Part shown: positions 1 to 64,000 of the stretch, one piece after another
Position numbering within the stretch: the first letter of the stretch is position 1
Layout of the letters: every line of letters starts with the position of its first letter
Translations under genes and position numbers: made by a program
NCBI GenBank assembly: GCA_017549025.1
Contig: JAFYWB010000029.1
Coordinates: 1-64,000 of the forward strand
Length of the DNA: 64,000 nucleotides
Direction: 5' to 3'
From: Treponema sp.
GTDB taxonomy: Bacteria > Spirochaetota > Spirochaetia > Treponematales > Treponemataceae
The notes under the pieces: generated by a model
Databases searched by the model: none
Told to the model about the DNA's origin: nothing
The model's input: the letters and a program-made list of their open reading frames with translations, nothing else

Positions 1-1
1 A

Positions 2-2362
2 GAAACAGGCTTTGAAGAAAGCCTTCAGGGAAATCAAGAGATAGAAATTAACATTGATGATTTTATGGCTGATTCTGATGAGGTTTCTCTTGATGAATTC
101 CTTTCAGATTCAGGAGAGGTTTCACTGGAAGCCTTTATCGATACTCCTGCACAGGAGAAAAATGATATTCTTGATGAGCTTCCCATGGAAATGGAGCTTA
201 CCTTTGATGACGATTTTGCCGTAAAAACTGCCACCGACCCAGTAAACCAAATGGATGAATCATTTTCCATCGAAAGCATGGATGAATTTGACCAGATGTT
301 TGACAATATTGTGGATGAGGCAGAGGTTCCAGAAGAAACACAACAAAAAACAGAAGAAGTGAAAGCCGTAATCCAAGATATGCAGTTTGATGAAGTAAGC
401 GAGTTTGATGATTTCTTAAGTGATTTCTCCCAGCCTGAGCCAAAGCAGCAGGAACCTAAGGAAGAAGTACAAAAGGACTATAACCTTACCGTAACCATGG
501 ACGATGATACAATTTCCACATCTGAAATACCTGAAACAGATTCTGATCAAGAGAATAATGAAGAAATTCTTCTATCAACTCCTAAACCAGAAGAAAAAAA
601 TGAAAAAAATGAAGAATCAAGTATTGCTAGATTGGAAATTACAGATTATACTAATAAAGGCTACGATTCTGATGATTTCGATGTAGATAAAATTATGGCC
701 GAAGTGGAAGATATTGGAGAAAAAACAGAGGAAATTCAACCAGACCAGGTTGTCTCTTCTTTTGAATCCTTCGATAACCAGCAAATGCAGGAAGAATCAC
801 AGAAATGTATCACGGAAAAGCCGGAGGAAGCTATGGAATTTAACCAGAAAGAAATGGAACAGCCAGCCGTATCACCAACAGAAGAACTTATCCGTAATAT
901 TGCTGGTGAGATAGCACTGCTTAGAAATGAGATTTCAAGTCTCAGAAACGATTTTGAAGCCTTTAAATGTGGTAAAGACACTGCAACAGAGGATGAACCA
1001 GCCCAAGAAGAAGTCCAACAAGAAACTTCTAGTGGATTCTTTGCTGATGATTCAGATGATGATACTATCGCCTTATCTGGAGATGAATTATCCAATATCT
1101 TTAACACAGCTGATTTTACCGAGGAATCTGTAGAAGCAGAAACACAGATTACCGATGAGGATTCTGACAATGGACTTCCTTCTATGGACTTTGATTCAGA
1201 AACCTTGGAAGAGCCTGTTATTGATGATGATTATTTCCAAGACGATGATGCTGATGACTTCCCTGCAGAAATAGATGTGCCTACAGGAATCGTTGCCCAG
1301 CAGGAGCAAATTTTTGAAGAAATTGAGCTGGAAGAAGAAGATCAGGGAACAGAGGAAATCTTTGAAGAAGTAGATACTGCTGAATCAGAGTTTGCCAATG
1401 ATAGCTTTGATGTAACCGAAGAACAACTGGAAGAATATAACGACGGAGATAACACTGTAGAATCTTTTGAAGAGCTTACAGAAGAATCAATTACAGAAGA
1501 TTTTGTAGAGCCTGCTTTGGATTCCTTCGTAGAAGAAATTGCAGAACCCGAAGAAGAAGTCTTTGAAGAGCCCGTTGTAGAAGAGATTGTAGAAGAAATC
1601 AGCGACGAGCCTGTAGAAACTGTATTTAAATCAACCCAGTGGGATGAGCTTGAAGCTACAGAAGAAGCAGAGCCTGTTGTAGAAGAACTCGTTGAGGAAG
1701 TAGTTGAACCTGTTGCAGAAGAAACCCCCGAGGAGCCTCTGGTAGAGGAGCCCGTCGATGAGCCTGTTGTAGAAGAGCTCGTTGAAGAAGTAGTTGAACC
1801 TGTTGCAGAAGAAACCACTGAGGAGCCTCTGGTAGAGGAGCTCGTCGATGAGCCTGTAGAAACAGTATTTGAATCCACTCAATGGGATGAGCCTGCTGTG
1901 GATGAAACCATGGGATTTGCTTCTAACACTGTTGAGGAAAGCGCCTTTGCAAATGATCCTCTTATCATTGAGGAGCCTGTAGACACTGTTACTGTAGCAG
2001 AGGAAGAGCTTCTGGAGGAATTGGCAGAGATTCCTGTAACAGACGCCTTAGAAGAGATTACAGAGGCAGCTGCTATTGAAGAAGTGGCAGAGGAAAGTGC
2101 TGAAGAAGTAGAACCTGCTGTTGAAGTTGTAGAAGAGGTTGAAGCAGAACCTGTTGCAGAGGTTATAGAAGAGCCTGTTGTTGAAGTTGTAGAAGAAACC
2201 AAGACAAACAATCTTCCTGATGACCTGAAGCAGGATATTAAGTCTGTTCTTTCCTACATGGATCAGTTGTTGGACAACTTGCCAGAAGATAAAATCGCAG
2301 AGTTTGCTCGTTCCGAGCACTTTGAGTTGTACAAGAAATTATTTACAGAATTTGGATTGTAA
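2..2362 (+). CDS. Acidic, repeat-rich low-complexity protein (5' end outside window)
   Basis: The reading frame is open to the left edge of the window (codons from base 2), so the first visible ATG at 65 is probably internal and the true start lies upstream. The product is extremely rich in Glu, Asp, Val and Pro, with many EEP/VEE repeats around residues 470-720 and two exact-length 90-bp tandem units inside. The last 50 residues (after LPDDLKQDIKSV) are not low complexity: they look like a helical module with the pattern YMDQLLDNLPEDKIAEF and may be the conserved functional end. No signal peptide or membrane segment is visible in the part seen. The stop overlaps the next start (TAATG), so the two are translationally coupled in a five-gene operon with two DUF115 proteins. 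I do not recognise the family; a scaffold or interaction role is only a guess. Confidence 0.8.
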   Translation, partial: ETGFEESLQGNQEIEINIDDFMADSDEVSLDEFLSDSGEVSLEAFIDTPAQEKNDILDELPMEMELTFDDDFAVKTATDPVNQMDESFSIESMDEFDQMFDNIVDEAEVPEETQQKTEEVKAVIQDMQFDEVSEFDDFLSDFSQPEPKQQEPKEEVQKDYNLTVTMDDDTISTSEIPETDSDQENNEEILLSTPKPEEKNEKNEESSIARLEITDYTNKGYDSDDFDVDKIMAEVEDIGEKTEEIQPDQVVSSFESFDNQQMQEESQKCITEKPEEAMEFNQKEMEQPAVSPTEELIRNIAGEIALLRNEISSLRNDFEAFKCGKDTATEDEPAQEEVQQETSSGFFADDSDDDTIALSGDELSNIFNTADFTEESVEAETQITDEDSDNGLPSMDFDSETLEEPVIDDDYFQDDDADDFPAEIDVPTGIVAQQEQIFEEIELEEEDQGTEEIFEEVDTAESEFANDSFDVTEEQLEEYNDGDNTVESFEELTEESITEDFVEPALDSFVEEIAEPEEEVFEEPVVEEIVEEISDEPVETVFKSTQWDELEATEEAEPVVEELVEEVVEPVAEETPEEPLVEEPVDEPVVEELVEEVVEPVAEETTEEPLVEELVDEPVETVFESTQWDEPAVDETMGFASNTVEESAFANDPLIIEEPVDTVTVAEEELLEELAEIPVTDALEEITEAAAIEEVAEESAEEVEPAVEVVEEVEAEPVAEVIEEPVVEVVEETKTNNLPDDLKQDIKSVLSYMDQLLDNLPEDKIAEFARSEHFELYKKLFTEFGL
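1670..1849 (+). repeat. Two 90-bp in-frame tandem repeats
   Basis: Bases 1670-1759 and 1760-1849 are near-identical 30-codon units (EPVVEELVEEVVEPVAEET...). They are bracketed by two copies of a second motif, VETVF(K/E)STQWDE, starting near 1607 and 1850, exactly 243 bp (81 codons) apart. All differences keep the frame, so copy number can change without breaking the protein. Confidence 0.9.
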
Positions 2363-3189
2363 TGGGTTTATTAAGCCACATGGAGGCCATACTTGCCAGT
2401 GATTCATCCTTTTTGGATGCTGGCAGTATGGCTGATTCCAACCAAAAGCAGAAAATTGCGGATTACCACAGTTTCTCAAAAAGGACTGCATTAAAACAAA
2501 GTGCAGTCCTTGTACCTTTTGGTAGGCGTTTTTTCATGCGGTATGAGCATGGATTTGATGCTGAAACCATCTTCAAATCTATTTCTTCCGTTGATTTTTG
2601 GAACGGAACAATTCCCCAGAATCAGCAATGGCATTCTTTTTCTGGGGATGAATTAGAGCCCTTTTATCAGCTTTTTTCAAAGGATTGCATTCACAATCTT
2701 ACCCATTTGCACATAAAATCCTTTGTCTTGCTGGCAGATATACCAATCCAGGCAATTATGATTATTGCTGATGAAACCATCAACCAAGAGCTTATTGACG
2801 ATACAATTCCTGAATTGGCTGATTATATTGCAGCAGAAATGTTAAATACCATTGAAGTGATTCCTCCTACTCCCTTACGGGCAGGAAGCAGAAGCTTTTG
2901 CGTTTCCATAAAAGATGCTGTTGCAGAGATTACCGATTTATTATATATCGATACTGAAGCCTTGGATTTATTGTTCCCAGTAGTTTTATCAGAAACACTG
3001 AATAGACTGCAGCACATACTTTCAAAACAGGACATTGTTTTCCCTCTCAATGATTTTGATATCGTACTGTTCTTTTCTCAGGCAGACAATCTTGATGCAG
3101 ATTTGCTTCAGTTCCAGTTAAAGAAATATTTTGCATCCTTGTTGGGTACATCTTCCTCTAAGATTCTTGTTGAATCAGTGCAGTCATAA
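2362..3189 (+). CDS. Conserved-looking hypothetical protein, 275 aa
   Basis: The ATG overlaps the previous stop by one base (TAATG), a classic sign of translational coupling. The protein is soluble-looking, with no signal peptide or clear membrane span. It has alternating helical and beta segments, such as IKSFVLLADIPIQAIMIIAD near residue 115 and a C-terminal NDFDIVLFFSQ...LLQFQLKKYFASLLG region that resembles the closing strand-helix unit of a small alpha/beta domain. I cannot assign a family. Its place directly before two DUF115 genes suggests it works with them, but this is context only. Confidence 0.75.
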   Translation: MGLLSHMEAILASDSSFLDAGSMADSNQKQKIADYHSFSKRTALKQSAVLVPFGRRFFMRYEHGFDAETIFKSISSVDFWNGTIPQNQQWHSFSGDELEPFYQLFSKDCIHNLTHLHIKSFVLLADIPIQAIMIIADETINQELIDDTIPELADYIAAEMLNTIEVIPPTPLRAGSRSFCVSIKDAVAEITDLLYIDTEALDLLFPVVLSETLNRLQHILSKQDIVFPLNDFDIVLFFSQADNLDADLLQFQLKKYFASLLGTSSSKILVESVQS

Positions 3190-3190
3190 C

Positions 3191-3208
3191 ATCCCGGAGC
3201 TGTGGGAT
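3191..3208 (+). promoter_or_regulatory. Small hairpin enclosing the ribosome-binding site
   Basis: ATCCC (3191-3195) and GGGAT (3204-3208) can pair around an 8-nt loop holding GGAG, and the 3' arm includes the first two bases of the start codon at 3207. It could tune translation relative to the upstream cistron; a 5-bp stem is weak, so confidence is low. Confidence 0.3.
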
Positions 3209-4694
3209 GAGTACTATTCAATTCAGTCAAACAAAAACAGGAGAACAAACCTGTTCCATTAATGGAATTCGGCTTCATTCAGCCTATGACCCGGTAAAAG
3301 AAGCCCAACGATTTGTTGCTGGATTGGATTTTGGCTTTATTCCTAGTCTCATTGTGGTAACAGAACCAGCCCTTTCCTACTGTGCTACATTTTTGCGACA
3401 AACCTATCCTGAAGCACAATTGGTGGCCATTCGATTTACCCATCAATTTGACCAGTACAATCACCTGTGGGACAAGGTTTTCTATCATGACCAGATTATC
3501 CAGATATTGCATACCTACGGTGAGGATGAGGTTTTGGCCACAGGATTTTTTTCTTGGCAGCCCTCGCAACAGGTTTTTCCTGAAGAATATAATCAGTGTT
3601 GGCAACAAATTAGAAATCTTGTACAAACCAGTAGGGATATTTTAGGAACACGAGCATATTTTGGTAAGCGCTGGCTCAAGAATACCCTTTCCTTTTGCTA
3701 CAGGTTAAAAAATGTCTGCACCATACAACCTGCCACAGCACCAGTGTTACTGGTTGCCTCTGGCCCTTCCTTGAAATCCTCCATGGATTTTATTAAAAAA
3801 AATCGTCATGACCTTTTTATACTGGCTCTTTCCTCGGCCCTGTCTCCCCTAATGGCAGCGGGAATTACGCCGGATGCCTGTATTTCCACCGACGGTGGCT
3901 ACTGGGCAAAAAAACACCTAGAGTGTTGTACCGTTCCCCTTATCCTGCCAGCAGAGGCTGCCATTCCAGCAACCTGCTTTGAAAAAAGCATTGTTCCCCT
4001 AAGATACGGCGATGCACCAGAAGCTCAGCTACTGGAAGATTGTAAAATTCCTGCTTTACAGGGCTTTCGTAACGGAACAGTTAGTGGGACTGCATTGGAA
4101 TTATCCCTTTCCATTACCACAGGTCCAGTATTTGCCTGTGGTCTTGACTTGGCAGCACGAATCGGTTTTCAGCATTGTCAGCCCAATCGTCTTGAACTGG
4201 CAGCAGAAACAATGGATTGTAGACTTGCTCCAAAGGAAAGCAGGCTCTCCCCTCAACAGCTGCCCGCACAATCCCTAGCTATTTATGCCCAATGGTTTAC
4301 AAGTCAAAGCCACCGATTCAAGGATAGATTTTACCGATTGGCCCATTCCAGCTACCAATTTTCCAATAAGCTTGGAGCAATACGGGATATTGATTGGAAG
4401 GAATTTAATTCCATCCTTGCTCAGCATAAAAAAAAGGAAGGAACCTTGCAACTTCCTTCAATTTGTACTGTACAGGTTCCAGAGGAAAACCAACGATATA
4501 CACTCCTGTTGAAAACCTTGGAAAAATATAGTCAGCAGCTTCCAGACCATTGGCTTTCCACCTTGCTGCCTGCAGAACAAGCTTTGTTAAAAAGAAGTCT
4601 TGAAAAAACAGCACTTGAACAAAAGATTACAGAAAAATCCAGCAAAATAGTCAGCGAAATGATTGACTTTCTCAAAGCCCTGGGAGAAAATTAA
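3207..4694 (+). CDS. DUF115 / MptE-like protein (motility accessory factor-like), copy 1
   Basis: 495 aa. The central part (about residues 180-340) carries DUF115 hallmarks: a VASGPSLKSS nucleotide-loop motif, a STDGGYW motif (TIDG in relatives), the NGTVSGTALELSLS segment and ACGLDLA. Proteins with this domain resemble archaeal 6-hydroxymethylpterin diphosphokinase MptE; in bacteria they often sit with flagellin or surface-glycan genes, where Maf proteins modify flagellin with nonulosonic acids. This copy is more diverged than the next gene: GGGDFAY is replaced by ACGLDLA, and the Asp is kept. It starts 17 nt after the preceding stop; the GGAG ribosome site lies in the loop of a small inverted repeat (3191-3208). 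Enzymatic activity is not proven by sequence. Confidence 0.8.
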   Translation: MSTIQFSQTKTGEQTCSINGIRLHSAYDPVKEAQRFVAGLDFGFIPSLIVVTEPALSYCATFLRQTYPEAQLVAIRFTHQFDQYNHLWDKVFYHDQIIQILHTYGEDEVLATGFFSWQPSQQVFPEEYNQCWQQIRNLVQTSRDILGTRAYFGKRWLKNTLSFCYRLKNVCTIQPATAPVLLVASGPSLKSSMDFIKKNRHDLFILALSSALSPLMAAGITPDACISTDGGYWAKKHLECCTVPLILPAEAAIPATCFEKSIVPLRYGDAPEAQLLEDCKIPALQGFRNGTVSGTALELSLSITTGPVFACGLDLAARIGFQHCQPNRLELAAETMDCRLAPKESRLSPQQLPAQSLAIYAQWFTSQSHRFKDRFYRLAHSSYQFSNKLGAIRDIDWKEFNSILAQHKKKEGTLQLPSICTVQVPEENQRYTLLLKTLEKYSQQLPDHWLSTLLPAEQALLKRSLEKTALEQKITEKSSKIVSEMIDFLKALGEN

Positions 4695-4699
4695 GGATT

Positions 4700-6259
4700 A
4701 TGTTGTATAAAGCCACAGTGGAAGCTAAAGATGGAACTGTAATTCCTGTTTTTTCCGATGGAAAGACCATGTTTTCTCGTTACGCGCCTTTGAAGGAGGT
4801 GGAGAATTTTGGTTCCAATCTGCAGCTTGAAGAAACTGCAGGTGGCTTTTTTGTTGTAGCGGGACTGGGAAACGGAATCCACATCCAAGCCCTACGAAAA
4901 AAATTTCCCCATAGCATTATTTTGATTGTAGAAAAATCTGATGATGAGATTCACTGGCTCAAAGATAATTTTTCCCTGCAATCAGTGCTATCCATGGAAA
5001 ATATTAGACTTACCACCTGTACTCAGGCGGCACAAGTTTTTATTCAGCTTTACAATCCCCTGCTGCAGGGAAACTTCTTTTTTTTACCAGTGCGTTCCTG
5101 GGTAGATCAGGTGCCAGAAGAAGCAGCCCAACTAAAAGCCTCTTTGGAGCAGGCCCTCGCTTCCATTGCAGGAGATTATTCTACTCAAGCTCATTTTGGA
5201 AAGCTGTGGTTCAGAAACTTTTTTTTAAACCTTCAATCTCTCGTTACAAATCCTAAGGATTTCCAGCTAGAGATTCAGCAGGAATGTGCCTTTGTAGCAG
5301 CAGCGGGCCCCAGCTTGGATTCCTTTATTCCTCAGCTAAAAAATCCTCAGATTCGAGAAAAAATTTATCTCATTGCCACAGATACAGCACTACCAACACT
5401 GTTACGACAAAAAATTATCCCAGACATGGCTGTAACCATAGACGGGCAAGTTGCTTCTATTCGACATTTTTTGCAAGAGCTTCCGAGCTCCATGGTTGTA
5501 GCAGCCGACATTTCCTGTGCTCCTGACGCTATACTTCGTTGCAGAAATAAAGGCTGTCCCGTTCTTTTTTTTCGCAATAAAAATCCCCTACCACTGCTGC
5601 TAGAAAGCTATCTAAAGGAAAAATCCGTTGACAGTGCAGCTTTCCAGATGGAACTGATTCCTGAAATTGATACAGGAAGTGGCACCGTTACCTCGGCGGC
5701 TGTAGATGTGGCCTACAAGCTGGGATTTTCCCAGATACAAGTGGGAGGCGGCGACTTTGCCTATTTGAATGGAAAGCCCTATTGCCAGGGAACCTATTTT
5801 GAAGACCAGTTCTGTACCACTTCATGCCGCCTCAATCCCACGGAACAGCAGTACATTCAGCTTATGTATCGAGGAAAAACCTTTACCAGTGGCGGAAAAA
5901 TTGAAACAGCAATTTTAACAGAATACCGAAAATCCTTTGAAAATTACATCAAAAATCATGGTGACGTAGTTATAATTACAGACAGCAAAAAGATTTACAC
6001 AGAAAAAAAATATTACGGTCAGAAGCTCCAAGCAAAACGCTGTCAGCTAAAAATCTCCAATTTAAGCGAGGCAGATTTTAAAGGTTTTGTTGATTGGTAC
6101 AAAAGCTTACTGAAAGAAGAAAAACAAGAAGCAATTTCCTCTATTTTACCCCTATTTGGATGGTATGTTAAAAAAAACAATGCTAAATGTGATATTTTTT
6201 ATATAATGAAACTTGCATACTCTCAAACTGTACGATATACTGAAACTTATGGAAAATAA
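4700..6259 (+). CDS. DUF115 / MptE-like protein (motility accessory factor-like), copy 2
   Basis: 519 aa, 5 nt after copy 1. It shows the full DUF115 signature: AAGPSLDSF near residue 200, TDTALPTLL, AVTIDGQ, then GSGTVTSAAVDVAYKLGFSQ and VGGGDFAY, around residues 195-365. The tandem pair with clearly different sequences (copy 1 lacks the GGGD motif) suggests either a heterodimer or divided substrate roles. In other bacteria the family is linked to flagellin glycosylation; here the flaB gene is in the same window but 57 kb away. The end overlaps the next gene by 11 bp. Confidence 0.88.
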   Translation: MLYKATVEAKDGTVIPVFSDGKTMFSRYAPLKEVENFGSNLQLEETAGGFFVVAGLGNGIHIQALRKKFPHSIILIVEKSDDEIHWLKDNFSLQSVLSMENIRLTTCTQAAQVFIQLYNPLLQGNFFFLPVRSWVDQVPEEAAQLKASLEQALASIAGDYSTQAHFGKLWFRNFFLNLQSLVTNPKDFQLEIQQECAFVAAAGPSLDSFIPQLKNPQIREKIYLIATDTALPTLLRQKIIPDMAVTIDGQVASIRHFLQELPSSMVVAADISCAPDAILRCRNKGCPVLFFRNKNPLPLLLESYLKEKSVDSAAFQMELIPEIDTGSGTVTSAAVDVAYKLGFSQIQVGGGDFAYLNGKPYCQGTYFEDQFCTTSCRLNPTEQQYIQLMYRGKTFTSGGKIETAILTEYRKSFENYIKNHGDVVIITDSKKIYTEKKYYGQKLQAKRCQLKISNLSEADFKGFVDWYKSLLKEEKQEAISSILPLFGWYVKKNNAKCDIFYIMKLAYSQTVRYTETYGK

Positions 6260-8252
6260 AGCTATCAAGATTCTTTCTATCTGCCTCGTTGCATTGTTCA
6301 CCTTGGCAGTTCTTTTTTTTGCAGTAGGGCTTATTTTTGAATACAAAAAGGCTCCAGAAGTAATGAATTCAACACTGAATCAGTTTACTTCTGATGTAGG
6401 TGTCGCTTCAGAGTACTATGCTCCTGGCACCCAGCAGTTTTCCGATGTACTGCGAGCAAGAATTGCCTCAAATAAGACTATCGCTGTAGTAACCATTACT
6501 CAGGATAACAATGTTATTTTTGCCTATCCCTTGTCCTCTCCCTTTATTGTTCCAGGAATTACAGGCCAGCCAACAGTATCTGCTTCATCTTCCTTGGTGC
6601 GAGTGAGAAGCAGTGAGGTGGAGCTGGGAAACACAAACTATATCATTACCAGTGCCCTGTATTCATTGCAGCCTACAGTAATTTATTCCTATATCAGAAT
6701 TTCCTTCCTGTTGATTTTGGCTGGAACCTTGATTGCTGGCATTGCCTTGATGTATCTGTATCTTACAGAGCAAAAGCAGGACGTAGAAACTGGTTTTGAT
6801 GACCTTGCCACTGCAGAACGCCTTAAGAATAGTAAGCTTGATTTCCCAGAAGTGGCTACAGAAGATTCTGTTAATTCTTTGGCAGATGATGGCTTTGATT
6901 TTCCAGCAGAGGAAGAGAACCAGTTTTTTGACGAAAATAATTTGCCAGAAGATGCCTTTGATTTTCCTCCTCCAGATGAAACAGCCGAGTCTGCAGTAAT
7001 TGATTCAAACCTTCACTTTACTCTTCCTGAAGAAGAAGAACTGGCTCAGCACCAAGAAGAATTTGTTGAAAATTATCAAGTATCAGAGTCAGAGCTTGAA
7101 TACCCAATGCCTCCAGTGGAAGAAGACCTTGTTCAGCAGGAGGAATTTACTCCAGCTCTAGTGGAAGCTCCAGAGGAAGTTCCAGTGGAGCTTCCTCTGG
7201 ATTTAACTGAAATTGTGGATAATGAGTATCCTGTAGAAGATTTAGACACCTTCGATGAAAATATTGACGATGTTGCTGAACAGAATTTGATTTCCGACAT
7301 TGAGCTTCCACCAGAAACAGAGCTGGAAAATGCAGTTGTTGCACAGGCTCGATTCACTCAGGAAGCACTGAATATGCCCACTGAGGAAACAACCTATAAT
7401 GAGGGATTCAATATTGACAAGGCACTGCAGGGCTATGAGCCTCCTGTAAAAGAGCAGCCTATATTCCAGCAAGAGATTCAGCCAGAGTTTGGAGCTGTTG
7501 CTACGGAAATCATAGCGGAGCCAGTATCAGAGCTACAAGCACAATCAGAGGTTGAACCCGAAGCTGAAACTACAGCGCAAGAATATTTTGCTAACGAACC
7601 TATGGATATGATTTCCATGGAACCTATTCCCCAGGACCCAGCTCTTGAAGCTGATCTTCTGGTTGCGGCGGAAGGTACTTTGCCTCCAGAACCAGTAACT
7701 GAAGCTACAGAGGAGAGCGTAAATACAGCTGGGGGCGAGCCAGCAGGACTCTTTTCTCCTGTATCAGGCTTTGGATGGGAGGCATACCTAGAGGAGCGCC
7801 TTGATTCAGAGCTGATTCGTTCCGCTTCCTTTGAGGAAGATATTGGACTGATGATTATACGAATCCAAGGCCTTGACAGAGCAGATGAGCGAAATAAAGC
7901 AATTTACGATATTTTGATGGAATTCTACAAGTTCCGAGACTTAATTTTTGAGTACGGCACTGATGGTTTCTCTTGTATTGTACACAGCATCAATGTAGAT
8001 GGAGCTTTGGACATGGCCGAGCAGGTTTATGTGGCTCTTTCAAAGGTACTGAAGGAATTGGGCATGAATAACGAAATTGGAATTGGTATTTCTACCCGCT
8101 CCTTCCGTTTAATTCCTGGAAAACGAATTTTTGAAGAAGCAGAACAGGCATTGATTCGGGCCTTTAACGACCCAGAAACTGCCATTGTAGCCTTCCGTGT
8201 TGATCCAGAAAAATACCGCCAATATATTTCTGAATACACTGAAGAAGAATAA
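6249..8252 (+). CDS. Membrane protein with acidic linker and degenerate GGDEF domain
   Basis: I take the ATG at 6249 (667 aa), which overlaps the upstream stop by 11 bp; a TTG 36 bp earlier is also in frame. Predicted topology: membrane segment 8-30, an extracytoplasmic sensor-like region to about 150, and a second membrane segment 151-172. A long Glu/Asp/Pro-rich linker runs to about 510, followed by a C-terminal domain with the GGDEF fold pattern. The signature reads EYGTDGF where active cyclases have RYGGDEF, and the LIDID metal motif reads IIRIQ. Metal and GTP-site residues are therefore lost and diguanylate cyclase activity is unlikely. The domain may bind c-di-GMP/GTP or serve as a protein-interaction module. 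It is the last gene of the operon, closed by the terminator at 8270-8330. Confidence 0.8.
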   Translation: MENKAIKILSICLVALFTLAVLFFAVGLIFEYKKAPEVMNSTLNQFTSDVGVASEYYAPGTQQFSDVLRARIASNKTIAVVTITQDNNVIFAYPLSSPFIVPGITGQPTVSASSSLVRVRSSEVELGNTNYIITSALYSLQPTVIYSYIRISFLLILAGTLIAGIALMYLYLTEQKQDVETGFDDLATAERLKNSKLDFPEVATEDSVNSLADDGFDFPAEEENQFFDENNLPEDAFDFPPPDETAESAVIDSNLHFTLPEEEELAQHQEEFVENYQVSESELEYPMPPVEEDLVQQEEFTPALVEAPEEVPVELPLDLTEIVDNEYPVEDLDTFDENIDDVAEQNLISDIELPPETELENAVVAQARFTQEALNMPTEETTYNEGFNIDKALQGYEPPVKEQPIFQQEIQPEFGAVATEIIAEPVSELQAQSEVEPEAETTAQEYFANEPMDMISMEPIPQDPALEADLLVAAEGTLPPEPVTEATEESVNTAGGEPAGLFSPVSGFGWEAYLEERLDSELIRSASFEEDIGLMIIRIQGLDRADERNKAIYDILMEFYKFRDLIFEYGTDGFSCIVHSINVDGALDMAEQVYVALSKVLKELGMNNEIGIGISTRSFRLIPGKRIFEEAEQALIRAFNDPETAIVAFRVDPEKYRQYISEYTEEE

Positions 8253-8269
8253 AAAAGAGCTTTAGTCAT

Positions 8270-8330
8270 AAAAAAGGCTGTCCAAGAAATGAAGCTTCAA
8301 AAGAACTTCATTTTAGACAGCCTTTTATTT
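8270..8330. terminator. Bidirectional intrinsic terminator
   Basis: AAAAGGCTGTC (8272-8282) pairs with GACAGCCTTTT (8316-8326), and an inner arm AAATGAAG/CTTCATTT extends the stem. T-rich DNA follows on both strands, suiting the convergent genes on either side. Confidence 0.85.
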
Positions 8331-8339
8331 TTCAAGCTA

Positions 8340-9005
8340 TTACATAGCAGCATTTTCTGTTATTGTAGTTTTCTCATCAGAAGGAATTACTTCATCTTGG
8401 GTTTCTTCTAAGGACAGATTTTTTCCTTCTTGTGATTCCCAAGCCTTGGAAAGCTTTTCTTCAAACTTTTCGGCCACCGTATTGTCAGGAAAATTTTCTG
8501 TAAGCTGCTGAAGGGCAAGCTCTGCTTCCTCAAGATAATTTCCTGCTATCAACACGGTGATGAAGTTTTCCAGTAGTGACTGATCGTAGGGATTTTTTTC
8601 CACAAGCCTACGATACATGGCGCTGGCGTGGGCTAAATCTCCCTGTCGGGCATACACATACGCAAGGCTTTTTTCCAATTCGCTATTATCAGGGTCCTTT
8701 GCCAGCAATTCCTCGTAGCAAGATTTTGCCTTTTCCCAGTTTTCAGATAAGGCATAGGAATAGGCAATCTTGTAGCGGGCAGATTCAGATAAATCTGGAT
8801 GAGACAGAGCCTTTGTGTAATACTCTATGGCCTTTTGGTACTTCTTGTTTTCAAGGTACGCTTCCCCAATGAGATAGTACTCAGACAAAATATTGCTGTA
8901 AATGCGCTCTTTTTCACCTACTAAACCAAATCCTGTCTGAGAACTACAGCCCAAAAGTAAAAGCACAAAGGCTACAAGGATAAAAAGGTAAACACCTTTT
9001 TTCAT
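8340..9005 (-). CDS. TPR-repeat lipoprotein
   Basis: About 221 aa from ATG at 9005 (a GTG one codon earlier overlaps the upstream stop). The N-terminus is a lipoprotein signal (KKGVYLF...LLLLGC), so the mature protein is lipid-anchored at a Cys near residue 20. Residues about 35-180 hold at least four tetratricopeptide-type units (YLIGEAYLENKKYQKAIEYY; YKIAYSYALSENWEKAKSCY; LAYVYARQGDLAHASAMYRR; and one more), which form protein-binding superhelices. The tail is acidic and disordered. It is in tight minus-strand linkage with the UPRT gene. Partner unknown. Confidence 0.85.
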   Translation of the reverse strand: MKKGVYLFILVAFVLLLLGCSSQTGFGLVGEKERIYSNILSEYYLIGEAYLENKKYQKAIEYYTKALSHPDLSESARYKIAYSYALSENWEKAKSCYEELLAKDPDNSELEKSLAYVYARQGDLAHASAMYRRLVEKNPYDQSLLENFITVLIAGNYLEEAELALQQLTENFPDNTVAEKFEEKLSKAWESQEGKNLSLEETQDEVIPSDEKTTITENAAM

Positions 9006-9007
9006 CA

Positions 9008-10078
9008 CTAGACGGTACCCAAAACAGTTTGCTCGATTTTTCTCAGCTGGGAACGATACAAGCCAGTAATGTTGGTTCCGTAGTCTGCAATGAGCTGGAT
9101 AATGTTGCGAGGTGAATCCTCAGTGTCACGTCCATTGAGACGGTCTCCAGCATCTCCCAAGCCAGGCATAATGTAGGCTGAACTGTTCAAAACTGGATCC
9201 ATCCACAGGGTATAAACGGTACAGTTATCCAAGGCACGAACTACTCGCAGAGCACCCTTAAGAGCTGCAATGACGTTGAAGAACTTGATAGAACGAGGCT
9301 TAACCCCTTGGTCAAGCAGGTATTTAACTACCGTTACCAAGGAACCACCAGTAGCGTTCATGGGGTCTGCAAAGATAAGATCCTTGCCGTTCAATTCCTC
9401 CAGATTGAAGAAAGAATTCTTTAAGTCAAGAATGTATTCCATGTCATTTTCGTGCTTGGAATCGTTGCGTTTAATCTTGAACAAGGCAAAGGGTGTTACA
9501 AAGCCCTTGGAGGAATACTCCTCGATCTCCTTAGACATGATCATAGAAGGAAGCAATGCACCACGAAGCATAACACACATAACGGAATTCTCGATTTTGT
9601 GGTCAATGTCGGGAATCTTGTGAACGGAAAAGTTCTGAACAGGGGCTGTAACAGGGGTCTTTACCACAAGATAATTCTTGTCATCGGAGGGACTTCCTGT
9701 ATAAGCCTGACGGAACAGCATTTCGTAAGCACGCTGACTGTAGTAAACAAATTCCTGATGGTCAGTACGAATATCCCGAAGCTTTGCTATAACACGAGAG
9801 GCTTCTGCGTGGCTTCCTCGCTCGGTACAAAAGGAAAAAACCTGAAGACCAGGTACCTCGTTGCAGATTTCCTGCATAAGGTTACCCATTTCATTAAAAA
9901 CATCGATAACACGCTTTTCTTCAGCTGCAATGGAAGAACTAAAGCCTCCAGAAGAGATAATCTTGAATGAGCTCATGGCCTTTGCGTACAAGGCGTCCAT
10001 CTGGGCAAGATATGCCTGGTCTTTTTCTGTTAAATAACCATCCAAGGATTCTGCTTTCAAAATAATCTTTGAATCCAT
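9008..10078 (-). CDS. upp: Uracil phosphoribosyltransferase with N-terminal extension
   Basis: 356 aa, against about 208 for the usual enzyme. UPRT (pyrimidine salvage, uracil + PRPP to UMP) is recognised from the PRPP loop [10 protein letters not shown] and the uracil-binding [12 protein letters not shown] segment. Homology starts near residue 95 ([13 protein letters not shown] corresponds to the LRD..T..eFR start of standard UPRTs). That leaves about 80 extra N-terminal residues and about 40 after the uracil-binding loop. The start is supported by GGAGG 8 nt upstream of the ATG. A TATAAT-like box lies at 10115-10120 but no good -35 is visible. The extra domain could be regulatory; PRPP-site residues look intact. 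Confidence 0.9.
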
Positions 10079-10130
10079 CTTCGTACCTCCAAAATTAACT
10101 CTATATTCTATAAGATTATAGCCAAAGTCA

Positions 10131-11147
10131 TTATTGAAGCGCTTGCTTCAACAAGTCTCCTAAAACCGATTCAGAAAGAGTGACTCCTGAAATCTTTATG
10201 GTTGATGCTCCCAAAGAGGAATAGGTAAGGTCTAAACCAAGCCCACGAGTTACTAGCTTCAATACAGTTAAAGCAGGCTTCAGTGCACGCTCATCCGACA
10301 AGCCTAAATACCCCACAAAGGTATACTCCCCTTCTTTTTCTGTAGCATCTGATGAATAAGCTTGGGGAATGAAGCTTCCGTACAGGTCAGTCAGTGGAAG
10401 ATTTATGGGAAGAGATGCTTTCAGGATAGGAAGCACCACAGAAACCACATCTGGAATATAAAAGTCGATTGATGTACCAACTAAATTATTGCCTGACAAG
10501 GCTGAATTGTCAGTAAAAACTTGTTCATGCTCGGAAACAAATTGAACCAAGGGATTCTCTTCAGCAATTAAACTTCCCCCGATTTGCTGTTGGTAACTGT
10601 TTAAAAGGGAATCCACTTTGGGAGAAAGCACCATGAGGGAAGAGCTGGGAAATGCAATTTGAAAAGGAAGGTTTTGGTATTGATAATAAGAGCCAGTTAC
10701 AGGAATAGCTGAATCTTTGATTTTTTTCCAACCATTTTTTTCCTTAAGGGCAAACCCTAAGCCCAGCTTTGGAAAAGAGCCAGTGGCAACTGCAGAAAAG
10801 CTCTTACCCTTTACCGCTCCATAAATTGTATCAAAGCGCTTTGTAAGCTTTTGCGTATCCTGAGCCTTCATTTGTGGCTCAAAGGTTGTAATAAGCTGTG
10901 AAGCAAAATGTACATTATCTTGTACCGGAAAACACAGATAAATGTCAGCATCTTCCGGCAACAAAGATACATAATCAGTATCTGATACCATGCCTCTTTG
11001 ACTGGTACAACCAACCAAAAAGAACAAGGTTATCAGAACAAATCCCCAGATGGCAGCAAATTTACTGCCATTCTTGGGAAATGAAAAGAGAGACAAAGCT
11101 GTTGTTGCTCCATCAAGCCTTTTCAAGGGCAACACTCCAAACTGCAT
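10131..11147 (-). CDS. Putative lipoprotein, 300+ aa, unknown function
   Basis: A hydrophobic stretch followed by a lipobox ([14 protein letters not shown]) marks a lipoprotein; the mature part has about 290 residues and looks beta-rich, with [13 protein letters not shown] and Gly/Ser/Leu-rich strands. The first ATG (11147) overlaps ileS by 35 bp and gives an over-long 47-residue leader. TTG at 11126 (GGAG 8 nt upstream) or TTG at 11096 (GGAG 11 nt upstream) would give a more normal signal peptide, so the true start is uncertain. No family recognised. It lies directly downstream of ileS and is probably co-transcribed with it. Confidence 0.75.
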
Positions 11148-14100
11148 CCCCAGCTTCTACCTGGGTACCTGAAGGAAGAGCTTCTTCCCAATCAAGCTTT
11201 TCTGCCAAGGTTTCACCACGGATAAAGTCACCAAACTGACTGAAGGCATCCTTCAAGTCCTGGGTATCCTCGAGATTTCCAGCACTGGAAACCTTCAGAT
11301 TGATTCTGTCGGTAACAGAAAGACCACTTTCCTTGCGGAGACTCTGGATACCACGAATCAAGTCTCGGACATAGCCTTCTTTTTTCAGCTCGTCGGTAAT
11401 CTCTGAGTCAAGAGCTACGGTAAGAGTTCCCTCGTTTACCACCTTGAGATTTGCCTTTTCAATGCGGTCTACCATAATCTTAGTAGCGTCAAGTTCCACG
11501 GTTGTTCCTTGAACTTCAATGCTGAGGGTTGAGCCTTCCAGAATAGACTGAATAGAAGCCTGCTCCAGATCAGCAATGATTGCAGAAGCAGCCTTCATTA
11601 AGGGGCCCAACTCCTTACCCAAGGTACGGAAGTTTGCCTTTGCCTTGTATTCTACAAGCTCATCCTCCCGCTGGTGGAACACAACCTTCTTTACGTTCAG
11701 CTCTTCTCTGATGGATTCTTCCATTTCCAGCAATACCCGCTTTTCATCAGGATTTCTGGTAACGAATTCCACAGACTTCAAGGGCTGGCGAATCTTCAGG
11801 TTGTACTGGTAACGCAGAGAGCGTCCCATGGAAACAGCCTTTTGAACAGTATCCATCTTGAATTCCAGCTCCAAGTCACGGTGAGCTTCATTGTATACAG
11901 GGTAATCTGCCAGGTGGACAGATTCTGGGTCATCTTCGTTACGCAGGTTCAGCCACATACTTTCTGTAATAAATGGTACTACAGGAGCGGCTACCTTTGC
12001 AAAGGTTTTCAGTGCCCAGTACAGGGTCTCGTAGGCTTCATTCTTGTCACCATCGTTTTCGCTCTTCCAGAAGCGGCGGCGGCTACGACGAATATACCAG
12101 TTGTTCAGCTGGTCGATGTAGGCCACAATGGGGTCAATGGCCTTGGACAGGTCATAGGCATCCATGGCCACAGTAACATCCTGCACCATCTTCTGGGTGA
12201 TGGAAAGCAACCAGCGGTCCAGAGGATTAACGGGAAGGTTCTCCGTAAAACCATGTCCCTTAGCCTGGATTCCGTCAATATTGGCATAGGTAACAAAGAA
12301 GCTGTAGCTATTCCACAGGGGAATGAGGATTCCCTTGAGAACATCACGAACACCATCGTCGCTGTATTTCAGATCGTCGGCCTTTACAGCGGTGGAATGC
12401 ATCAGGAATAGACGGATGGCGTCTGCACCAAACATCTTCACAGCCTCTGCAGGGTCGGTGTAGTTTCTCAGACTCTTGGACATCTTCTTTCCGTCGGAGG
12501 CCAGAATCAAACCGCTTACGATACAGTTGTCAAAGGCGGGGCGGTCAAAGAGGGCTGCAGCCAAAACGGTCAGTGAATAGAACCAACCACGAGTCTGGTC
12601 AAGTCCCTCGGAGATGAAGTCTGCGGGGAAATGGCTTTCAAAGTATTCCTTGTTTTCAAAAGGATAGTGGTTCTGGGCATAGGGCATGGAACCAGATTCA
12701 AACCAGCAGTCCAAAACCTCTGGGATGCGGGTCATGGTACCACCGCACTGGCAAGGAATAGTGATTTCGTCTACAAAGTGCTTGTGCAGGTCTTCTGGGT
12801 AGATACCGGAAAGCTCCTTCAGCTCCTGGCGACTTCCCACACAATGGGTTTTGCCACAGTCGGGACACTTCCACACAGGAATGGGATTTCCCCAGTAGCG
12901 GTTACGGCTAATGGCCCAGTCACGAGCACCTTCCAGCCACTTACCAAAGCGACCGTTTTTGATGTGGTCAGGCTGCCAGGTGATTTTCTGGTTGGCGGCT
13001 ACCATCTTGTGGCGAATGTCCTCTACCTTTACGAACCAGCTGCCAACGGCACGGTAAATCAGGGGGCTGGAACAACGCCAGCAGAAGGGATAGGAGTGGA
13101 GAATCTGGTCTCGTTTTACCAGCTTTCCTTCCTGCTTGAGGCGGTCGATGATGTCCTTGTCGCAGTCCTTTACGAAGCGGCCCTTGTACTCAGGCACCTC
13201 GTCGGTAAACTTACACTCATTGTCGATGGGGCAAACGGTGGGTACACCTGTTCCCTTGAATACCTTGTTGTCGTCTTCACCAAAGCCAGGGGCGGTGTGA
13301 ACGATACCAGTTCCGTCCTCTGTGGTAACAAAGTCTCCGTTTAATACACGGAAGGCTCCAATAGAAGGAGGATTGCCGTCAGAACCGTCGGTGGCTTCCT
13401 TCAGCTGGGCAAAATAGGGGAACAGAGGCTCATAGCGAGTGCCGATCAGCTCACTTCCCTTCTTCTTCCACAGGATGGTACATTCTTCAGGCTTCTTGTA
13501 ATAAGCTCCCAAGCGGCTTTCTGCCAAGATGTAGCATTCGTTGCCGTCGGCTACCTTTACGTAGTCGATGTCGGGGCCCATGGTAAGTCCCAGGTTGGAG
13601 GGCAAGGTCCAAGGAGTGGTGGTCCAGGCTAAAAGATAGGTGGAACCATTGGCCATGTCGCTGTCGTTGCTGTTAGGCCCAGCCTCGGTTACCTTGAAGC
13701 GGATGGTAATGGCAGGGTCGTGAACTTCCTTGTAGCCACCCAGAGCCAGCTCGTGGTTGGAAAGAACGGTGGAACAGCGGGGACAGTATGGCAGAATGTA
13801 GTGGCCCTCGTACAAAAGCCCCTTTTCCCACAGGCTCTTGAGAACCCACCAAATGGATTCCATGTAGTCGGGGTTCATGGTTTTGTAGTCATTCTCAAAG
13901 TCTACCCAGCGGCCCAAGCGAGTGATGGTCTGCTCCCACTCGTTTACATAGCGGAGAACGCTGGCACGACAAGCCTCGTTGAACTTAGCTACACCGTAGG
14001 ATTCAATGTCGGTCTTGGAATTCAGTCCCAATTCCTTTTCGATAAGGTTTTCTACAGGAAGACCGTGGCAGTCCCAACCAAAGCGACGCTCCACACGATA

Positions 14101-14328
14101 GCCCTTCATGGTCTGGTAGCGGGGAATAATATCCTTGATGGTGCTGGGAATGAAGTGGCCAAAATGAGGCATTCCTGTTGCAAAGGGAGGTCCGTCATAG
14201 AATACGTACTCCTGGCTATCCTTACGCTGGGCAATGGACTTCTTGAAAATATCTTTTTCCTTCCAGAATGAAAGAACTTCCTCCTCCTGTGCGGGGAAAT
14301 TCGCCTTTGGGTCAACAGGTTTATACAA
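11113..14328 (-). CDS. ileS: Isoleucyl-tRNA synthetase, eukaryote-like (type 2)
   Basis: Charges tRNA-Ile. I choose TTG at 14328 (1071 aa) because AGGAGG lies 7 nt upstream and the protein then begins MYKPVDPK; a GTG 30 bp earlier has no such site. Class I signatures: HFGHF (the HIGH motif, near residue 56) in PHFGHFIPSTIKDI, and KMSKS near residue 614 (DGKKMSKSLRNY). RRFGWDCHGLPVE and the length match the eukaryote-like type 2 IleRS group, which in other bacteria is often insensitive to mupirocin. The insert with TTPWTLPSN is the CP1 editing domain. No T-box leader is visible upstream. Confidence 0.95.
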   Translation of the reverse strand: MYKPVDPKANFPAQEEEVLSFWKEKDIFKKSIAQRKDSQEYVFYDGPPFATGMPHFGHFIPSTIKDIIPRYQTMKGYRVERRFGWDCHGLPVENLIEKELGLNSKTDIESYGVAKFNEACRASVLRYVNEWEQTITRLGRWVDFENDYKTMNPDYMESIWWVLKSLWEKGLLYEGHYILPYCPRCSTVLSNHELALGGYKEVHDPAITIRFKVTEAGPNSNDSDMANGSTYLLAWTTTPWTLPSNLGLTMGPDIDYVKVADGNECYILAESRLGAYYKKPEECTILWKKKGSELIGTRYEPLFPYFAQLKEATDGSDGNPPSIGAFRVLNGDFVTTEDGTGIVHTAPGFGEDDNKVFKGTGVPTVCPIDNECKFTDEVPEYKGRFVKDCDKDIIDRLKQEGKLVKRDQILHSYPFCWRCSSPLIYRAVGSWFVKVEDIRHKMVAANQKITWQPDHIKNGRFGKWLEGARDWAISRNRYWGNPIPVWKCPDCGKTHCVGSRQELKELSGIYPEDLHKHFVDEITIPCQCGGTMTRIPEVLDCWFESGSMPYAQNHYPFENKEYFESHFPADFISEGLDQTRGWFYSLTVLAAALFDRPAFDNCIVSGLILASDGKKMSKSLRNYTDPAEAVKMFGADAIRLFLMHSTAVKADDLKYSDDGVRDVLKGILIPLWNSYSFFVTYANIDGIQAKGHGFTENLPVNPLDRWLLSITQKMVQDVTVAMDAYDLSKAIDPIVAYIDQLNNWYIRRSRRRFWKSENDGDKNEAYETLYWALKTFAKVAAPVVPFITESMWLNLRNEDDPESVHLADYPVYNEAHRDLELEFKMDTVQKAVSMGRSLRYQYNLKIRQPLKSVEFVTRNPDEKRVLLEMEESIREELNVKKVVFHQREDELVEYKAKANFRTLGKELGPLMKAASAIIADLEQASIQSILEGSTLSIEVQGTTVELDATKIMVDRIEKANLKVVNEGTLTVALDSEITDELKKEGYVRDLIRGIQSLRKESGLSVTDRINLKVSSAGNLEDTQDLKDAFSQFGDFIRGETLAEKLDWEEALPSGTQVEAGDAVWSVALEKA

Positions 14329-14423
14329 AACAGCTCCTCCTGAGTTGGTCTGCTGCACAATGACAAGTCACCATGCAATGATAGACCACTACGTTTATTC
14401 AAGGTAGTATGCCATATTTTGTG

Positions 14424-14469
14424 AAAAAAATAAAGTGGGAGGACGGAGGGAGGCTAGCAATAACCTCCC
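14424..14469 (-). terminator. Possible terminator after the Eis-like gene
   Basis: On the minus strand GGGAGG (from 14464-14469) can pair with CCTCCC at 14448-14453 or 14437-14442; the more distant pairing is followed after six bases by a T-run (A7 at 14424-14430). The distance from stem to T-run makes it imperfect. Confidence 0.45.
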
Positions 14470-14483
14470 AGAAGGAGATTTTC

Positions 14484-15692
14484 CTAGAAGTAGTCTGAGA
14501 AATACGGTGTCTGCTGCTCGATGGCGTCTTCCAGCATGTCCACTATGGCCTCGGAGCAACGGAGGCGACCAATCTTGTTCAGGTAGTCGGGATTTTTGTA
14601 GCCCAAAAGCATGGTGGTCATGGTTTGGATGTCGATTTGGTCTCGGAACCGCTTGGTGCTGGGCTCCACGGTGCCGTGGCCGTGGCGGTCTATGGTAAGG
14701 GTGAAGGAGCCTTGGTTCCAGGGCAGCAAGGGATCTGACAGGGTGAAATTCCACACACGCTTCCTGTTGTCTGGCTTAAAAGGATAGCGGGCAATGAACT
14801 CCCGAATATCCACAATGCGGGCCATAAAATAGGGGGAAATATCCTCCTTGATTTTTGCGTCCTCCAACAAAAAGGCCAAAGGCTCATCGGTGTAGGTTTG
14901 TCCCACCACCTTGGAAATCATGGAAAAATGGGCGCTGATGAAATTCCACAAGCCGGTGCGGGCTTCTTCGTTTAGGAAAATCATTTCCTTCAGGTGGAAT
15001 ACCTCGTCAGCAATCCAGTAAATGAGATAGCCTTCCAGCTCATCCTTATTGCTGTAGTAAACGGCGGCGTTCACATCGTCGGAATCCCACATAAAGTACT
15101 CGTTCCAGGCCAAGTCGTCACGGATAAGGGCACCGTGGGTGCGGGCGGAAAACTTGTTGTACACCTCCTTGATTTCCTCTCCAGAAACAGGCACACGGCG
15201 AATCTCTCCAGAAACCTTCTTGTTTTTAGGCAGCTGATAGTCTTGAATCTCGTAGGTAATCTTGTCGCTGATAATTTCCCAGCCCTTGTGACGATAGAAG
15301 GGAATGGAATAGGGATACAGATAGGAAATGTACTGCCCCCTATCCCGCATTTCGTGGAGGGCTCGTTCAAGGAGCTTGTTCATGAGGCCGTGGTTGGCGT
15401 ACTCAGGATAGGTTCCCACTCCCGTAAGGCCACCCATGTCGTAGATTTGGCTGAAAATCCGCACCTTCATGGGATACACCACGCACTGGGAAATAAGCTC
15501 CTCTCCGTCAAACCAGCCCAAAACTTGAGCCTGCTGGAAATTAGGTAGCTTTGCCCGAAGGATTTCCTTTTCCTCCCAGCCCACCTCCTGCAGCACGTGC
15601 TTGGTTACCTGAAACACATACTTCAAAAGCTGGTTGTACTGTTCTACCTGCTCCACCACCACCTTTTTCAGGGTGAACTTATCCTTTTTCAT
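14484..15692 (-). CDS. Eis-like GNAT N-acetyltransferase
   Basis: 402 aa. The N-terminal half is a GNAT acetyl-CoA fold: GGLTGVGTYPEYANHGLMNKL around residue 90 resembles the acetyl-CoA loop (V.v.P.yRg.G...L), followed by SYLYPYSIPFYRHKGWEI. A second GNAT-like unit and a C-terminal sterol-carrier-like domain (about 300-400, with GSFTLTIDRHGHGTVEPS) match the Eis family of multi-acetylating enzymes. Mycobacterial Eis modifies aminoglycosides and proteins; the substrate here is unknown. A strong GGGAGG site precedes the ATG. It lies between mutY and ileS on the same strand. Confidence 0.85.
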   Translation of the reverse strand: MKKDKFTLKKVVVEQVEQYNQLLKYVFQVTKHVLQEVGWEEKEILRAKLPNFQQAQVLGWFDGEELISQCVVYPMKVRIFSQIYDMGGLTGVGTYPEYANHGLMNKLLERALHEMRDRGQYISYLYPYSIPFYRHKGWEIISDKITYEIQDYQLPKNKKVSGEIRRVPVSGEEIKEVYNKFSARTHGALIRDDLAWNEYFMWDSDDVNAAVYYSNKDELEGYLIYWIADEVFHLKEMIFLNEEARTGLWNFISAHFSMISKVVGQTYTDEPLAFLLEDAKIKEDISPYFMARIVDIREFIARYPFKPDNRKRVWNFTLSDPLLPWNQGSFTLTIDRHGHGTVEPSTKRFRDQIDIQTMTTMLLGYKNPDYLNKIGRLRCSEAIVDMLEDAIEQQTPYFSDYF

Positions 15693-15724
15693 GGTTTACC
15701 TCCCAGTAAAACGCAGGATGCAAT

Positions 15725-16639
15725 CTATCGATTTTCGTTGATGCAATACAGGTCTCCCTGCCGACACACCATTCCTTCTGCCACAAGACTTTCTGCAGCC
15801 GACTCAAGACGATACAGCTCTATGCCAGACTCACCTTCTATGTCCTTGAGACACAAGGCATTACCCTGAGTCTGTGTAAGGCTTCTTACAATAGCTCCAC
15901 GTGCCTGACGCAAAGAGCCTTGAAACTTAGACTGACGGCTGTAATGGAGGCTTCTGCGGTTGGGGTTTGCAGTGCTTTTTTTAAGCCGAGCGCCATAGTC
16001 CATCAGGGCGTAGTACCAGGTTCTAGGATCCTCATGGTACAAGGAGGCCTCTATCAGGGGCATGAGACTAGAATCTGCCACCTTGTCCTTGGCAGGCGTG
16101 ATTCCTTCAGCAGGCTCTTTGTGACCACCCTCCTGTCCTGAGGGAAAACCGTCCCTAGGAAAAAACAAGAACAGGTACACGGAGCGAATATTTGTCTCAA
16201 TAAAGACCTCTGGCTTGTTGAAGGCAAAGGTGGCCACAGCTCTGGCTGTGTAGGGCCCCACTCCCCGCAATTTTTCCAATTCCCTGGCACTGGAAGGAAA
16301 GACTCCACCTAATTCCTCCACCACCTGACGGCAAGCCTCCTGCAGATAACCTGCCCTGCGGTTGTAACCAAGGCCACTCCAAGCGGCTAGCACCTGGGAA
16401 AAGGGGGCTTGAGCAAGGGCTTGGGCGGTGGGAAACTCCTGCAGCCAATTCTGGTACTTTGGCACCACCCGCTCTGTTTGGGTTTGCTGCAGCATCAGCT
16501 CTGACACGAGAATTTCGTAGGGGTCATGTGTTTCCCGCCAAGGAAAGGAGCGCCCCTCCTGCCGATAAAAGTCCAGAATCATGGACTGGAACTCTTGTAC
16601 GCTGGAGCCGTTGGGCAGGATAAAAGAGGAATTTTCCAT
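15725..16639 (-). CDS. mutY: A/G-specific adenine glycosylase-like protein without Fe-S cluster
   Basis: 304 aa from ATG at 16639, which overlaps the upstream stop (TAATG). It is an HhH-GPD base-excision enzyme: SELMLQQTQTERV carries the adenine-recognising Glu47, and LRGVGPYTARAVATFAF is the helix-hairpin-helix. Two departures from classical MutY: the catalytic Asp position (LDGNV/DTNV) is Glu148 in FIETNIRSV, and the four-Cys [4Fe-4S] motif after the helix domain is absent (DYGARLKKSTANPNRRS has no Cys). The C-terminal NUDIX-like 8-oxoG domain is also missing. Clusterless MutY relatives are known, so it may be active; specificity needs testing. Confidence 0.85.
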   Translation of the reverse strand: MENSSFILPNGSSVQEFQSMILDFYRQEGRSFPWRETHDPYEILVSELMLQQTQTERVVPKYQNWLQEFPTAQALAQAPFSQVLAAWSGLGYNRRAGYLQEACRQVVEELGGVFPSSARELEKLRGVGPYTARAVATFAFNKPEVFIETNIRSVYLFLFFPRDGFPSGQEGGHKEPAEGITPAKDKVADSSLMPLIEASLYHEDPRTWYYALMDYGARLKKSTANPNRRSLHYSRQSKFQGSLRQARGAIVRSLTQTQGNALCLKDIEGESGIELYRLESAAESLVAEGMVCRQGDLYCINENR

Positions 16640-17217
16640 TAGCAAGCTTCTACAAGGCCCCGCTGATGCAGCTCCTGCAGAATCAGCTCCACAATTTCAT
16701 CTGGCTTATGGAGGGCAGTATCGATAATCAGGTGGCAAAAGCCGTAGTCGTTGTTGTCGATTTCGTACAGCTGCTGGTAGCGGGCGGAATCCTCACGGTC
16801 ACGCATGGCGGTAAAGGCTTTGATTTCTTCCAAGTCCCCGCCCTCTCGGTTCAGGATACGGCGAGCACGAACATCTTCGTCTGCCAAGAGGAATACCTTG
16901 AGATCTGCATCCTTCAGCATCCAGACGGCAAGGCGGGAGCCCAAAACGCAGGATTCCTCCAAGGCCAAGGCTACCTGACGGCCATCCACCTGACGGTCAA
17001 AGCTGTCGTCGGTTTTTGCCCGCTCTATGATTTCTGCTAGGGAAAAGCCAATGTCCTTGGCAAGATTACGGAATGTGTAGTTGATGAGTTTGATTCCAAG
17101 CCGCTGGGCTAACATAGTACTGACAGTGGTATTTCCGCAACCACTTTTGCCAGAAATAGCGATACGAAGCTCCTTGCCCTGGGGAACAGCATAGTTTCCG
17201 GGAACGATATGGTTCAT
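16639..17217 (-). CDS. CMP kinase-like P-loop kinase
   Basis: 192 aa from the ATG at 17217, where AGAGGTG lies 4 nt upstream; the longer in-frame ORF (to 17304) runs through the promoter and has no such site. The Walker A motif AISGKSGCGNTT plus RLGIKLINY and the DRQVDGRQ substrate segment match the archaeal-type cytidylate kinase group (phosphorylates CMP/dCMP). The short LID region RREGGD-like (NREGGDLEEIKAF) fits. It is coupled to mutY by TAATG. Some members of this family phosphorylate other small molecules, so the substrate is probable but not certain. Confidence 0.8.
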   Translation of the reverse strand: MNHIVPGNYAVPQGKELRIAISGKSGCGNTTVSTMLAQRLGIKLINYTFRNLAKDIGFSLAEIIERAKTDDSFDRQVDGRQVALALEESCVLGSRLAVWMLKDADLKVFLLADEDVRARRILNREGGDLEEIKAFTAMRDREDSARYQQLYEIDNNDYGFCHLIIDTALHKPDEIVELILQELHQRGLVEAC

Positions 17218-17262
17218 GAACACCTCTCTTGGTCTAAAAAATGTATGGTAACTCCTGTTTCT

Positions 17263-17292
17263 ATTGTACAATATGGAAAGGCTTTCTGTCGA
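17263..17292 (-). promoter_or_regulatory. Sigma-70-type promoter for CMP kinase-mutY
   Basis: On the minus strand TCGACA (17287-17292), an 18-nt spacer and TACAAT (17263-17268), about 45 nt before the start codon. Confidence 0.5.
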
Positions 17293-17321
17293 TACCTCGG
17301 GCAAGGGGGTGGGAGGTGGAG

Positions 17322-17900
17322 TTACAGGGAAGACCTTAGTTCCTGTATCAGCTGCTCGCTTTTTGCAAAGGAATGAGTCAGCATTTCCAGTAGCTGGGAA
17401 GTGGTGAAGGTGCTCTCTTCCGTTGGTACAAATGGATTTTTTATGTCCAAGTTGTAGCCGTTGTTTTTAAGCACCTCAATTCCGACTTTCCAGGCTTGTT
17501 CATTTTCTACAGGATTATTCCACCACGCTTTTAATGAATCAAATTCCTTCTTTTGGATTGGCTTTGTTTTGGAATAGGATTTTTGGCCTTCTGGAAGCCT
17601 GTGCTCCCAATAAAAAATCTCCTTTGTGGGCTCTCCCTTTGTAAAAAATAGCAGGTTGGTAGCTACAGATGCATAGGGCTGAAAAACAGAATTGGGCAAG
17701 CGGACAATGGTGTGCACGTTGCATTTTTCTAAAAATTCTTGTCGAATCCGCTGTTTTACTCCATCTCCTGTTAAGGAGCCATCTGGAAGAACGATGGCAG
17801 CACGGCCACCATCACGCAAATAACGAATCATCAGCAGTAGGAACAAGTCTGCACTTTCTGTGGTGCGGAACTGGGCAGGATACAATGCTATCTTTGCCAT
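17322..17900 (-). pseudogene. HsdM (type I DNA methyltransferase) C-terminal remnant
   Basis: About 192 aa from ATG at 17900 (GGAG 7 nt upstream); the open frame extends to 18008 into the end of lon but that part shows no HsdM similarity. The visible sequence matches only the last third of HsdM: ADLFLLLMIRYLRDGGRAAIVLPDG, then IVRLPNSVFQPYASVATNLLFF. The N-terminal helical domain, the SAM-binding FxGxG motif and the catalytic NPPF/Y motif are all missing (intact HsdM is about 500 aa or more). No hsdS or hsdR is near. It is best read as a decayed piece of a lost or moved restriction-modification locus, though it could still be translated. Confidence 0.75.
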
Positions 17901-17982
17901 GGATTTGCTCCTTTGTTGCCACAGAGATTCTGAATGTCCACGACGTTTCCGGGGAATCAGCCTCCCGCCCTTCCCTCCGAGT

Positions 17983-20763
17983 CTAGAACACCAGCTGCAG
18001 CACCTCATCCATTCGGGAAACAGGATGGAAGGTAAGGCCCTTCTTCACAATTTCTGGAATGTCCTCCAAGTCCCGCAGGTTGGCCTTGGGAATGATGATG
18101 TGCTTGATTTTGTTCCGCTTGGCTGCCACAGTTTTTTCTCGCAATCCGCCGATGGGCAGCACTCTGCCAGTAAGAGAAAGCTCTCCTGTCATGGCGGTGG
18201 CAGCCTTCATGGGCTTTCCTGTCAGCAGGGACACCAGGGCTGTGGTCATGGTGATGCCCGCCGAGGGCCCATCCTTGGGAGTGGCTCCCTCTGGCACGTG
18301 GATATGGATGGTGTTTGAGTCAAACCAGCCGCTGTCTTTAATGCCCTTTTCCAAGGCGTGGGAGCGAACCCAGCTCATGGCAATGGCGGCAGACTCCTTC
18401 ATTACGTCTCCCAGCTGACCAGTCAAGCTAAAGCCCTCCTTGCCGGGAATGGCCGCAGTTTCAATCAAAAGGGTGTCACCCCCCATGCTGGTCCAGGCCA
18501 AACCAATAGCAGTTCCCGCAACAGAAGCTGTTTTAATGTCCTCCTCATCAAAGGGCGGAGTTCCAAGATATTTCTTTGCAGCTTCTTGGTCTACAGTGTA
18601 GCTTTTGGCCAAAACTGACTTCAGCTCCTTTTGGGCGGCGGTCAATTCTTGCTGTAATTCCTCCTCAGCAGGGGATTTGAGCTTGGCTTCCAAGTCCTGA
18701 ATACGAGCTTCCAGCTCCACTGCTTCTGGTTGGGAAACCAAGTCCATGGCAATCTTTCGGGCAATCTTATCTAGGCATTTTTCAAAGTGACGCACCCCAG
18801 ACTCTCGTGCATAGCTTTGAGCAATGAGATTCAAGGTTGACTTATCAAACTTCACCTGAGTCTTTTTCAAACCGTTTTTAGAAAGAGTCTTGGGAATCAG
18901 GTACTTCTTGGCAATCTCCATTTTTTCCTGATCAATGTATCCAGACAAGGTAATGATTTCCGCTCTGTCCAAAAGTGGCTCTGGAATGGTGTCCAGAGTA
19001 TTGGCAGTGAGGATAAAGAAAATGTCGGACACGTCAAAGGGCAAGTCCAGATAATTATCTCTGAAAGAAACATTCTGCTCTGGATCTAGCACCTCCAACA
19101 GGGCGCTAGCTGGATCTCCCTGGTGGCTCATGCCCATTTTATCCACCTCGTCAATCAGGAACACGGGACTTCTGCTTTTAACTATCTTCAGTCCCTGTAT
19201 AATTTTACCTGGCATGGCCCCCACGTAGGTTCTACGATGGCCCTTGATTTCAGCCTCATCCCGCATTCCACCTACGGAAAAACGGAAGAAGGGCTTGTTC
19301 ATGGCACGAGCAATGGAATGGCCCACACTGGTTTTACCCACTCCCGGAGGTCCCACCAAGATAATGATGGAGCCCTTGTTATCCTTTTTCAATTTGCGGA
19401 CGGCAAGATATTCAAGAATGCGTTTTTTCACATCCTCCAGCCCATAATGATCCTGTTGGAGCACCTTCTTGGCCTCCTCCATGTCATAGCTTACCGCTGG
19501 AGCTTCCTTGTCTCCTTGGGGCCATGGCAGAACGGCAATGGTTTCCAAATAATTACGCACCACATTGTATTCAGAGGAGCCGCTTTCCATCAGCTGGAAT
19601 TTTTCTAGCTCATTTTCCACCGCTTCTTTAATCTCACCTTCAAACTGAAAGGCATCCAGCTTTTCCTTCAGCTTTTGGTAGTCGGAATTGTGAGCATCAG
19701 TGGTGATTCCCAGCTCTTCCTTGATGGCCTTTAATTCTTCCTTTAAGAAATATTCTCGCTGCTGGGTTTCAATGCGGTCGTTCAGCTCGTTTTGAATTTT
19801 CTTTTGAATCCGAAGAAGCTCCTGTTCCTTTTTGATGAACACCAGCACCTGCTCCATTCGTTCCCGCACATTGATGGTTTCCAAAATCTTTTGCTGCTGA
19901 TTTCGCTCAATGTTCAAGATGGAGGTGATAAAGTCTGCAATCTTTCCCGGATGATCAATATTCACCATGTTCAGCCGCATTTCCTCGGAGAACAAGGGAT
20001 TGTTGTCGGAAATCTCCTTCATTTCGCTTAAAAGGGCACGGGTCAGCGCCTTTACCTCAAAGGTATCGTCCTCCTGATCCTCCAAATACTCCACAACTGC
20101 CACCATGGGCTCCCGCTGGCTCAAAATTTTACGAATGCGGAACCGCTTGATGGTAGAGATAAAGATATTCACGCCGCCGTCTGGCAAATTTATCTTTTTG
20201 ATAATGCGAGCCACAGTTCCAACCTTGTGCAAGTCATTGGCGGTGGGAGTGTCGCTGTCGTTTTTAAGCATAACAATACCGATGAGGCCGTCTCCACTAT
20301 AGGCTTCCTCTGCCACACGAGCATCGTCATTAGCAGTAATCATCAGCGGAGTAAAAATTCCGGGGAAAATAGGTCGGCCAGACACAGGAATCAAATACAG
20401 CTTGTTAGAAAGGCTTTGCTCAGCAGGCACCATGGGAGATTCCTTGGATTTACCAGAATGGTCAGTTCCAGCACCCTTTTCGCTAGCAACAGGTTCTTGA
20501 GATTCAGCTTCACCCTGAACTTCATCTGGGGCTTCAGTTACAGCTTCATTCTGGGAATCAGCTTTATCCTGAGCTTCCGCTTCTTCAACAGCAGGAATTC
20601 CAGCTTCATCAGCAGACTCCTCCATTTCAGAAGGAGCTAGCGTACCATCAGCTTCATCTAATCGTAAAATCTCACATTCTGCAGAAGCTTCCTCCTGCGG
20701 TACAGTATTTGTAACAGTATCTATAATGATGGAATCATCCTGATAATTATCTTCTTGTGACAT
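17983..20763 (-). CDS. lon: ATP-dependent protease Lon
   Basis: 926 aa, ring-forming AAA+ protease for misfolded and regulatory proteins. Residues 1-120 form an acidic extension not found in typical Lon (about 780-810 aa). The LAN substrate domain starts at KLYLIPVSGRPIFPG; Walker A GPPGVGKTS is at 471-479, with the sensor region FLIDEVDKM. The catalytic dyad is Ser834 (PKDGPSAG) and Lys877 (GGLREKTVAAK). GAGG lies 7 nt before the ATG. A small insertion of charged coiled coil (EARIQDLEAKLKSPAEEE) precedes the protease domain. It follows the Ser/Thr kinase gene but has its own promoter. Confidence 0.97.
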   Translation of the reverse strand: MSQEDNYQDDSIIIDTVTNTVPQEEASAECEILRLDEADGTLAPSEMEESADEAGIPAVEEAEAQDKADSQNEAVTEAPDEVQGEAESQEPVASEKGAGTDHSGKSKESPMVPAEQSLSNKLYLIPVSGRPIFPGIFTPLMITANDDARVAEEAYSGDGLIGIVMLKNDSDTPTANDLHKVGTVARIIKKINLPDGGVNIFISTIKRFRIRKILSQREPMVAVVEYLEDQEDDTFEVKALTRALLSEMKEISDNNPLFSEEMRLNMVNIDHPGKIADFITSILNIERNQQQKILETINVRERMEQVLVFIKKEQELLRIQKKIQNELNDRIETQQREYFLKEELKAIKEELGITTDAHNSDYQKLKEKLDAFQFEGEIKEAVENELEKFQLMESGSSEYNVVRNYLETIAVLPWPQGDKEAPAVSYDMEEAKKVLQQDHYGLEDVKKRILEYLAVRKLKKDNKGSIIILVGPPGVGKTSVGHSIARAMNKPFFRFSVGGMRDEAEIKGHRRTYVGAMPGKIIQGLKIVKSRSPVFLIDEVDKMGMSHQGDPASALLEVLDPEQNVSFRDNYLDLPFDVSDIFFILTANTLDTIPEPLLDRAEIITLSGYIDQEKMEIAKKYLIPKTLSKNGLKKTQVKFDKSTLNLIAQSYARESGVRHFEKCLDKIARKIAMDLVSQPEAVELEARIQDLEAKLKSPAEEELQQELTAAQKELKSVLAKSYTVDQEAAKKYLGTPPFDEEDIKTASVAGTAIGLAWTSMGGDTLLIETAAIPGKEGFSLTGQLGDVMKESAAIAMSWVRSHALEKGIKDSGWFDSNTIHIHVPEGATPKDGPSAGITMTTALVSLLTGKPMKAATAMTGELSLTGRVLPIGGLREKTVAAKRNKIKHIIIPKANLRDLEDIPEIVKKGLTFHPVSRMDEVLQLVF

Positions 20764-20781
20764 GGTAATACCTCATACTTA

Positions 20782-20810
20782 AATATGCGAATATTTTTCA
20801 CAAAAAGCAA
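20782..20810 (-). promoter_or_regulatory. Promoter of lon
   Basis: Minus-strand TTGCTT (20805-20810), 17-nt spacer, CATATT (20782-20787), then a short leader with GAGG before the ATG at 20763. No CIRCE-type heat-shock repeat is visible. Confidence 0.55.
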
Positions 20811-20828
20811 CTGTTTTTTGTGATTTCC

Positions 20829-22487
20829 CTAGTCTTTCTGCATTTCCACCGTCAAAAATAGCTCATCTTGATACCAGTCCACCCGCAATGAAAAGGTTTC
20901 GTCCATGTAATCGGGAGATTGAGCCATGAATTTCCACACGGTACCTGTTTTGAAAATCCGCTTGTCAAAGCTTTCCAGTGGAATCCACTTTCCATTGTAC
21001 AACACAGAAAAACTAGTACGTCCAGTTATATTTTTTCCCGTTTCCTTGTCGGTGGCAGAATAATGAACCGTAATGTTTCTGGAGGCATAGGGTGTCAAAT
21101 CTAAGTGGGCCGTTGCAGCTTCCTTTTCCATCACCAAGGATTTCCACCACACGTAAGGGCCTGCCGCCACCTTTATACGATAGGCTCCTGGCTTCAGATA
21201 CAAATCCTTTGCCCGATACACTACTCCCTGGTCACTTTTTTCTGCTGGCTCCAAGCTACGACTGGTGCCAGAAATTTCGGGAATTTGCTCCCAGTCATTC
21301 TTAAAATAAAATACCCGAACTGGCAGGTCTGCTTGGGATGATGCAGTAGCGGGCAAGGTAACAGAAACACTGAGGGGCTTGTAAAAAGGACTTAAAATCG
21401 ATTTATGAAACAGATTTGCCCGCCACAGAGCCACAAAGCCCCACACCACCAGGGCACCAGCACAGGCCCATAAAACTACATTTCGAGCAGTGTGCTTCTT
21501 TGCTTCAATCTGGGGTGCCACCAAAGCCTTGTCCCCTGCCAGCACCATTCGTGCCAGAATCGTACGTATTTCGTAATTGTCATACTGCTTCAAGTACCGC
21601 TTTACCAGCTTTATCACTGGCTTCATAGATTGAAAGCGACGTTCAGGACGAGTCTGCATCATTTTCCAGATTAAATAACGAGGAATAGAAGAAATAGTCT
21701 TGTCGATTTTTTTAGGAGCAATGTACCGCCCCTTTTGAATCAGGGCCTTGGTATCATCCATGGTGGCACCTTTAAAGGGCTTTGCTCCCGTTAGCATTTC
21801 GTAAAGCATCACTCCCATAGCGTAAATATCTGCTCGCTTGTCTACAGAACCACTGTCCCGAAATTGCTCTGGTGGCATGTAGGATGGCGTTCCCACCGTT
21901 ACCCCTGTTTCATCCACCGCCTCATCCAGCTCCTTGTCACTGGTGGCAATGCCAAAGTCTGCCAGCTTTACCGTAGCCTTTTTGGAAATCAAAATGTTTC
22001 CAGGCTTTATGTCCCGATGAACAATTCCCTTGCTGTGGGCATACTGCAAGCCCAAACAGGCACTGTAAAAAATCACCATGGCCACCTGCTCTGGCAGCAC
22101 CACCTGCTTTTGAATCAGCTTGTCCAAGGACATACCATCCACATATTCCAAAGCAATAAAATGATGGCTTCCTTCGGTAAAATAGTCGTGCATGTGGACA
22201 ATGCTTTGGTGCTGCAAATCCAAGAGAATTCGTGCCTCCTGCTTGAACCGATCTCTGGCAGTGGAATTTCCTCGAATAGTCAGCCGCTTCAAAATGATTT
22301 CTTTTTTCAACCCAGGATGCACCACCTTGTATACCGTTCCCATGCCACCCTTGGCAACAACGGAAATCACCTTGTACTTTCCAATCATCTGGGGAGGTGC
22401 AATCTTTTCCTTGGCTGGAGCTGGAGCCACCTTCTTTTGAGGCATTTGAGGCGCTGTACTGATTATGGTTTGTGGAATGTCATTCAT
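20829..22487 (-). CDS. Transmembrane Ser/Thr protein kinase (PknB/Hanks type)
   Basis: 552 aa. The kinase domain spans about 36-300: Gly loop KGGMGTVY (46-53), Lys67, HRDIKPGN (His157), DFG (177-179) and a PPE in place of APE near 205. All catalytic residues are present. A single membrane span (about 337-355) is followed by about 195 extracytoplasmic residues of beta-rich sequence with two Ig-like stretches, which may be the sensor; there are no PASTA repeats. GGAG lies 6 nt before the ATG. It is the last gene of a run MATE - FHA - phosphatase - kinase, so writer, eraser and reader of phosphorylation are encoded together. Confidence 0.92.
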   Translation of the reverse strand: MNDIPQTIISTAPQMPQKKVAPAPAKEKIAPPQMIGKYKVISVVAKGGMGTVYKVVHPGLKKEIILKRLTIRGNSTARDRFKQEARILLDLQHQSIVHMHDYFTEGSHHFIALEYVDGMSLDKLIQKQVVLPEQVAMVIFYSACLGLQYAHSKGIVHRDIKPGNILISKKATVKLADFGIATSDKELDEAVDETGVTVGTPSYMPPEQFRDSGSVDKRADIYAMGVMLYEMLTGAKPFKGATMDDTKALIQKGRYIAPKKIDKTISSIPRYLIWKMMQTRPERRFQSMKPVIKLVKRYLKQYDNYEIRTILARMVLAGDKALVAPQIEAKKHTARNVVLWACAGALVVWGFVALWRANLFHKSILSPFYKPLSVSVTLPATASSQADLPVRVFYFKNDWEQIPEISGTSRSLEPAEKSDQGVVYRAKDLYLKPGAYRIKVAAGPYVWWKSLVMEKEAATAHLDLTPYASRNITVHYSATDKETGKNITGRTSFSVLYNGKWIPLESFDKRIFKTGTVWKFMAQSPDYMDETFSLRVDWYQDELFLTVEMQKD

Positions 22488-22518
22488 ACACTACTCCAAT
22501 TTACTGCTAGCAGGAAAA

Positions 22519-23565
22519 TCAATTTCCCAGCTGAATAAAGTCTGAATCAAAATCAAAGCTTCTGTGAACAGGTACAAAAGCCACCTGCTGCCGACGGGGA
22601 TTGTGAAACTGCACAAAAAGTCCATCCTGACGCAGCCGATAGGTTTCACCAATGGTTCGGTGGCCTCCAAAATACAAGCAGGAAGTTTTTCCTTCTCCAT
22701 AGTACTGGGGCAAAAATTCCTGTAGCATAGAAGCCACAGCTCCTTCCTGGCTTTCATCATTTCTTGTCCACGTCAGGCCATGCACCACCTGTCCAGCAGA
22801 ATCCGTCAGGGCATCGATCACTTCCTGCCGAGAAAAATAAGAGGCTGGCTCACTATGACTTATAAGACAACGGGGAGCCTGCACCAGCAGGGGTAAAAGC
22901 TGCTCAAAATGGCTATACAGATAGAGAATATCATCTCCGTAATAGTGCTGAACAAAGTCCCTGCTCATTTCCCCTTCCTTGGCAAATTTCTTAAAAGGGC
23001 GGTCTCCCTTGCCCCAGTGATTCATAATGTTTTCGTGATTTCCCTTCAAAAAATGAAAATAACGGGGAAAGGCCAGCTTACACTTCATCACCAAGGTCAT
23101 TAGTCCAAGTCCCTCGGTCATTTCCTTCGTCAAAGCCTCACCCAAAAGATTTCCCGCCTCATACTCCTCCAAAGCCAAAAGCCATCGTTCTCGATGGAGC
23201 TCTGAATGAAGGCCGTCTCCCACACATACTAGATTCATAAAACCAGCTTCTAGTAGCTCCTTCACAGAAAGGGCCTTCTGTGCCGTCAACTGGGGAAAAT
23301 ATGCAGCAAGATTTGGCGTAAACTCCAAGATGTTTTTCAGGAAATCTCCCCGTCCATGTAAATCAGGTACAATCATGGTGGGAACAGCAGGCTGCTTTTC
23401 CACTAAATCCACCAAGCCCCCGGGAGCTCCACAGCAACTAGCAGGTCTGTAGGAAGCATCCTCTTGTTCCAGCACAGAAATCACTTGATGCAATAATTGG
23501 GAAAAATCCTCATGGGACAATAATTCCCAAGAAGAATGGGTGTGGAGAATAGTTTTATCTGTCAT
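22519..23565 (-). CDS. Calcineurin-like metallophosphoesterase
   Basis: 348 aa from ATG at 23565 (TTG 12 bp upstream is possible; neither has a clear ribosome site). Metallophosphatase motifs in order: PDLHGRGDFL (GDxH type, near 70), VCVGDGLHSE (replaces GDYVDRG, near 115), LKGNHENIM (GNHE, near 175), LISHSEP and FGGHR. Metal ligands appear present, but the Arg of the PPP-type VDRG motif is not. Placed between an FHA gene and a Ser/Thr kinase gene, it is a good candidate for the opposing phosphatase, in the place where other bacteria have a PP2C enzyme. A nucleotide or lipid substrate remains possible. Confidence 0.8.
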   Translation of the reverse strand: MTDKTILHTHSSWELLSHEDFSQLLHQVISVLEQEDASYRPASCCGAPGGLVDLVEKQPAVPTMIVPDLHGRGDFLKNILEFTPNLAAYFPQLTAQKALSVKELLEAGFMNLVCVGDGLHSELHRERWLLALEEYEAGNLLGEALTKEMTEGLGLMTLVMKCKLAFPRYFHFLKGNHENIMNHWGKGDRPFKKFAKEGEMSRDFVQHYYGDDILYLYSHFEQLLPLLVQAPRCLISHSEPASYFSRQEVIDALTDSAGQVVHGLTWTRNDESQEGAVASMLQEFLPQYYGEGKTSCLYFGGHRTIGETYRLRQDGLFVQFHNPRRQQVAFVPVHRSFDFDSDFIQLGN

Positions 23566-23582
23566 GGCTATGTGCAAAGGTT

Positions 23583-23975
23583 TTAGGAAATAACCAGATT
23601 GTCGTTGCCAATGGTAATCTTGTCACCAGGATTCAACTTCACGTATTTTTCTGGTGGAATTCGCTGACCATTCAAAAAGGTTCCATTAGTACTTTTTTCA
23701 TCCTTGATGAAATAGGCATCCTTAATCTTCTGGATAACAGCGTGATGGCGACTGGTAAGCTTGTTGTCCACCACAATATTGTTATCTGAAGAACGACCGA
23801 TGGTAATCTTTGCCACCAACTGAATCTTGCTATCCTTAAAAAAGATTTGAGACACAATATTCATGTCATTCAAGCGTTCCAGACGCTGGCCGATTTTACT
23901 ACTGGTTACAATGGTTTCATCTTTCATACCTTCTCTATCGGCCATTCCCAAAACTGAATTTAGATTTTGTCTCAT
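23583..23975 (-). CDS. FHA-domain protein
   Basis: 130 aa, mostly a single forkhead-associated domain (about 50-130) with the phosphothreonine-binding signature GRSSDNNIVV, SRHHAVI and STNGTFLNG, all key residues present. FHA domains read pThr made by Hanks-type kinases. About 45 preceding residues (with KDETIVTSSKIG) could hold a phospho-acceptor Thr, as in GarA/OdhI-type regulators, though that is speculation. The ATG is 3 nt after the MATE stop; ATGs 10 and 16 codons later are alternatives. It is followed 17 nt later by the phosphatase gene. Confidence 0.88.
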   Translation of the reverse strand: MRQNLNSVLGMADREGMKDETIVTSSKIGQRLERLNDMNIVSQIFFKDSKIQLVAKITIGRSSDNNIVVDNKLTSRHHAVIQKIKDAYFIKDEKSTNGTFLNGQRIPPEKYVKLNPGDKITIGNDNLVIS

Positions 23976-23978
23976 ATC

Positions 23979-25358
23979 CTACAAAGAAAATCCCTTCTGG
24001 CCAGTAGCAGCGTATTTACGGAAAATTATCATCAAAGAAAGAGCATGACACAACAGAGTTATAGTCCAGGTTACTGGATAGGAATAAAACAGCACCTCAA
24101 AGGTATGGAATCGTGGCACCTGAAAAATGGTCACAATCCACAAAACCCGCATTCCGCACACACCAGCAAGGCTGATTATCATGGGTAAAAGGGAATGTCC
24201 CAAACCACGAACAATATTGGCGGTGGTTTCCATCATGCCACACAAAGCATACAACAGGCAAATTATCGTAATGCGACTTGAACCAGTTGCAATTACAGCA
24301 GGATTGTCAGAATACAGCCCCAAGAAAAATTTCCGGAACAAGAACACAATTCCACCCAGCATTAAACCAGTCACCATAACAGAAAGCTCAGACACCACCA
24401 CCGCCCGCTTCACTCTATCTAGGCGCCCTGCCCCAAGATTCTGGGAAGAAAAGGTTAAGGCTCCCTGAGCAAAGCCGTTCATGGCAGTATAAATGAATCC
24501 TTCTATATTACCAGCAGCAGCACTTCCTGCCACCACCTGGGCGCCAAAGGTATTGATTGCAGACTGAATCACAATGTTTGAAATAGAAAACATCATTCCC
24601 TGAAAACCAGCGGGCACACCAATTTTTATCACCTGAAGCAAAATCCCCCGCTCAATCCTAAGCCGCCGTAAATCCAGATGGAACTCTCCCTCCTCCTTCA
24701 TCAAAGCTCGAATCACCAGCACCGCAGCAACACATTGTGATAACATGGTAGCCAAGGCAACACCTGCCACATCCATCTTGAACACAATAACGAAGAACAA
24801 ATTCAATATTACATTGATAATGCCCGCAAACAGCAGGTAGAACATAGGACGGCGAGTATCACCCTTTGCCCGCAGCAAGGCACTTCCAAAGTTATATACC
24901 ATAGAAGCAGTGATTCCGCCAAAATACACCTTAAGATAAAGACTCGCCAAATCAAAAACCTCAACAGGCACCTGCATGAATTGAAGGATAAAGCGTGTTC
25001 CGATGATTCCTACCACAGTGAGAATAATTCCACTATATAAACTTACCAAAACTGCTGTATGAACGGACTGCTCCACCTCGGACTTTCTGCCTGCTCCAAA
25101 GAAATGGGCTGTCACCACATTTGTTCCCACAGAAATCCCCACAAACAGGTTTACCATAAGGTTTATCAAGGCACCGGTGGAACCAACTGCCGCCAAGGAA
25201 TTCTCCCCGGCAAATCGCCCCAACACAATTACGTCGGCCGCATTAAACAAAAGCTGCAATGCACTGGAAAAAATTAAAGGAATGGAAAAACCCAACAACT
25301 TCACCAGAATAGGTCCACTGGTCATGTCAATCTGATGAGATTTTGATACGGAACTCAT
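23979..25358 (-). CDS. MATE-family efflux transporter
   Basis: 459 aa from ATG at 25358, chosen because a TTGAAT-17-TATTAC promoter places transcription start next to it; an in-frame ATG at 25391 would lie inside that promoter. Twelve hydrophobic segments in two halves; SIPLIFSSALQLLFNAADVIVLGRF near the N-terminus and the matching ALTFSSQNLGAGR in the second half are MATE hallmarks. Exports organic cations or drugs using a Na+ or H+ gradient in the inner membrane. It heads the FHA-phosphatase-kinase run with a 3-nt gap, so all four are probably one transcript. Confidence 0.9.
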   Translation of the reverse strand: MSSVSKSHQIDMTSGPILVKLLGFSIPLIFSSALQLLFNAADVIVLGRFAGENSLAAVGSTGALINLMVNLFVGISVGTNVVTAHFFGAGRKSEVEQSVHTAVLVSLYSGIILTVVGIIGTRFILQFMQVPVEVFDLASLYLKVYFGGITASMVYNFGSALLRAKGDTRRPMFYLLFAGIINVILNLFFVIVFKMDVAGVALATMLSQCVAAVLVIRALMKEEGEFHLDLRRLRIERGILLQVIKIGVPAGFQGMMFSISNIVIQSAINTFGAQVVAGSAAAGNIEGFIYTAMNGFAQGALTFSSQNLGAGRLDRVKRAVVVSELSVMVTGLMLGGIVFLFRKFFLGLYSDNPAVIATGSSRITIICLLYALCGMMETTANIVRGLGHSLLPMIISLAGVCGMRVLWIVTIFQVPRFHTFEVLFYSYPVTWTITLLCHALSLMIIFRKYAATGQKGFSL

Positions 25359-25366
25359 ATACGCTA

Positions 25367-25395
25367 GTAATAGCACTAAAATGAAATACATTCAA
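25367..25395 (-). promoter_or_regulatory. Promoter of the MATE gene, predicted leaderless
   Basis: TTGAAT (25390-25395), 17-nt spacer, TATTAC (25367-25372); only 8 nt separate the -10 box from the ATG and no ribosome-binding site is present. Confidence 0.55.
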
Positions 25396-25450
25396 CATAA
25401 AATAAAAAAATAAAAATCAAAAAAAAATTTTAAAAAAATAAAATAAGCTG

Positions 25451-25479
25451 TTGACAAAAAATTATGATAATGCTATAGT
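25451..25479 (+). promoter_or_regulatory. Strong promoter of the tRNA-Leu/tRNA-Gly unit
   Basis: Perfect TTGACA (25451-25456), 17-nt spacer and TATAGT (25474-25479) preceded by TG, an extended -10. The upstream 60 bp are nearly pure A/T, resembling an UP element. Confidence 0.85.
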
Positions 25480-25518
25480 CATTCATGTCGAGAGGTTAAA
25501 CACCGATACCCGATACGG

Positions 25519-25599
25519 GCGAGAGTGGTGAAATTGGCAGACACGCCAGACTTAGGATCTGGTGCCCTAGGCGTAAGGGTTCAAGTCCCTTCTCTCGCA
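25519..25599 (+). tRNA. tRNA-Leu (UAG)
   Basis: Acceptor GCGAGAG (25519-25525) pairs with CTCTCGC (25592-25598), discriminator A. Anticodon stem CCAGA/TCTGG encloses loop CTTAGGA, anticodon TAG. A long variable arm is present, as in class II leucine tRNAs. CCA is not encoded. Confidence 0.95.
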
Positions 25600-25651
25600 T
25601 ACCTAACAGGTAGCGGTACAGGGATGCAGTGCTTTAGCCCAACGAATTTTT

Positions 25652-25723
25652 GCGGGAATAGCTCAGTGGTAGAGCGCGACCTTGCCAAGGTCGATGTCGC
25701 GGGTCCGACTCCCGTTTCCCGCT
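25652..25723 (+). tRNA. tRNA-Gly (GCC)
   Basis: Acceptor GCGGGAA pairs with TTCCCGC; the anticodon stem GACC/GGTC encloses TTGCCAA (anticodon GCC). Discriminator T, no encoded CCA. It lies 52 nt after tRNA-Leu, in one transcript. Confidence 0.95.
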
Positions 25724-25725
25724 CT

Positions 25726-25762
25726 AAGGCGATTCGGAGTAATCTGAATCGCCTTTTTTTTA
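25726..25762 (+). terminator. Terminator of the tRNA unit
   Basis: AAGGCGATTC (25726-25735) pairs with GAATCGCCTT (25746-25755), followed by eight T. Confidence 0.9.
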
Positions 25763-25803
25763 TTCAGATTCTTGCAAGCCAATGTAGGTTTGTATGAACA
25801 TAG

Positions 25804-25843
25804 GCAGCCAGCGGTGATTGTTGAGGCTGCTAAATTTTTTTTT
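25804..25843 (+). terminator. Terminator-like hairpin in the tig leader
   Basis: GCAGCC (25804-25809) and GGCTGC (25825-25830) form a stem followed by TAAA and nine T, just before the tig ribosome site (AAGGA) and ATG at 25858. A weak promoter-like TATGAA (25793-25798) lies upstream. It could be an attenuator or a second barrier to tRNA read-through. Confidence 0.55.
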
Positions 25844-25857
25844 ACAAGGAATCAGCC

Positions 25858-27207
25858 ATGAAAGTAACCAAGGAAATTACTAAGCTGGAAAATTCAGCAG
25901 TTAAGTTGACTGTAACTATCGCAAAGAAGGATGTTGCTGCCGAGTATAATGAGTCAATTGCAAAGTACGCAAAAAACATTCAGATCCCTGGATTCCGTAA
26001 GGGTAAGGTACCTGTTTCCGTTTTGGAAAGAAAGTACGGAGAAATGCTCAAGGCTGATGCAGCTGCAGAGTTGATTGAAAAGGCTCTGGGAGAGGTATTC
26101 GAGTCCATCGATGAGAAGCCACTGCCCTACGCACAGCCCACCATGGATGAAGCTCCAGTATTGGACGTAACAAAGGATTTGACCTTCACTGTAACCTACG
26201 ATGTATTCCCCACCGTTAAGGTTGAAAGCCTTGATGGAATCACCATTAAAGAGCCCGTAGTAGAGATTGGCGAAGAAGAGTTGAACACCGAGCTCCAGCA
26301 GATTCGTGAGCGCAACGCCATGGTTGTAGACAAGAAGGACGACGAAGCTGCAGCAAATGACGATATTGCAACAGTAAATTATTGCGAACTTGCAGAAGAT
26401 GGCTCCGAGTTGGAAGGAACACAGCGCCAGGACTTTGTATTTACTATTGGTAGCGGACAGAATATCTTCAAGTTCGACGACGATGTTGTTGGCATGAAGA
26501 AGAACGAAACAAAGGAAATCACCAAAACCTACGATGCCGACTTTGAGGACAAGGATTTGGCTGGTACCACCAAGAAGATTAAGGTTACTGTTACCGCTCT
26601 TAAGGTACGTAATCTCCCCGACTTGGACGATGAGTTGGCTCAGGACGTAAACGAAAAGTACAATACCCTTGAGGACATGAAGACTGATATCAAGCGGAAC
26701 ATGGAAGCTATCAAGGAACGCCGTGTAAACGAGCTTAAGTCCAACGAGTTGCTGGAGCAGTTGGTAGAAAAGTACCAGTTCGATCTGCCCAAATCCATGG
26801 TTCAGGCTGAATTGGATCACCGCTGGAGAATGATGGCCCAGCAGTTCGGTACAACTACAGAGCAGCTGGACAAGCTGGTGGCTTCTTCTGGTCAGAGCAA
26901 GGAAACCATGCTCACTGAGTGGACTGGAGATGCAGAAAAAATGCTCAAGAGCCGCATTGTAGTGGAATCCCTGTTGAAGGATAGAAACATTACCGTAACT
27001 CCTGAAGAAATCGAAAAAGAAATGGAAAGCATTGCAGAAAAATCAGGAGTTTCTGTAGAAGAAGTGAAAAAGCACTATGCGGACCCCCGTTCAAAAGAGT
27101 ATCTTATAGATGATACCAAGGAACAAAAATTGTACAGCCAGCTGTTTGCAGAGGTAAAGGTTACCAAGGGTGACAAGATTGCTTTTGCAGACCTGTTCAA
27201 AAGATAA
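25858..27207 (+). CDS. tig: Trigger factor
   Basis: 449 aa ribosome-associated chaperone and prolyl isomerase. N-terminal ribosome-binding domain with the signature GFRKGKVP at about residue 46 (GFRxGKxP), a PPIase domain about 150-245 (EDGSELEGTQRQDFVFTIGSG and GMKKNETKEI), then the helical C-terminal arms. AAGGA lies 7 nt upstream. First gene of tig-clpP-clpX, which links folding of nascent chains with ClpXP degradation, a common bacterial arrangement. Confidence 0.97.
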   Translation: MKVTKEITKLENSAVKLTVTIAKKDVAAEYNESIAKYAKNIQIPGFRKGKVPVSVLERKYGEMLKADAAAELIEKALGEVFESIDEKPLPYAQPTMDEAPVLDVTKDLTFTVTYDVFPTVKVESLDGITIKEPVVEIGEEELNTELQQIRERNAMVVDKKDDEAAANDDIATVNYCELAEDGSELEGTQRQDFVFTIGSGQNIFKFDDDVVGMKKNETKEITKTYDADFEDKDLAGTTKKIKVTVTALKVRNLPDLDDELAQDVNEKYNTLEDMKTDIKRNMEAIKERRVNELKSNELLEQLVEKYQFDLPKSMVQAELDHRWRMMAQQFGTTTEQLDKLVASSGQSKETMLTEWTGDAEKMLKSRIVVESLLKDRNITVTPEEIEKEMESIAEKSGVSVEEVKKHYADPRSKEYLIDDTKEQKLYSQLFAEVKVTKGDKIAFADLFKR

Positions 27208-27229
27208 TCTGCCTTGGTATTAAGGACAA

Positions 27230-27847
27230 ATGATGATTGAACGAATGAATACGATGGTGCCCATTGTTGTTGAACAAACTGGTGGGCATGAGCGCTCCTA
27301 TGACATTTATTCTCGCCTGCTGAAAGATAGAATTATCTTTATTGATGGTGAAATTCATGATATGAGCGCCGACTTGATAGTAGCACAAATCCTTTTCTTG
27401 GATTCTCAGAATTCAGATAAGGATATTAGTCTGTATATCAATTCTCCTGGTGGTTCTGTAACAGCTGGGTTGGCCATTTACGACACAATTCAGTCAATTA
27501 AATGCGACACCCAGACCATTTGTCTTGGACAAGCTGCCAGTATGGCTGCCATTCTTTTGGCCAGCGGTACACCTGGAAAGCGTTTTGCCCTGCCCTCTTC
27601 CCGAGTGATGATTCATCAGCCTTGGGGTGGAGTTCAAGGGCAGGCTTCCGATATTTCCATCCAAGCAAAGGAAATCAAGCGGCTGAAGCGACTCACCATC
27701 GATTATTTTGCATCTCATACCGGTAAGGCTGCCGATGTGGTGGAGGCAGATATGGAGCGTGACTTCTATATGTCAGCCCAAGATGCACTGGAATACGGAA
27801 TCGTAGACCAGATTCTGCCACGGAGGGAACATGGCACGAAGAAATAA
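27230..27847 (+). CDS. clpP: ATP-dependent Clp protease proteolytic subunit
   Basis: 205 aa serine protease subunit that forms the double-heptamer chamber used with ClpX. Catalytic Ser104 in GQAASMAA and His129 in VMIHQPWGG, with Asp in the following ERDFYMSA region. AAGGA precedes the ATG; a second ATG follows directly, so the start may be one codon later. The 3' end overlaps clpX by 17 bp. No propeptide of notable length. Confidence 0.97.
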
Positions 27848-29075
27848 CGGACAATTCTGTTCTTTTTGCGGAAAACCTGCTGAACAGAGTCGTCGCATGG
27901 TGTCTGGCCCCAACGATATTTACATCTGTAATCAATGTGTAGCTGTTTGCCAGAGTATTCTGGAAGATGAGGAGATGGACTTAGAGCCCATTGAGTTGGG
28001 TGATGTTCCCACACCAAAGCAATTCAAGGAGTATCTTGATCAGTATGTTATTGGTCAAGATTATGCCAAGAAGGCTTTGGCCGTGGCTGTATACAATCAC
28101 TACAAACGAATGGCCATGCCTAAGTCTGCCGATTCTGACGTGCAGCTGGAAAAATCAAATATCCTGTTGATTGGTCCCACTGGTTCTGGAAAGACTTTGC
28201 TGGCAAAAACCCTTGCTCAGCGCTTGAAGGTGCCCTTTGCGATCGCTGATGCCACTACCTTGACAGAAGCTGGTTACGTAGGTGAGGACGTTGAAAACGT
28301 ATTGCTGAAGCTCATTAACGCAGCAGATGGTAATGTAGCAGCAGCTCAGCGTGGAATCATCTTCATTGACGAAATTGACAAGATTGCTCGCAAGTCTGAA
28401 AACACATCCATTACACGAGATGTTTCTGGCGAGGGTGTTCAACAGGCATTGCTGAAGATTATCGAGGGAACTAAGGCCAGCGTTCCTCCTCAGGGTGGAA
28501 GAAAACATCCCAATCAGGAAATGATTGAGATTGACACTACCAATATCCTGTTCATTTGTGGTGGAGCCTTTGTGGGCTTGGACAGCATTATCGAAACACG
28601 TGTTGCTGAGCGAACCATGGGCTTTGGAAGCAGTTCCAAGGATTTGGATGAGGATGCCAAGGCCGAGCTCTTGAACAAGGTTATCCCCGATGACTTGGTT
28701 AAATTCGGTTTAATTCCAGAAATTATCGGACGTATGCCAATTTCTGTGGCTTTGAAAGAACTGACTAAGGATGACCTTAAGATGATTCTTACTGAGCCAA
28801 AAAATGCCATTACAAAGCAGTATCAGACTTCCTTTGCCATAGACAATGTGGAGTTGGAGTTTACTGATGGTGCTATTGATGCCATTGCCGAAACTGCCAT
28901 TCGCCACAAAACAGGTGCCCGTGGTTTGCGTGCCATTGTGGAAAAAATGCTCTTGGATGTGATGTTCGAGATTCCTTCTATTCCTGGAAATAGAAAACTC
29001 ACCATTACAAAAGAAATGGTGGAAAACAATAAGGTTGAAGCAACACTGTTGCTGGAAGACCAGAAAACTGCCTAA
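27831..29075 (+). CDS. clpX: Clp protease ATPase subunit ClpX
   Basis: 414 aa AAA+ unfoldase. The N-terminal zinc-binding domain has Cys10, Cys13, Cys33 and Cys36; Walker A is GPTGSGKT near residue 114, with Walker [11 protein letters not shown]. The ClpP-docking loop reads MGFGSS (IGF in E. coli). [14 protein letters not shown] is the sensor 2 region. ATG lies inside the end of clpP (17-bp overlap); GGAGG precedes it. Last gene of the operon, before the terminator at 29093-29149. Confidence 0.97.
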
Positions 29076-29092
29076 AAAAATTACGGCAAAAG

Positions 29093-29149
29093 AAAAGCCA
29101 TGAAAAAGCAGGATTTTAGGTGAATCGGTGCTTTTCATGGCTTTTTTTT
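29093..29149. terminator. Bidirectional intrinsic terminator
   Basis: AAAAGCCATGAAAAAGCA (29093-29110) pairs with TGCTTTTCATGGCTTTT (from 29129), followed by a T-run; T-rich DNA also follows on the minus strand, serving the convergent glycosyltransferase gene. Confidence 0.85.
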
Positions 29150-29184
29150 ATACTATTTGATTCAAATCTATTAAAATAGCACTA

Positions 29185-30306
29185 TCACGAGTTTTTCGTG
29201 GCAGAAAGCAATATCTCTAAGGTTCTCGTGGCAGTTCTTTCCCAAGAAAAACGGCGAGTCCAATCCAATCCACCTTCTACCAGCTTGCTTCTCAGCTCCT
29301 TGTCAGAAACAATTCGCTCAAGGGCAGCAGCTGATTCTTCTACATTGTCTGGATTAAAATACAAGGCATGGGAGCCAGCAATCTCTGGTAAGGCCCCTTC
29401 CTTAGAGCAGGCCACAGGGATGCCACAGGCCATTGCTTCCAAAACGGGCAAGCCGACACCTTCGTTTACCGAAGGAACAATGCACGCATCAGCATTGGAA
29501 TAAAGCTGAGGAAGATGCTCGTGGGGAAAATAGCCAGTGAGGAAAATATCAGAGGCATAGGGAGATGCTGCTGATTCTTCATGAACCTGCTGGGAATAGG
29601 AGTCTGCACTACCAGCGAGTACCAATCGATGGGGCAAGCCGGTTTTTTCCTTAAACCGTGAAAAGGCACGAATCAGCTCAATATGCTTTTTCAAGTGGTT
29701 TTGCAAACGAGAAGCGTAGATAAAATAGGGCTTTTTGATGGCAAAGGGTTTTATGTCGATGATATCGCCCTCAAAATCGGCTTGAGGATAGAACAGGCTA
29801 TGATTAATACCGTTATGGACCACATCGATTTTATCTGCTGAAATTCCCAAATGAACCATATCCTTTTTAATAAATTGGCTCGCAGCAATGATTCTGGTGC
29901 ATTTGTTCAAGGCAGTTTTAATTTGAAGACCCTGCAAGGCATTCTTAAACTCAGGGAGCTCGGACACCACCTCGTTTACCACCACAATTCCAGGCTTTTT
30001 ATAGCTGGTGGGGGCAAAACGAGGACCGCCTGCGTAAAAGGTAACGTCATAGCCCTGCTTGGCAACAAAGCTAGCACAGCGGGAAGAATGCCACAAAAAC
30101 TCTGCCACCGCACTATCGGGAATAGCAACAGTAGTATAGGAAAAATTTCCAGTTTTGGAGATATATGTGTATTTGTCGATTTTGGAACCGAAAAGATGGA
30201 AGTGTAAATTATCGTCTTTGGGTAAATTCGCAATCAAGGACATGAGATACAGCCCCACTCCTGACTGCCCATGGCCACAGCCAAAGGTGTCTATACCTAT
30301 CTTCAT
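29185..30306 (-). CDS. Glycosyltransferase family 4 (GT-B fold)
   Basis: 373 aa. The N-terminus MKIGIDTFGCGHGQSGVGLY holds the glycine-rich acceptor loop; VVHNGINHSLFYP and PYFIYASRLQNHLKKH open the C-terminal nucleotide-sugar domain, and NEGVGLPVLEAMACGIPV is the E(x7)E-type donor motif of GT4 enzymes. Such enzymes use UDP- or GDP-sugars to build glycans or glycolipids; acceptor unknown. Soluble, no membrane span. It is divergent from the helicase gene across a 46-bp spacer with back-to-back promoters, and has no ribosome-binding site: TACAAT lies 7 nt before ATG. Confidence 0.88.
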   Translation of the reverse strand: MKIGIDTFGCGHGQSGVGLYLMSLIANLPKDDNLHFHLFGSKIDKYTYISKTGNFSYTTVAIPDSAVAEFLWHSSRCASFVAKQGYDVTFYAGGPRFAPTSYKKPGIVVVNEVVSELPEFKNALQGLQIKTALNKCTRIIAASQFIKKDMVHLGISADKIDVVHNGINHSLFYPQADFEGDIIDIKPFAIKKPYFIYASRLQNHLKKHIELIRAFSRFKEKTGLPHRLVLAGSADSYSQQVHEESAASPYASDIFLTGYFPHEHLPQLYSNADACIVPSVNEGVGLPVLEAMACGIPVACSKEGALPEIAGSHALYFNPDNVEESAAALERIVSDKELRSKLVEGGLDWTRRFSWERTATRTLEILLSATKNS

Positions 30307-30352
30307 GTATATAATTGTAGCACATCAAATAAAAATATGCTATAGTACCCTC
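30307..30352. promoter_or_regulatory. Compact divergent promoter pair, both predicted leaderless
   Basis: Minus strand: TACAAT at 30314-30319, 7 nt before the glycosyltransferase ATG. Plus strand: TATAGT at 30341-30346, 6 nt before the helicase ATG. The two -10 boxes are 21 bp apart and each lies at the -35 position of the other; the -35 slots read TAGCAT and TAGCAC. Neither gene has a Shine-Dalgarno sequence. Confidence 0.6.
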
Positions 30353-31576
30353 ATGAATGAAACCACCAACACAGTAGCCCAATTCCAAGACTTGGGAATA
30401 CAAGAACAGCTGCTTGAAAAGCTCTCTACTCTATCCATTACCACTCCCACCAAGGTTCAATCTCAAACTATTCCTGCCTTGAATCAGGGGAAATCCCTTA
30501 TCTTTCAGTCTGAAACTGGTACTGGAAAAACCTTTGCCTATTTGCTGCCTCTACTGCAGAAAATCGATGAAACAATTAGTCAAACACAGCTAGTGATTGT
30601 GGCTCCCACCCACGAGCTGGCTTCTCAAATTAAGTCCCAGATTCAGCTGGTGACAGATATTCCTGCAGTGTTGCTGATTGGAGGAGCTCCCATCAAGCGG
30701 CAGGTGGAAATGCTGAAGAAAAAGCCCCTAATTGTAGTGGGTGGTCCAGCCCGATTGATGGAGCTGGTGTATCTGAAAAAATTGAAGGTGCATCAGGTGA
30801 AGTCCATTGTACTGGATGAGGTAGACAGGCTTTTGTCCCCAGAGCTACGGGATGAAACTGCTGCTTTTTGTCAATCGCTGCCTGCAAATGTGCAGGTGGT
30901 GGCTTGCTCTGCCACAATCACTCCAAAAACAGAAAAGCTGGTTCAATCTTTAGTACAAAGCGATAACGCAGAAGCTACAACAAAAGATCCTGTAGAAAAA
31001 ATGATTCTGCCACCAGAGGATGTGTTACAGCAGAAAATCACTCATATTGCCATTTACAGTGAAAGCCGTGACAAGGTGGATACCCTGCGAAAGCTACTGG
31101 TGGCAGAACAAGAGGCTGCTAAAGCTTCCAAGCCACAGGAACCAGTTTTACCCATGAAGGCTATTGTTTTTACTGCTCGCCCTGCTGACGTGGAGATTTT
31201 GCAGTCAAAGCTCAGCTATAAAAAGATTCAATGTAGCTGTCTTCATGCAAAGCAAGACAAGGTAAAACGCAAGCAGGCTCTAGATCAATTCAGAAAGGGG
31301 AGCTGTTCCATTCTCATTACTAGTGACTTAGCTGCTCGTGGTTTGGATATTCCTGACGTAACCCACATTATCCAGATGGATATGCCTTCTAATATCGACT
31401 TTTTTGTGCACCGCTCTGGACGAACAGGACGAAACGGTAGGTCTGGAACAAATATCGTTATTGGTGACGGCTACGAAATGCGTCAGCTGGCACAGGCAGA
31501 AAAGAAGCTCCATATTGTGGTGTATCCTAAGGTCTTGTACAAGGGAAAACTTGTGGCACCACAAGTCGAAGAGTAA
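30353..31576 (+). CDS. DEAD-box RNA helicase
   Basis: 407 aa from ATG at 30353; the longer open frame to 30155 crosses the promoter and the divergent gene. Motifs in order: Q-motif region TPTKVQSQTIP, Walker A SETGTGKT, APTHELA, GGPARL, DEVD (DEAD variant) in VLDEVDRL, SATITP, then TSDLAARGLDIP and HRSGRTGRNG. It unwinds RNA, likely in ribosome assembly or mRNA decay. The C-terminal extension is short and there is no RNA-binding tail. The spacer between the two RecA domains (about 185-235) is Glu/Lys rich. Confidence 0.93.
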   Translation: MNETTNTVAQFQDLGIQEQLLEKLSTLSITTPTKVQSQTIPALNQGKSLIFQSETGTGKTFAYLLPLLQKIDETISQTQLVIVAPTHELASQIKSQIQLVTDIPAVLLIGGAPIKRQVEMLKKKPLIVVGGPARLMELVYLKKLKVHQVKSIVLDEVDRLLSPELRDETAAFCQSLPANVQVVACSATITPKTEKLVQSLVQSDNAEATTKDPVEKMILPPEDVLQQKITHIAIYSESRDKVDTLRKLLVAEQEAAKASKPQEPVLPMKAIVFTARPADVEILQSKLSYKKIQCSCLHAKQDKVKRKQALDQFRKGSCSILITSDLAARGLDIPDVTHIIQMDMPSNIDFFVHRSGRTGRNGRSGTNIVIGDGYEMRQLAQAEKKLHIVVYPKVLYKGKLVAPQVEE

Positions 31577-31590
31577 AGTAGAAAACTCTG

Positions 31591-31627
31591 GGCTGTATCT
31601 TTTAATTCCATACTTTAAGATACAGCC
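31591..31627. terminator. Inverted repeat between convergent genes
   Basis: GGCTGTATCTT (31591-31601) and AAGATACAGCC (31617-31627) form a perfect 11-bp stem. No T-run follows on either strand, so termination would be weak or factor-assisted. Confidence 0.45.
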
Positions 31628-31662
31628 TATGCGTTTACGTACAAAAAAATATGCAGATTTCG

Positions 31663-32421
31663 TTACGTAACATAAAATAAGGTGCAACCATACACCTCTT
31701 CTACCCCAGCCTCCTGCAAGGCACGGGCACAGGTTTCTAAGGTAACACCTGTAGTGAGAATATCATCTATCAAAATAACTTTCTTTGGAAGTGTAAGCTT
31801 CTTTTCTGCTAACTTCTTGGAAAACTTTTTTGATAAAGAATAGGATTTCCCAAGATTGTCCAATCTCCCCTGCCTGTCCAGCTTTTTCTGCTGCTCTAGC
31901 GACTGTCGTTCCAATAACGGCAATACTTGAAATCCGTGGTAGTTTTTCAAATACTGACACAATTCCTGTACCTGATCCCAGCCCCGTTGACGTATTTTTC
32001 CTTTTCGTGGAGGAACAGGCACCAGTGGCACCTCCTTCAAATCTCCCCATTCTGATTTCAAAAAAGAAGCCATAAGCTGGGCAAGAACTGGAGAAAGCTG
32101 CCTCATTCCCGCAGTCTTCCAAGCAAAAAGCAGATCTTTTTTCCAAAGACGGTAGCTATGGATAGGAAGAACTTGCTTTGTGTGAGTCAAAAGCTGCTGA
32201 TTACGGCACAGGGTACAAATTCCAATTTCTGAAACTAATTCCTTGCCACAACAGCAGCAACGCTGGGATTTTGGTGTCCAGATAAAAAGCTTTTCCCGCT
32301 GACATTCAGGACACAGAGGAGACCAGGAGGAAAGCTTACCACAACAAAGACATTCCTGTCCTCCTGTAAAAAGGGAAAGGCAGGAAGCAAAAAAATGAGA
32401 AACCATCTGAAACATCTTCAT
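31663..32421 (-). CDS. ComF-family phosphoribosyltransferase-like protein
   Basis: 252 aa from the second ATG (32421), chosen because TATAAT (32428-32433) abuts the first ATG and would start transcription at the second. Two Cys-pair zinc sites at the N-terminus (CLCCGK...CPEC and CCCCGK...CTLC) precede a PRTase domain with the PRPP loop VILIDDILTTGVTLE. ComF proteins are linked to DNA uptake and single-stranded DNA handling in competent bacteria; in other lineages the role is unclear. RKGKIRQRGWDQ and the linker are typical. Convergent with the helicase gene. Confidence 0.9.
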   Translation of the reverse strand: MKMFQMVSHFFASCLSLFTGGQECLCCGKLSSWSPLCPECQREKLFIWTPKSQRCCCCGKELVSEIGICTLCRNQQLLTHTKQVLPIHSYRLWKKDLLFAWKTAGMRQLSPVLAQLMASFLKSEWGDLKEVPLVPVPPRKGKIRQRGWDQVQELCQYLKNYHGFQVLPLLERQSLEQQKKLDRQGRLDNLGKSYSLSKKFSKKLAEKKLTLPKKVILIDDILTTGVTLETCARALQEAGVEEVYGCTLFYVT

Positions 32422-32481
32422 ATACATATTATAGGGTTGCAGATGGCAAATTTTGACAAAACTGAGAAAAATTCTTGAAAA

Positions 32482-35112
32482 TTATTTTCCAGATAAAGCC
32501 TTTTTCCAGCGGGCAATACGGAGCAAAGCTTCTATGGGAGCCAGGTTGTCTGTGTCGGTGGAAAGAATTTCATCGAGAATCAATTCCTCATCGGAGAAGA
32601 GGCCAGGAGACTGAAATCCTACGTTTTTTAACACTGATTGGGGAGTCTGGTTTACTTGTGCCGCAGAAGATTCTACTGGTGCAACAGCTTCAACCATGGA
32701 CTCTGGAATTGCAAGGCTTCCTTTTACCTTTTGGGTAATCTCCTGCAAAAGCACCTCTGCCCGCTGAATTACCGCCTGGGGAACACCTGCTAACTGAGCC
32801 ACATGGATTCCATAGGAATTGGCTACAGAACCCTCCTTGATTTTTTTCAAGAAGGTAATCTGTCCTTCCTGCTCCAAAACCTCCAAACACAGGGGAAGAA
32901 GGGCGGGATGTACTAAACGGGTCAGCTCGTGGTAGTGAGTGGCAAACAGGGTGATGCAGCGAATATTGTTCAGCAAATACTCAGAAACAGCCCAAGCAAT
33001 GGATAGGCCGTCCTCCGTGGAGGTTCCTCGCCCCACCTCATCCATAATCACTAGGCTTTTTTCTGTGGCAGAACGAAGAATATGGGCTGTTTCTGTCATC
33101 TCCACCAAAAAGGTAGACTCACCACGAGCGAGGTTGTCGGAAGCACCAACTCGGCAAAAAATCTTATCTACCAAGGGAATCCGTGCAGAGCGAGCAGGAA
33201 CAAAGGAGCCAGTTTGAGCCAGCAGTGTTATTAAGGCTATTTGCCGCAAGTAGGTACTTTTTCCAGCCATGTTGGGACCAGTAATCAGGGCAAAATATTT
33301 ATCCTGTGAAAAATAGCCGTCGTTAGGAACAAATTCTCCAGAAGGAAGATGCTGCTCCACCACAGGATGACGACCAGCAACAATTTCAAAGGGACCTTCC
33401 TCCGCAATTTCTGGGGGAACCCATTGGTTAGTGACTGCAGCTTGAGCTAGGGATGCAATACAGTCGGTATAGGCAATTTCTTTGGCCACCTGAAAAAGAT
33501 AGCCAGTAAACTCTTTTATCTTGTCCCGTATCTCCAAAAAGAGGCTTCTCTCCAGCTCCACAATTCGTGTGTCCGCAGAATTCAGCTCCTGCTCCAGCTC
33601 CTGCAATCTGGCAGTAGTATATCGATTACCATTAACCATGGAGCGGCGGAGAATAAAGTGACTTGGAACCGTATCGATTTTACCGATAGAAACCTCGATA
33701 TAGTAGCCAGAAACACGATTATACCGCACCTTCAAATTTGAAATACCAGAGCTACGCCGCTCTTCTTCCACGTATTCGTCAAGAATCTGGCCAAAGTTGT
33801 CACGTACCGATTTCAGATGATCAAGTTCCTGGGACCAGCCTAATTTAATGAGATTTCCCTCTGTCAACACAATTGAAGGGTCATCAACAATACTGGCTTG
33901 TATCAAGTCTGCAATCTTTTGTGCCTCAGTAATATCGGTACCGCTACAATTCAGATGTTCGATGAGATGGTGAACTTGAAGCCATGCGTAAAGGCTAGAC
34001 TTTAGCGCCTGAAGATTTTTTCCATGAGCTCGATCCATTGCCACACGTCCAGCCAGACGCTCCAAGTCTAAAATGGAGCTTAAGCCTTCCCGAACCTCCT
34101 TCAGTAAGGATCTTTGTGATACCAGCTCTGCTACAAGCTTTTGGCGAGCCATGATTTTATCACAATCCCGTAGAGGTGAAAGAAGCCAGCTACGAATAAG
34201 CCGCTTTCCCATGGCAGTAACACCAAAGTTCAAGGTTTCAAGTAAGGTGCTGTGGACGGTACCATCACGGAGATTTGCCACCAGCTCAAGATTGCGCCGA
34301 GAAGAATCATCAATGATAACAAAGTCGCTATCCTTATACAGCTGAATTCCTGAAATGTGAGGTAGGCTTGAATTAAAATTCTTTGATAAATAATCAAGCA
34401 AAAAACCTGCAGGAGGAACTTCTGGAGAGGCTTCCGTCAAGGAAAAGGAACGAAGATTTACCGTTCTAAATTGCTCTGTCAGCCGTTTATAGGCCAAGTC
34501 AGCGGCAAAATGCCAGTCGGGATAGTAGGAAATGGAAATAGCAGGATGAGTTGCCAACACCTCCTGCACCACCTTCTGCTCCTTCAAAGACAGAGGTAAT
34601 ACCATTTCCCGGGGACTACAGCGTCCTAATTCCTTGGAAAATTCTTGGGCCATGTCACTGAGGTTCCAGCTTGTGGCAGAAAAGGCTCCCGTACTTACAT
34701 CGATAAAGGCAAAACCAGCCTTTCCTCGGCTACAAGACAAGGAAGCAAGGTAATTATGACTTGTTTGCTCCAGATACTCCTCTTCTACCGCAGTTCCTGG
34801 AGTGATGATTTCCACCACCTTTCGCTCCGCCAAGGTACGAGTATTTTGGGGCATGGAAACCTGCTCGCAAATGGCAATCTTCTTGCCAAGTCGCAACAAG
34901 CGAGCAATATAAATCTTTGATGCATGAAAAGGAATACCGCACATGGGCTGACCTGCCCTGTGAGTAAGGGTGAGATTAAGGAGACGGGAAACTTCCACTG
35001 CATCGGAATCGAACATTTCGTAGAAGTCTCCCAACCTGAAAAATAAAACCTCGTCAGGATGTTGTTCTTTGAGCCCCCGGTACTGGAGCATCATGGGGGT
35101 CAATTCAGCCAT
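32482..35112 (-). CDS. mutS: DNA mismatch repair protein MutS
   Basis: 876 aa. The N-terminal mismatch-binding Phe-x-Glu motif is in RLGDFYEMF near residue 30; the connector, core and clamp domains follow; the ATPase has Walker A GPNMAGKSTYL near 610, VDKIFCRVGASDNLARGESTF, and LVIMDEVGRGTSTEDG. The C-terminal tail ends RWKKALSGK. The ATG is 2 nt after the skp stop, so mutS belongs to the bamA operon, as in T. pallidum (TP0325-TP0328). No mutL in the window. Confidence 0.97.
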   Translation of the reverse strand: MAELTPMMLQYRGLKEQHPDEVLFFRLGDFYEMFDSDAVEVSRLLNLTLTHRAGQPMCGIPFHASKIYIARLLRLGKKIAICEQVSMPQNTRTLAERKVVEIITPGTAVEEEYLEQTSHNYLASLSCSRGKAGFAFIDVSTGAFSATSWNLSDMAQEFSKELGRCSPREMVLPLSLKEQKVVQEVLATHPAISISYYPDWHFAADLAYKRLTEQFRTVNLRSFSLTEASPEVPPAGFLLDYLSKNFNSSLPHISGIQLYKDSDFVIIDDSSRRNLELVANLRDGTVHSTLLETLNFGVTAMGKRLIRSWLLSPLRDCDKIMARQKLVAELVSQRSLLKEVREGLSSILDLERLAGRVAMDRAHGKNLQALKSSLYAWLQVHHLIEHLNCSGTDITEAQKIADLIQASIVDDPSIVLTEGNLIKLGWSQELDHLKSVRDNFGQILDEYVEEERRSSGISNLKVRYNRVSGYYIEVSIGKIDTVPSHFILRRSMVNGNRYTTARLQELEQELNSADTRIVELERSLFLEIRDKIKEFTGYLFQVAKEIAYTDCIASLAQAAVTNQWVPPEIAEEGPFEIVAGRHPVVEQHLPSGEFVPNDGYFSQDKYFALITGPNMAGKSTYLRQIALITLLAQTGSFVPARSARIPLVDKIFCRVGASDNLARGESTFLVEMTETAHILRSATEKSLVIMDEVGRGTSTEDGLSIAWAVSEYLLNNIRCITLFATHYHELTRLVHPALLPLCLEVLEQEGQITFLKKIKEGSVANSYGIHVAQLAGVPQAVIQRAEVLLQEITQKVKGSLAIPESMVEAVAPVESSAAQVNQTPQSVLKNVGFQSPGLFSDEELILDEILSTDTDNLAPIEALLRIARWKKALSGK

Positions 35113-35114
35113 GA

Positions 35115-35633
35115 CTACAATCCTAGGGCGCTAATAACCTCGTCGGTAACATCAACGGAGGGGCTATACCAAAGGATGGAGTTGGAATCCTGCAAACTCA
35201 AAATCATACTGTAGCCACCGTCTTCTGCAATCCGCTCCAAGGTACTGTAAAGTTTTTTGTAGAAGCTGTCGGAGGACTGCAAGGAACGGCGTAAGGTTTC
35301 CAGCTCCATGTTCTTGGCATTGGTGTATTCGGTGATGTACTGGGTCTTTTTTGCAATTTCTGCATCGGTGCGAACCACAGCGGCATCGTTCTTGCTCTTC
35401 TGGTATTCAGCCCGCTTTGTCTGAAGATCACGCAATTCCTGAGTAAGGCTATCAACCTCCTTCTGGAAGGCGGCCTTCTTTGACTCATAATTTCTAATAG
35501 GACCGGTATCACGGAAAAAGGATTCGTAGACACGAGAGGTATCAACTACGCCAAACTTGGTAATCTGCTGGGCACTCACCACAGCACACAAAGACACAAT
35601 ACACAGAACGGTAACAATAAATTTCTTTCTCAT
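35115..35633 (-). CDS. OmpH/Skp-like periplasmic chaperone
   Basis: 172 aa from ATG at 35633 (GGAG 9 nt upstream), 13 nt after the bamA stop. A signal peptide (RKKFIVTVLCIVSLCAVVSA) precedes FGVVDTSRVYESF, the Skp start motif, and a long coiled coil (about 45-140, LTQELRDLQTKRAEYQKSK...) that forms the tentacles of the trimer. It shields unfolded outer-membrane proteins on the way to BamA. The C-terminal end SLQDSNSILWYSPSVDVTDEVI is the usual Skp strand. Order bamA-skp matches T. pallidum TP0326-TP0327. Confidence 0.9.
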   Translation of the reverse strand: MRKKFIVTVLCIVSLCAVVSAQQITKFGVVDTSRVYESFFRDTGPIRNYESKKAAFQKEVDSLTQELRDLQTKRAEYQKSKNDAAVVRTDAEIAKKTQYITEYTNAKNMELETLRRSLQSSDSFYKKLYSTLERIAEDGGYSMILSLQDSNSILWYSPSVDVTDEVISALGL

Positions 35634-35646
35634 TATAAAAGGCTCC

Positions 35647-38073
35647 TTATCTGTTAGTAATATTGAATGAAAGAACAAACTGCCATTCAGGTCCTTTTCC
35701 ATTCTGCCATGCAACCTTACCAGAGCGAACCTGGAAGGTATTAGCCAACATCATCCGCAAGGGGAACTGGGGCAATGAGAAACGGAAGCCAGGACCAAAG
35801 CTAAAGTATACGTCGTTGATATTCAAGTTTGTAAAGAAATTTCGAGGTGTATCCTTGATAACTGCTGCATCAAAGAAGAAATCCAAGGAGAATACACCAG
35901 GTGCAATAGGCATACGTAGCTCAACTGTATTGCTCCACAGGGCAAGTCCACGGTGGATATTGTAGAGGGAGCTCCATCCACGACCAGTAAACATTCCGTC
36001 GATGTACAGCTTGTTGGAATCACTGAGCTGTGAATTAGGAGTTGGCTCCACAAAGGAGAGACTGGTTAATCCTGCCAAAACGAACTTTAAGTTCCAAGTT
36101 TCTGATACGGGCAAGTCAAGCAAGGTGAAGTAAATCTCACCTTTTGTATCAGAGCTTAAGAAGAATTGTTTTTCCAAGCCAGGAATAAGTCCTGTCCAAG
36201 ACAACTGCTGCTTAGCAAACCAGCCCTTGGAAGGATCATAATTCAAATCTCTGTCATCTATAGAAAAGGCAACCCACAGGCTATTTTCCACTCCCCATCC
36301 CTTCTGATTGTCTGCAATCAAGGAATCAACAGGAGTATAGACGGAAGCATCGTAGAAATTACGTCCAATATTGCTGGTTACACCACCAGTAACAGAAAGA
36401 ATTGCAAAGTCTGGTGTCCAACGACGGCCCAAGGAGGCTGAAAAATCGATGGAAAGATTGTTGTAGTTCATGTAATACTCAGTATTATTTACAGAACCAT
36501 CAGGCAACACTACAGAACGCAGGGCATTGGAAAGATTATGGGAAACACCTGCACTAGCACTAAAGCTTACGGGCAAATCCATAAACCAAGAATCACCGTA
36601 GCTCAAGGCAACAGACTGACTATCAGTTGAAAGGGTTGTATTTGCAGAAATCAGCTTTCCGGTACCGAAAAGATTTGAGTCCTGCCACTTGAAGAACAAG
36701 GACACTGGGAAGGCATCTGGATCTGCAATTCCAGAGAAGGTAACACCAAACTCAATAGATGTGGTGGACTGCTCCTCCAGATTTAATACCAAATCAACCA
36801 GATTTTCCTCTGAACCAGGAACAATTTCAGGAACGATTGCAGAGAAGAACTGGAGATTATACAGATTTCGTAAGCCATTAGTAATCTTTGTCTTGGAGAA
36901 AATATCACCAGATTCAATGGGCAACTCCCGAAGAATAACGTAATCCTTTGTTTTTTCGTTTCCTGTAATAAAGATATTTTCAATATGACTTCTGGGATTT
37001 TCCATAATCATAAAGTTTACGGCAATCTGGCGTGTTTCTGTATTCTTGTTTTCCACGGGATTGAAATAGTTGGAGGTATAACCGTTTTCGTAATACAAAT
37101 CAGTTACAGCCACCATACCTTCCTGAAATTTACCCAAATTGAATACATCCCCATCCTGTAGCTTAATCAAGTTTCGCAGCTGTTCTGTGGAGAAAATAGT
37201 ATTTCCAGTAAAGGTTATTCCTGCAAAGGTATACTGGGAACCTTCCTGAATAACATACTGAATGAAAAGCTCGTCGCAATCGTCCTTTTCATTGTAGGTT
37301 ACGGTACGTACTACATCGAGAATCTCTACATCCATGTACCCGCGGTTCTGGTAGTAAGCCAAAATTGACTGCTTGTCTAGCTCCAGCTGGCTTTCCTGGA
37401 ATGACCCCTTGTTAAAGATACCTACAGTCTTCATGGAAAGGAGCCCTTTCAAGGTTTTGGAAGAAACCACCGAATTTCCCATAAAACTGATTTCTTTTAC
37501 TACTGTGGAGCGTCCCTCGGAAATGTTAAAGGTAACGATAATGCCACTTTCTGTTTCCTCTGTGGTGGAGGATACAAGAACATTTGTAAAACCTTTCTTA
37601 AGATACAAGTCACGAATGGCACGCTCATCAAGAAGAATTTTACTGGAATTGTAAATATCCTTTGCCTTGGTGGAAATGGCTTCCTTAAGCTCTGAGGCTC
37701 GAATGCTACGATTTCCGGAGAATTTTAGCTGAGCTACAAAGGGCTTTTCCACTACGGTAAATTCAATTACCACAGACGAGCCCTTGGCATCTCCAGGCAG
37801 GGCGATGGGAGATACATCTTCAAAGAAATCCAAGGCATACACCTTGTTCAATAGGTCGAGATAAAGCTCGTCAGTAAATTCCTTGCCAATGAAGGGAGCC
37901 GTGATACCATCCAGCTCCAAGGAATTGACGTTTTCCAACCCCTTAAAATCGATGTTTCTTATTTTCTTGCCGTAATACCAATTGTCATTAGTTTGGGCAA
38001 ACACAAAGGTGGAAAGAAGCAAGACCACGAAACAAACGAGAGTCCTACGAACAAAATCCCTGCAATTCATCAT
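35647..38073 (-). CDS. bamA: Outer membrane protein assembly factor BamA
   Basis: 808 aa. Signal peptide to about residue 27, then five POTRA repeats (about 35-440; IRNIDFKGLENV, VAQLKFSGNRSI, VKEISFMGNSVV, FAGITFTGNTIF and IENIFITGNEKT mark the strands) and a 16-strand barrel. The lid-lock motif is present as GRGW in DGMFTGRGWSS. Inserts outer-membrane proteins. The last residues are FNITNR, so the protein does not end in Phe as many BamA proteins do. AAGGA lies before the ATG, 9 nt after tamB. Confidence 0.95.
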   Translation of the reverse strand: MMNCRDFVRRTLVCFVVLLLSTFVFAQTNDNWYYGKKIRNIDFKGLENVNSLELDGITAPFIGKEFTDELYLDLLNKVYALDFFEDVSPIALPGDAKGSSVVIEFTVVEKPFVAQLKFSGNRSIRASELKEAISTKAKDIYNSSKILLDERAIRDLYLKKGFTNVLVSSTTEETESGIIVTFNISEGRSTVVKEISFMGNSVVSSKTLKGLLSMKTVGIFNKGSFQESQLELDKQSILAYYQNRGYMDVEILDVVRTVTYNEKDDCDELFIQYVIQEGSQYTFAGITFTGNTIFSTEQLRNLIKLQDGDVFNLGKFQEGMVAVTDLYYENGYTSNYFNPVENKNTETRQIAVNFMIMENPRSHIENIFITGNEKTKDYVILRELPIESGDIFSKTKITNGLRNLYNLQFFSAIVPEIVPGSEENLVDLVLNLEEQSTTSIEFGVTFSGIADPDAFPVSLFFKWQDSNLFGTGKLISANTTLSTDSQSVALSYGDSWFMDLPVSFSASAGVSHNLSNALRSVVLPDGSVNNTEYYMNYNNLSIDFSASLGRRWTPDFAILSVTGGVTSNIGRNFYDASVYTPVDSLIADNQKGWGVENSLWVAFSIDDRDLNYDPSKGWFAKQQLSWTGLIPGLEKQFFLSSDTKGEIYFTLLDLPVSETWNLKFVLAGLTSLSFVEPTPNSQLSDSNKLYIDGMFTGRGWSSLYNIHRGLALWSNTVELRMPIAPGVFSLDFFFDAAVIKDTPRNFFTNLNINDVYFSFGPGFRFSLPQFPLRMMLANTFQVRSGKVAWQNGKGPEWQFVLSFNITNR

Positions 38074-38082
38074 ACAATATCC

Positions 38083-41000
38083 TTATAAAGAAAATTTCCA
38101 TGAAAGGCTGATGGATGTTGATGGAACCCAAAGATATTGGGCATTTTCCATATCAGGTGCCATACTCCAACGAATAGCACCAAATGGAGAGTCCATCTCC
38201 AAACCAATTTCTGGCTGGAATCTTAGTCCAGAACTTGTTCCATCCTCCAATGCCTTTTTTTCGTCGTAGGCAAAATGGAGCATGGCATCAGCATAAATGG
38301 AACTTCCGAAATACTTACCTATGTAAACAGTGGTGTTATCAAAAAAGTTACCGATTGTAAGCTTTTTATTTTCTTCATCAGTAGTGAGCCACTGTTTGAG
38401 ACTGTTTTGCAATCCCATGGTTCTCAAGGAGAATATATCAAAATTAAGGAAATCACGCAATGCATTTTCAATTTTGCGTAATACCAAGAGATTGAACCCA
38501 TAATCTACACCAGAAAGAATTACATCCAATCCACTTTGAACATCTGCCGTAAGGGCTTGCCCCAAAATGGTCATAAGCTCTATTTCAGATTTTGGTGGCG
38601 AAGAGCTATAGGTTGGATTGAAGGCACTGAGACGCTGGTTTTCTGCAGACAAGGTGATTCTCACTGGCTCTCCATTTTGGTCGTGCTCACGGATTTCTGC
38701 CCGTACCGTAATGATGGGATCCAAGGAATCTGTTTCTGTAAATACCACTCGTCCTTCACGCAGATAGAAGTTTCGATTAAGGTAGGTAATCTCTCCACCT
38801 CGCAACACAATATCACTGTCTATAACATACGAATTAGCACTAGAATCAAAACGGAAGGAGCCTTTTGTATTAGGTGCAATGAGGCCACGAAGCACTGGAT
38901 CAAAAAAGAGTTCAACATGCTGACCTGTGGTAATACCGATATCTAAAGTTGTAGTAAATTTTCCACGTGATGTGGTATACACGAGACCTTCTTGACGGGT
39001 ATTTTCTCCTCGGATTCCACTGGAAATAATGTCGATATCCACGTTGTCCACAAAGAAACGTCCAATAATGTCTATACCTGTCATAGTCACTGCTATATCA
39101 AGGTTACAAGTGGAATCTCCTTCTATAAGAATTGAAGGTGCAGAAGAAGTTTTTGACGGAATATTTATCCGAGCAGGAACCATTACGTTGGTAGGAGTAT
39201 TAATGTCCAAGGTAAGCACATCCAGTACCCAGCGGTCCATAACCAACCGTAAGTCAAGATAGGCACAGCCATCGGCAATATCAAAATATACCTTATCCAG
39301 CAACAACTCATTGTCTTGGAACGTAATTACAGCCTCTGGTGCAATCATTAACTCAGGAACATAATCGGGACAGTTAATCGTTAATTTGGTGGCTAAAAGC
39401 TGTCCAGTAAATTGTGGGTCTGCCAGAATACCACCTATGTGCAGGTTTCCTGTTAAATGACCACCATGGAGCATGATATAGGGAAAGGAAACCAAGCTGG
39501 TGAATTTTGACAGATCAGAGGAAATATCACGCAGCTGAATATCCAGTAATTCCTCAGAAGCTCGTCCCTGCACCACGGCATGGAGGGGCAGCCGTCCAGA
39601 AAGGTTCATGTTGATAAAGCCGTCTTCTGTAATGGAGCCAGAAATACCCAAGTCGTTCTTGGAATCCACCAGAATAAAGCCTGGAATTCGCATCAGATTT
39701 AGCTCCACTGTCTCTGGATTCTTGAAGAAGTTTCCGCCTAATTCAGCACGAGCGTCCACAGAAATCATTTCTGGCAGGCCACGAGCCAAGGTGGAAACAA
39801 TGCCCACAAAGCCATCATTGTTATCTGATGCCATGACAGTATTTCCATTGTTCATAAGGCTCATTTCAGACTGAGAGCTGGTTATATTTACATCTACAGG
39901 AACTTGGATTGAATACAGGCTACCTAAGTTTGTCTCGTATTCAGCATGGAGAGCACCAGAAAAATTAGAAAGTGAGAAATTTGCAAAGATATTTCTAATA
40001 TATTGATTGCCAATCTGTACTTCTCCCCCATCTAAAAATAACTCTCCGTCCTCCAAACGAGAATGAGCCGTCACTGTTAAGGGAACACCACCAAAGGAAA
40101 TGGATGAAGGAGCCACATCCACGGAAATATAGGGATTTTCTATGGTTCCCATGGCATTGATTGTTGCGGTTACCACATTTTCTTCGTTTTGCATGGTACG
40201 GAAACGAGCCATGGGCAAATTATTCACATCGATTGTGGCTGAAAAATAAACATCGTTCAAGAAATTCAGCTGGGAAAAATCCTTTTGGTCTGGATTTGAA
40301 AAGCTCATTCCAATGTTATAAGCCTCGGTGGAAAGAGCATTGGCAAGGGTTAAGTTCAAACCAGCTGTGTCGATTCTGCCTTGAGAAAAATTCCACATGA
40401 TTCCACCAGAACCATCCAGCGTGGAAACATCATCTTGAAACAAGAAATTTTCCAACAGGAAGCCGTAGCTTGAAACTTGTCCAGACAGAGAAAGCACTGG
40501 ATTAGTGAACATCAAGTTGGAAACTTCCGACAGACTTAAATCTGCCACATCAACCCTGAATCCTGCCAAATTGTTTCGAGGAACAAAGCCACTTGTTTCA
40601 AGGGAGCACAAAACCATTGCAGAACCAAGAGAAATGGGCAATTCCTTCATTTGCAGCTGACCTTCTAGCAAGTTCTCCACTCCATCGAGGGACAGCGAGG
40701 CCATTAGTCCATAGCTTCCAGTAAGGTTCAACCAAGAGCCAAAGGTATAGGAGCCAGCCAAAGAATAAGGCACTGCATTTACAGAAAGCTCAGCATTGAA
40801 CAGAGCCTGGGTATAACCTTCGTCCAAATCAACACCCGCCGTTAGCTGCACCTCTTGTCCTGCAAAAAGCAGGTCAAATTGAGAAATGTTGACGGTGTTT
40901 TCGTTTCCCGTAAAGGAAAAAATAAGCAGGTTGTCGTCGTTAGTTGCATCTGCCAAAATCCAGTAATCCACGTTGTAGCTGATAGAAGAAAGATCTGTAG

Positions 41001-42675
41001 CAAGATACAGCTCGTTGGTGGTAACGTAGGACGAAAGGGTTTTTGCCACAGAATCCAATGACTCCCGCTGCTGCTGTTTGGCAAAAAAAGAAGCCACATT
41101 TACGGCGGAATCTAAGAAGAAGTCGTTTATCCCCAAATTGGCCTGAATATAGGGCTTATTCTCGTTCAAAATGCTTCCCGAAAGCCGTATTATCCCTGGC
41201 ACACCAAAATCAATGTGGGAATAATCCGAGGCCTCAAACTCAAAGTCCAAGGATTGTGCTTCTTGGTCGGGAATCATGGTAAGCTGGAGAGCGGTAAAGC
41301 TCCGATCTCCGTAATACAGCTGGGGAATAAAGCAGGTAAAACCACGGTCAAGGGCATCAATATACATTTCTGCAGAAACGTCACCACTACCGGGCACCGT
41401 AAAGCGCTCCAAAAAGGCAAAGCCCGATGCCTGCAGATTGGGAATATTCAGCATTCCTTCCAGAGAAAAGTCTAGGTTCTTGTTGCTGACCTGTAAGCTT
41501 TTCACAATCACATCAGTGGAATTTCCTACAACATCATAGTCCAGCTCCAAGCCACCATTCAACAAGTCCACCGACAACAACTGCTCTGGAAGAAAAATCC
41601 CACCTACAGCCTCATAATCAAAGGCCAAGGACGTAGTATCCAGCTGGAACTGGTAGTTTCCAGAAATGGTGGTACCACGAATCTTTTCCAGCAGAGGAAT
41701 TTCCCTTTTAATCCGCAGGAAGGAAAAGGGATCGAATGCATCCATCTGGGCACGAACCTGCAGCTGACTTGATTCCAGATTCATCTGAGCCATGAGCCAC
41801 AGGGGAATATTTCCCTGCATGGTGGACACCGTTACAACATCTTGATTGTATTCAGCAAAGAAGCTGGTTCTGGCCAGAGAAAAATCTGGGGAAGACACAG
41901 AAGCAAGAGTAAAGCCTACGGTGCTACCGTCCAGCTGAGGCAAGATAGAAGCGTCAAAGGAAAAGGCCATTGAAATATCTTTAACCGACTTTTGGAGCTC
42001 CAGTGGCAGAGAAGCTAGCAAGGCATTTTGCAAGGTAACACGGCTTGAGCCATTGCCCTGGGCAGACAAAAATCCTTGGGAAGCAGTATCAGACACGGCA
42101 ATGTCATTAAAGGATACCAGCACGTCCATCAAATTGTCACGATAATGAAGGTTTACATCACGAATATCTACGGCAAAGGGCAAGGAAATAGCTGCCATGG
42201 CTTTTATTTCAGCAGTCTCGCCTTCTTTTTGAACCTTTTCTGTGGGATTTTCAGTTTCGCTGGACACAAGATTCATGAGCTTTTCCACCAGCCGACTGCT
42301 TTTCATTGCATCGTATTCCAGAGTAATGCCAGAAATGGTAAGCTCGGAAAAGGCTCCCTGAATGTCTCCCGAAAGCAAACGAAGCAGATTGTAGGAAAGG
42401 TTGGCCTTACGGATTGAAAGCACTGGAATTTTTGTTTCTCCGTCGTAAACCTCTATACCTTTGATGCGAAAAACTGATAGAATGGCTGGAGAAAGTGAGT
42501 CATAGGATACCACCAAGCCTGTCTTTGATTCCACCATAGCCAAAAATTCACCACGATATGCTTCCAGCTGCTGGGAAAACCCACGGATTGCAGGACGCAC
42601 CAGTGCTAGGGCTACGAGAATCATTGAGAAAAAAAGAATACTGCTGACGCCGATCTTGACGACTTTAGACTTCAT
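38083..42675 (-). CDS. tamB: TamB/AsmA-like translocation assembly protein
   Basis: 1530 aa. One N-terminal membrane anchor (ILFFSMILVALALVRPA), then a very long beta-rich repetitive region (beta-taco) that could span the periplasm, and the C-terminal DUF490 domain (about 1150-1530; LRGEITYLNRNFYLREGRVVFTETDSLDP and SAENQRLSAFNP). TamB-type proteins are associated with lipid transport between membranes and with barrel assembly. It lies 9 nt upstream of bamA, as TP0325 does in T. pallidum. No ribosome site: TATCTT lies 6 nt before the ATG. Confidence 0.93.
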   Translation of the reverse strand: MKSKVVKIGVSSILFFSMILVALALVRPAIRGFSQQLEAYRGEFLAMVESKTGLVVSYDSLSPAILSVFRIKGIEVYDGETKIPVLSIRKANLSYNLLRLLSGDIQGAFSELTISGITLEYDAMKSSRLVEKLMNLVSSETENPTEKVQKEGETAEIKAMAAISLPFAVDIRDVNLHYRDNLMDVLVSFNDIAVSDTASQGFLSAQGNGSSRVTLQNALLASLPLELQKSVKDISMAFSFDASILPQLDGSTVGFTLASVSSPDFSLARTSFFAEYNQDVVTVSTMQGNIPLWLMAQMNLESSQLQVRAQMDAFDPFSFLRIKREIPLLEKIRGTTISGNYQFQLDTTSLAFDYEAVGGIFLPEQLLSVDLLNGGLELDYDVVGNSTDVIVKSLQVSNKNLDFSLEGMLNIPNLQASGFAFLERFTVPGSGDVSAEMYIDALDRGFTCFIPQLYYGDRSFTALQLTMIPDQEAQSLDFEFEASDYSHIDFGVPGIIRLSGSILNENKPYIQANLGINDFFLDSAVNVASFFAKQQQRESLDSVAKTLSSYVTTNELYLATDLSSISYNVDYWILADATNDDNLLIFSFTGNENTVNISQFDLLFAGQEVQLTAGVDLDEGYTQALFNAELSVNAVPYSLAGSYTFGSWLNLTGSYGLMASLSLDGVENLLEGQLQMKELPISLGSAMVLCSLETSGFVPRNNLAGFRVDVADLSLSEVSNLMFTNPVLSLSGQVSSYGFLLENFLFQDDVSTLDGSGGIMWNFSQGRIDTAGLNLTLANALSTEAYNIGMSFSNPDQKDFSQLNFLNDVYFSATIDVNNLPMARFRTMQNEENVVTATINAMGTIENPYISVDVAPSSISFGGVPLTVTAHSRLEDGELFLDGGEVQIGNQYIRNIFANFSLSNFSGALHAEYETNLGSLYSIQVPVDVNITSSQSEMSLMNNGNTVMASDNNDGFVGIVSTLARGLPEMISVDARAELGGNFFKNPETVELNLMRIPGFILVDSKNDLGISGSITEDGFINMNLSGRLPLHAVVQGRASEELLDIQLRDISSDLSKFTSLVSFPYIMLHGGHLTGNLHIGGILADPQFTGQLLATKLTINCPDYVPELMIAPEAVITFQDNELLLDKVYFDIADGCAYLDLRLVMDRWVLDVLTLDINTPTNVMVPARINIPSKTSSAPSILIEGDSTCNLDIAVTMTGIDIIGRFFVDNVDIDIISSGIRGENTRQEGLVYTTSRGKFTTTLDIGITTGQHVELFFDPVLRGLIAPNTKGSFRFDSSANSYVIDSDIVLRGGEITYLNRNFYLREGRVVFTETDSLDPIITVRAEIREHDQNGEPVRITLSAENQRLSAFNPTYSSSPPKSEIELMTILGQALTADVQSGLDVILSGVDYGFNLLVLRKIENALRDFLNFDIFSLRTMGLQNSLKQWLTTDEENKKLTIGNFFDNTTVYIGKYFGSSIYADAMLHFAYDEKKALEDGTSSGLRFQPEIGLEMDSPFGAIRWSMAPDMENAQYLWVPSTSISLSWKFSL

Positions 42676-42735
42676 GTGGCTAAGATATCCTATTCTACAC
42701 TATAGTAAATTTCGGAAAAAAATGGTAGGTCTATC
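42676..42735. promoter_or_regulatory. Divergent promoter region tamB / tmk
   Basis: Minus: TATCTT at 42682-42687, 6 nt before the tamB ATG. Plus: TATAGT at 42701-42706, about 29 nt before the tmk GTG start, which has an AGGT ribosome-like site. The -35 boxes are poor. Confidence 0.4.
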
Positions 42736-43368
42736 GTGATATTAAAGAATTTCATTGTTTTTGAAGGCATTGACGGAGCTGGCACCACCACTCAACAAAA
42801 GCTGCTGCAAAAAAAATTACAGGCCGAATTTCCCCAGGTACAATGTCATTGCACAGCGGAACCCACCACAGGGGCCACAGGAAAATTTCTTCGTAGCCTC
42901 CTGAAGGGCGATTTTCAAGCCACAGCCCAAACTGCAGCCTACCTCTTTGCTGCCGACCGCCAGGAGCATCTTGCAGCTCCCGGAGGCATAGTGGAATTGT
43001 GCAACAATGGGGTTCTGGTCGTCAGTGACCGCTACCTTTTTTCCAGTCTTGCCTACCAAAGTGCCACCTGTGGCCCAGAGCTTCCCCGCCTGCTGAACAG
43101 CCAATTTCCTCTGCCGGAATATCTTTTCTACTTTGATATAGAGCCTAGCCAATCATTAAAACGCATTACACGGCGCGGTGTTACGGAAATCTATGAAAAC
43201 CAGCTTTTTTTGGAGTCCACCTTGAAGGAATATCGCAAGGTAATTCAAGAATATGAGAAAATGGATACAGGCATGAAGATTATCAGAATCGATGCTTCCC
43301 AAAGCCTAGAAAAAGTGGAGGAAAATATCTGGAGTGCATTGAAAAATATGCCGATACTACAGGGGTGA
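42736..43368 (+). CDS. tmk: Thymidylate kinase
   Basis: 210 aa from GTG. It phosphorylates dTMP to dTDP. P-loop FEGIDGAGTTTQQ at residues 9-21, then DRY motif in VSDRYLFSSLAYQ near 96, and a LID-like RRGVTEIYE near 152. The P-loop lacks the Lys-Ser/Thr pair in its usual form (GAGTTTQ in place of GxGKTT), as in several spirochete TMKs that use the LID Arg instead. The stop overlaps the next start (GTGA), and a four-gene operon follows. Confidence 0.9.
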   Translation: MILKNFIVFEGIDGAGTTTQQKLLQKKLQAEFPQVQCHCTAEPTTGATGKFLRSLLKGDFQATAQTAAYLFAADRQEHLAAPGGIVELCNNGVLVVSDRYLFSSLAYQSATCGPELPRLLNSQFPLPEYLFYFDIEPSQSLKRITRRGVTEIYENQLFLESTLKEYRKVIQEYEKMDTGMKIIRIDASQSLEKVEENIWSALKNMPILQG

Positions 43369-44021
43369 AGTACCCACAACAGCCTTTTGCAAAAAAAAGA
43401 TTTTTCTCTTCCACCACAAAACTTTGTGTAGCTGTGGCTCTCTTTTTATGCCTTTCTATCAGCACAGGCTTTTCCTACTATGTGGTGTACAAGGAGCAAT
43501 TTTATCGTCTTTTCCACGTGCATTACCAGCAGTATCCTGATGATGTAATCGAAAACATCTATTGGCTGGAAAAGGCGGTAAAGGCAGATTTCTGCAATCC
43601 ACGCAATGCCCTTGCAAAAATTACTGACGAAAAAGACTGGGAAAAATATCGCTATCTTTTTATGATGCATATAAATCTCAAGCTCATCGAGCAGCACATG
43701 AGACTGGCAGCCACCTTTGACAAGGAAGTTGCCTATTTTTATGAGGCTCCCTGGAAGGAACAATATCTGAGGGATTTGGAAAAGGCTGAGCAATGCTTCC
43801 AAACAGGACTTGTGTATTGGCAAGAAGCAAAATTGTGGGCAGAAAAGGCCAGCACCGGAAATTTCCAGTTCCTGTACCTTACAGATATCCAGAATTGGGA
43901 GGATGAGCGGTACCGCATTGCCAATGGAGAGCTGAACTACGAAAAAATCCTCACCAGAGAGCTGAATCGCCTCACAAAAGTTCGTGAAACCTTTCTTGCA
44001 ATGGATGAAGAAACCTATTAA
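43365..44021 (+). CDS. Single-span membrane protein of unknown function
   Basis: 218 aa, GTG start overlapping tmk by 4 bp. One hydrophobic segment (about 19-41, KLCVAVALFLCLSISTGFSYY) after a basic N-terminus suggests an N-in, C-out anchor with about 175 helical residues outside. The outer part is rich in aromatic and charged residues and looks like repeated helical hairpins (YLRDLEKAEQCFQTGLVYWQEAKLWAEKA resembles a TPR unit). No family recognised. It may be part of a conserved treponemal cluster with tmk. Confidence 0.7.
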   Translation: MKYPQQPFAKKRFFSSTTKLCVAVALFLCLSISTGFSYYVVYKEQFYRLFHVHYQQYPDDVIENIYWLEKAVKADFCNPRNALAKITDEKDWEKYRYLFMMHINLKLIEQHMRLAATFDKEVAYFYEAPWKEQYLRDLEKAEQCFQTGLVYWQEAKLWAEKASTGNFQFLYLTDIQNWEDERYRIANGELNYEKILTRELNRLTKVRETFLAMDEETY

Positions 44022-44030
44022 AATAGGTTC

Positions 44031-45209
44031 ATGACACAGGACATTTTCACCATTCAATATCCACAAATCTCTGTGGGAACAGAAAAAACCGACATTCTTT
44101 TCTACAATTCCCCAGAGCTTGATTCTTTGATGAGTTTTCTCTCCCCAAACGATGGCCTTAACAGAATCTTTGTAACTGATTCCACCATCATTTCCCTGCC
44201 TTCACTTAAGGTGCTGGCAAAGGATTTTTTAATCTCAGCAGAAGCCCTTTCTACAGGAATTCCTCCCCGTTCAGTTTTTAGAAGGGGTAACAACACACTG
44301 GTAATTCTTGGTGCAGGAGAAAGCTTCAAAACCATAGAAAACGTATTATTTATCATACAAACTGCTTTGGAATCAGGCTTGCAGCGTTCCAGCGTCTTTG
44401 TGGGCATTGGCGGTGGCGTTATTTGCGACATGACAGCCTTTGCTTCCTCCATTTTCAAGCGGGGAGCCAAGCTGGAATTGGTGCCCACCACTCTTTTAGC
44501 CATGGTGGATGCGGCGGTAGGCGGAAAGACTGGCTGCGATTTTGACAGCTTTAAAAACATGATTGGTACTTTTTATCCTGCAAAGCGGCTTCATGTTTTT
44601 AGCGACTTCCTCCAAACCCTGCCTCCAGAAGAATATCGCTCTGGCCTTGCAGAAACCTTAAAGACAGCCCTGCTCTACGCTCCAAAGCTGTTTCACATTA
44701 TGCAAAACCAAAAGGATGAGGTGCTTGCTCGTGAAACTGACTTGGTACGTCAGATTATTCGTCGTTGCGTTATTGCCAAGGCCAGCATTGTAGAAAAGGA
44801 TTTGACAGAAACAGGCTTGAGAATGCAGCTGAATCTTGGTCATACCTTTGCCCACGCCCTAGAAACTACTGCAGGTTTGGGAGCCATTCCCCACGGAGAT
44901 GCGGTTGCTTGGGGAATTGGTCGAGCACTACAATTGTCCGTGAACTTAGGATTGTGCGAAGAAGAATACCGACAAGAGGTTGACCAGGTTTTGGAAAGCT
45001 ATGGCTGGTGCAGAACAGCCTACCATCCCGTGCTGGAAGGAAAGGTTTCTCCAGAAGAAGCTGGGGATGTCTTACTGTCTGCCATGAAAAAGGACAAGAA
45101 AAACAGCAATGCCACCGTTCGTTTTATCCTGCAGCGGGAAATCAACAGTACCGTTATTCAAGAAGTGCCTGACGATAAGATTCTTGCAGTATTGGAAGCA
45201 AAACCATGA
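44031..45209 (+). CDS. aroB: 3-dehydroquinate synthase
   Basis: 392 aa. Second step of the shikimate pathway (DAHP to 3-dehydroquinate), NAD+ and metal dependent. Motifs: VGIGGGVICDMTAFAS (NAD-binding), VPTTLLAMVDAAVGGKTG, EEYRSGLAETLKTALL and the metal-binding LNLGHTFAHALET near residue 265. All key residues look present, although the R.G.. start is variable. The gene begins 9 nt after the membrane protein gene and ends in a 4-bp overlap with the cysteine desulfurase gene. It indicates aromatic amino acid synthesis, unlike T. pallidum. Confidence 0.93.
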   Translation: MTQDIFTIQYPQISVGTEKTDILFYNSPELDSLMSFLSPNDGLNRIFVTDSTIISLPSLKVLAKDFLISAEALSTGIPPRSVFRRGNNTLVILGAGESFKTIENVLFIIQTALESGLQRSSVFVGIGGGVICDMTAFASSIFKRGAKLELVPTTLLAMVDAAVGGKTGCDFDSFKNMIGTFYPAKRLHVFSDFLQTLPPEEYRSGLAETLKTALLYAPKLFHIMQNQKDEVLARETDLVRQIIRRCVIAKASIVEKDLTETGLRMQLNLGHTFAHALETTAGLGAIPHGDAVAWGIGRALQLSVNLGLCEEEYRQEVDQVLESYGWCRTAYHPVLEGKVSPEEAGDVLLSAMKKDKKNSNATVRFILQREINSTVIQEVPDDKILAVLEAKP

Positions 45210-46426
45210 CAGAACCAGTGACTTTGCAGGAAGGCGATGGAACCAAAGCAGGTCCCTGGTACTTTGACTGGGCTGCCACCGCCCAGCCAGAAGAAGATAT
45301 TATCCGTGAGGCAGCAGATATTGCCATTAAGCATTTTGGCAATCCTTCTAGCCTCCATGTTCTTGGCAGTGATGCAAAAAACACCTTGACCCAAGTTCGA
45401 GCTGATTGCGCAAAAATTCTTCAGGTAAAGAGTGACACCCTCTTTTTCACCAGCGGTGGCACCGAGGCAAATCATCTTCCCCTGCTCTCCCTTTTGCAGC
45501 GTCCAGCTCCAGGCACCATCATCATCAGCGCTATTGAACATCCTGCCATTCGGGAGCAGGCTGAAATGCTCAAGCATTGTGGCTGGAAGGTGCTCCACGC
45601 CGCCCCCGATGCCACTGGCATTGTACCAGTGGCCGCCATAGAAAAGCTTCTTACCAGCGACACGGTGCTGGTGTGCCTCATGGCAGTGAACAACGAAACG
45701 GGAGCCATTCAGCCAGTGTACCAGGTGGCAGACCTGTTGAACAAGTTTGCCAAGGAAACAGGAAAACGGCGGCCCAAGCTCCACGTGGACTGTGTTCAGG
45801 CTGCAGGAAAAATTCCCTTGAACCTGTCCTATTCTGGCATTGACAGTGCCGCCTTTAGCGCCCACAAAATCGGAGGCCCCCGTGGTATTGGTATTTTGTA
45901 TCTAGCACAAAGGTTTGAAAGCTTTGTTCGTGGTGGCGGTCAGGAGCAGGGAATTCGGTCTGGAACAGAAAACATTGCAGGAGCCTGGGCCTTTGGAAAA
46001 TGTCTTGAACGTCATTATTTGTCTGAAAAAAACACAGAAGGAGCTGCCTTTCAACGGTTTTTACAGCAAAAGACCATGACAAAGAATTTCATAGAGCAAT
46101 TAAAGGAAATCAAGGGCTGTAGCCTCATTCCTGCAGCTCGTGGAACAGAGCCTGTGGAAGAAAATTTTTCCCCTTGGATTGTGCAAGCCGCCTTTGATGG
46201 GATTCCTGGAGAAGTGCTTGTTCGAGCTTTGTCTGAAAAATCCATAGCCATTTCTACAGGCTCTGCTTGCTCCAGCCGAAAGCTCAGCAGACCAGTGCTA
46301 GAGGCCATGGGTGTTTCCAAGGAATTGGCCACCAATGGAGTGCGATTTTCCTTTGGCCCTAAAACACAACAGCAGGATCTAGACAAGCTTCTAGAAGCCC
46401 TCAAAGAAATCCGTCAATTCTTTTAA
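45206..46426 (+). CDS. Cysteine desulfurase (NifS/IscS family)
   Basis: 406 aa. PLP enzyme that removes sulfur from cysteine for Fe-S clusters or tRNA thiolation. DWAATAQPEE (start of fold), FTSGGTEANHL, HPAIRE, VNNETG, the PLP Lys in AFSAHKIGGPRG, and the catalytic Cys in ISTGSACSSRKL near residue 350. The short catalytic loop after Cys and the ending KLLEALKEI resemble IscS/NifS class. The role in Fe-S or tRNA pathway cannot be told from context; no iscU partner is beside it. ATG overlaps aroB (ATGA). Confidence 0.92.
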   Translation: MTEPVTLQEGDGTKAGPWYFDWAATAQPEEDIIREAADIAIKHFGNPSSLHVLGSDAKNTLTQVRADCAKILQVKSDTLFFTSGGTEANHLPLLSLLQRPAPGTIIISAIEHPAIREQAEMLKHCGWKVLHAAPDATGIVPVAAIEKLLTSDTVLVCLMAVNNETGAIQPVYQVADLLNKFAKETGKRRPKLHVDCVQAAGKIPLNLSYSGIDSAAFSAHKIGGPRGIGILYLAQRFESFVRGGGQEQGIRSGTENIAGAWAFGKCLERHYLSEKNTEGAAFQRFLQQKTMTKNFIEQLKEIKGCSLIPAARGTEPVEENFSPWIVQAAFDGIPGEVLVRALSEKSIAISTGSACSSRKLSRPVLEAMGVSKELATNGVRFSFGPKTQQQDLDKLLEALKEIRQFF

Positions 46427-46427
46427 T

Positions 46428-46457
46428 AAAAAAAATAGGGAGTGGCCCCCCACTCCC
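46428..46457 (-). terminator. Terminator of the GH57-like gene unit
   Basis: Minus strand: GGGAGTGG (46450-46457) pairs with CCACTCCC (46438-46445) around four G; the T-run corresponds to A's at 46428-46436. The run is on the minus side only. Confidence 0.85.
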
Positions 46458-46469
46458 CAGTTCAATGCT

Positions 46470-46633
46470 ATTGCTTTTTGCTGAAAATTCGGTAATTCAT
46501 CCGTGGATGCACAGTCAAGTAAGACCTCAGGCTTATTGCTTCTTGCTGAAAATTCGGTAATTCATCCGTGGATGCACAGTCAGGCAAGACCTCAGGCTCA
46601 TTGCTTTTTGCTGAATATACGATAATTCATCCA
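46470..46633 (-). repeat. Tandem 65-bp relics of the GH57-like gene 3' end
   Basis: Two copies (46470-46534, 46535-46599), 65 bp apart and differing at only a few bases, each carry a diverged form of the last 13 codons plus stop of the adjacent gene (HPRMNYRIFSKKQ-stop). The functional gene end begins at 46598-46600 with the same motif (FPWMNYRIFSKKQ-stop). The copies differ from the gene by synonymous changes (ACCGAATT in place of ATCGTATA), as if derived from a related but different allele. Confidence 0.85.
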
Positions 46634-48181
46634 CGGGAACAGAGGATGCTCCTGCTCCAGATTGGTGAGCCATTCAGTGCTGATGGAGTTTGCTCCTAGT
46701 GAATCAAACACGGTAATAAAAGACTGAACATTCTTTTTGAATTGTTCTTCCGCATATTCAGGGAACAGTCCCTCGCTCAACATCTTGGGCCAATCCAAGG
46801 ACTGGGCTAAAAGCACCTCACGAGCAGCCATATTCAAGGCACGAGCCTTTAGTCCAGTATCTTCTGGGAAACGATCTGCCAGCTGATTCATTCGTTGACA
46901 GGCCTTACGAGCATACTGCAGCATCCAGTCATTCTTTGTATCAAGGAAATTTTCCCCATAGCCAGTTCCTGTAGCGGCTGACATAAAGGGCTGAATCTGC
47001 TGCAAATCCTTCTTACAATCCAAGAAGCTACAGCACTGGCTCAGCTCAATCTCCTGACTTTCTGCCACCAACCGAATCACCTGCTCTAACCAGTCCATTC
47101 CCTCGTACCACAGCTGACCAAAATCCCTAGCATAAAAGGCACAAAGAATAGAAACATCCTCAGACTCCAACGCACGACTTGCTTTTTCAAGCTTTTCCTC
47201 GTACTTTTGTACAAAGGCTTCTGCATCCGCCTTTACCTGACGCTGGGCAGCTTCCTTATCATAGAGCTTTTCATCATCGCCACGAGTCCAGTATTTGTAG
47301 CCAGAAGGCAAGCGAACGCCATTTTCCGTCAAAAAGCCTTCCAGCTGCTGGTCTGTAGCCTCAAAAGCAAAGTCCCGGTTTTGATTTCGGTACACATCAC
47401 GGTGCATAAAACCACCAGTACCAATGATAGCTTCCTCGGCAGTACGGTCTTGACCAAAAACCCACAGTCCATTGGGACAAACAGCGGGAGCAAAAATACC
47501 GTTTCTGGGCATGGGATCACCAAAAAGTAATCCATGGGAATCAAGGATGGTATAGGTATAGCCATAGCTCTTGATGATTTCCTCCAAACCAGGAGCATAG
47601 CCCATGGCGGGAAGCCAAAAGCCATCAGGAACCAGGCCAAAGAACTGACGATGTGAATGAAGTCCCGCCTCAATCTGGGCATTAATAGCCTCTGGCAGGT
47701 CTACGTAATGGGGCAAAAAGGCAGCAGTAGCGGCAGTAGCCAAAAGCTCCAAGCTTCCACGGTCAGCATAATAACGGAAGGCTGCCAGAAGGTCGCTTTT
47801 GTAGACGTTAATAAAGTCGTCCTTACATTTTTTTATCCGATTCAGTTCTGCTTCCACCAAAGGATAGGTGGTATCAGTCTTTTCCAAGGAATTGATTTGA
47901 TTTTCCCCCAGCAAAATCAGCTTATCCAGCCAATTTACATACATTTCCTGTACCGTGTAATCAGAAAGCAAGGTACAAAGGGTGGGTGTCATAACAATGG
48001 ACAGCTGGAAGGGCACATGCTCCAAGTCCAAGGTTTCAAACATATTCAACAAGGGAATGTAGGTGTCAGAAATTCCTGCAAAAAGAAGTTCAATTTCTGG
48101 ATGGGACAATTCCTGAATACTTGTAGGACAAAAATAGCCTTGGTGTGCCACAATTGTAATAACAATTTTCTTTTTAGACAT
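46598..48181 (-). CDS. GH57-like protein with replaced catalytic residues
   Basis: 527 aa, similar in length and layout to GH57 glucan branching enzymes. The first motif is present as AHQGYF. The nucleophile motif WLPECAY reads WLPAMGY (Glu to Ala, near residue 198) and the acid/base motif YDAELFGHWWYEG reads FYARDFGQLWYEG (Asp to Tyr, His to Gln). Both catalytic carboxylates seem lost, so glycosidase or transferase activity is unlikely; it may bind glucan or serve regulation. TAGGAG lies 9 nt before the ATG. It follows the DUF4912 gene by 12 nt on the same strand. Confidence 0.85.
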   Translation of the reverse strand: MSKKKIVITIVAHQGYFCPTSIQELSHPEIELLFAGISDTYIPLLNMFETLDLEHVPFQLSIVMTPTLCTLLSDYTVQEMYVNWLDKLILLGENQINSLEKTDTTYPLVEAELNRIKKCKDDFINVYKSDLLAAFRYYADRGSLELLATAATAAFLPHYVDLPEAINAQIEAGLHSHRQFFGLVPDGFWLPAMGYAPGLEEIIKSYGYTYTILDSHGLLFGDPMPRNGIFAPAVCPNGLWVFGQDRTAEEAIIGTGGFMHRDVYRNQNRDFAFEATDQQLEGFLTENGVRLPSGYKYWTRGDDEKLYDKEAAQRQVKADAEAFVQKYEEKLEKASRALESEDVSILCAFYARDFGQLWYEGMDWLEQVIRLVAESQEIELSQCCSFLDCKKDLQQIQPFMSAATGTGYGENFLDTKNDWMLQYARKACQRMNQLADRFPEDTGLKARALNMAAREVLLAQSLDWPKMLSEGLFPEYAEEQFKKNVQSFITVFDSLGANSISTEWLTNLEQEHPLFPWMNYRIFSKKQ

Positions 48182-48193
48182 GAATTTGAACTC

Positions 48194-48844
48194 CTAGAAA
48201 AAAGACTGACGGTGATTCATATAATGGGTTCTCAGGAGTTCGGGCAAACCGGAAAGCTTGAGAACGGGAGAAATAGGAGCTTCTGGCAAGGGATTTGCAA
48301 TCCGCTGAGAAACATAGGGCAAGGTAATCAAGCCAGTACTGGACCACACCTCGTAACCATCATTTTCCAGATTTATCACCAAGTCCACACGAACAGCACC
48401 AAATCCAGCAGGCAACAATACGTATCGATTTCTATCATCAAGGGAAATGGGCACATCAAAGAAATCAGCAACAAGGGTAGAATCATCACGATGGAATAAA
48501 TTTACCCGCAGGCTCAAGGATTGAACCTTGTCAGACTTGCGAATCTGGGTAATGTGGTCTTTTTTTACATCCCAGTACACAAAAAGCCAAACAGGATTTC
48601 GCAAAACAGCAGAAATAACCGTTTCGTTATATGTTTCTGGCAAGTCTGCGGTAGTCACTTCAGAGGATTCTTCCAAATCATCATCTGAATCATCCATATC
48701 TTCAGCTGCTTCCAACAATTCACCAATAATAAATCGTCTATTTAGATTCTCTGGAATGTCTATGCCTAAATCGTCAGCCAAGGCAATTAAGTCTGCCGAT
48801 GGCAATGTCTCCAAATAAGCCCTGCTTAGCTTTGTATCACTCAT
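48194..48844 (-). CDS. DUF4912-domain protein
   Basis: 216 aa from ATG at 48844; the longer open frame to 48958 runs into lepB and is not needed. An N-terminal SAP-like helix pair (AYLETLPSADLIALADDLGIDIPE), an acidic linker, then DUF4912 (from about 85): NPVWLFVYWDVKKDHI and VDLVINLENDGYEV. DUF4912 resembles small carbohydrate-binding beta-sandwich modules, and it is often found next to GH57 proteins, as here. A link to glucan metabolism is inferred from this pairing. Confidence 0.82.
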   Translation of the reverse strand: MSDTKLSRAYLETLPSADLIALADDLGIDIPENLNRRFIIGELLEAAEDMDDSDDDLEESSEVTTADLPETYNETVISAVLRNPVWLFVYWDVKKDHITQIRKSDKVQSLSLRVNLFHRDDSTLVADFFDVPISLDDRNRYVLLPAGFGAVRVDLVINLENDGYEVWSSTGLITLPYVSQRIANPLPEAPISPVLKLSGLPELLRTHYMNHRQSFF

Positions 48845-48854
48845 ACGTCTGCCT

Positions 48855-48883
48855 ATGATGAATAAAAATATAACTTCTGTCAA
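48855..48883 (-). promoter_or_regulatory. Promoter of DUF4912-GH57 unit
   Basis: TTGACA (48878-48883), 17-nt spacer and CATCAT (48855-48860), 10 nt before the ATG, so the leader would be very short. Confidence 0.5.
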
Positions 48884-48923
48884 TACGGAGCCTACATCCC
48901 CACAAAAGCTACATTTCGGGAAT

Positions 48924-50705
48924 CTACTGTTCCTTTCCTGTAATACCTGGTACACCAAAACGGTTTACCGGCCAAAAGCGCAACACTGTTGTTCCTAAAA
49001 TATCCTGAGCACCTACCGCCTGGGGAGCCATACGTGAAGAATACAACAGAGAATAAGGATCATATTCTGTAATGGCCACTATTTTCTTGTCATAGGAATG
49101 GCGCATATCCAAAGAATTAAACCGATTGTCTCCCATCATAAAGAAACTGTTATGAGGAATGTAGTTTGGCTGGCCTGACGCACTGTTTGCAGGGAACACT
49201 GGCATATTGCGAGAGTCCATCAAGGCAAAATACACGTACAATAAATCCATGTGCTCCAGAGCTGCATTACGAATGGCATCGGTTCGCCAGGTAGCCACTG
49301 GTTTTCCTTGGGCAGTAAGCCGAGCATTTTGCACCACCAGCCGTCCAAAGGCCAGCTTTGACAGCAAATTCAGCCGAAAGTTCGAATCCTGATACAAATC
49401 TCCACCCACAAGCACTGTTTCATCAGTAAAGCACTCCTGGGGAATCTGATTCATCCAGCTGGTCATGTAGTCGCTGAACCATTTAGTGCCACCTTGCACA
49501 GTAAGCAATCTGCGGGAAAGAGTATCACACTGGGCAAAGAAGGTTTCCTCCAACAAGTCGGACATAGGCAGGATATTTGCACCAGTACCAGTGTCGACAC
49601 CAGACAAGCTCCTTCGTATAGCAGAAAATTCCTCCACTAGCTGAAGGATTTCTTCCTTGGCACTGGCATAGTTCAAGGAATTTTTCATTTCCTCGCACTG
49701 AATCATGCCCCGATAGATGGATTCAGGAAAGGGAATCTCCTGCACCTTCTCCAAAATCTTATCGGGTAAGGCAGCCACATTCCATTCTGCCCACTTTGCA
49801 TCCTCCTGCACCACGGTGAATTCTGGGTCATCTGCAGTTCGGGAATACAACACTCCATCCACCATCATCAGCTGCTCTCCTGGTAAACCAGTAACTCGCT
49901 TTACCAAGGGATCTGCCTTGAGGTTGCCGTCTTCGTCCACATTCAAGTTTACGGTGGTAAAGGTAAGCGTGTACACCAGCTGTGACACAAAGGTTCTCAC
50001 CTCGGACTGGCGATCTCGGCTGTAATGGGGATTGCGGAACACCACAATGTCACCACGGTCATAGGAACGAAGCTGGGGAATTCCCACGTTAGACAGGGGA
50101 AAACGAGGCCCAGAAGCTGTCTTAAATACCACCACCCTATCTCGCACCAAGAATTCTGGCACCATGGATTCTGAGGGAATCTCGTAAAGCTGGATAATGA
50201 AGATATTCAGCAAGGCTACCGTAAAGGCTGCCTGTATAAAGGCATCCACCCACTCAAGGATTTCCCGCACCAGCCGCTGTATTCCATGGGGCTTACTTTG
50301 ACCATGAGCCTCCTGAAATTCATTCCAATGGGGAAAGGTATTTCCAATCCGTTTGTTTGCCAGCAGCACCTGCATACCGATAGACAGGATGGAGGCTCCA
50401 AGCCACAATAAAACGGAAGCAATGTCGAATCCGTGGCTTGTTCCCACCGCTCCTGCACGACGGAACACAAAGGCAACCAACAGAATAAAGGGAAGATATT
50501 GATAGAGCTTTTTAACAATGGCAACCATCTTCAAATTACGCTGTCGATACAGCTGGAACCATGAACAATACACCACGGCGGCAGTAAACAACAGGGAAAG
50601 AGGAAAAGCCGCCACTGAAATATCCGTTGCAAAGACAATGTTCAAGAAGGAAAAAACAAGGCTCAAGCCAAGGCTTCCATACAGGAAGATAGTAAATAAG
50701 TTCAT
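48924..50705 (-). CDS. lepB: Signal peptidase I, unusually large
   Basis: 593 aa (E. coli LepB 324). Removes signal peptides at the inner membrane. Several N-terminal membrane segments (four or so in the first 190 residues). The catalytic Ser lies in IPSESMVPEF near residue 178, and the Lys box is KRVTGLPGEQ near 267. Box E, MMGDNRFNSLDMR, is near 535. The region between Lys and box E is about twice as long as usual (roughly 265 residues, rich in helices), so a spirochete-specific insert is present. TATATT lies 6 nt before the ATG, with no separate ribosome site. Confidence 0.93.
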   Translation of the reverse strand: MNLFTIFLYGSLGLSLVFSFLNIVFATDISVAAFPLSLLFTAAVVYCSWFQLYRQRNLKMVAIVKKLYQYLPFILLVAFVFRRAGAVGTSHGFDIASVLLWLGASILSIGMQVLLANKRIGNTFPHWNEFQEAHGQSKPHGIQRLVREILEWVDAFIQAAFTVALLNIFIIQLYEIPSESMVPEFLVRDRVVVFKTASGPRFPLSNVGIPQLRSYDRGDIVVFRNPHYSRDRQSEVRTFVSQLVYTLTFTTVNLNVDEDGNLKADPLVKRVTGLPGEQLMMVDGVLYSRTADDPEFTVVQEDAKWAEWNVAALPDKILEKVQEIPFPESIYRGMIQCEEMKNSLNYASAKEEILQLVEEFSAIRRSLSGVDTGTGANILPMSDLLEETFFAQCDTLSRRLLTVQGGTKWFSDYMTSWMNQIPQECFTDETVLVGGDLYQDSNFRLNLLSKLAFGRLVVQNARLTAQGKPVATWRTDAIRNAALEHMDLLYVYFALMDSRNMPVFPANSASGQPNYIPHNSFFMMGDNRFNSLDMRHSYDKKIVAITEYDPYSLLYSSRMAPQAVGAQDILGTTVLRFWPVNRFGVPGITGKEQ

Positions 50706-50751
50706 GCCTTAAATATAGCAAAAAAACGATAAATATACTATAATCTTTCCT
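50706..50751. promoter_or_regulatory. Compact divergent promoter pair, lepB / hpt
   Basis: Minus TATATT (50712-50717), 6 nt before lepB ATG; plus TATAAT (50739-50744), 7 nt before the Hpt ATG. The -10 boxes are 21 bp apart and the spacer is 46 bp, exactly as in 30307-30352; -35 slots read TAGTAT and TAGCAA. Confidence 0.6.
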
Positions 50752-51147
50752 ATGGAAAATAGTACAAGTGAATTAATTAACCTCCAGGAAGCTTTAGAGC
50801 GCCTGGACAATGACATGGATCTCTACATGATTTTGGTGGATGCATTTTTGCAGGATACGGTATTTCAGGCAGACAAGATGCGGGAATTGGAAAGAGCATT
50901 TCGTGCTTCTCCCAGCGGAGAATGTCTGGAGGCCGCCCAGTATATCCACCGAGTCAAGGGTGCAGCCCGCCAGCTAGGTGCAAATCATCTGGCAGCAGAG
51001 GCCCAGAAGTTGGAGGATATTTTTAGGGGGAAGGAAAAGGGACATCTTCACGATGGAGTGGACGGAGTTGATACAACAGCCTTGACGGAAGAGGTGCTGG
51101 AGCTACACGTTAAAACCATAGAAGAGTTGAAACGACTTTCCAACTAG
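50752..51147 (+). CDS. Histidine phosphotransfer (Hpt) domain protein
   Basis: 131 aa, one Hpt four-helix domain. The phospho-His lies in IHRVKGAARQLGA near residue 65 (HxxKG motif), preceded by the LNDMDLYMILVDAF helix and followed by LEDIFRGKEKG. Passes phosphate between response regulators in phosphorelays; no partner kinase in the window. Predicted leaderless mRNA. Its stop overlaps the convergent tatD stop by 4 bp. Confidence 0.9.
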   Translation: MENSTSELINLQEALERLDNDMDLYMILVDAFLQDTVFQADKMRELERAFRASPSGECLEAAQYIHRVKGAARQLGANHLAAEAQKLEDIFRGKEKGHLHDGVDGVDTTALTEEVLELHVKTIEELKRLSN

Positions 51148-51890
51148 AAATTGTTCTTTTTTCCTGTAAAAATCCTTTGGAAATTATGTTCCAAAGGATT
51201 TTTTATTTCATTTTCGTGAACGCCACGAAGCACAGCAAATTCCTGATACACCAGCCGAATGTCTTGAGGTGACGTAGCCTCTTGATTCCGCAAAGTTTGG
51301 TAGGGAGCGTCCGTTTCTGCCAAAAGTCGATCCAAAGGAAGCTCCTGTACACAGCGAATACTGTTCCTTCTGCCCCGAAGCAGCTCCTTTCCAAAGGAAA
51401 AATAGCCTTCAATCCCCCGTTTCAGCAAATTCTCTGCTTCCTGACAAGAACCGGGAAAGGCATGAAACACCACTGCCGGAAGCTTTTTCAAATCTTTACA
51501 ATACAAGAAAATCTTATCCATGGCCTTGCGACAATGAATCACAAGGGGCAACTGATGCTTCTGTGCCAGCTCTAGCTGTAGCTGCCACACCTCCCGCTGC
51601 TGGTGCCAGTTTGCAGCCAATTCTGGGGTAAAAAAATCAAATCCCACCTCCCCCACTGCTACAAGTCGCCTCTGTTCAGCCAGTTTTTCTAGCACAGAGA
51701 AAAGCCTTACGTCGGGATTTTGGGGATGAATGCCAAAGCTTGCCACCACATTTTGGGGAAACTGCCTTGCCAGTGACTCCACCAGCAAAAACTCCTGCTC
51801 CTCATGGCAGGATGAACAATGTATCACATCTGGCATAGGCCTAAAATCTATACAATCTCCAATATGAAGATGGGCATCAATATAGTTCAC
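51144..51890 (-). CDS. TatD-family metal-dependent hydrolase
   Basis: 248 aa from GTG at 51890. TIM-barrel hydrolase; metal ligands: DAHLHIGD near the N-terminus, GEVGFDF near residue 82, VIHCRKA, FHAFPGS and ETDAPY near residue 195. TatD proteins are 3'-5' DNA/RNA exonucleases. It is shorter than many (about 255-265) but has all signature residues. A TTGACA-16-TATTTT promoter lies upstream. Its last codons overlap an intrinsic terminator that serves the opposing Hpt gene. Confidence 0.9.
   Translation of the reverse strand: MNYIDAHLHIGDCIDFRPMPDVIHCSSCHEEQEFLLVESLARQFPQNVVASFGIHPQNPDVRLFSVLEKLAEQRRLVAVGEVGFDFFTPELAANWHQQREVWQLQLELAQKHQLPLVIHCRKAMDKIFLYCKDLKKLPAVVFHAFPGSCQEAENLLKRGIEGYFSFGKELLRGRRNSIRCVQELPLDRLLAETDAPYQTLRNQEATSPQDIRLVYQEFAVLRGVHENEIKNPLEHNFQRIFTGKKNNF
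51169..51206. terminator. Terminator inside the tatD coding end
   Basis: AAAATCCTTTGGAA (51169-51182), loop ATTATG and TTCCAAAGGATTTT (51189-51202) form a 14-bp stem followed by a T-run, 20 nt after the Hpt stop. The stem lies within tatD, about 20 nt before its stop codon. The minus strand also ends in five T. Confidence 0.85.
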
Positions 51891-51902
51891 GTTCTACCCC
51901 AC

Positions 51903-51930
51903 AAAATAACTAATATCATTTATTTGTCAA
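51903..51930 (-). promoter_or_regulatory. Promoter of tatD
   Basis: TTGACA (51925-51930), 16-nt spacer, TATTTT (51903-51908), about 12 nt before the GTG start. Confidence 0.55.
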
Positions 51931-51948
51931 ACCGAAAATAGTAAAAGA

Positions 51949-51971
51949 ATGACTTAAAAATTTTCAGTCAT
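51949..51971 (+). promoter_or_regulatory. Small inverted repeat upstream of the 71-aa gene
   Basis: ATGACT (51949-51954) and AGTCAT (51966-51971) separated by 11 bp, symmetrical and close to a CATACT -10-like box at 51969-51974; it could be an operator. Confidence 0.25.
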
Positions 51972-52007
51972 ACTTCAAAGCATTATCCAAAATTGGGAGG
52001 ATATCAA

Positions 52008-52223
52008 ATGGATTTTTACAGACTTAAAAGTTCCAACCCCACAGATTATATGACAATTCTGAGGGAGATGGAAGACGGATTTGTGGTGAAGATTGTCCGT
52101 GACCGAGATGGCTACGAAGAAGAAACCACCGACTTTTTGAGTAAAAGTCTTTTTGAAAGCTGCCTAAGAACAGGCTATATTGAAAAAATTTCTACAGAGA
52201 ACAAACTGGCTGCCAACGCGTGA
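52008..52223 (+). CDS. Small acidic hypothetical protein, 71 aa
   Basis: I choose ATG at 52008 because GGGAGGA lies 6 nt upstream (a TTG 15 bp earlier has no site). The protein (DFYRLKSSNPTDYMTILREM...) has no membrane span or known motif. It has a mix of charged residues and a beta-hairpin-like FVVKIVRDRDGYEEETTDFLS. Good ribosome site and length suggest it is real; function unknown. It converges on miaA with a 1-nt gap. Confidence 0.7.
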   Translation: MDFYRLKSSNPTDYMTILREMEDGFVVKIVRDRDGYEEETTDFLSKSLFESCLRTGYIEKISTENKLAANA

Positions 52224-52224
52224 T

Positions 52225-53181
52225 TCAAACCTGATTCCAAACAGAAGAAATCATTTCTAATGCTTCAGAAAGCCGCTCTTTTTGGCTACCTGGAGCAAGC
52301 CAGTGAATTTTTATTCCCTTTCGCTCCATTCCACGGAACCAAGTTTCCTGTCGCTTTGCAAACTGGCCAATGGCAATGTTCAGCTGGGAAAAGAGCTCAC
52401 CCTCAGAGGGAATTATCCCCTGTAAAAACTGGGACACAAACTTGTATTCCAAACCCAATCGTTCCAGTCGTCGCCATTCAATACCTGAGTCGTGAATAGA
52501 CTGCACCTCTTGAATCATCCCCTCTTTCAGCCGTTGTCGAAGCCGCTCCTTGATGTTTCGTCGTAGCTGATCCCGAGGAAAGGTGGTGCCAAAAATTATG
52601 GGATTAAAGGGTGGGCGCTGTGGCATGGCGGCACTAGCTGATTCACCACCATTTTTCTGAAACTCGGCAATTTCAATGGCTCGAAGTAAACGATGGCGTT
52701 CATCTAAATCAGTGTGATTGTGCAATGCTCCCCGAATCTCCAGCAAGCGTTGGGTTAATTCCTCCATGGATTTTCCCGCCAGCTCTTCCCGAAGCTTTTC
52801 GTTGGTAGGCACCGGAAGTAAATCATAGCCACGCACTAGAGCGTCAAGATACATGCCTGTTCCTCCCACCACCACAGGAAGCTTTTCTCGCCGCCTAATA
52901 TCAGCAATGGCATTGTACGCATCCTTCTGATAGTCATAGACGCTGTATTCGTAGGGAAGCTCCGTTACATCAATGAGGTGGTAGGGCATCTGAAGCTGTG
53001 TTCCATCTTCCTGTACCAAGGTATAATCTGCCAAATCCTTTCCGCTTCCAATATCAAGATAGCGATACACCTGGCGAGAATCTGCTGAAACAATTTCCCC
53101 CTTGAGGGCAGCTGCAATTCCCACACCCAAGGAGGTCTTTCCACAGGCCGTGGGGCCCAAAACTACAATGGCATCATACAT
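52225..53181 (-). CDS. miaA: tRNA dimethylallyltransferase
   Basis: 318 aa from ATG at 53181, whose A overlaps the previous stop (TAATG). It adds the isopentenyl group to A37 of tRNAs reading UNN codons. P-loop LGPTACGKTSLG at the N-terminus, DSRQVYRYLDIGSGK, DVTEL, VGGTGMYLDALV and the tRNA-binding RQRLKEGMIQEV. The insertion region VSQFLQGIIPSEGELFSQLNIAIGQFAKRQETWFRGM is typical. Coupled to the RlmI-like gene. Confidence 0.95.
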   Translation of the reverse strand: MYDAIVVLGPTACGKTSLGVGIAAALKGEIVSADSRQVYRYLDIGSGKDLADYTLVQEDGTQLQMPYHLIDVTELPYEYSVYDYQKDAYNAIADIRRREKLPVVVGGTGMYLDALVRGYDLLPVPTNEKLREELAGKSMEELTQRLLEIRGALHNHTDLDERHRLLRAIEIAEFQKNGGESASAAMPQRPPFNPIIFGTTFPRDQLRRNIKERLRQRLKEGMIQEVQSIHDSGIEWRRLERLGLEYKFVSQFLQGIIPSEGELFSQLNIAIGQFAKRQETWFRGMERKGIKIHWLAPGSQKERLSEALEMISSVWNQV

Positions 53182-54515
53182 TACAGCACCCGCAGCACAG
53201 CACATTTGAGATATTCCCCCTTGTCATAGCCCATAAGCTGAGGATGATCTGGGGCAGCTCCCCGCCGTTCCACAATTTGCACCCTTCTGTGGGCATCCTT
53301 GGCGGCATGGGCCAGCATATCGTAGAATGTAGCAGAATCAAAAAAGTGGGAACAGGAGCAGGTAACAAGGATTCCACCCTTCACCAGCAAGCCCATAGCC
53401 CGCAAATTGATTTCCTTATAGCCACCGTAGGCCTTCTCCACCTTGCCAGCACTTTTTGCAAAGGCTGGTGGATCAAGAATAATCATATCAAACTGACGTT
53501 TTTCTTCCTCATAGCTTCGCAAAAGATCGAATACATCGCTACAAACAGCAGTAATTCTGCTGCCCTCCTTACAAAGCTGCTTGTTTTGCTGGATATTTTC
53601 TTCCACCGTAGCAACAGCCTCAGGAGAAATATCTACAGAAATCACCGACTTTGCCCCACCAGCCAGAGCATTCAATCCAAAGGCTCCCGTGTGGGTAAAG
53701 GTGTCCAGCACCCGCCGTCCCTTGGCAAGGCTTGCCACCAGACGTCGATTTTCCTTTTGGTCCAAGAAGTAGCCAGTCTTTTGTCCTAGCTCCAAATCCA
53801 CCGTCAAAAGCACTCCATTTTCCTTGATGGTAATGCGAGGATTTCGCTCTGCACCAATCCAGCCCTTTTTCTGCTGCAAGCCTTCAAGCTCACGAACATG
53901 TACATCGCTGCGCTCATAGATTCCAAAGGGATGACACAGAGATTCTAGTGCCAGCAGAATCTCTTCTCGGAAAATTTCTGTGGCCAGACTCAAAAACTGA
54001 ATTGAAAGAAAGACACGACCTTCCACGTCGTAGTAGCGGTCCACCACCAAACCGGGGATTCCATCAGACTCACCAAAAATCAAGCGATAAGAATCAGCCT
54101 TGTTAAAGAACAGGTACCGCAGCTCCAGAGCCTGCTTTACTTTTTGCAAGAAAAATTCCTTGGTATAGTGATTGTGGATAGCAGCAAGGGAAAAGCTCTC
54201 CTTGGAGTTTTCTTCCACTGGCCCAAAAACTGATTCAGGCTTTTCTTGGGTTAAAAAACGGATAGCAATCTTGGAGTTGGGATTAAAGATTCCCGTTCCC
54301 AAAAAGAGGCCAGATTTAGAATACACCTCAACGGCACTGCCCGCTTCTACTGCCTTTAACTTCTTGCAGCTCCCAGCAGCCTCCAAGGACATCTGCTGAA
54401 CAGCACCAGCTTTCATATACTTTACAAAAAGAAGCTCATTGTCATACACCCATGGAGAACCAAGAAGAATATCGGCTTCTTCCTTGGCCTTCAGAAAAAA
54501 ACGTGGAAAAATCAT
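53181..54515 (-). CDS. RlmI-like 23S rRNA (cytosine) methyltransferase
   Basis: 444 aa from ATG at 54515. An N-terminal PUA domain (about 8-75) and a class I SAM methyltransferase domain (about 240-430). Motifs: VLDTFTHTGAFGL (SAM), ISVDISPEAV, IILDPPAFAKS (catalytic DPPAF), TCSCSHF, which are diagnostic for the RlmI/YccW group. It probably modifies a cytosine in 23S rRNA. A TTGAGC-17-TACTAT promoter puts transcription start at the ATG (6 nt spacing), with no Shine-Dalgarno sequence. Confidence 0.9.
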   Translation of the reverse strand: MIFPRFFLKAKEEADILLGSPWVYDNELLFVKYMKAGAVQQMSLEAAGSCKKLKAVEAGSAVEVYSKSGLFLGTGIFNPNSKIAIRFLTQEKPESVFGPVEENSKESFSLAAIHNHYTKEFFLQKVKQALELRYLFFNKADSYRLIFGESDGIPGLVVDRYYDVEGRVFLSIQFLSLATEIFREEILLALESLCHPFGIYERSDVHVRELEGLQQKKGWIGAERNPRITIKENGVLLTVDLELGQKTGYFLDQKENRRLVASLAKGRRVLDTFTHTGAFGLNALAGGAKSVISVDISPEAVATVEENIQQNKQLCKEGSRITAVCSDVFDLLRSYEEEKRQFDMIILDPPAFAKSAGKVEKAYGGYKEINLRAMGLLVKGGILVTCSCSHFFDSATFYDMLAHAAKDAHRRVQIVERRGAAPDHPQLMGYDKGEYLKCAVLRVL

Positions 54516-54521
54516 GGCATC

Positions 54522-54550
54522 ATAGTACCGCAAAATTGATGAAAGCTCAA
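54522..54550 (-). promoter_or_regulatory. Promoter of RlmI-like gene, predicted leaderless
   Basis: TTGAGC (54545-54550), 17-nt spacer, TACTAT (54522-54527), 6 nt before the ATG. Confidence 0.55.
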
Positions 54551-54640
54551 CAGAAGGGAAACTGACAGACGTAAGGAGACCTCAAGACAGGAAAACACAA
54601 CTTTTTACTAAAAACCTCTTGTAAATAACCTTTTCCACAT

Positions 54641-54687
54641 AAAAAAAAATAGCCTTGGAACTCCGTCAAAAGGCGAAATCCCAAGGC
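54641..54687 (-). terminator. Terminator of pfp
   Basis: Minus strand GCCTTGG (54681-54687) pairs with CCAAGGC (54652-54658), followed by a T-run (A9 at 54641-54649). Confidence 0.85.
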
Positions 54688-54706
54688 TCATTGTCACAAA
54701 ATCACA

Positions 54707-56368
54707 CTAGCAGCGTTCCAGCCGAATAGTCTTTGTGGTCAAGTCGCATACCTCGGTGGGTCCATAGTACTGGATGGCTCCAGGGAAGAGGTAGCTGGTG
54801 TTTACTGCCCAGTCGTCACGATGAGCGGCAAACTCCTTGAAGGGCTTTCCATCCAGCTCCACCAAAGCCTTGCGGATAACAGGCTTCTTGGAACCATGGC
54901 GCTGCTCCATGTTCATCATCATGGTCAAGGGAATACCACCTGCAGTCCACTGAGCAGCAGGAGCGGTCAAGTTGCGAACGGAAGAAAGATATCCTGTTAC
55001 ACCGCTGGCAATCAACATAAAGGCTGTGTAACCAAGGGCATAGCAATAGTCAGCATCAAAGTTGGAGGGGAATGCACAGCGTCCCTCATAGCCAAAGAAG
55101 TGGGTGTAGGAGCTGAACTTACCGGTATAGGTTCCTTCCTTCTTCATGGCAGCCAAACGCTCTTCTACCATGGAAGCCAGCAGCTTTTCTGTTTCGATGC
55201 GGGAAACCTGTACGTTTCCGTGGGGGTCACGGTCTGCCAAGAACTGAGCAGCAATGGCTTCAGGCAAGGAAGCAAAGGTTTCGTAGGAAGCTGCAGTCAG
55301 GTGAGACTTGAGCCAATCCTTGCGGGCAGCAAAATTAGCCAATCCGTTGAACTCGTCCTGATGTCCAGCCATGGTGTCGTTCAATTCGGCAATCAAGCTC
55401 TTCATTTCAGGAATGAATTCCACCAAGCCTTCGGGAATCAAAACGATTCCAAAGTTTTCCTTGTTCTCTGCACGCTTGGCGATTACCTTACAAATGTCAT
55501 CGGTAATGGCACGCAAGGTCATCTTCTTTGCTTCAACTTCCTCAGAAATCAAGCATACGTTGGGCTGTGTCTGCAGGGCGCATTCCAAAGCAATGTGGCT
55601 GGCAGAGCGTCCCATCAGCTTGATAAAGTGCCAGTACTTCTTGGCACTGTTAGCATCACGGCCAATATTTCCAATCAGCTCGGAATAAGTCTTACAAGCA
55701 GTGTCGAATCCAAAGCTTGTTTCAATCTGCTCATTCTTCAAGTCACCGTCGATAGTCTTGGGAACACCGATAACACGGGTCTTCTTTCCCAGCTCCAAGA
55801 AACGCTCTGCCAACAAGGCTGCATTTGTGTTGGAGTCATCACCACCGATGATTACGATGGCATCCAGGTCAAGCTTTTCTGCAGTGGCAACGCTAGCTGC
55901 ATACTGCTCAGGAGTCTCAATCTTGGTGCGTCCAGAACCAATCATGTCGAATCCACCAGTGTTGCGGTATTCATCCATGAAGGCATCAGTAATTTCTACA
56001 TATTCACCATCAATAAGACCAGAGGGACCACCTGTAAAACCGATAACTACAGAATCCTTATTTCCCTTCTTGATTCCGTCATAGAGACCGGCAATAACAT
56101 TGTGTCCACCGGGAGCCTGTCCACCAGAAAGAATGATTCCAACACGGATTTTCTTCAGGGCATCGGGATTGTTACCCTGCTTGAACAAAGCCTCTGGCTT
56201 TCCGTAGGTATTCTTGAACAGGTTCTCCAGCTCAGCCTGATCAGCAATGGCGCTGGTGGGCTTTCCAAAATCGATTACAATGTTCTCAGGCTTGTTGTCT
56301 GCCAGAACAGCAGGCAGCTTTGGCTGATACTCATAGCGGAACTTCTGCAATGCAGATACAGTTTTCAT
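54707..56368 (-). CDS. PPi-dependent 6-phosphofructokinase
   Basis: 553 aa, the long type (plant beta-like) PPi-PFK. It uses pyrophosphate in place of ATP in the fructose 6-phosphate to fructose 1,6-bisphosphate step and is reversible. [27 protein letters not shown] (GGDD in place of ATP-type GGDG is the PPi signature) and [30 protein letters not shown] holds the M-G-R sugar-binding segment. Spirochetes such as Borrelia and Treponema use this enzyme in glycolysis. GAGGAG precedes the ATG. The gene is transcribed alone. Confidence 0.95.
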
Positions 56369-56459
56369 GGCTTCTCCTCGAATTTACGGCTACTGATAAG
56401 GACGTCACATTCCAGACGCCTCCCAAAGGGAAATCATCCTCACCGGATTAATTGGATAT

Positions 56460-56489
56460 ATTTTACACTATTTCTAGGGTATTATTCAA
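56460..56489 (-). promoter_or_regulatory. Promoter of pfp
   Basis: TTGAAT (56484-56489), 18-nt spacer, TAAAAT (56460-56465), with a leader of about 85 nt before the start. Confidence 0.5.
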
Positions 56490-56524
56490 GGCAACAGAAA
56501 AAATAAAAAACTTTGAAAAATCTA

Positions 56525-56553
56525 TTGACTAAATCAAGTTTGTCTGATATGTT
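56525..56553 (+). promoter_or_regulatory. Promoter of tRNA-Met
   Basis: TTGACT (56525-56530), exact 17-nt spacer and TATGTT (56548-56553). Confidence 0.75.
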
Positions 56554-56565
56554 GTTATTCGTTAC

Positions 56566-56638
56566 GGCGACATAGCTCAGTAGGTAGAGCAAACGGCTCA
56601 TATCCGTTCGGTCATAGGTTCGATCCCTATTGTCGCTA
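56566..56638 (+). tRNA. tRNA with CAT anticodon (probably elongator Met)
   Basis: 73 nt. Acceptor GGCGACA pairs with TGTCGCT (one G-T pair), discriminator A; anticodon stem AACGG/CCGTT encloses CTCATAT, anticodon CAT. An elongator tRNA-Met is likely, but a CAU tRNA read as Ile after lysidine modification is not excluded. It is not an initiator, since the acceptor's first pair is not mismatched. CCA not encoded. Confidence 0.92.
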
Positions 56639-56645
56639 GATTTGG

Positions 56646-56679
56646 AAGGTAATTTGTGGTAAGCAAATTACCTTTTTTT
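56646..56679 (+). terminator. Terminator after the tRNA, 29 nt before argF
   Basis: AAGGTAATTTG (56646-56656) pairs with CAAATTACCTT (56664-56674), followed by a T-run. Confidence 0.85.
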
Positions 56680-56708
56680 ATTTCTACCCATTCACAGCGG
56701 AGGAACCC

Positions 56709-57659
56709 ATGTTACCAGAAATTTTCAAAGCTCCATTCAAAGGAAGGTCATTGCTGAACTGGATTGACTACACTCCCCAGGAAATCCTTCAGATTCTTGA
56801 CCTAGCATCCCAGGTAAAGGCTGAGTCTCGTCGAGGCGAGATTCACCAGAGATTTAGAGGCAAGACCATTGCCCTTATTTTTGAAAAGCGTTCCACCAGA
56901 ACCCGCTGTTCCTTTGAAACTGCCTTCGGAGAGGAGGGAGGCCATCCTGTGTTCCTTTCTTCCCAGGACATTCAGCTGGGAGCAAAGGAGTCCATCGAAG
57001 ACACCGCCCGTGTTTTAGGCAGAATGTTCTCCGCCATTGAATTCCGCGGTTTTTCACAAAAACACGTAGAGCTTTTGGCTCAGCATTCTGGAGTGCCTGT
57101 TATCAATGGTCTTACCGATGACTTCCACCCCACCCAGGTTTTGGCAGACGTGCTTACCATGAAGGAGCATTTTGGTCGCATTGCAGGCTTGAATCTAGCC
57201 TTCTGCGGAGACGGAAGAAACAACGTCGCTCGCTCCCTGATGTTGATTTGTGCTAAGCTGGGAATCAACTTCACCATCCTCAGTCCCGAAGAACTTTTCC
57301 CCGATGCAGCAATTCAAGAAATCTGCAAGCCTTTCGCCGAAAAATCAGGGGCTAAAATCACCATTTCCAAAGATATTTCCCTTGTAAAAGATGCTGATTG
57401 CGTTTATACTGATGTATGGACTTCTATGGGAGAGGAAGCTCTCAAAGAAAGCCGAACCGCTCTTTTAACACCTTACCAAGTTAATCAGGATTTGATGAAG
57501 GCAACAGAAAAAGAGGAAACCATCTTCCTTCACTGCTTGCCCGCTGTCAAAGGAGAAGAGGTTACTGAAGAGGTATTTGAAGGAGCAAATAGCTTGGTTT
57601 GGGAACAGGCAGAAAACAGAAAGCATACCATTAAGGCTATCATGCTGTCTTTGCTGTAG
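56709..57659 (+). CDS. argF: Ornithine carbamoyltransferase
   Basis: 316 aa. Makes citrulline from ornithine and carbamoyl phosphate (or, in reverse, feeds the arginine deiminase pathway). Carbamoyl-phosphate site FEKRSTRTRCSFE (STRTR), HPTQ in DDFHPTQVLADV, and HCLPA in FLHCLPAVKGEEV near residue 273. SMG in DVWTSMGEE matches the ornithine-binding loop, so this is OTC and not aspartate carbamoyltransferase. GGAGG precedes the ATG. No promoter fits clearly between the upstream terminator and the gene. Confidence 0.95.
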   Translation: MLPEIFKAPFKGRSLLNWIDYTPQEILQILDLASQVKAESRRGEIHQRFRGKTIALIFEKRSTRTRCSFETAFGEEGGHPVFLSSQDIQLGAKESIEDTARVLGRMFSAIEFRGFSQKHVELLAQHSGVPVINGLTDDFHPTQVLADVLTMKEHFGRIAGLNLAFCGDGRNNVARSLMLICAKLGINFTILSPEELFPDAAIQEICKPFAEKSGAKITISKDISLVKDADCVYTDVWTSMGEEALKESRTALLTPYQVNQDLMKATEKEETIFLHCLPAVKGEEVTEEVFEGANSLVWEQAENRKHTIKAIMLSLL

Positions 57660-57680
57660 TTTTCAGGCTAAAAAAAAGTC

Positions 57681-57696
57681 TCCTATGTACATAGGA
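57681..57696 (+). promoter_or_regulatory. 16-bp perfect palindrome upstream of secreted protein gene
   Basis: TCCTATGTACATAGGA reads the same on both strands and lies just before the AAAGGAG ribosome site (57701-57706). It may be an operator for a dimeric regulator; as RNA it would fold only with a very tight loop. Confidence 0.4.
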
Positions 57697-57713
57697 ATAA
57701 AAGGAGTTGCAGA

Positions 57714-58139
57714 ATGAAGAAAAGCTTGCTTGCACTGTTGCTGGTGTTTGGTCTGACTGTAGCTGGAGTTTTTGCTCAGGAACAGGATGCCCAGACAAAC
57801 AAGTACGATGGAAACTTGACCTACCGCAACGTTGTTGTTTACAAGGTTTTTGATCACAAGGATGTGGTTATCGTTATGTACGCCAAACATGATAAGAGCA
57901 TGGGACAGGTAATGGTTCCCAAGTCTTGGCTTCACGAAAATCCACGAAAATTGACATATAGGGAATTGCCCGTTGGACTGAACCCCTATATGACTGTTCT
58001 TGAGAAGGATGGGGAATTCTACAAGGTAATCCTCAATCTTCCTCCAGTAAGAAGTCCAGACCACGTTTGGACCGTAGCAAAGCCCTATACCGATATCGGT
58101 GATGCTGCCAGTGCAGAAACCTTGGAGTTAGATTTCTAA
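57714..58139 (+). CDS. Secreted hypothetical protein, 141 aa
   Basis: Signal peptide (KKSLLALLLVFGLTVAGVFA, cleavage after AFA-like FAQ near residue 22), so it is probably periplasmic. The mature part of about 120 aa is beta-rich with repeated V/Y patterns (YRNVVVYKVFDHKDVVIVMYAK) and no Cys. AAAGGAG lies 7 nt upstream. No recognised family; may be a treponemal lineage protein. It sits in a run with argF, the M24 peptidase and nrnA, with a 16-bp palindrome in its leader. Confidence 0.78.
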   Translation: MKKSLLALLLVFGLTVAGVFAQEQDAQTNKYDGNLTYRNVVVYKVFDHKDVVIVMYAKHDKSMGQVMVPKSWLHENPRKLTYRELPVGLNPYMTVLEKDGEFYKVILNLPPVRSPDHVWTVAKPYTDIGDAASAETLELDF

Positions 58140-58143
58140 ACAC

Positions 58144-59400
58144 ATGACTTGTCTTGAAAAGATACAAGTTGTCTCACAACAAGAGTCAGCCGTTTCAGCT
58201 TTGGACGGCTGGCTTTTTACTGATTTTGCAGGCAGAGACAATCTTACAAAAGACCTGCTTCAATTACCCTTAGATGGAATGACCACCCGACGGTGGATTT
58301 ACATTGTACCTCCCATGGGAGAACCAGTAAAGATTCTTCATAAAATTGAACCTCACGCTCTAGACTCCCTTCCCGGTGAGCATAAGATTTTTTATTCCTC
58401 CCAGCAGGAATTAAAGGCTGCCTTGTCCCAGTACAAGGAGAAGACCTTGGCTCTCCTGTGGGATCCAAATTTGCCAGTTATCTCCACTGTTGATGGTGGA
58501 TTTATCACCCTTCTCCAAGGAGAAGGAATTACAATTACCAGTGCCGCAAAGCTTTTGCAGCGTTACAAGGGAATTCTTTCTGCAGCAAGCATTCAAAGTC
58601 AGGAACGAGCAGCTGCATTGCTCTATAAAATCATTTATGACACCTGGGATTTTATCTGCCAGCATTATCGTTCCAAGGAGCCCTTGAACGAGCGGGCAGT
58701 ACAAATCTTTATCTTGGAACAATTCTATAAGTATAAGCTCACTACAAACCATAGTCCCGTTGTTGCCTTTGGAGCCCATACTGGAGACCCCCACTACGAG
58801 GTTCCAGAAGATGGTGGCAAGGTAGCCGAAGAGGGCGATATTATCCAGTTGGATATTTGGGCCAAGGAGCGACTGGCAGATGACGGCCAAGGTGGTGTTT
58901 CTGCCACAGTACCTGCTTATGCAGACATTTCGTGGGTGGGTGTTTTTGGTGATGTAGTGCCACAGGAAGCTGAAAAAAGATTTTCCGTCCTGTGTCAGGC
59001 ACGAGATTCTGTTGCCACGGCCATTACAGAGGCTGCAACAAAAGGAATCCGCCTCACTGGTGCAGAGCTAGATCTTCAGGTTCGTTCCATTATCGAAAAG
59101 GCTGGATACGGCAGCTACATCAAGCACCGAACTGGTCATGGCATTGACTCTGAAGTCCACGGAAGTGGCACCAATCTTGACGGAAGCGAGTTCCCCGATT
59201 ACAGACAGCTATTGCCTGGTAGTAGTTTTTCTGTGGAACCAGGAATTTACGGACAGGATTTTGGTATGAGAACTGAAATCGACATTTATATCGATGAAGC
59301 TGGCATGCCCATTGTGTCTGGGAAGAAATTCAACCAAGGAAAGCTCGGTCAGCACTCCATTCCCCAGCAGAGACTTCTTACAACCAAGGATATATTATGA
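58144..59400 (+). CDS. M24-family metallopeptidase (aminopeptidase P-like)
   Basis: 418 aa, cytoplasmic. N-terminal creatinase-like region (about 1-160) and a pita-bread M24 domain. Metal-binding residues: first Asp in IIQLDIWAKE, second Asp in ADISWVGVFGD, His in RTGHGIDSEVHG, Glu in FSVEPGIYG and Glu in RTEIDIYI. One motif reads LDIWA in place of LDxG, which hints at altered metal or substrate geometry. These enzymes cleave X-Pro dipeptides or related amides. It overlaps the next gene by ATGA. Confidence 0.85.
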   Translation: MTCLEKIQVVSQQESAVSALDGWLFTDFAGRDNLTKDLLQLPLDGMTTRRWIYIVPPMGEPVKILHKIEPHALDSLPGEHKIFYSSQQELKAALSQYKEKTLALLWDPNLPVISTVDGGFITLLQGEGITITSAAKLLQRYKGILSAASIQSQERAAALLYKIIYDTWDFICQHYRSKEPLNERAVQIFILEQFYKYKLTTNHSPVVAFGAHTGDPHYEVPEDGGKVAEEGDIIQLDIWAKERLADDGQGGVSATVPAYADISWVGVFGDVVPQEAEKRFSVLCQARDSVATAITEAATKGIRLTGAELDLQVRSIIEKAGYGSYIKHRTGHGIDSEVHGSGTNLDGSEFPDYRQLLPGSSFSVEPGIYGQDFGMRTEIDIYIDEAGMPIVSGKKFNQGKLGQHSIPQQRLLTTKDIL

Positions 59401-60395
59401 AGATTATAACTGATGAGCAGGCACAGCAATTCAAGGACTTTGTGCAGGCATACGACAGCTTCATTATTGTGGGACACAAGGAACCAGATGGAGACTGCAT
59501 TGCCTCTTCCTTGGGGGTTGCAGCAATTCTGAAAAAGATGGGCAAGCCCTACCAGCTGATTTCAGCAGGCCCCTTCAAGCGCACCGAAATCAAGGACTAC
59601 GAAAAGCTTTTTGGACGGCAGGCTACAGTTCTGCAAACTGGAAAGAAAACTGCAATGATTATTGTAGATTGTGGAGAGTTCAAGCGTATCGGAGAAATTT
59701 TTTCTCAGGATACCCTTGTTATGGACTTGTCCACCCGTCCCACCTTTTTCATAGACAATCACAAAACCTCATCTCCAGAATCTCTAACCTATATCATTGA
59801 GCCTACCTCACCTGCTACCTCCTATTTGGTTCAGCAGCTCTACGAAAAATTGGTTGGTCCCTTGGACAAGGATACCGCTCAGATTCTTTTCTTTGGTTTG
59901 TGTACCGATACAGGATATTTCCGTTTTCTGGAAGAAAATTCCAGCGATATCTTTATGGCAGCAGCCCGCATGGTTGAAGCTGGGGTAAGCCCTCGAACCA
60001 CCTATGACACCATGACAAGCGGTAAGCCCTTTTCCACCAGAAAGCTGTTAGGAGTACTGTTGGAGCGGTCTACCCAATATTACGATGGAAAACTCATTAT
60101 CACCTACGAAACCCAGGATGATACCCGACGATATGGCGGCGAAGGGCGGGATTCTGATAGCCTCTACCAACTGCTTTTGTCCTGTGTGGGAGTAGAAGTA
60201 GTAGTATTCATTCGTCAGGAAACGGAGCAGTCCTGCACCATGGGACTTCGTTCTAAGGACCAGGTGGATGTAAGCACCGTGGCAGCAAGCTTTGGTGGCG
60301 GTGGACATAAAAATGCCTCTGGCTGCAGTACCCCTGGTACCATCGACGAATTGATTCCCAAGCTCCTTGCAGAGTTTGAACCAGCCTTAAAATAA
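59397..60395 (+). CDS. DHH-family phosphoesterase, NrnA-like
   Basis: 332 aa. DHH/DHHA1 phosphoesterase: VGHKEPDGDCIAS (DGD), IIVDCG (DCG), IDNHKTS (DNHK, which takes the place of DHH), CTDTGYFRF, and the DHHA1 signature FGGGGHKNASG near the end. NrnA acts on nanoRNA (2-5 nt) and on 3'-phosphoadenosine 5'-phosphate (pAp). Length and motif order fit NrnA. ATG overlaps the M24 stop; terminator at 60406-60442 closes the run. Confidence 0.9.
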   Translation: MKIITDEQAQQFKDFVQAYDSFIIVGHKEPDGDCIASSLGVAAILKKMGKPYQLISAGPFKRTEIKDYEKLFGRQATVLQTGKKTAMIIVDCGEFKRIGEIFSQDTLVMDLSTRPTFFIDNHKTSSPESLTYIIEPTSPATSYLVQQLYEKLVGPLDKDTAQILFFGLCTDTGYFRFLEENSSDIFMAAARMVEAGVSPRTTYDTMTSGKPFSTRKLLGVLLERSTQYYDGKLIITYETQDDTRRYGGEGRDSDSLYQLLLSCVGVEVVVFIRQETEQSCTMGLRSKDQVDVSTVAASFGGGGHKNASGCSTPGTIDELIPKLLAEFEPALK

Positions 60396-60405
60396 GCACT
60401 GAAAA

Positions 60406-60442
60406 AAAAGATTCAAAGGTTTTCCTTTGAATCTTTTTTTTT
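60406..60442 (+). terminator. Intrinsic terminator after NrnA-like gene
   Basis: AAAAGATTCAAAGG (60406-60419), loop TTTT, CCTTTGAATCTTTT (60424-60437), then T-run. Confidence 0.9.
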
Positions 60443-60443
60443 A

Positions 60444-60689
60444 TTACGGTTCTACAATTTTTGGAGAACCGTAACAAAGGCGAGTCAAGGGTTTAAGCAA
60501 AGCGTCCCTTGACCGACTGTCTTCAAAAAGTTCTCAAAATCTCCTAAAAAATTTATTTTTTCTCTTTTTATAAATTTTTTAGATTTTTTTATAATAAAAA
60601 TAAAGAAAAATAAATTTTTTAAAATAAAAAATCTCGGAAATTCCCTACAAATATATCAAAAAAATCTAGTTTTCCACACAATTTTAAGT
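60444..60689 (+). other. Non-coding region with two inverted repeats and A/T tracts
   Basis: About 340 bp between the NrnA-like stop and the next ATG hold no gene. IR1: TTACGGTTCT (60444-60453) and AGAACCGTAA (60465-60474). IR2: GTCAAGGG (60484-60491) and CCCTTGAC (60506-60513). Then about 120 bp of A/T runs (60538-60660), likely bent DNA. The spacing fits activator sites and a looping region for the sigma-54 promoter just downstream, though IR1 may only be a second terminator arm. Confidence 0.55.
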
Positions 60690-60706
60690 TGGCACGATTC
60701 TTGCAA
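60690..60706 (+). promoter_or_regulatory. Sigma-54 (RpoN) promoter
   Basis: TGGCACG-ATTC-TTGCAA: the -24 GG (60691-60692) and -12 GC (60703-60704) are in the required register and both elements match the consensus. Predicted transcription start about 60715; AAGGAGG (60723-60729) and ATG at 60736 follow. Confidence 0.85.
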
Positions 60707-60735
60707 TATATTCAGTATCATTAAGGAGGCATAAA

Positions 60736-61617
60736 ATGCTAGCAGTCAACAAAATTTATGTGTGTTACAAAAATCAGGAAATTTCAAAGGAAAAGGCAGT
60801 ATCCTGTCTTTTAGCTGAAATTTTCAAGTCGCCCTTGTACTATTGTACGGAGCGTTTACCAGAAGATGAAATCAGTAGCTTTCTCATCTGGATTCATCAC
60901 CACATTCCCAAGATACTGGAAAACTATGATGATTCCAGTACCACCTTTCTCACCTACTTCACCTCCAGCGTACGCCTTAGGTACAAAAGCTGGAAGAGGT
61001 CAACGGTAAAGCAACGGTGCTTTCAAGAGGTACTGGATAACCAACAGTATCTAGATTATACGGAATCAAACGAAAATGAATCCCAAGTAAGCGAAACGCC
61101 ACCAGAGTATGAAATAGAATCTGAAAATAACATCAGCTTGAAGGAGCCATTGACAAAAAAACAGGCAACTACCCTTCTGGTTTTGTCATTGAAGTCCTAT
61201 TACCTGCTTTCAGATAGAGTCGTCGCAACGATTCCTGCCCTCACAGGGATTAGTCCCCAGGAATTCAGCCAATACTTAAGGTCCATTGAAGATAAGATGC
61301 AGGACAAGCTAGAAATCCGCAAACACTTGGAAAATCGGGTAAACATGTCCTATATCATGTGCCAGCAATATGCCATTGAGCTGTCAAACATGACCGCAGA
61401 TAGCTGCCAGTATCAGATTGTTTTCCAAAAATATGAAAACCAGAAGAAAAAGCTGGATTACTTGAGATACCGGCACAAGACCTTCAATTTGAAGCCATCA
61501 AACAGAATGGTGGAGGATGTTTTGAATTTGCCAGAAGGAAGCGTACGTAGGATTCTAGCTACTGCAGGTAAATCAATCGATCAAATTCTCTCGCTTCTTG
61601 ACCTTAAAAAGGAGTAA
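60736..61617 (+). CDS. Sigma-54-controlled HTH/sigma-like protein of unknown function
   Basis: 293 aa with a perfect AAGGAGG site 6 nt before the ATG. I do not recognise the family. Residues 10-95 have a helical pattern similar to sigma-70 region 2 (ENYDDSSTTFLTYFTSSVRLRYKSW resembles the F..Y....R.R stretch). An acidic linker (about 105-130) follows, then a helical domain. The C-terminus (PSNRMVEDVLNLPEGSVRRILATA) looks like a helix-turn-helix. So it may be a DNA-binding regulator or alternative sigma/anti-sigma-type protein; this is inference. Driven by a sigma-54 promoter, it is likely induced by an enhancer-binding activator. Confidence 0.7.
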   Translation: MLAVNKIYVCYKNQEISKEKAVSCLLAEIFKSPLYYCTERLPEDEISSFLIWIHHHIPKILENYDDSSTTFLTYFTSSVRLRYKSWKRSTVKQRCFQEVLDNQQYLDYTESNENESQVSETPPEYEIESENNISLKEPLTKKQATTLLVLSLKSYYLLSDRVVATIPALTGISPQEFSQYLRSIEDKMQDKLEIRKHLENRVNMSYIMCQQYAIELSNMTADSCQYQIVFQKYENQKKKLDYLRYRHKTFNLKPSNRMVEDVLNLPEGSVRRILATAGKSIDQILSLLDLKKE

Positions 61618-61632
61618 ATGATAGGATAAACT

Positions 61633-62319
61633 ATGAAAATTTACTTTGCATCAGGAAATTTACACAAGAAACAGGAAATGCAAGCATTATTCCCGGAATT
61701 TGACCTTGTAATTCCATCGGAAGAAGGTATTCACTTTGATCCAGAAGAAAATGGCTCCAGCTTTTTGGAGAACAGTCTCATAAAAGCTCAAGCCCTGTGG
61801 AATATCGTCCGCCAGCCAGTATTAGCCGACGATTCTGGTATCTGCGTAGATATCCTCAAGGGAATTCCTGGAATTTATTCTGCTCGCTACGGAGGCCCGG
61901 ATTTTCCCAAGGGAAAACCTGACGGAACAAAGCCAAGCCAGGGGGAACAAAATCAATTCCTTATCCAACAAACAGATTCTGCCCTCCAGGAGCTTGCTTC
62001 CCAGGGTATAACATTACCTGAAAATCCACGGAGTTGCCGATACGTTTGTGCCATGGTCTTGTATCTTGGACCAGATAGATTTTATTCTGCCCAAGAAACC
62101 ATGGAGGGCAGCCTCATCCAGAGCTTGGAGCTTTCCCGAGGCTCTGGTGGCTTTGGCTATGATCCCATAGTTATTCTTGCAGGAACGGATAAAACCATTG
62201 CCCAGCTTTCTGCACAGGAAAAAAATGCCCTTTCCCACCGTGGAAAGGCTGCCCGAGGTCTACACCAAATTCTTTTGTCTCTGGCGCCAGATGCTTTTGT
62301 CTCTGGTGGCATCCACTGA
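61633..62319 (+). CDS. rdgB: XTP/dITP diphosphatase (RdgB/HAM1)
   Basis: 228 aa. Removes non-canonical purine triphosphates from the pool. N-terminal IYFASGNLHKKQEM (SxNxxK substrate motif), LADDSGICVD, ARYGG, GGFGYDPI and SHRGKAARG: all hallmarks in order. An insert of about 15-20 residues around 95-120 (PKGKPDGTKPSQGEQ) is extra compared with short family members. AGGA lies upstream of the ATG, 15 nt after the preceding stop, so it may be co-transcribed from the sigma-54 promoter. Convergent with the following methyltransferase gene. Confidence 0.95.
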   Translation: MKIYFASGNLHKKQEMQALFPEFDLVIPSEEGIHFDPEENGSSFLENSLIKAQALWNIVRQPVLADDSGICVDILKGIPGIYSARYGGPDFPKGKPDGTKPSQGEQNQFLIQQTDSALQELASQGITLPENPRSCRYVCAMVLYLGPDRFYSAQETMEGSLIQSLELSRGSGGFGYDPIVILAGTDKTIAQLSAQEKNALSHRGKAARGLHQILLSLAPDAFVSGGIH

Positions 62320-62322
62320 CAA

Positions 62323-63123
62323 TTACACCTTGAATGAGGCATCTTCTTGTTTCTTGAACAAAAAGATTCGAGGAGATGCCTTTCCAAGGTATTCCAACCC
62401 ACAGGTTCTTCCACAGGCTTCCATGGCTTTTTCCGTATAAAAGGACACATGAGTTCTGTCGTCCTTGTACCACCACTTTTTAAAATCCTCTGGAATCACC
62501 ATTTCATCAGGGATTGGCAAAGTTCCCACTGCAACAAAACCGCCAGCACAACAGCAATCCGCCAAACCAGCAAAGCCATCCCAAGGCTGCTCAAAATGCT
62601 CTGCCACCTCAAGGCACAAAACCAAGGGTACCTTCCCCCTCTTTCCCTCTGGAGCAAAAAAAGGGTCCCATCCTCCAATGGCATCCTTGTCTGGCAAGGC
62701 AGGAAGAACTTGAGCCAGTTGTTCCACACAAGAGTCTAAGCTTTGAATTTCCTGCCACACCAGTTTTTTTTCAAAAGATTTTTCCTGACGTTGCCTTTCA
62801 GAAATTAATTTCAATAGCTGCACCATAGCTGGATTTGGTCCGCTTCCATAATCTAAAATTCCAGAAAGCTGAAAGGACGGAAGAGATCCAAAAGTATTGA
62901 GCAAAAAGGCTCCAAGAAATTGTGCGTAGCCTAAATCCTCCAAGGTATTATGATGGTAATTGTAGCGCTGTAGCTGCTGTGAGCTAGATAAAAAATCCTT
63001 TTCCGACAAAGAAATAGCCTTGCAACAGCCACAACGAAAATATTCACTACTGCGTTTTTTCGTGACAATCAAAAACGAGGAAACATCTTTATAACCACAA
63101 AATTTACATCGGGAAAAAAGCAT
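62323..63123 (-). CDS. SAM-dependent methyltransferase with N-terminal zinc ribbon
   Basis: 266 aa. Four cysteines (CKFCG...CGCC) at residues 6-33 suggest a zinc ribbon. A class I Rossmann domain follows with motif I ILDYGSGPNPAMV near residue 88 and the acid-rich VLCLEVAEHFEQPWDGF region. Similar proteins are grouped as methyltransferase type 23, substrate unknown. It is divergent from flaB with overlapping promoter DNA. TATAGT is 5 nt before the ATG, with no ribosome site. Confidence 0.85.
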   Translation of the reverse strand: MLFSRCKFCGYKDVSSFLIVTKKRSSEYFRCGCCKAISLSEKDFLSSSQQLQRYNYHHNTLEDLGYAQFLGAFLLNTFGSLPSFQLSGILDYGSGPNPAMVQLLKLISERQRQEKSFEKKLVWQEIQSLDSCVEQLAQVLPALPDKDAIGGWDPFFAPEGKRGKVPLVLCLEVAEHFEQPWDGFAGLADCCCAGGFVAVGTLPIPDEMVIPEDFKKWWYKDDRTHVSFYTEKAMEACGRTCGLEYLGKASPRIFLFKKQEDASFKV

Positions 63124-63128
63124 ACAAA

Positions 63129-63157
63129 ACTATAATTTATCCTCAAGAAAAAAGCAA
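63129..63157 (-). promoter_or_regulatory. Promoter of methyltransferase gene, predicted leaderless
   Basis: TTGCTT (63152-63157), 17-nt spacer, TATAGT (63129-63134), 5 nt before the ATG. It overlaps the flaB promoter on the other strand. Confidence 0.6.
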
Positions 63158-63169
63158 TTCAACCGATAT
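63143..63169 (+). promoter_or_regulatory. Sigma-28 (FliA)-type promoter of flaB
   Basis: TCAA (63143-63146), 15-nt spacer, ACCGATAT (63162-63169), close to TAAA-N15-GCCGATAA, the flagellar late-gene consensus. It leaves a leader of about 140 nt. Confidence 0.7.
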
Positions 63170-63272
63170 TCATTATGAAGAGTTGTATGGAAGGACAGCT
63201 TCGTTGAAGGATCCGACCATACATTTTCACCGTAAGTTATCACTAATGTAGCCTTGTAGTGTAAACTTGCAA

Positions 63273-63294
63273 CGGACAGCAGGGAAGTTGTCCG
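63273..63294 (+). promoter_or_regulatory. flaB leader hairpin with CsrA-like GGA loop
   Basis: CGGACA (63273-63278) pairs with TGTCCG (63289-63294) around a 10-nt loop GCAGGGAAGT, which resembles the CsrA core ARGGAUGU. A second GGA is in the ribosome site GGAGG (63308-63312). Confidence 0.45.
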
Positions 63295-63318
63295 AAAACA
63301 ATTCCATGGAGGAAAAAT

Positions 63319-64000
63319 ATGGTTATCAACCACAACATGTCAGCTATGTATTCCAACCGCCAGCTTGGTGTAACAAACGTAAGCTTGCAGAAGGACATGG
63401 AAAAGCTCTCATCCGGAATGAAGATCAACCGGGCCGGCGACGACGCTTCAGGACTTGCAGTATCTGAGAAGATGCGTGCACAGATTCGTGGCTTGAACCA
63501 GGCTTCTCGGAACGCATCTAATGGTATCAGCTTCATCCAGGCAACCGAAGGTTACCTGCAGGAAACAACTGATATCATGCAGCGCATCCGCGAGCTTGCT
63601 GTTCAGTCAGCCAACGGAATCTACACCGACGAAGATCGTATGCAGATTCAGGTTGAAATCTCTCAGCTGGTTGCAGAAGTAGACCGCATTGCTAGTTCAG
63701 CACAGTTCAACGGATTGAACATGCTTACTGGACGCTATGCAAAGCAAACAGGTGAAAACTCTGTAACAGGTTCTATGTGGTTCCATATCGGCGCCAACAT
63801 GGACCAGCGCATGGAAGTTTACATCGGTACAATGACCGCTGTAGCTCTGGGCGTTCGCGAACTGGGCGACGAGACAATCATTAGCTTGGCATCACCGGCT
63901 GAAGCCAACCGCGCAATCGGTACTATCGACGAAGCATTGAAGAAGATCAACAAGCAGCGTGCTGACTTGGGTGGATACCAGAATCGTCTTGAGCATGCAG
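63319..64000 (+). CDS. flaB: Periplasmic flagellar core protein FlaB (3' end outside window)
   Basis: 227 codons visible; the frame is open at the right edge, full length is normally about 286 aa. N-terminal flagellin D0/D1 region ([39 protein letters not shown]), identical in kind to treponemal FlaB core filaments, which lie between the membranes and drive cell-body rotation. GGAGG lies 6 nt before the ATG. No signal peptide, as expected for export through the flagellar type III apparatus. Codon use is strongly C-ending, as for highly expressed genes. Several flaB paralogues usually exist, so the exact copy (flaB1, 2 or 3) cannot be told. Confidence 0.95.

Follow-up and report, generated by a model that had tools for sequence, protein, structure and literature searches.

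How alternative sigma factors are controlled in Treponema is largely unknown. The DNA analysed here, a 64,000-nt stretch from a Treponema sp. genome (positions 1 to 64,000 of contig JAFYWB010000029.1; hereafter the window), carries a gene for a 293-aa protein, which we call X. The gene is preceded by an apparent promoter for RpoN (sigma-54), and its product itself looks like a sigma factor. Two questions follow from this locus, namely whether RpoN controls X and whether X in turn acts on transcription. The features on which the answers depend are collected in Table 1.

Table 1. Features of the X locus (window positions) and three further genes behind RpoN sites (positions within the loci named)
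Feature	Position	Strand	Basis
nrnA-like DHH/DHHA1 phosphoesterase	59397-60395	+	Pfam DHH 8.9e-13, DHHA1 8.8e-11; NCBIfam NrnA 4.6e-20; synteny anchor
Intrinsic nrnA terminator	60402-60441	+	18-bp arms, 4-nt loop, T-run (inverted-repeat scan)
Inverted repeat 1, TTACGGTTCT-N11-AGAACCGTAA	60444-60474		Exact 10-bp arms; no counterpart in L002
Inverted repeat 2, GTCAAGGG-N14-CCCTTGAC	60484-60513		Exact 8-bp arms; no counterpart in L002
A/T-rich stretch	60546-60676		87% A+T; relatives here also more A/T-rich than in the gene
Sigma-54 (-24/-12) promoter, TGGCACG-N4-TTGCA	60690-60705	+	Exact match; conserved in 22/29 orthologues
Shine-Dalgarno sequence AAGGAGG	60723-60729	+	Sequence; good Shine-Dalgarno sites in most orthologues
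X, 293-aa sigma-70-like protein	60736-61617	+	Orthologues in 40/59 relatives; TIGR02937 in 19/29 members
X residues 1-113, region-2-like domain	60736-61074	+	AlphaFold2 pLDDT 93.7; nearly all structural neighbours in PDB are sigma region 2
X residues 250-285, C-terminal HTH (PSNRMVEDVLNLPEGSV)	61483-61590	+	TIGR02937 region 4 alignment in orthologues; hhalign region 3
rdgB/HAM1 NTP pyrophosphatase	61633-62319	+	Pfam Ham1p_like 5.2e-46; 15-nt gap after X, order conserved
Hsp20	L045 (G000:C39) 1581-2015		RpoN site upstream
RpoH/RpoS-like sigma, 273 aa	L046 (G000:C44) 1548-2369		RpoN site upstream
RpoD/RpoS-like sigma, 282 aa	L048 (G000:C53) 1611-2459		RpoN site upstream

The X transcription unit

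Because a strong terminator ends nrnA, X should form its own transcription unit. The nrnA-like gene was found 5' of X in most relatives, and a similar terminator also lies 3' of nrnA in the closest relative, L002, whose upstream region retains both this terminator and the promoter. Judged from the sequence, rdgB is probably co-transcribed with X, and the order nrnA, promoter, X, rdgB is conserved in the family; where the flanks sufficed, X sat between nrnA and rdgB in almost every relative. Beyond rdgB, a methyltransferase-like gene (62323-63123, minus strand) is convergent to it and syntenic in many relatives. By eye, a sigma-28-like promoter (TCAAGAAA-N11-ACCGATAT) is possible at 63130-63318, 5' of a flagellin gene at 63319.

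A conserved RpoN promoter upstream of X

An exact -24/-12 sigma-54 site, TGGCACG-ATTC-TTGCA (TGGCACGATTCTTGCA), with GG at -24, GC at -12 and the correct spacing, lies directly upstream of X. The position of the GC, 60703-60704, predicts a transcription start at about 60716, which is 7 nt 5' of AAGGAGG and 20 nt 5' of the ATG at 60736. An earlier note on this DNA had placed the start about 20 nt before the Shine-Dalgarno sequence; the distance was right but the reference point was not, as it is the ATG that these 20 nt precede. A comparison of the leader with Rfam returned nothing near the gathering score.

A pattern search with TGGCACGNNNNTTGCW gave a single zero-mismatch match in the window, the X promoter, and three in the 2.48-Mb genome, the X promoter among them. 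When up to one mismatch was allowed, the sigma-54 pattern had 37 forward matches in the genome, compared with 11 for the reversed control. Sites with up to two mismatches were mostly intragenic and were discounted as chance. That the two-mismatch pattern is near chance level within the window is the one result that fits a reading of the X promoter itself as a chance match, with the housekeeping sigma transcribing X. This reading is barely credible to us, as it is contradicted by the recurrence of the site at the same position and on the same strand in other genomes. A site matching at least 10 of 12 positions was present within 150 bp 5' of the start in 22 of 29 orthologues, in four of them perfectly, and TGGCA and TGC were invariant across these 22. 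By comparison, 0.57% of shuffled upstream sequences reached at least 10/12, and at most one of 26 control stretches of any kind did so (the reverse strand, the nrnA 3' end, the opening 150 bp of X, the stretch 5' of rdgB). Six orthologues had no such site, and three of these belong to another family of the order. Promoter-to-start distances among orthologues are somewhat uncertain because start codons were picked by Shine-Dalgarno strength. With rpoN also present in the genome, these data bear out the near-consensus RpoN promoter that the earlier note had described.

The same note had pointed to oral treponemes as having RpoN. The nearest named relatives, returned by a profile search with a five-sequence X alignment, were four MAGs, three of them from ruminant gut; we refer to the genome here as that of a gut-type Treponema.

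RpoN activators and the upstream repeats

The genome encodes, besides rpoN (G000:C12:9106-9579; Sigma54_DBD, 2.8e-51), three bacterial enhancer-binding proteins (bEBPs) with a Sigma54_activat domain (E 6.4e-56 or better). One is a REC-AAA-Fis protein of the Rrp2/NtrC type (L033) and another a GAF-AAA-Fis protein (L034). The third, L035 (G000:C18), is a REC-AAA protein of about 373 aa that would have to work without an enhancer, since Pfam recognised no DNA-binding HTH in it. The activator that the earlier note had in mind, AtcR, was rejected because it carries a LytTR domain and is a LytTR response regulator, not a bEBP (PMC7586716, PMC12070737). In T. denticola, the protein predicted to activate sigma-54 is Rrp2 (PMC12070737).

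Two inverted repeats upstream of the promoter had been proposed as enhancers, 215-260 bp upstream of the start and separated from the promoter by about 120 bp of A/T tracts. Both repeats exist, but together they span -292 to -223 relative to the X ATG. The A/T-richness also holds (87% A+T across 130 bp, from about 190 to about 60 bp 5' of the ATG), but the gap between the end of repeat 2 and the promoter is 176 bp. We do not treat the repeats as a conserved enhancer, because L002 lacks both of them, despite 92% identity in nrnA. Nor did any GC-containing 7-9-mer recur in three of the four regions upstream of sigma-54 sites in this genome. The stretch 60402-60514 holds three inverted repeats in series, where the closest relative shows only the terminator.

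Some sigma-54 systems can do without an enhancer. The lack of a conserved one at X does not count against RpoN control, because Borrelia rpoS is reportedly activated by Rrp2 in an enhancer-independent manner, as the title of a paper referenced in PMC3037356 puts it.

X resembles sigma-70-family proteins

X matched the sigma70-ECF model TIGR02937 at 4e-4 and 20 bits, below the curated cut-off of 42.9. Among the orthologues that the model also matches the best value was 8.9e-8, and in three of them (L010, L014 and L030) the match extends from region 2 through the C-terminal HTH. By way of these three the HTH aligned to region 4, and hhalign placed it in region 3 (E 7.7e-5) against the RpoH-like group of the genome's own sigmas. 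We call X sigma-70-like rather than a proven member of the family because hhalign against alignments of the genome's own sigmas gave no region-2 signal. A Pfam Sigma70_r2 search of the genome missed X, and a sequence search of solved structures returned RpoS at best, with E 0.15 or worse.

AlphaFold2 gave a pLDDT of 87.7 for the whole protein and 93.7 for residues 1 to about 114. Foldseek with the whole model returned nothing significant (E 0.5 or worse), and sigma factors recurred in the list. With the N-terminal domain as query, sigma chains aligned at region 2 made up about 43 of the best 50 PDB neighbours. E. coli sigma-E headed the list (2map; TM 0.54/0.61, 3.2 A), and E values ran from above 0.8 up to 8, none individually significant. 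The region-2 reading is thus drawn from the consistency of the neighbour list and not from any one match. Between region 2 and the HTH, the model places a helical, coiled-coil-like insert of about 130 residues. The region-2-like fold and C-terminal HTH that the earlier note had claimed are therefore supported by the model, its structural neighbours and the TIGR02937 alignment.

That X acts as a sigma factor is, from its sequence and model, a good hypothesis. Its weak sequence similarity to sigmas and long insert would also suit a sigma-derived activator or repressor that acts in an RpoN stress regulon by binding DNA, having lost core binding and kept region 2 and the HTH. So would its very rapid divergence (67% identity, against 92% for nrnA) and a Ser in region 2.2 where many sigmas carry the Gln that contacts core. 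However, the best-conserved parts of X include the region 2.2-2.4-like residues ED..S.F..W, SSF.TY and KSW.R, which fits retained contact with the polymerase, and we consider loss of core binding rather unlikely.

In a second alternative, X would associate with RNA polymerase as a modulator, for instance as an anti-sigma or in competition with other sigmas, and so tune a cascade. A sigma-like fold without convincing sigma scores and the predicted co-regulation of X with two true sigmas are in keeping with such a role. Because X has its own HTH and matched no anti-sigma family in Pfam, NCBIfam and other family model searches, we hold this to be quite improbable. No anti-sigma gene was found adjoining X, where nrnA and rdgB are the neighbours in almost every relative with sufficient flanks. 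Two true ECFs elsewhere in the genome each have after them a Cys-containing gene that by eye looks like an anti-sigma gene.

Of 295 Spirochaetota genomes, 184 had a match to a profile of X, though some of the weaker matches, in distant families, may be to other sigma-like proteins. The profile had no match in the small Borrelia-like genomes sampled (f7).

RpoN sites at two sigma genes and Hsp20

If X is a sigma factor behind an RpoN promoter, it is not the only one. An extended motif, ARGTTGGCAYRNNNNTTGCW, had four perfect matches in the genome, each just 5' of a gene: X, Hsp20, an RpoH-like sigma and an RpoS/RpoD-like sigma. As the motif was built after inspection of these same four sites, their exclusivity is partly by construction, and the independent evidence is conservation. 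In relatives drawn from across the order, sites matching at least 10 of 12 positions were seen before the RpoD/RpoS-like gene at 24 of 25 loci and before the RpoH-like gene at 22 of 24, with one locus (L120/L152) counted in both sets and start positions approximate. The regulon as given here was defined by pattern searches.

Similar sets of sites were present in other genomes. In G001, RpoN sites lie 5' of both sigmas and Hsp20, and in G045 they lie 5' of both sigmas, X, two Hsp20s, a Dps-like gene, a peroxiredoxin-like gene and others. In G028, a reduced, T. pallidum-like genome of 1.1 Mb from the same family, the X profile had no match, yet RpoN sites persist 5' of a sigma factor and a Dps-like gene. 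Assignments of sigma, Hsp20 and X in these three genomes were confirmed by blastp, and the Dps and peroxiredoxin names come from reading the sequences.

Two further observations concern these sites. Two of the four exact TGGCAYRNNNNTTGCW sites of G028 are those 5' of the sigma and Dps-like genes (L167, L171), and the other two fall within long reading frames. Near-identical repeated TGGCACGAAAGTTGC sites occur in G023 (C1, about 954763-966231) and G045 (C1, 484233, 489780 and 1992513), mostly with no ORF directly downstream; such sites might be part of a repeated element or of small RNA genes.

The sigma cascade proposed in the earlier note is supported and is broader than claimed there, since RpoN sites are conserved at two further sigma genes. 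The pattern predicts a branched, RpoN-headed sigma cascade tied to stress genes. We consider it probable that RpoN activates X as a divergent sigma-70-family protein, one of three sigma or sigma-like arms plus protective proteins. An AAA+ activator, once switched on, would allow RpoN-RNA polymerase to start X-rdgB transcription at about 60716. This activator would most likely be the Rrp2/NtrC-type REC-AAA-Fis protein, or perhaps the HTH-less one. X, with its region 2, long helical insert and C-terminal HTH, would then most likely join core RNA polymerase and redirect transcription. In this spirochete order the RpoN-driven arms would be X, the RpoS/RpoD-like sigma and the RpoH-like sigma, together with Hsp20-type protective proteins.

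A larger claim has two parts: that X represents a new sigma-70-family class, marked by its long insert, across much of Spirochaetota, and that the main role of RpoN in Treponematales is as a 'sigma of sigmas', with three sigma arms and protective proteins. We put this forward tentatively, as a reading that has a real chance of being right but falls somewhat short of an even one. A conserved RpoN promoter at two stress sigmas, X and Hsp20 amounts to a concrete, testable wiring diagram, and it points to one RpoN master switch that would turn on several other switches.

Comparison with known systems

A search of the open-access literature gave no account of genes under RpoN in Treponema, and subscription papers may hold earlier reports. 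Among other spirochetes, RpoN regulation occurs in Leptospira, with EbpA. Unlike the genes described here, the RpoN targets there are amtB and lipoprotein genes rather than sigma factors (PMC12655853).

As a protein, X shares with ECF and other sigma-70-family members (TIGR02937) a region-2-like domain and a C-terminal HTH, which are colinear in several orthologues. It differs from them in its insert of about 130 residues, its score below the cut-off and the lack of a neighbouring anti-sigma gene. SigI-type factors offer another comparison, as SigI6 is among the region-2 structural neighbours and one orthologue weakly matches the SigI model. In contrast to these, X has no significant family match and no anti-sigma gene of the RsgI kind beside it.

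The closest parallel in wiring is Borrelia burgdorferi, where RpoN driving RpoS is established (PMC3037356, PMC4014564, PMC3162934). As in its Rrp2-RpoN-RpoS pathway, an RpoN site lies directly 5' of a sigma-70-family gene and an Rrp2-type REC-AAA-Fis activator is present in the genome. No conserved enhancer was found at X, which is likewise in line with the enhancer-independent activation of rpoS named in the title cited in PMC3037356. Unlike in Borrelia, the Treponema RpoN sites precede two sigma-70 factors as well as X and Hsp20, and X was not found in the Borrelia-like genomes sampled. This comparison suggests that the RpoN-RpoS link of Borrelia is one instance of an older spirochete design.
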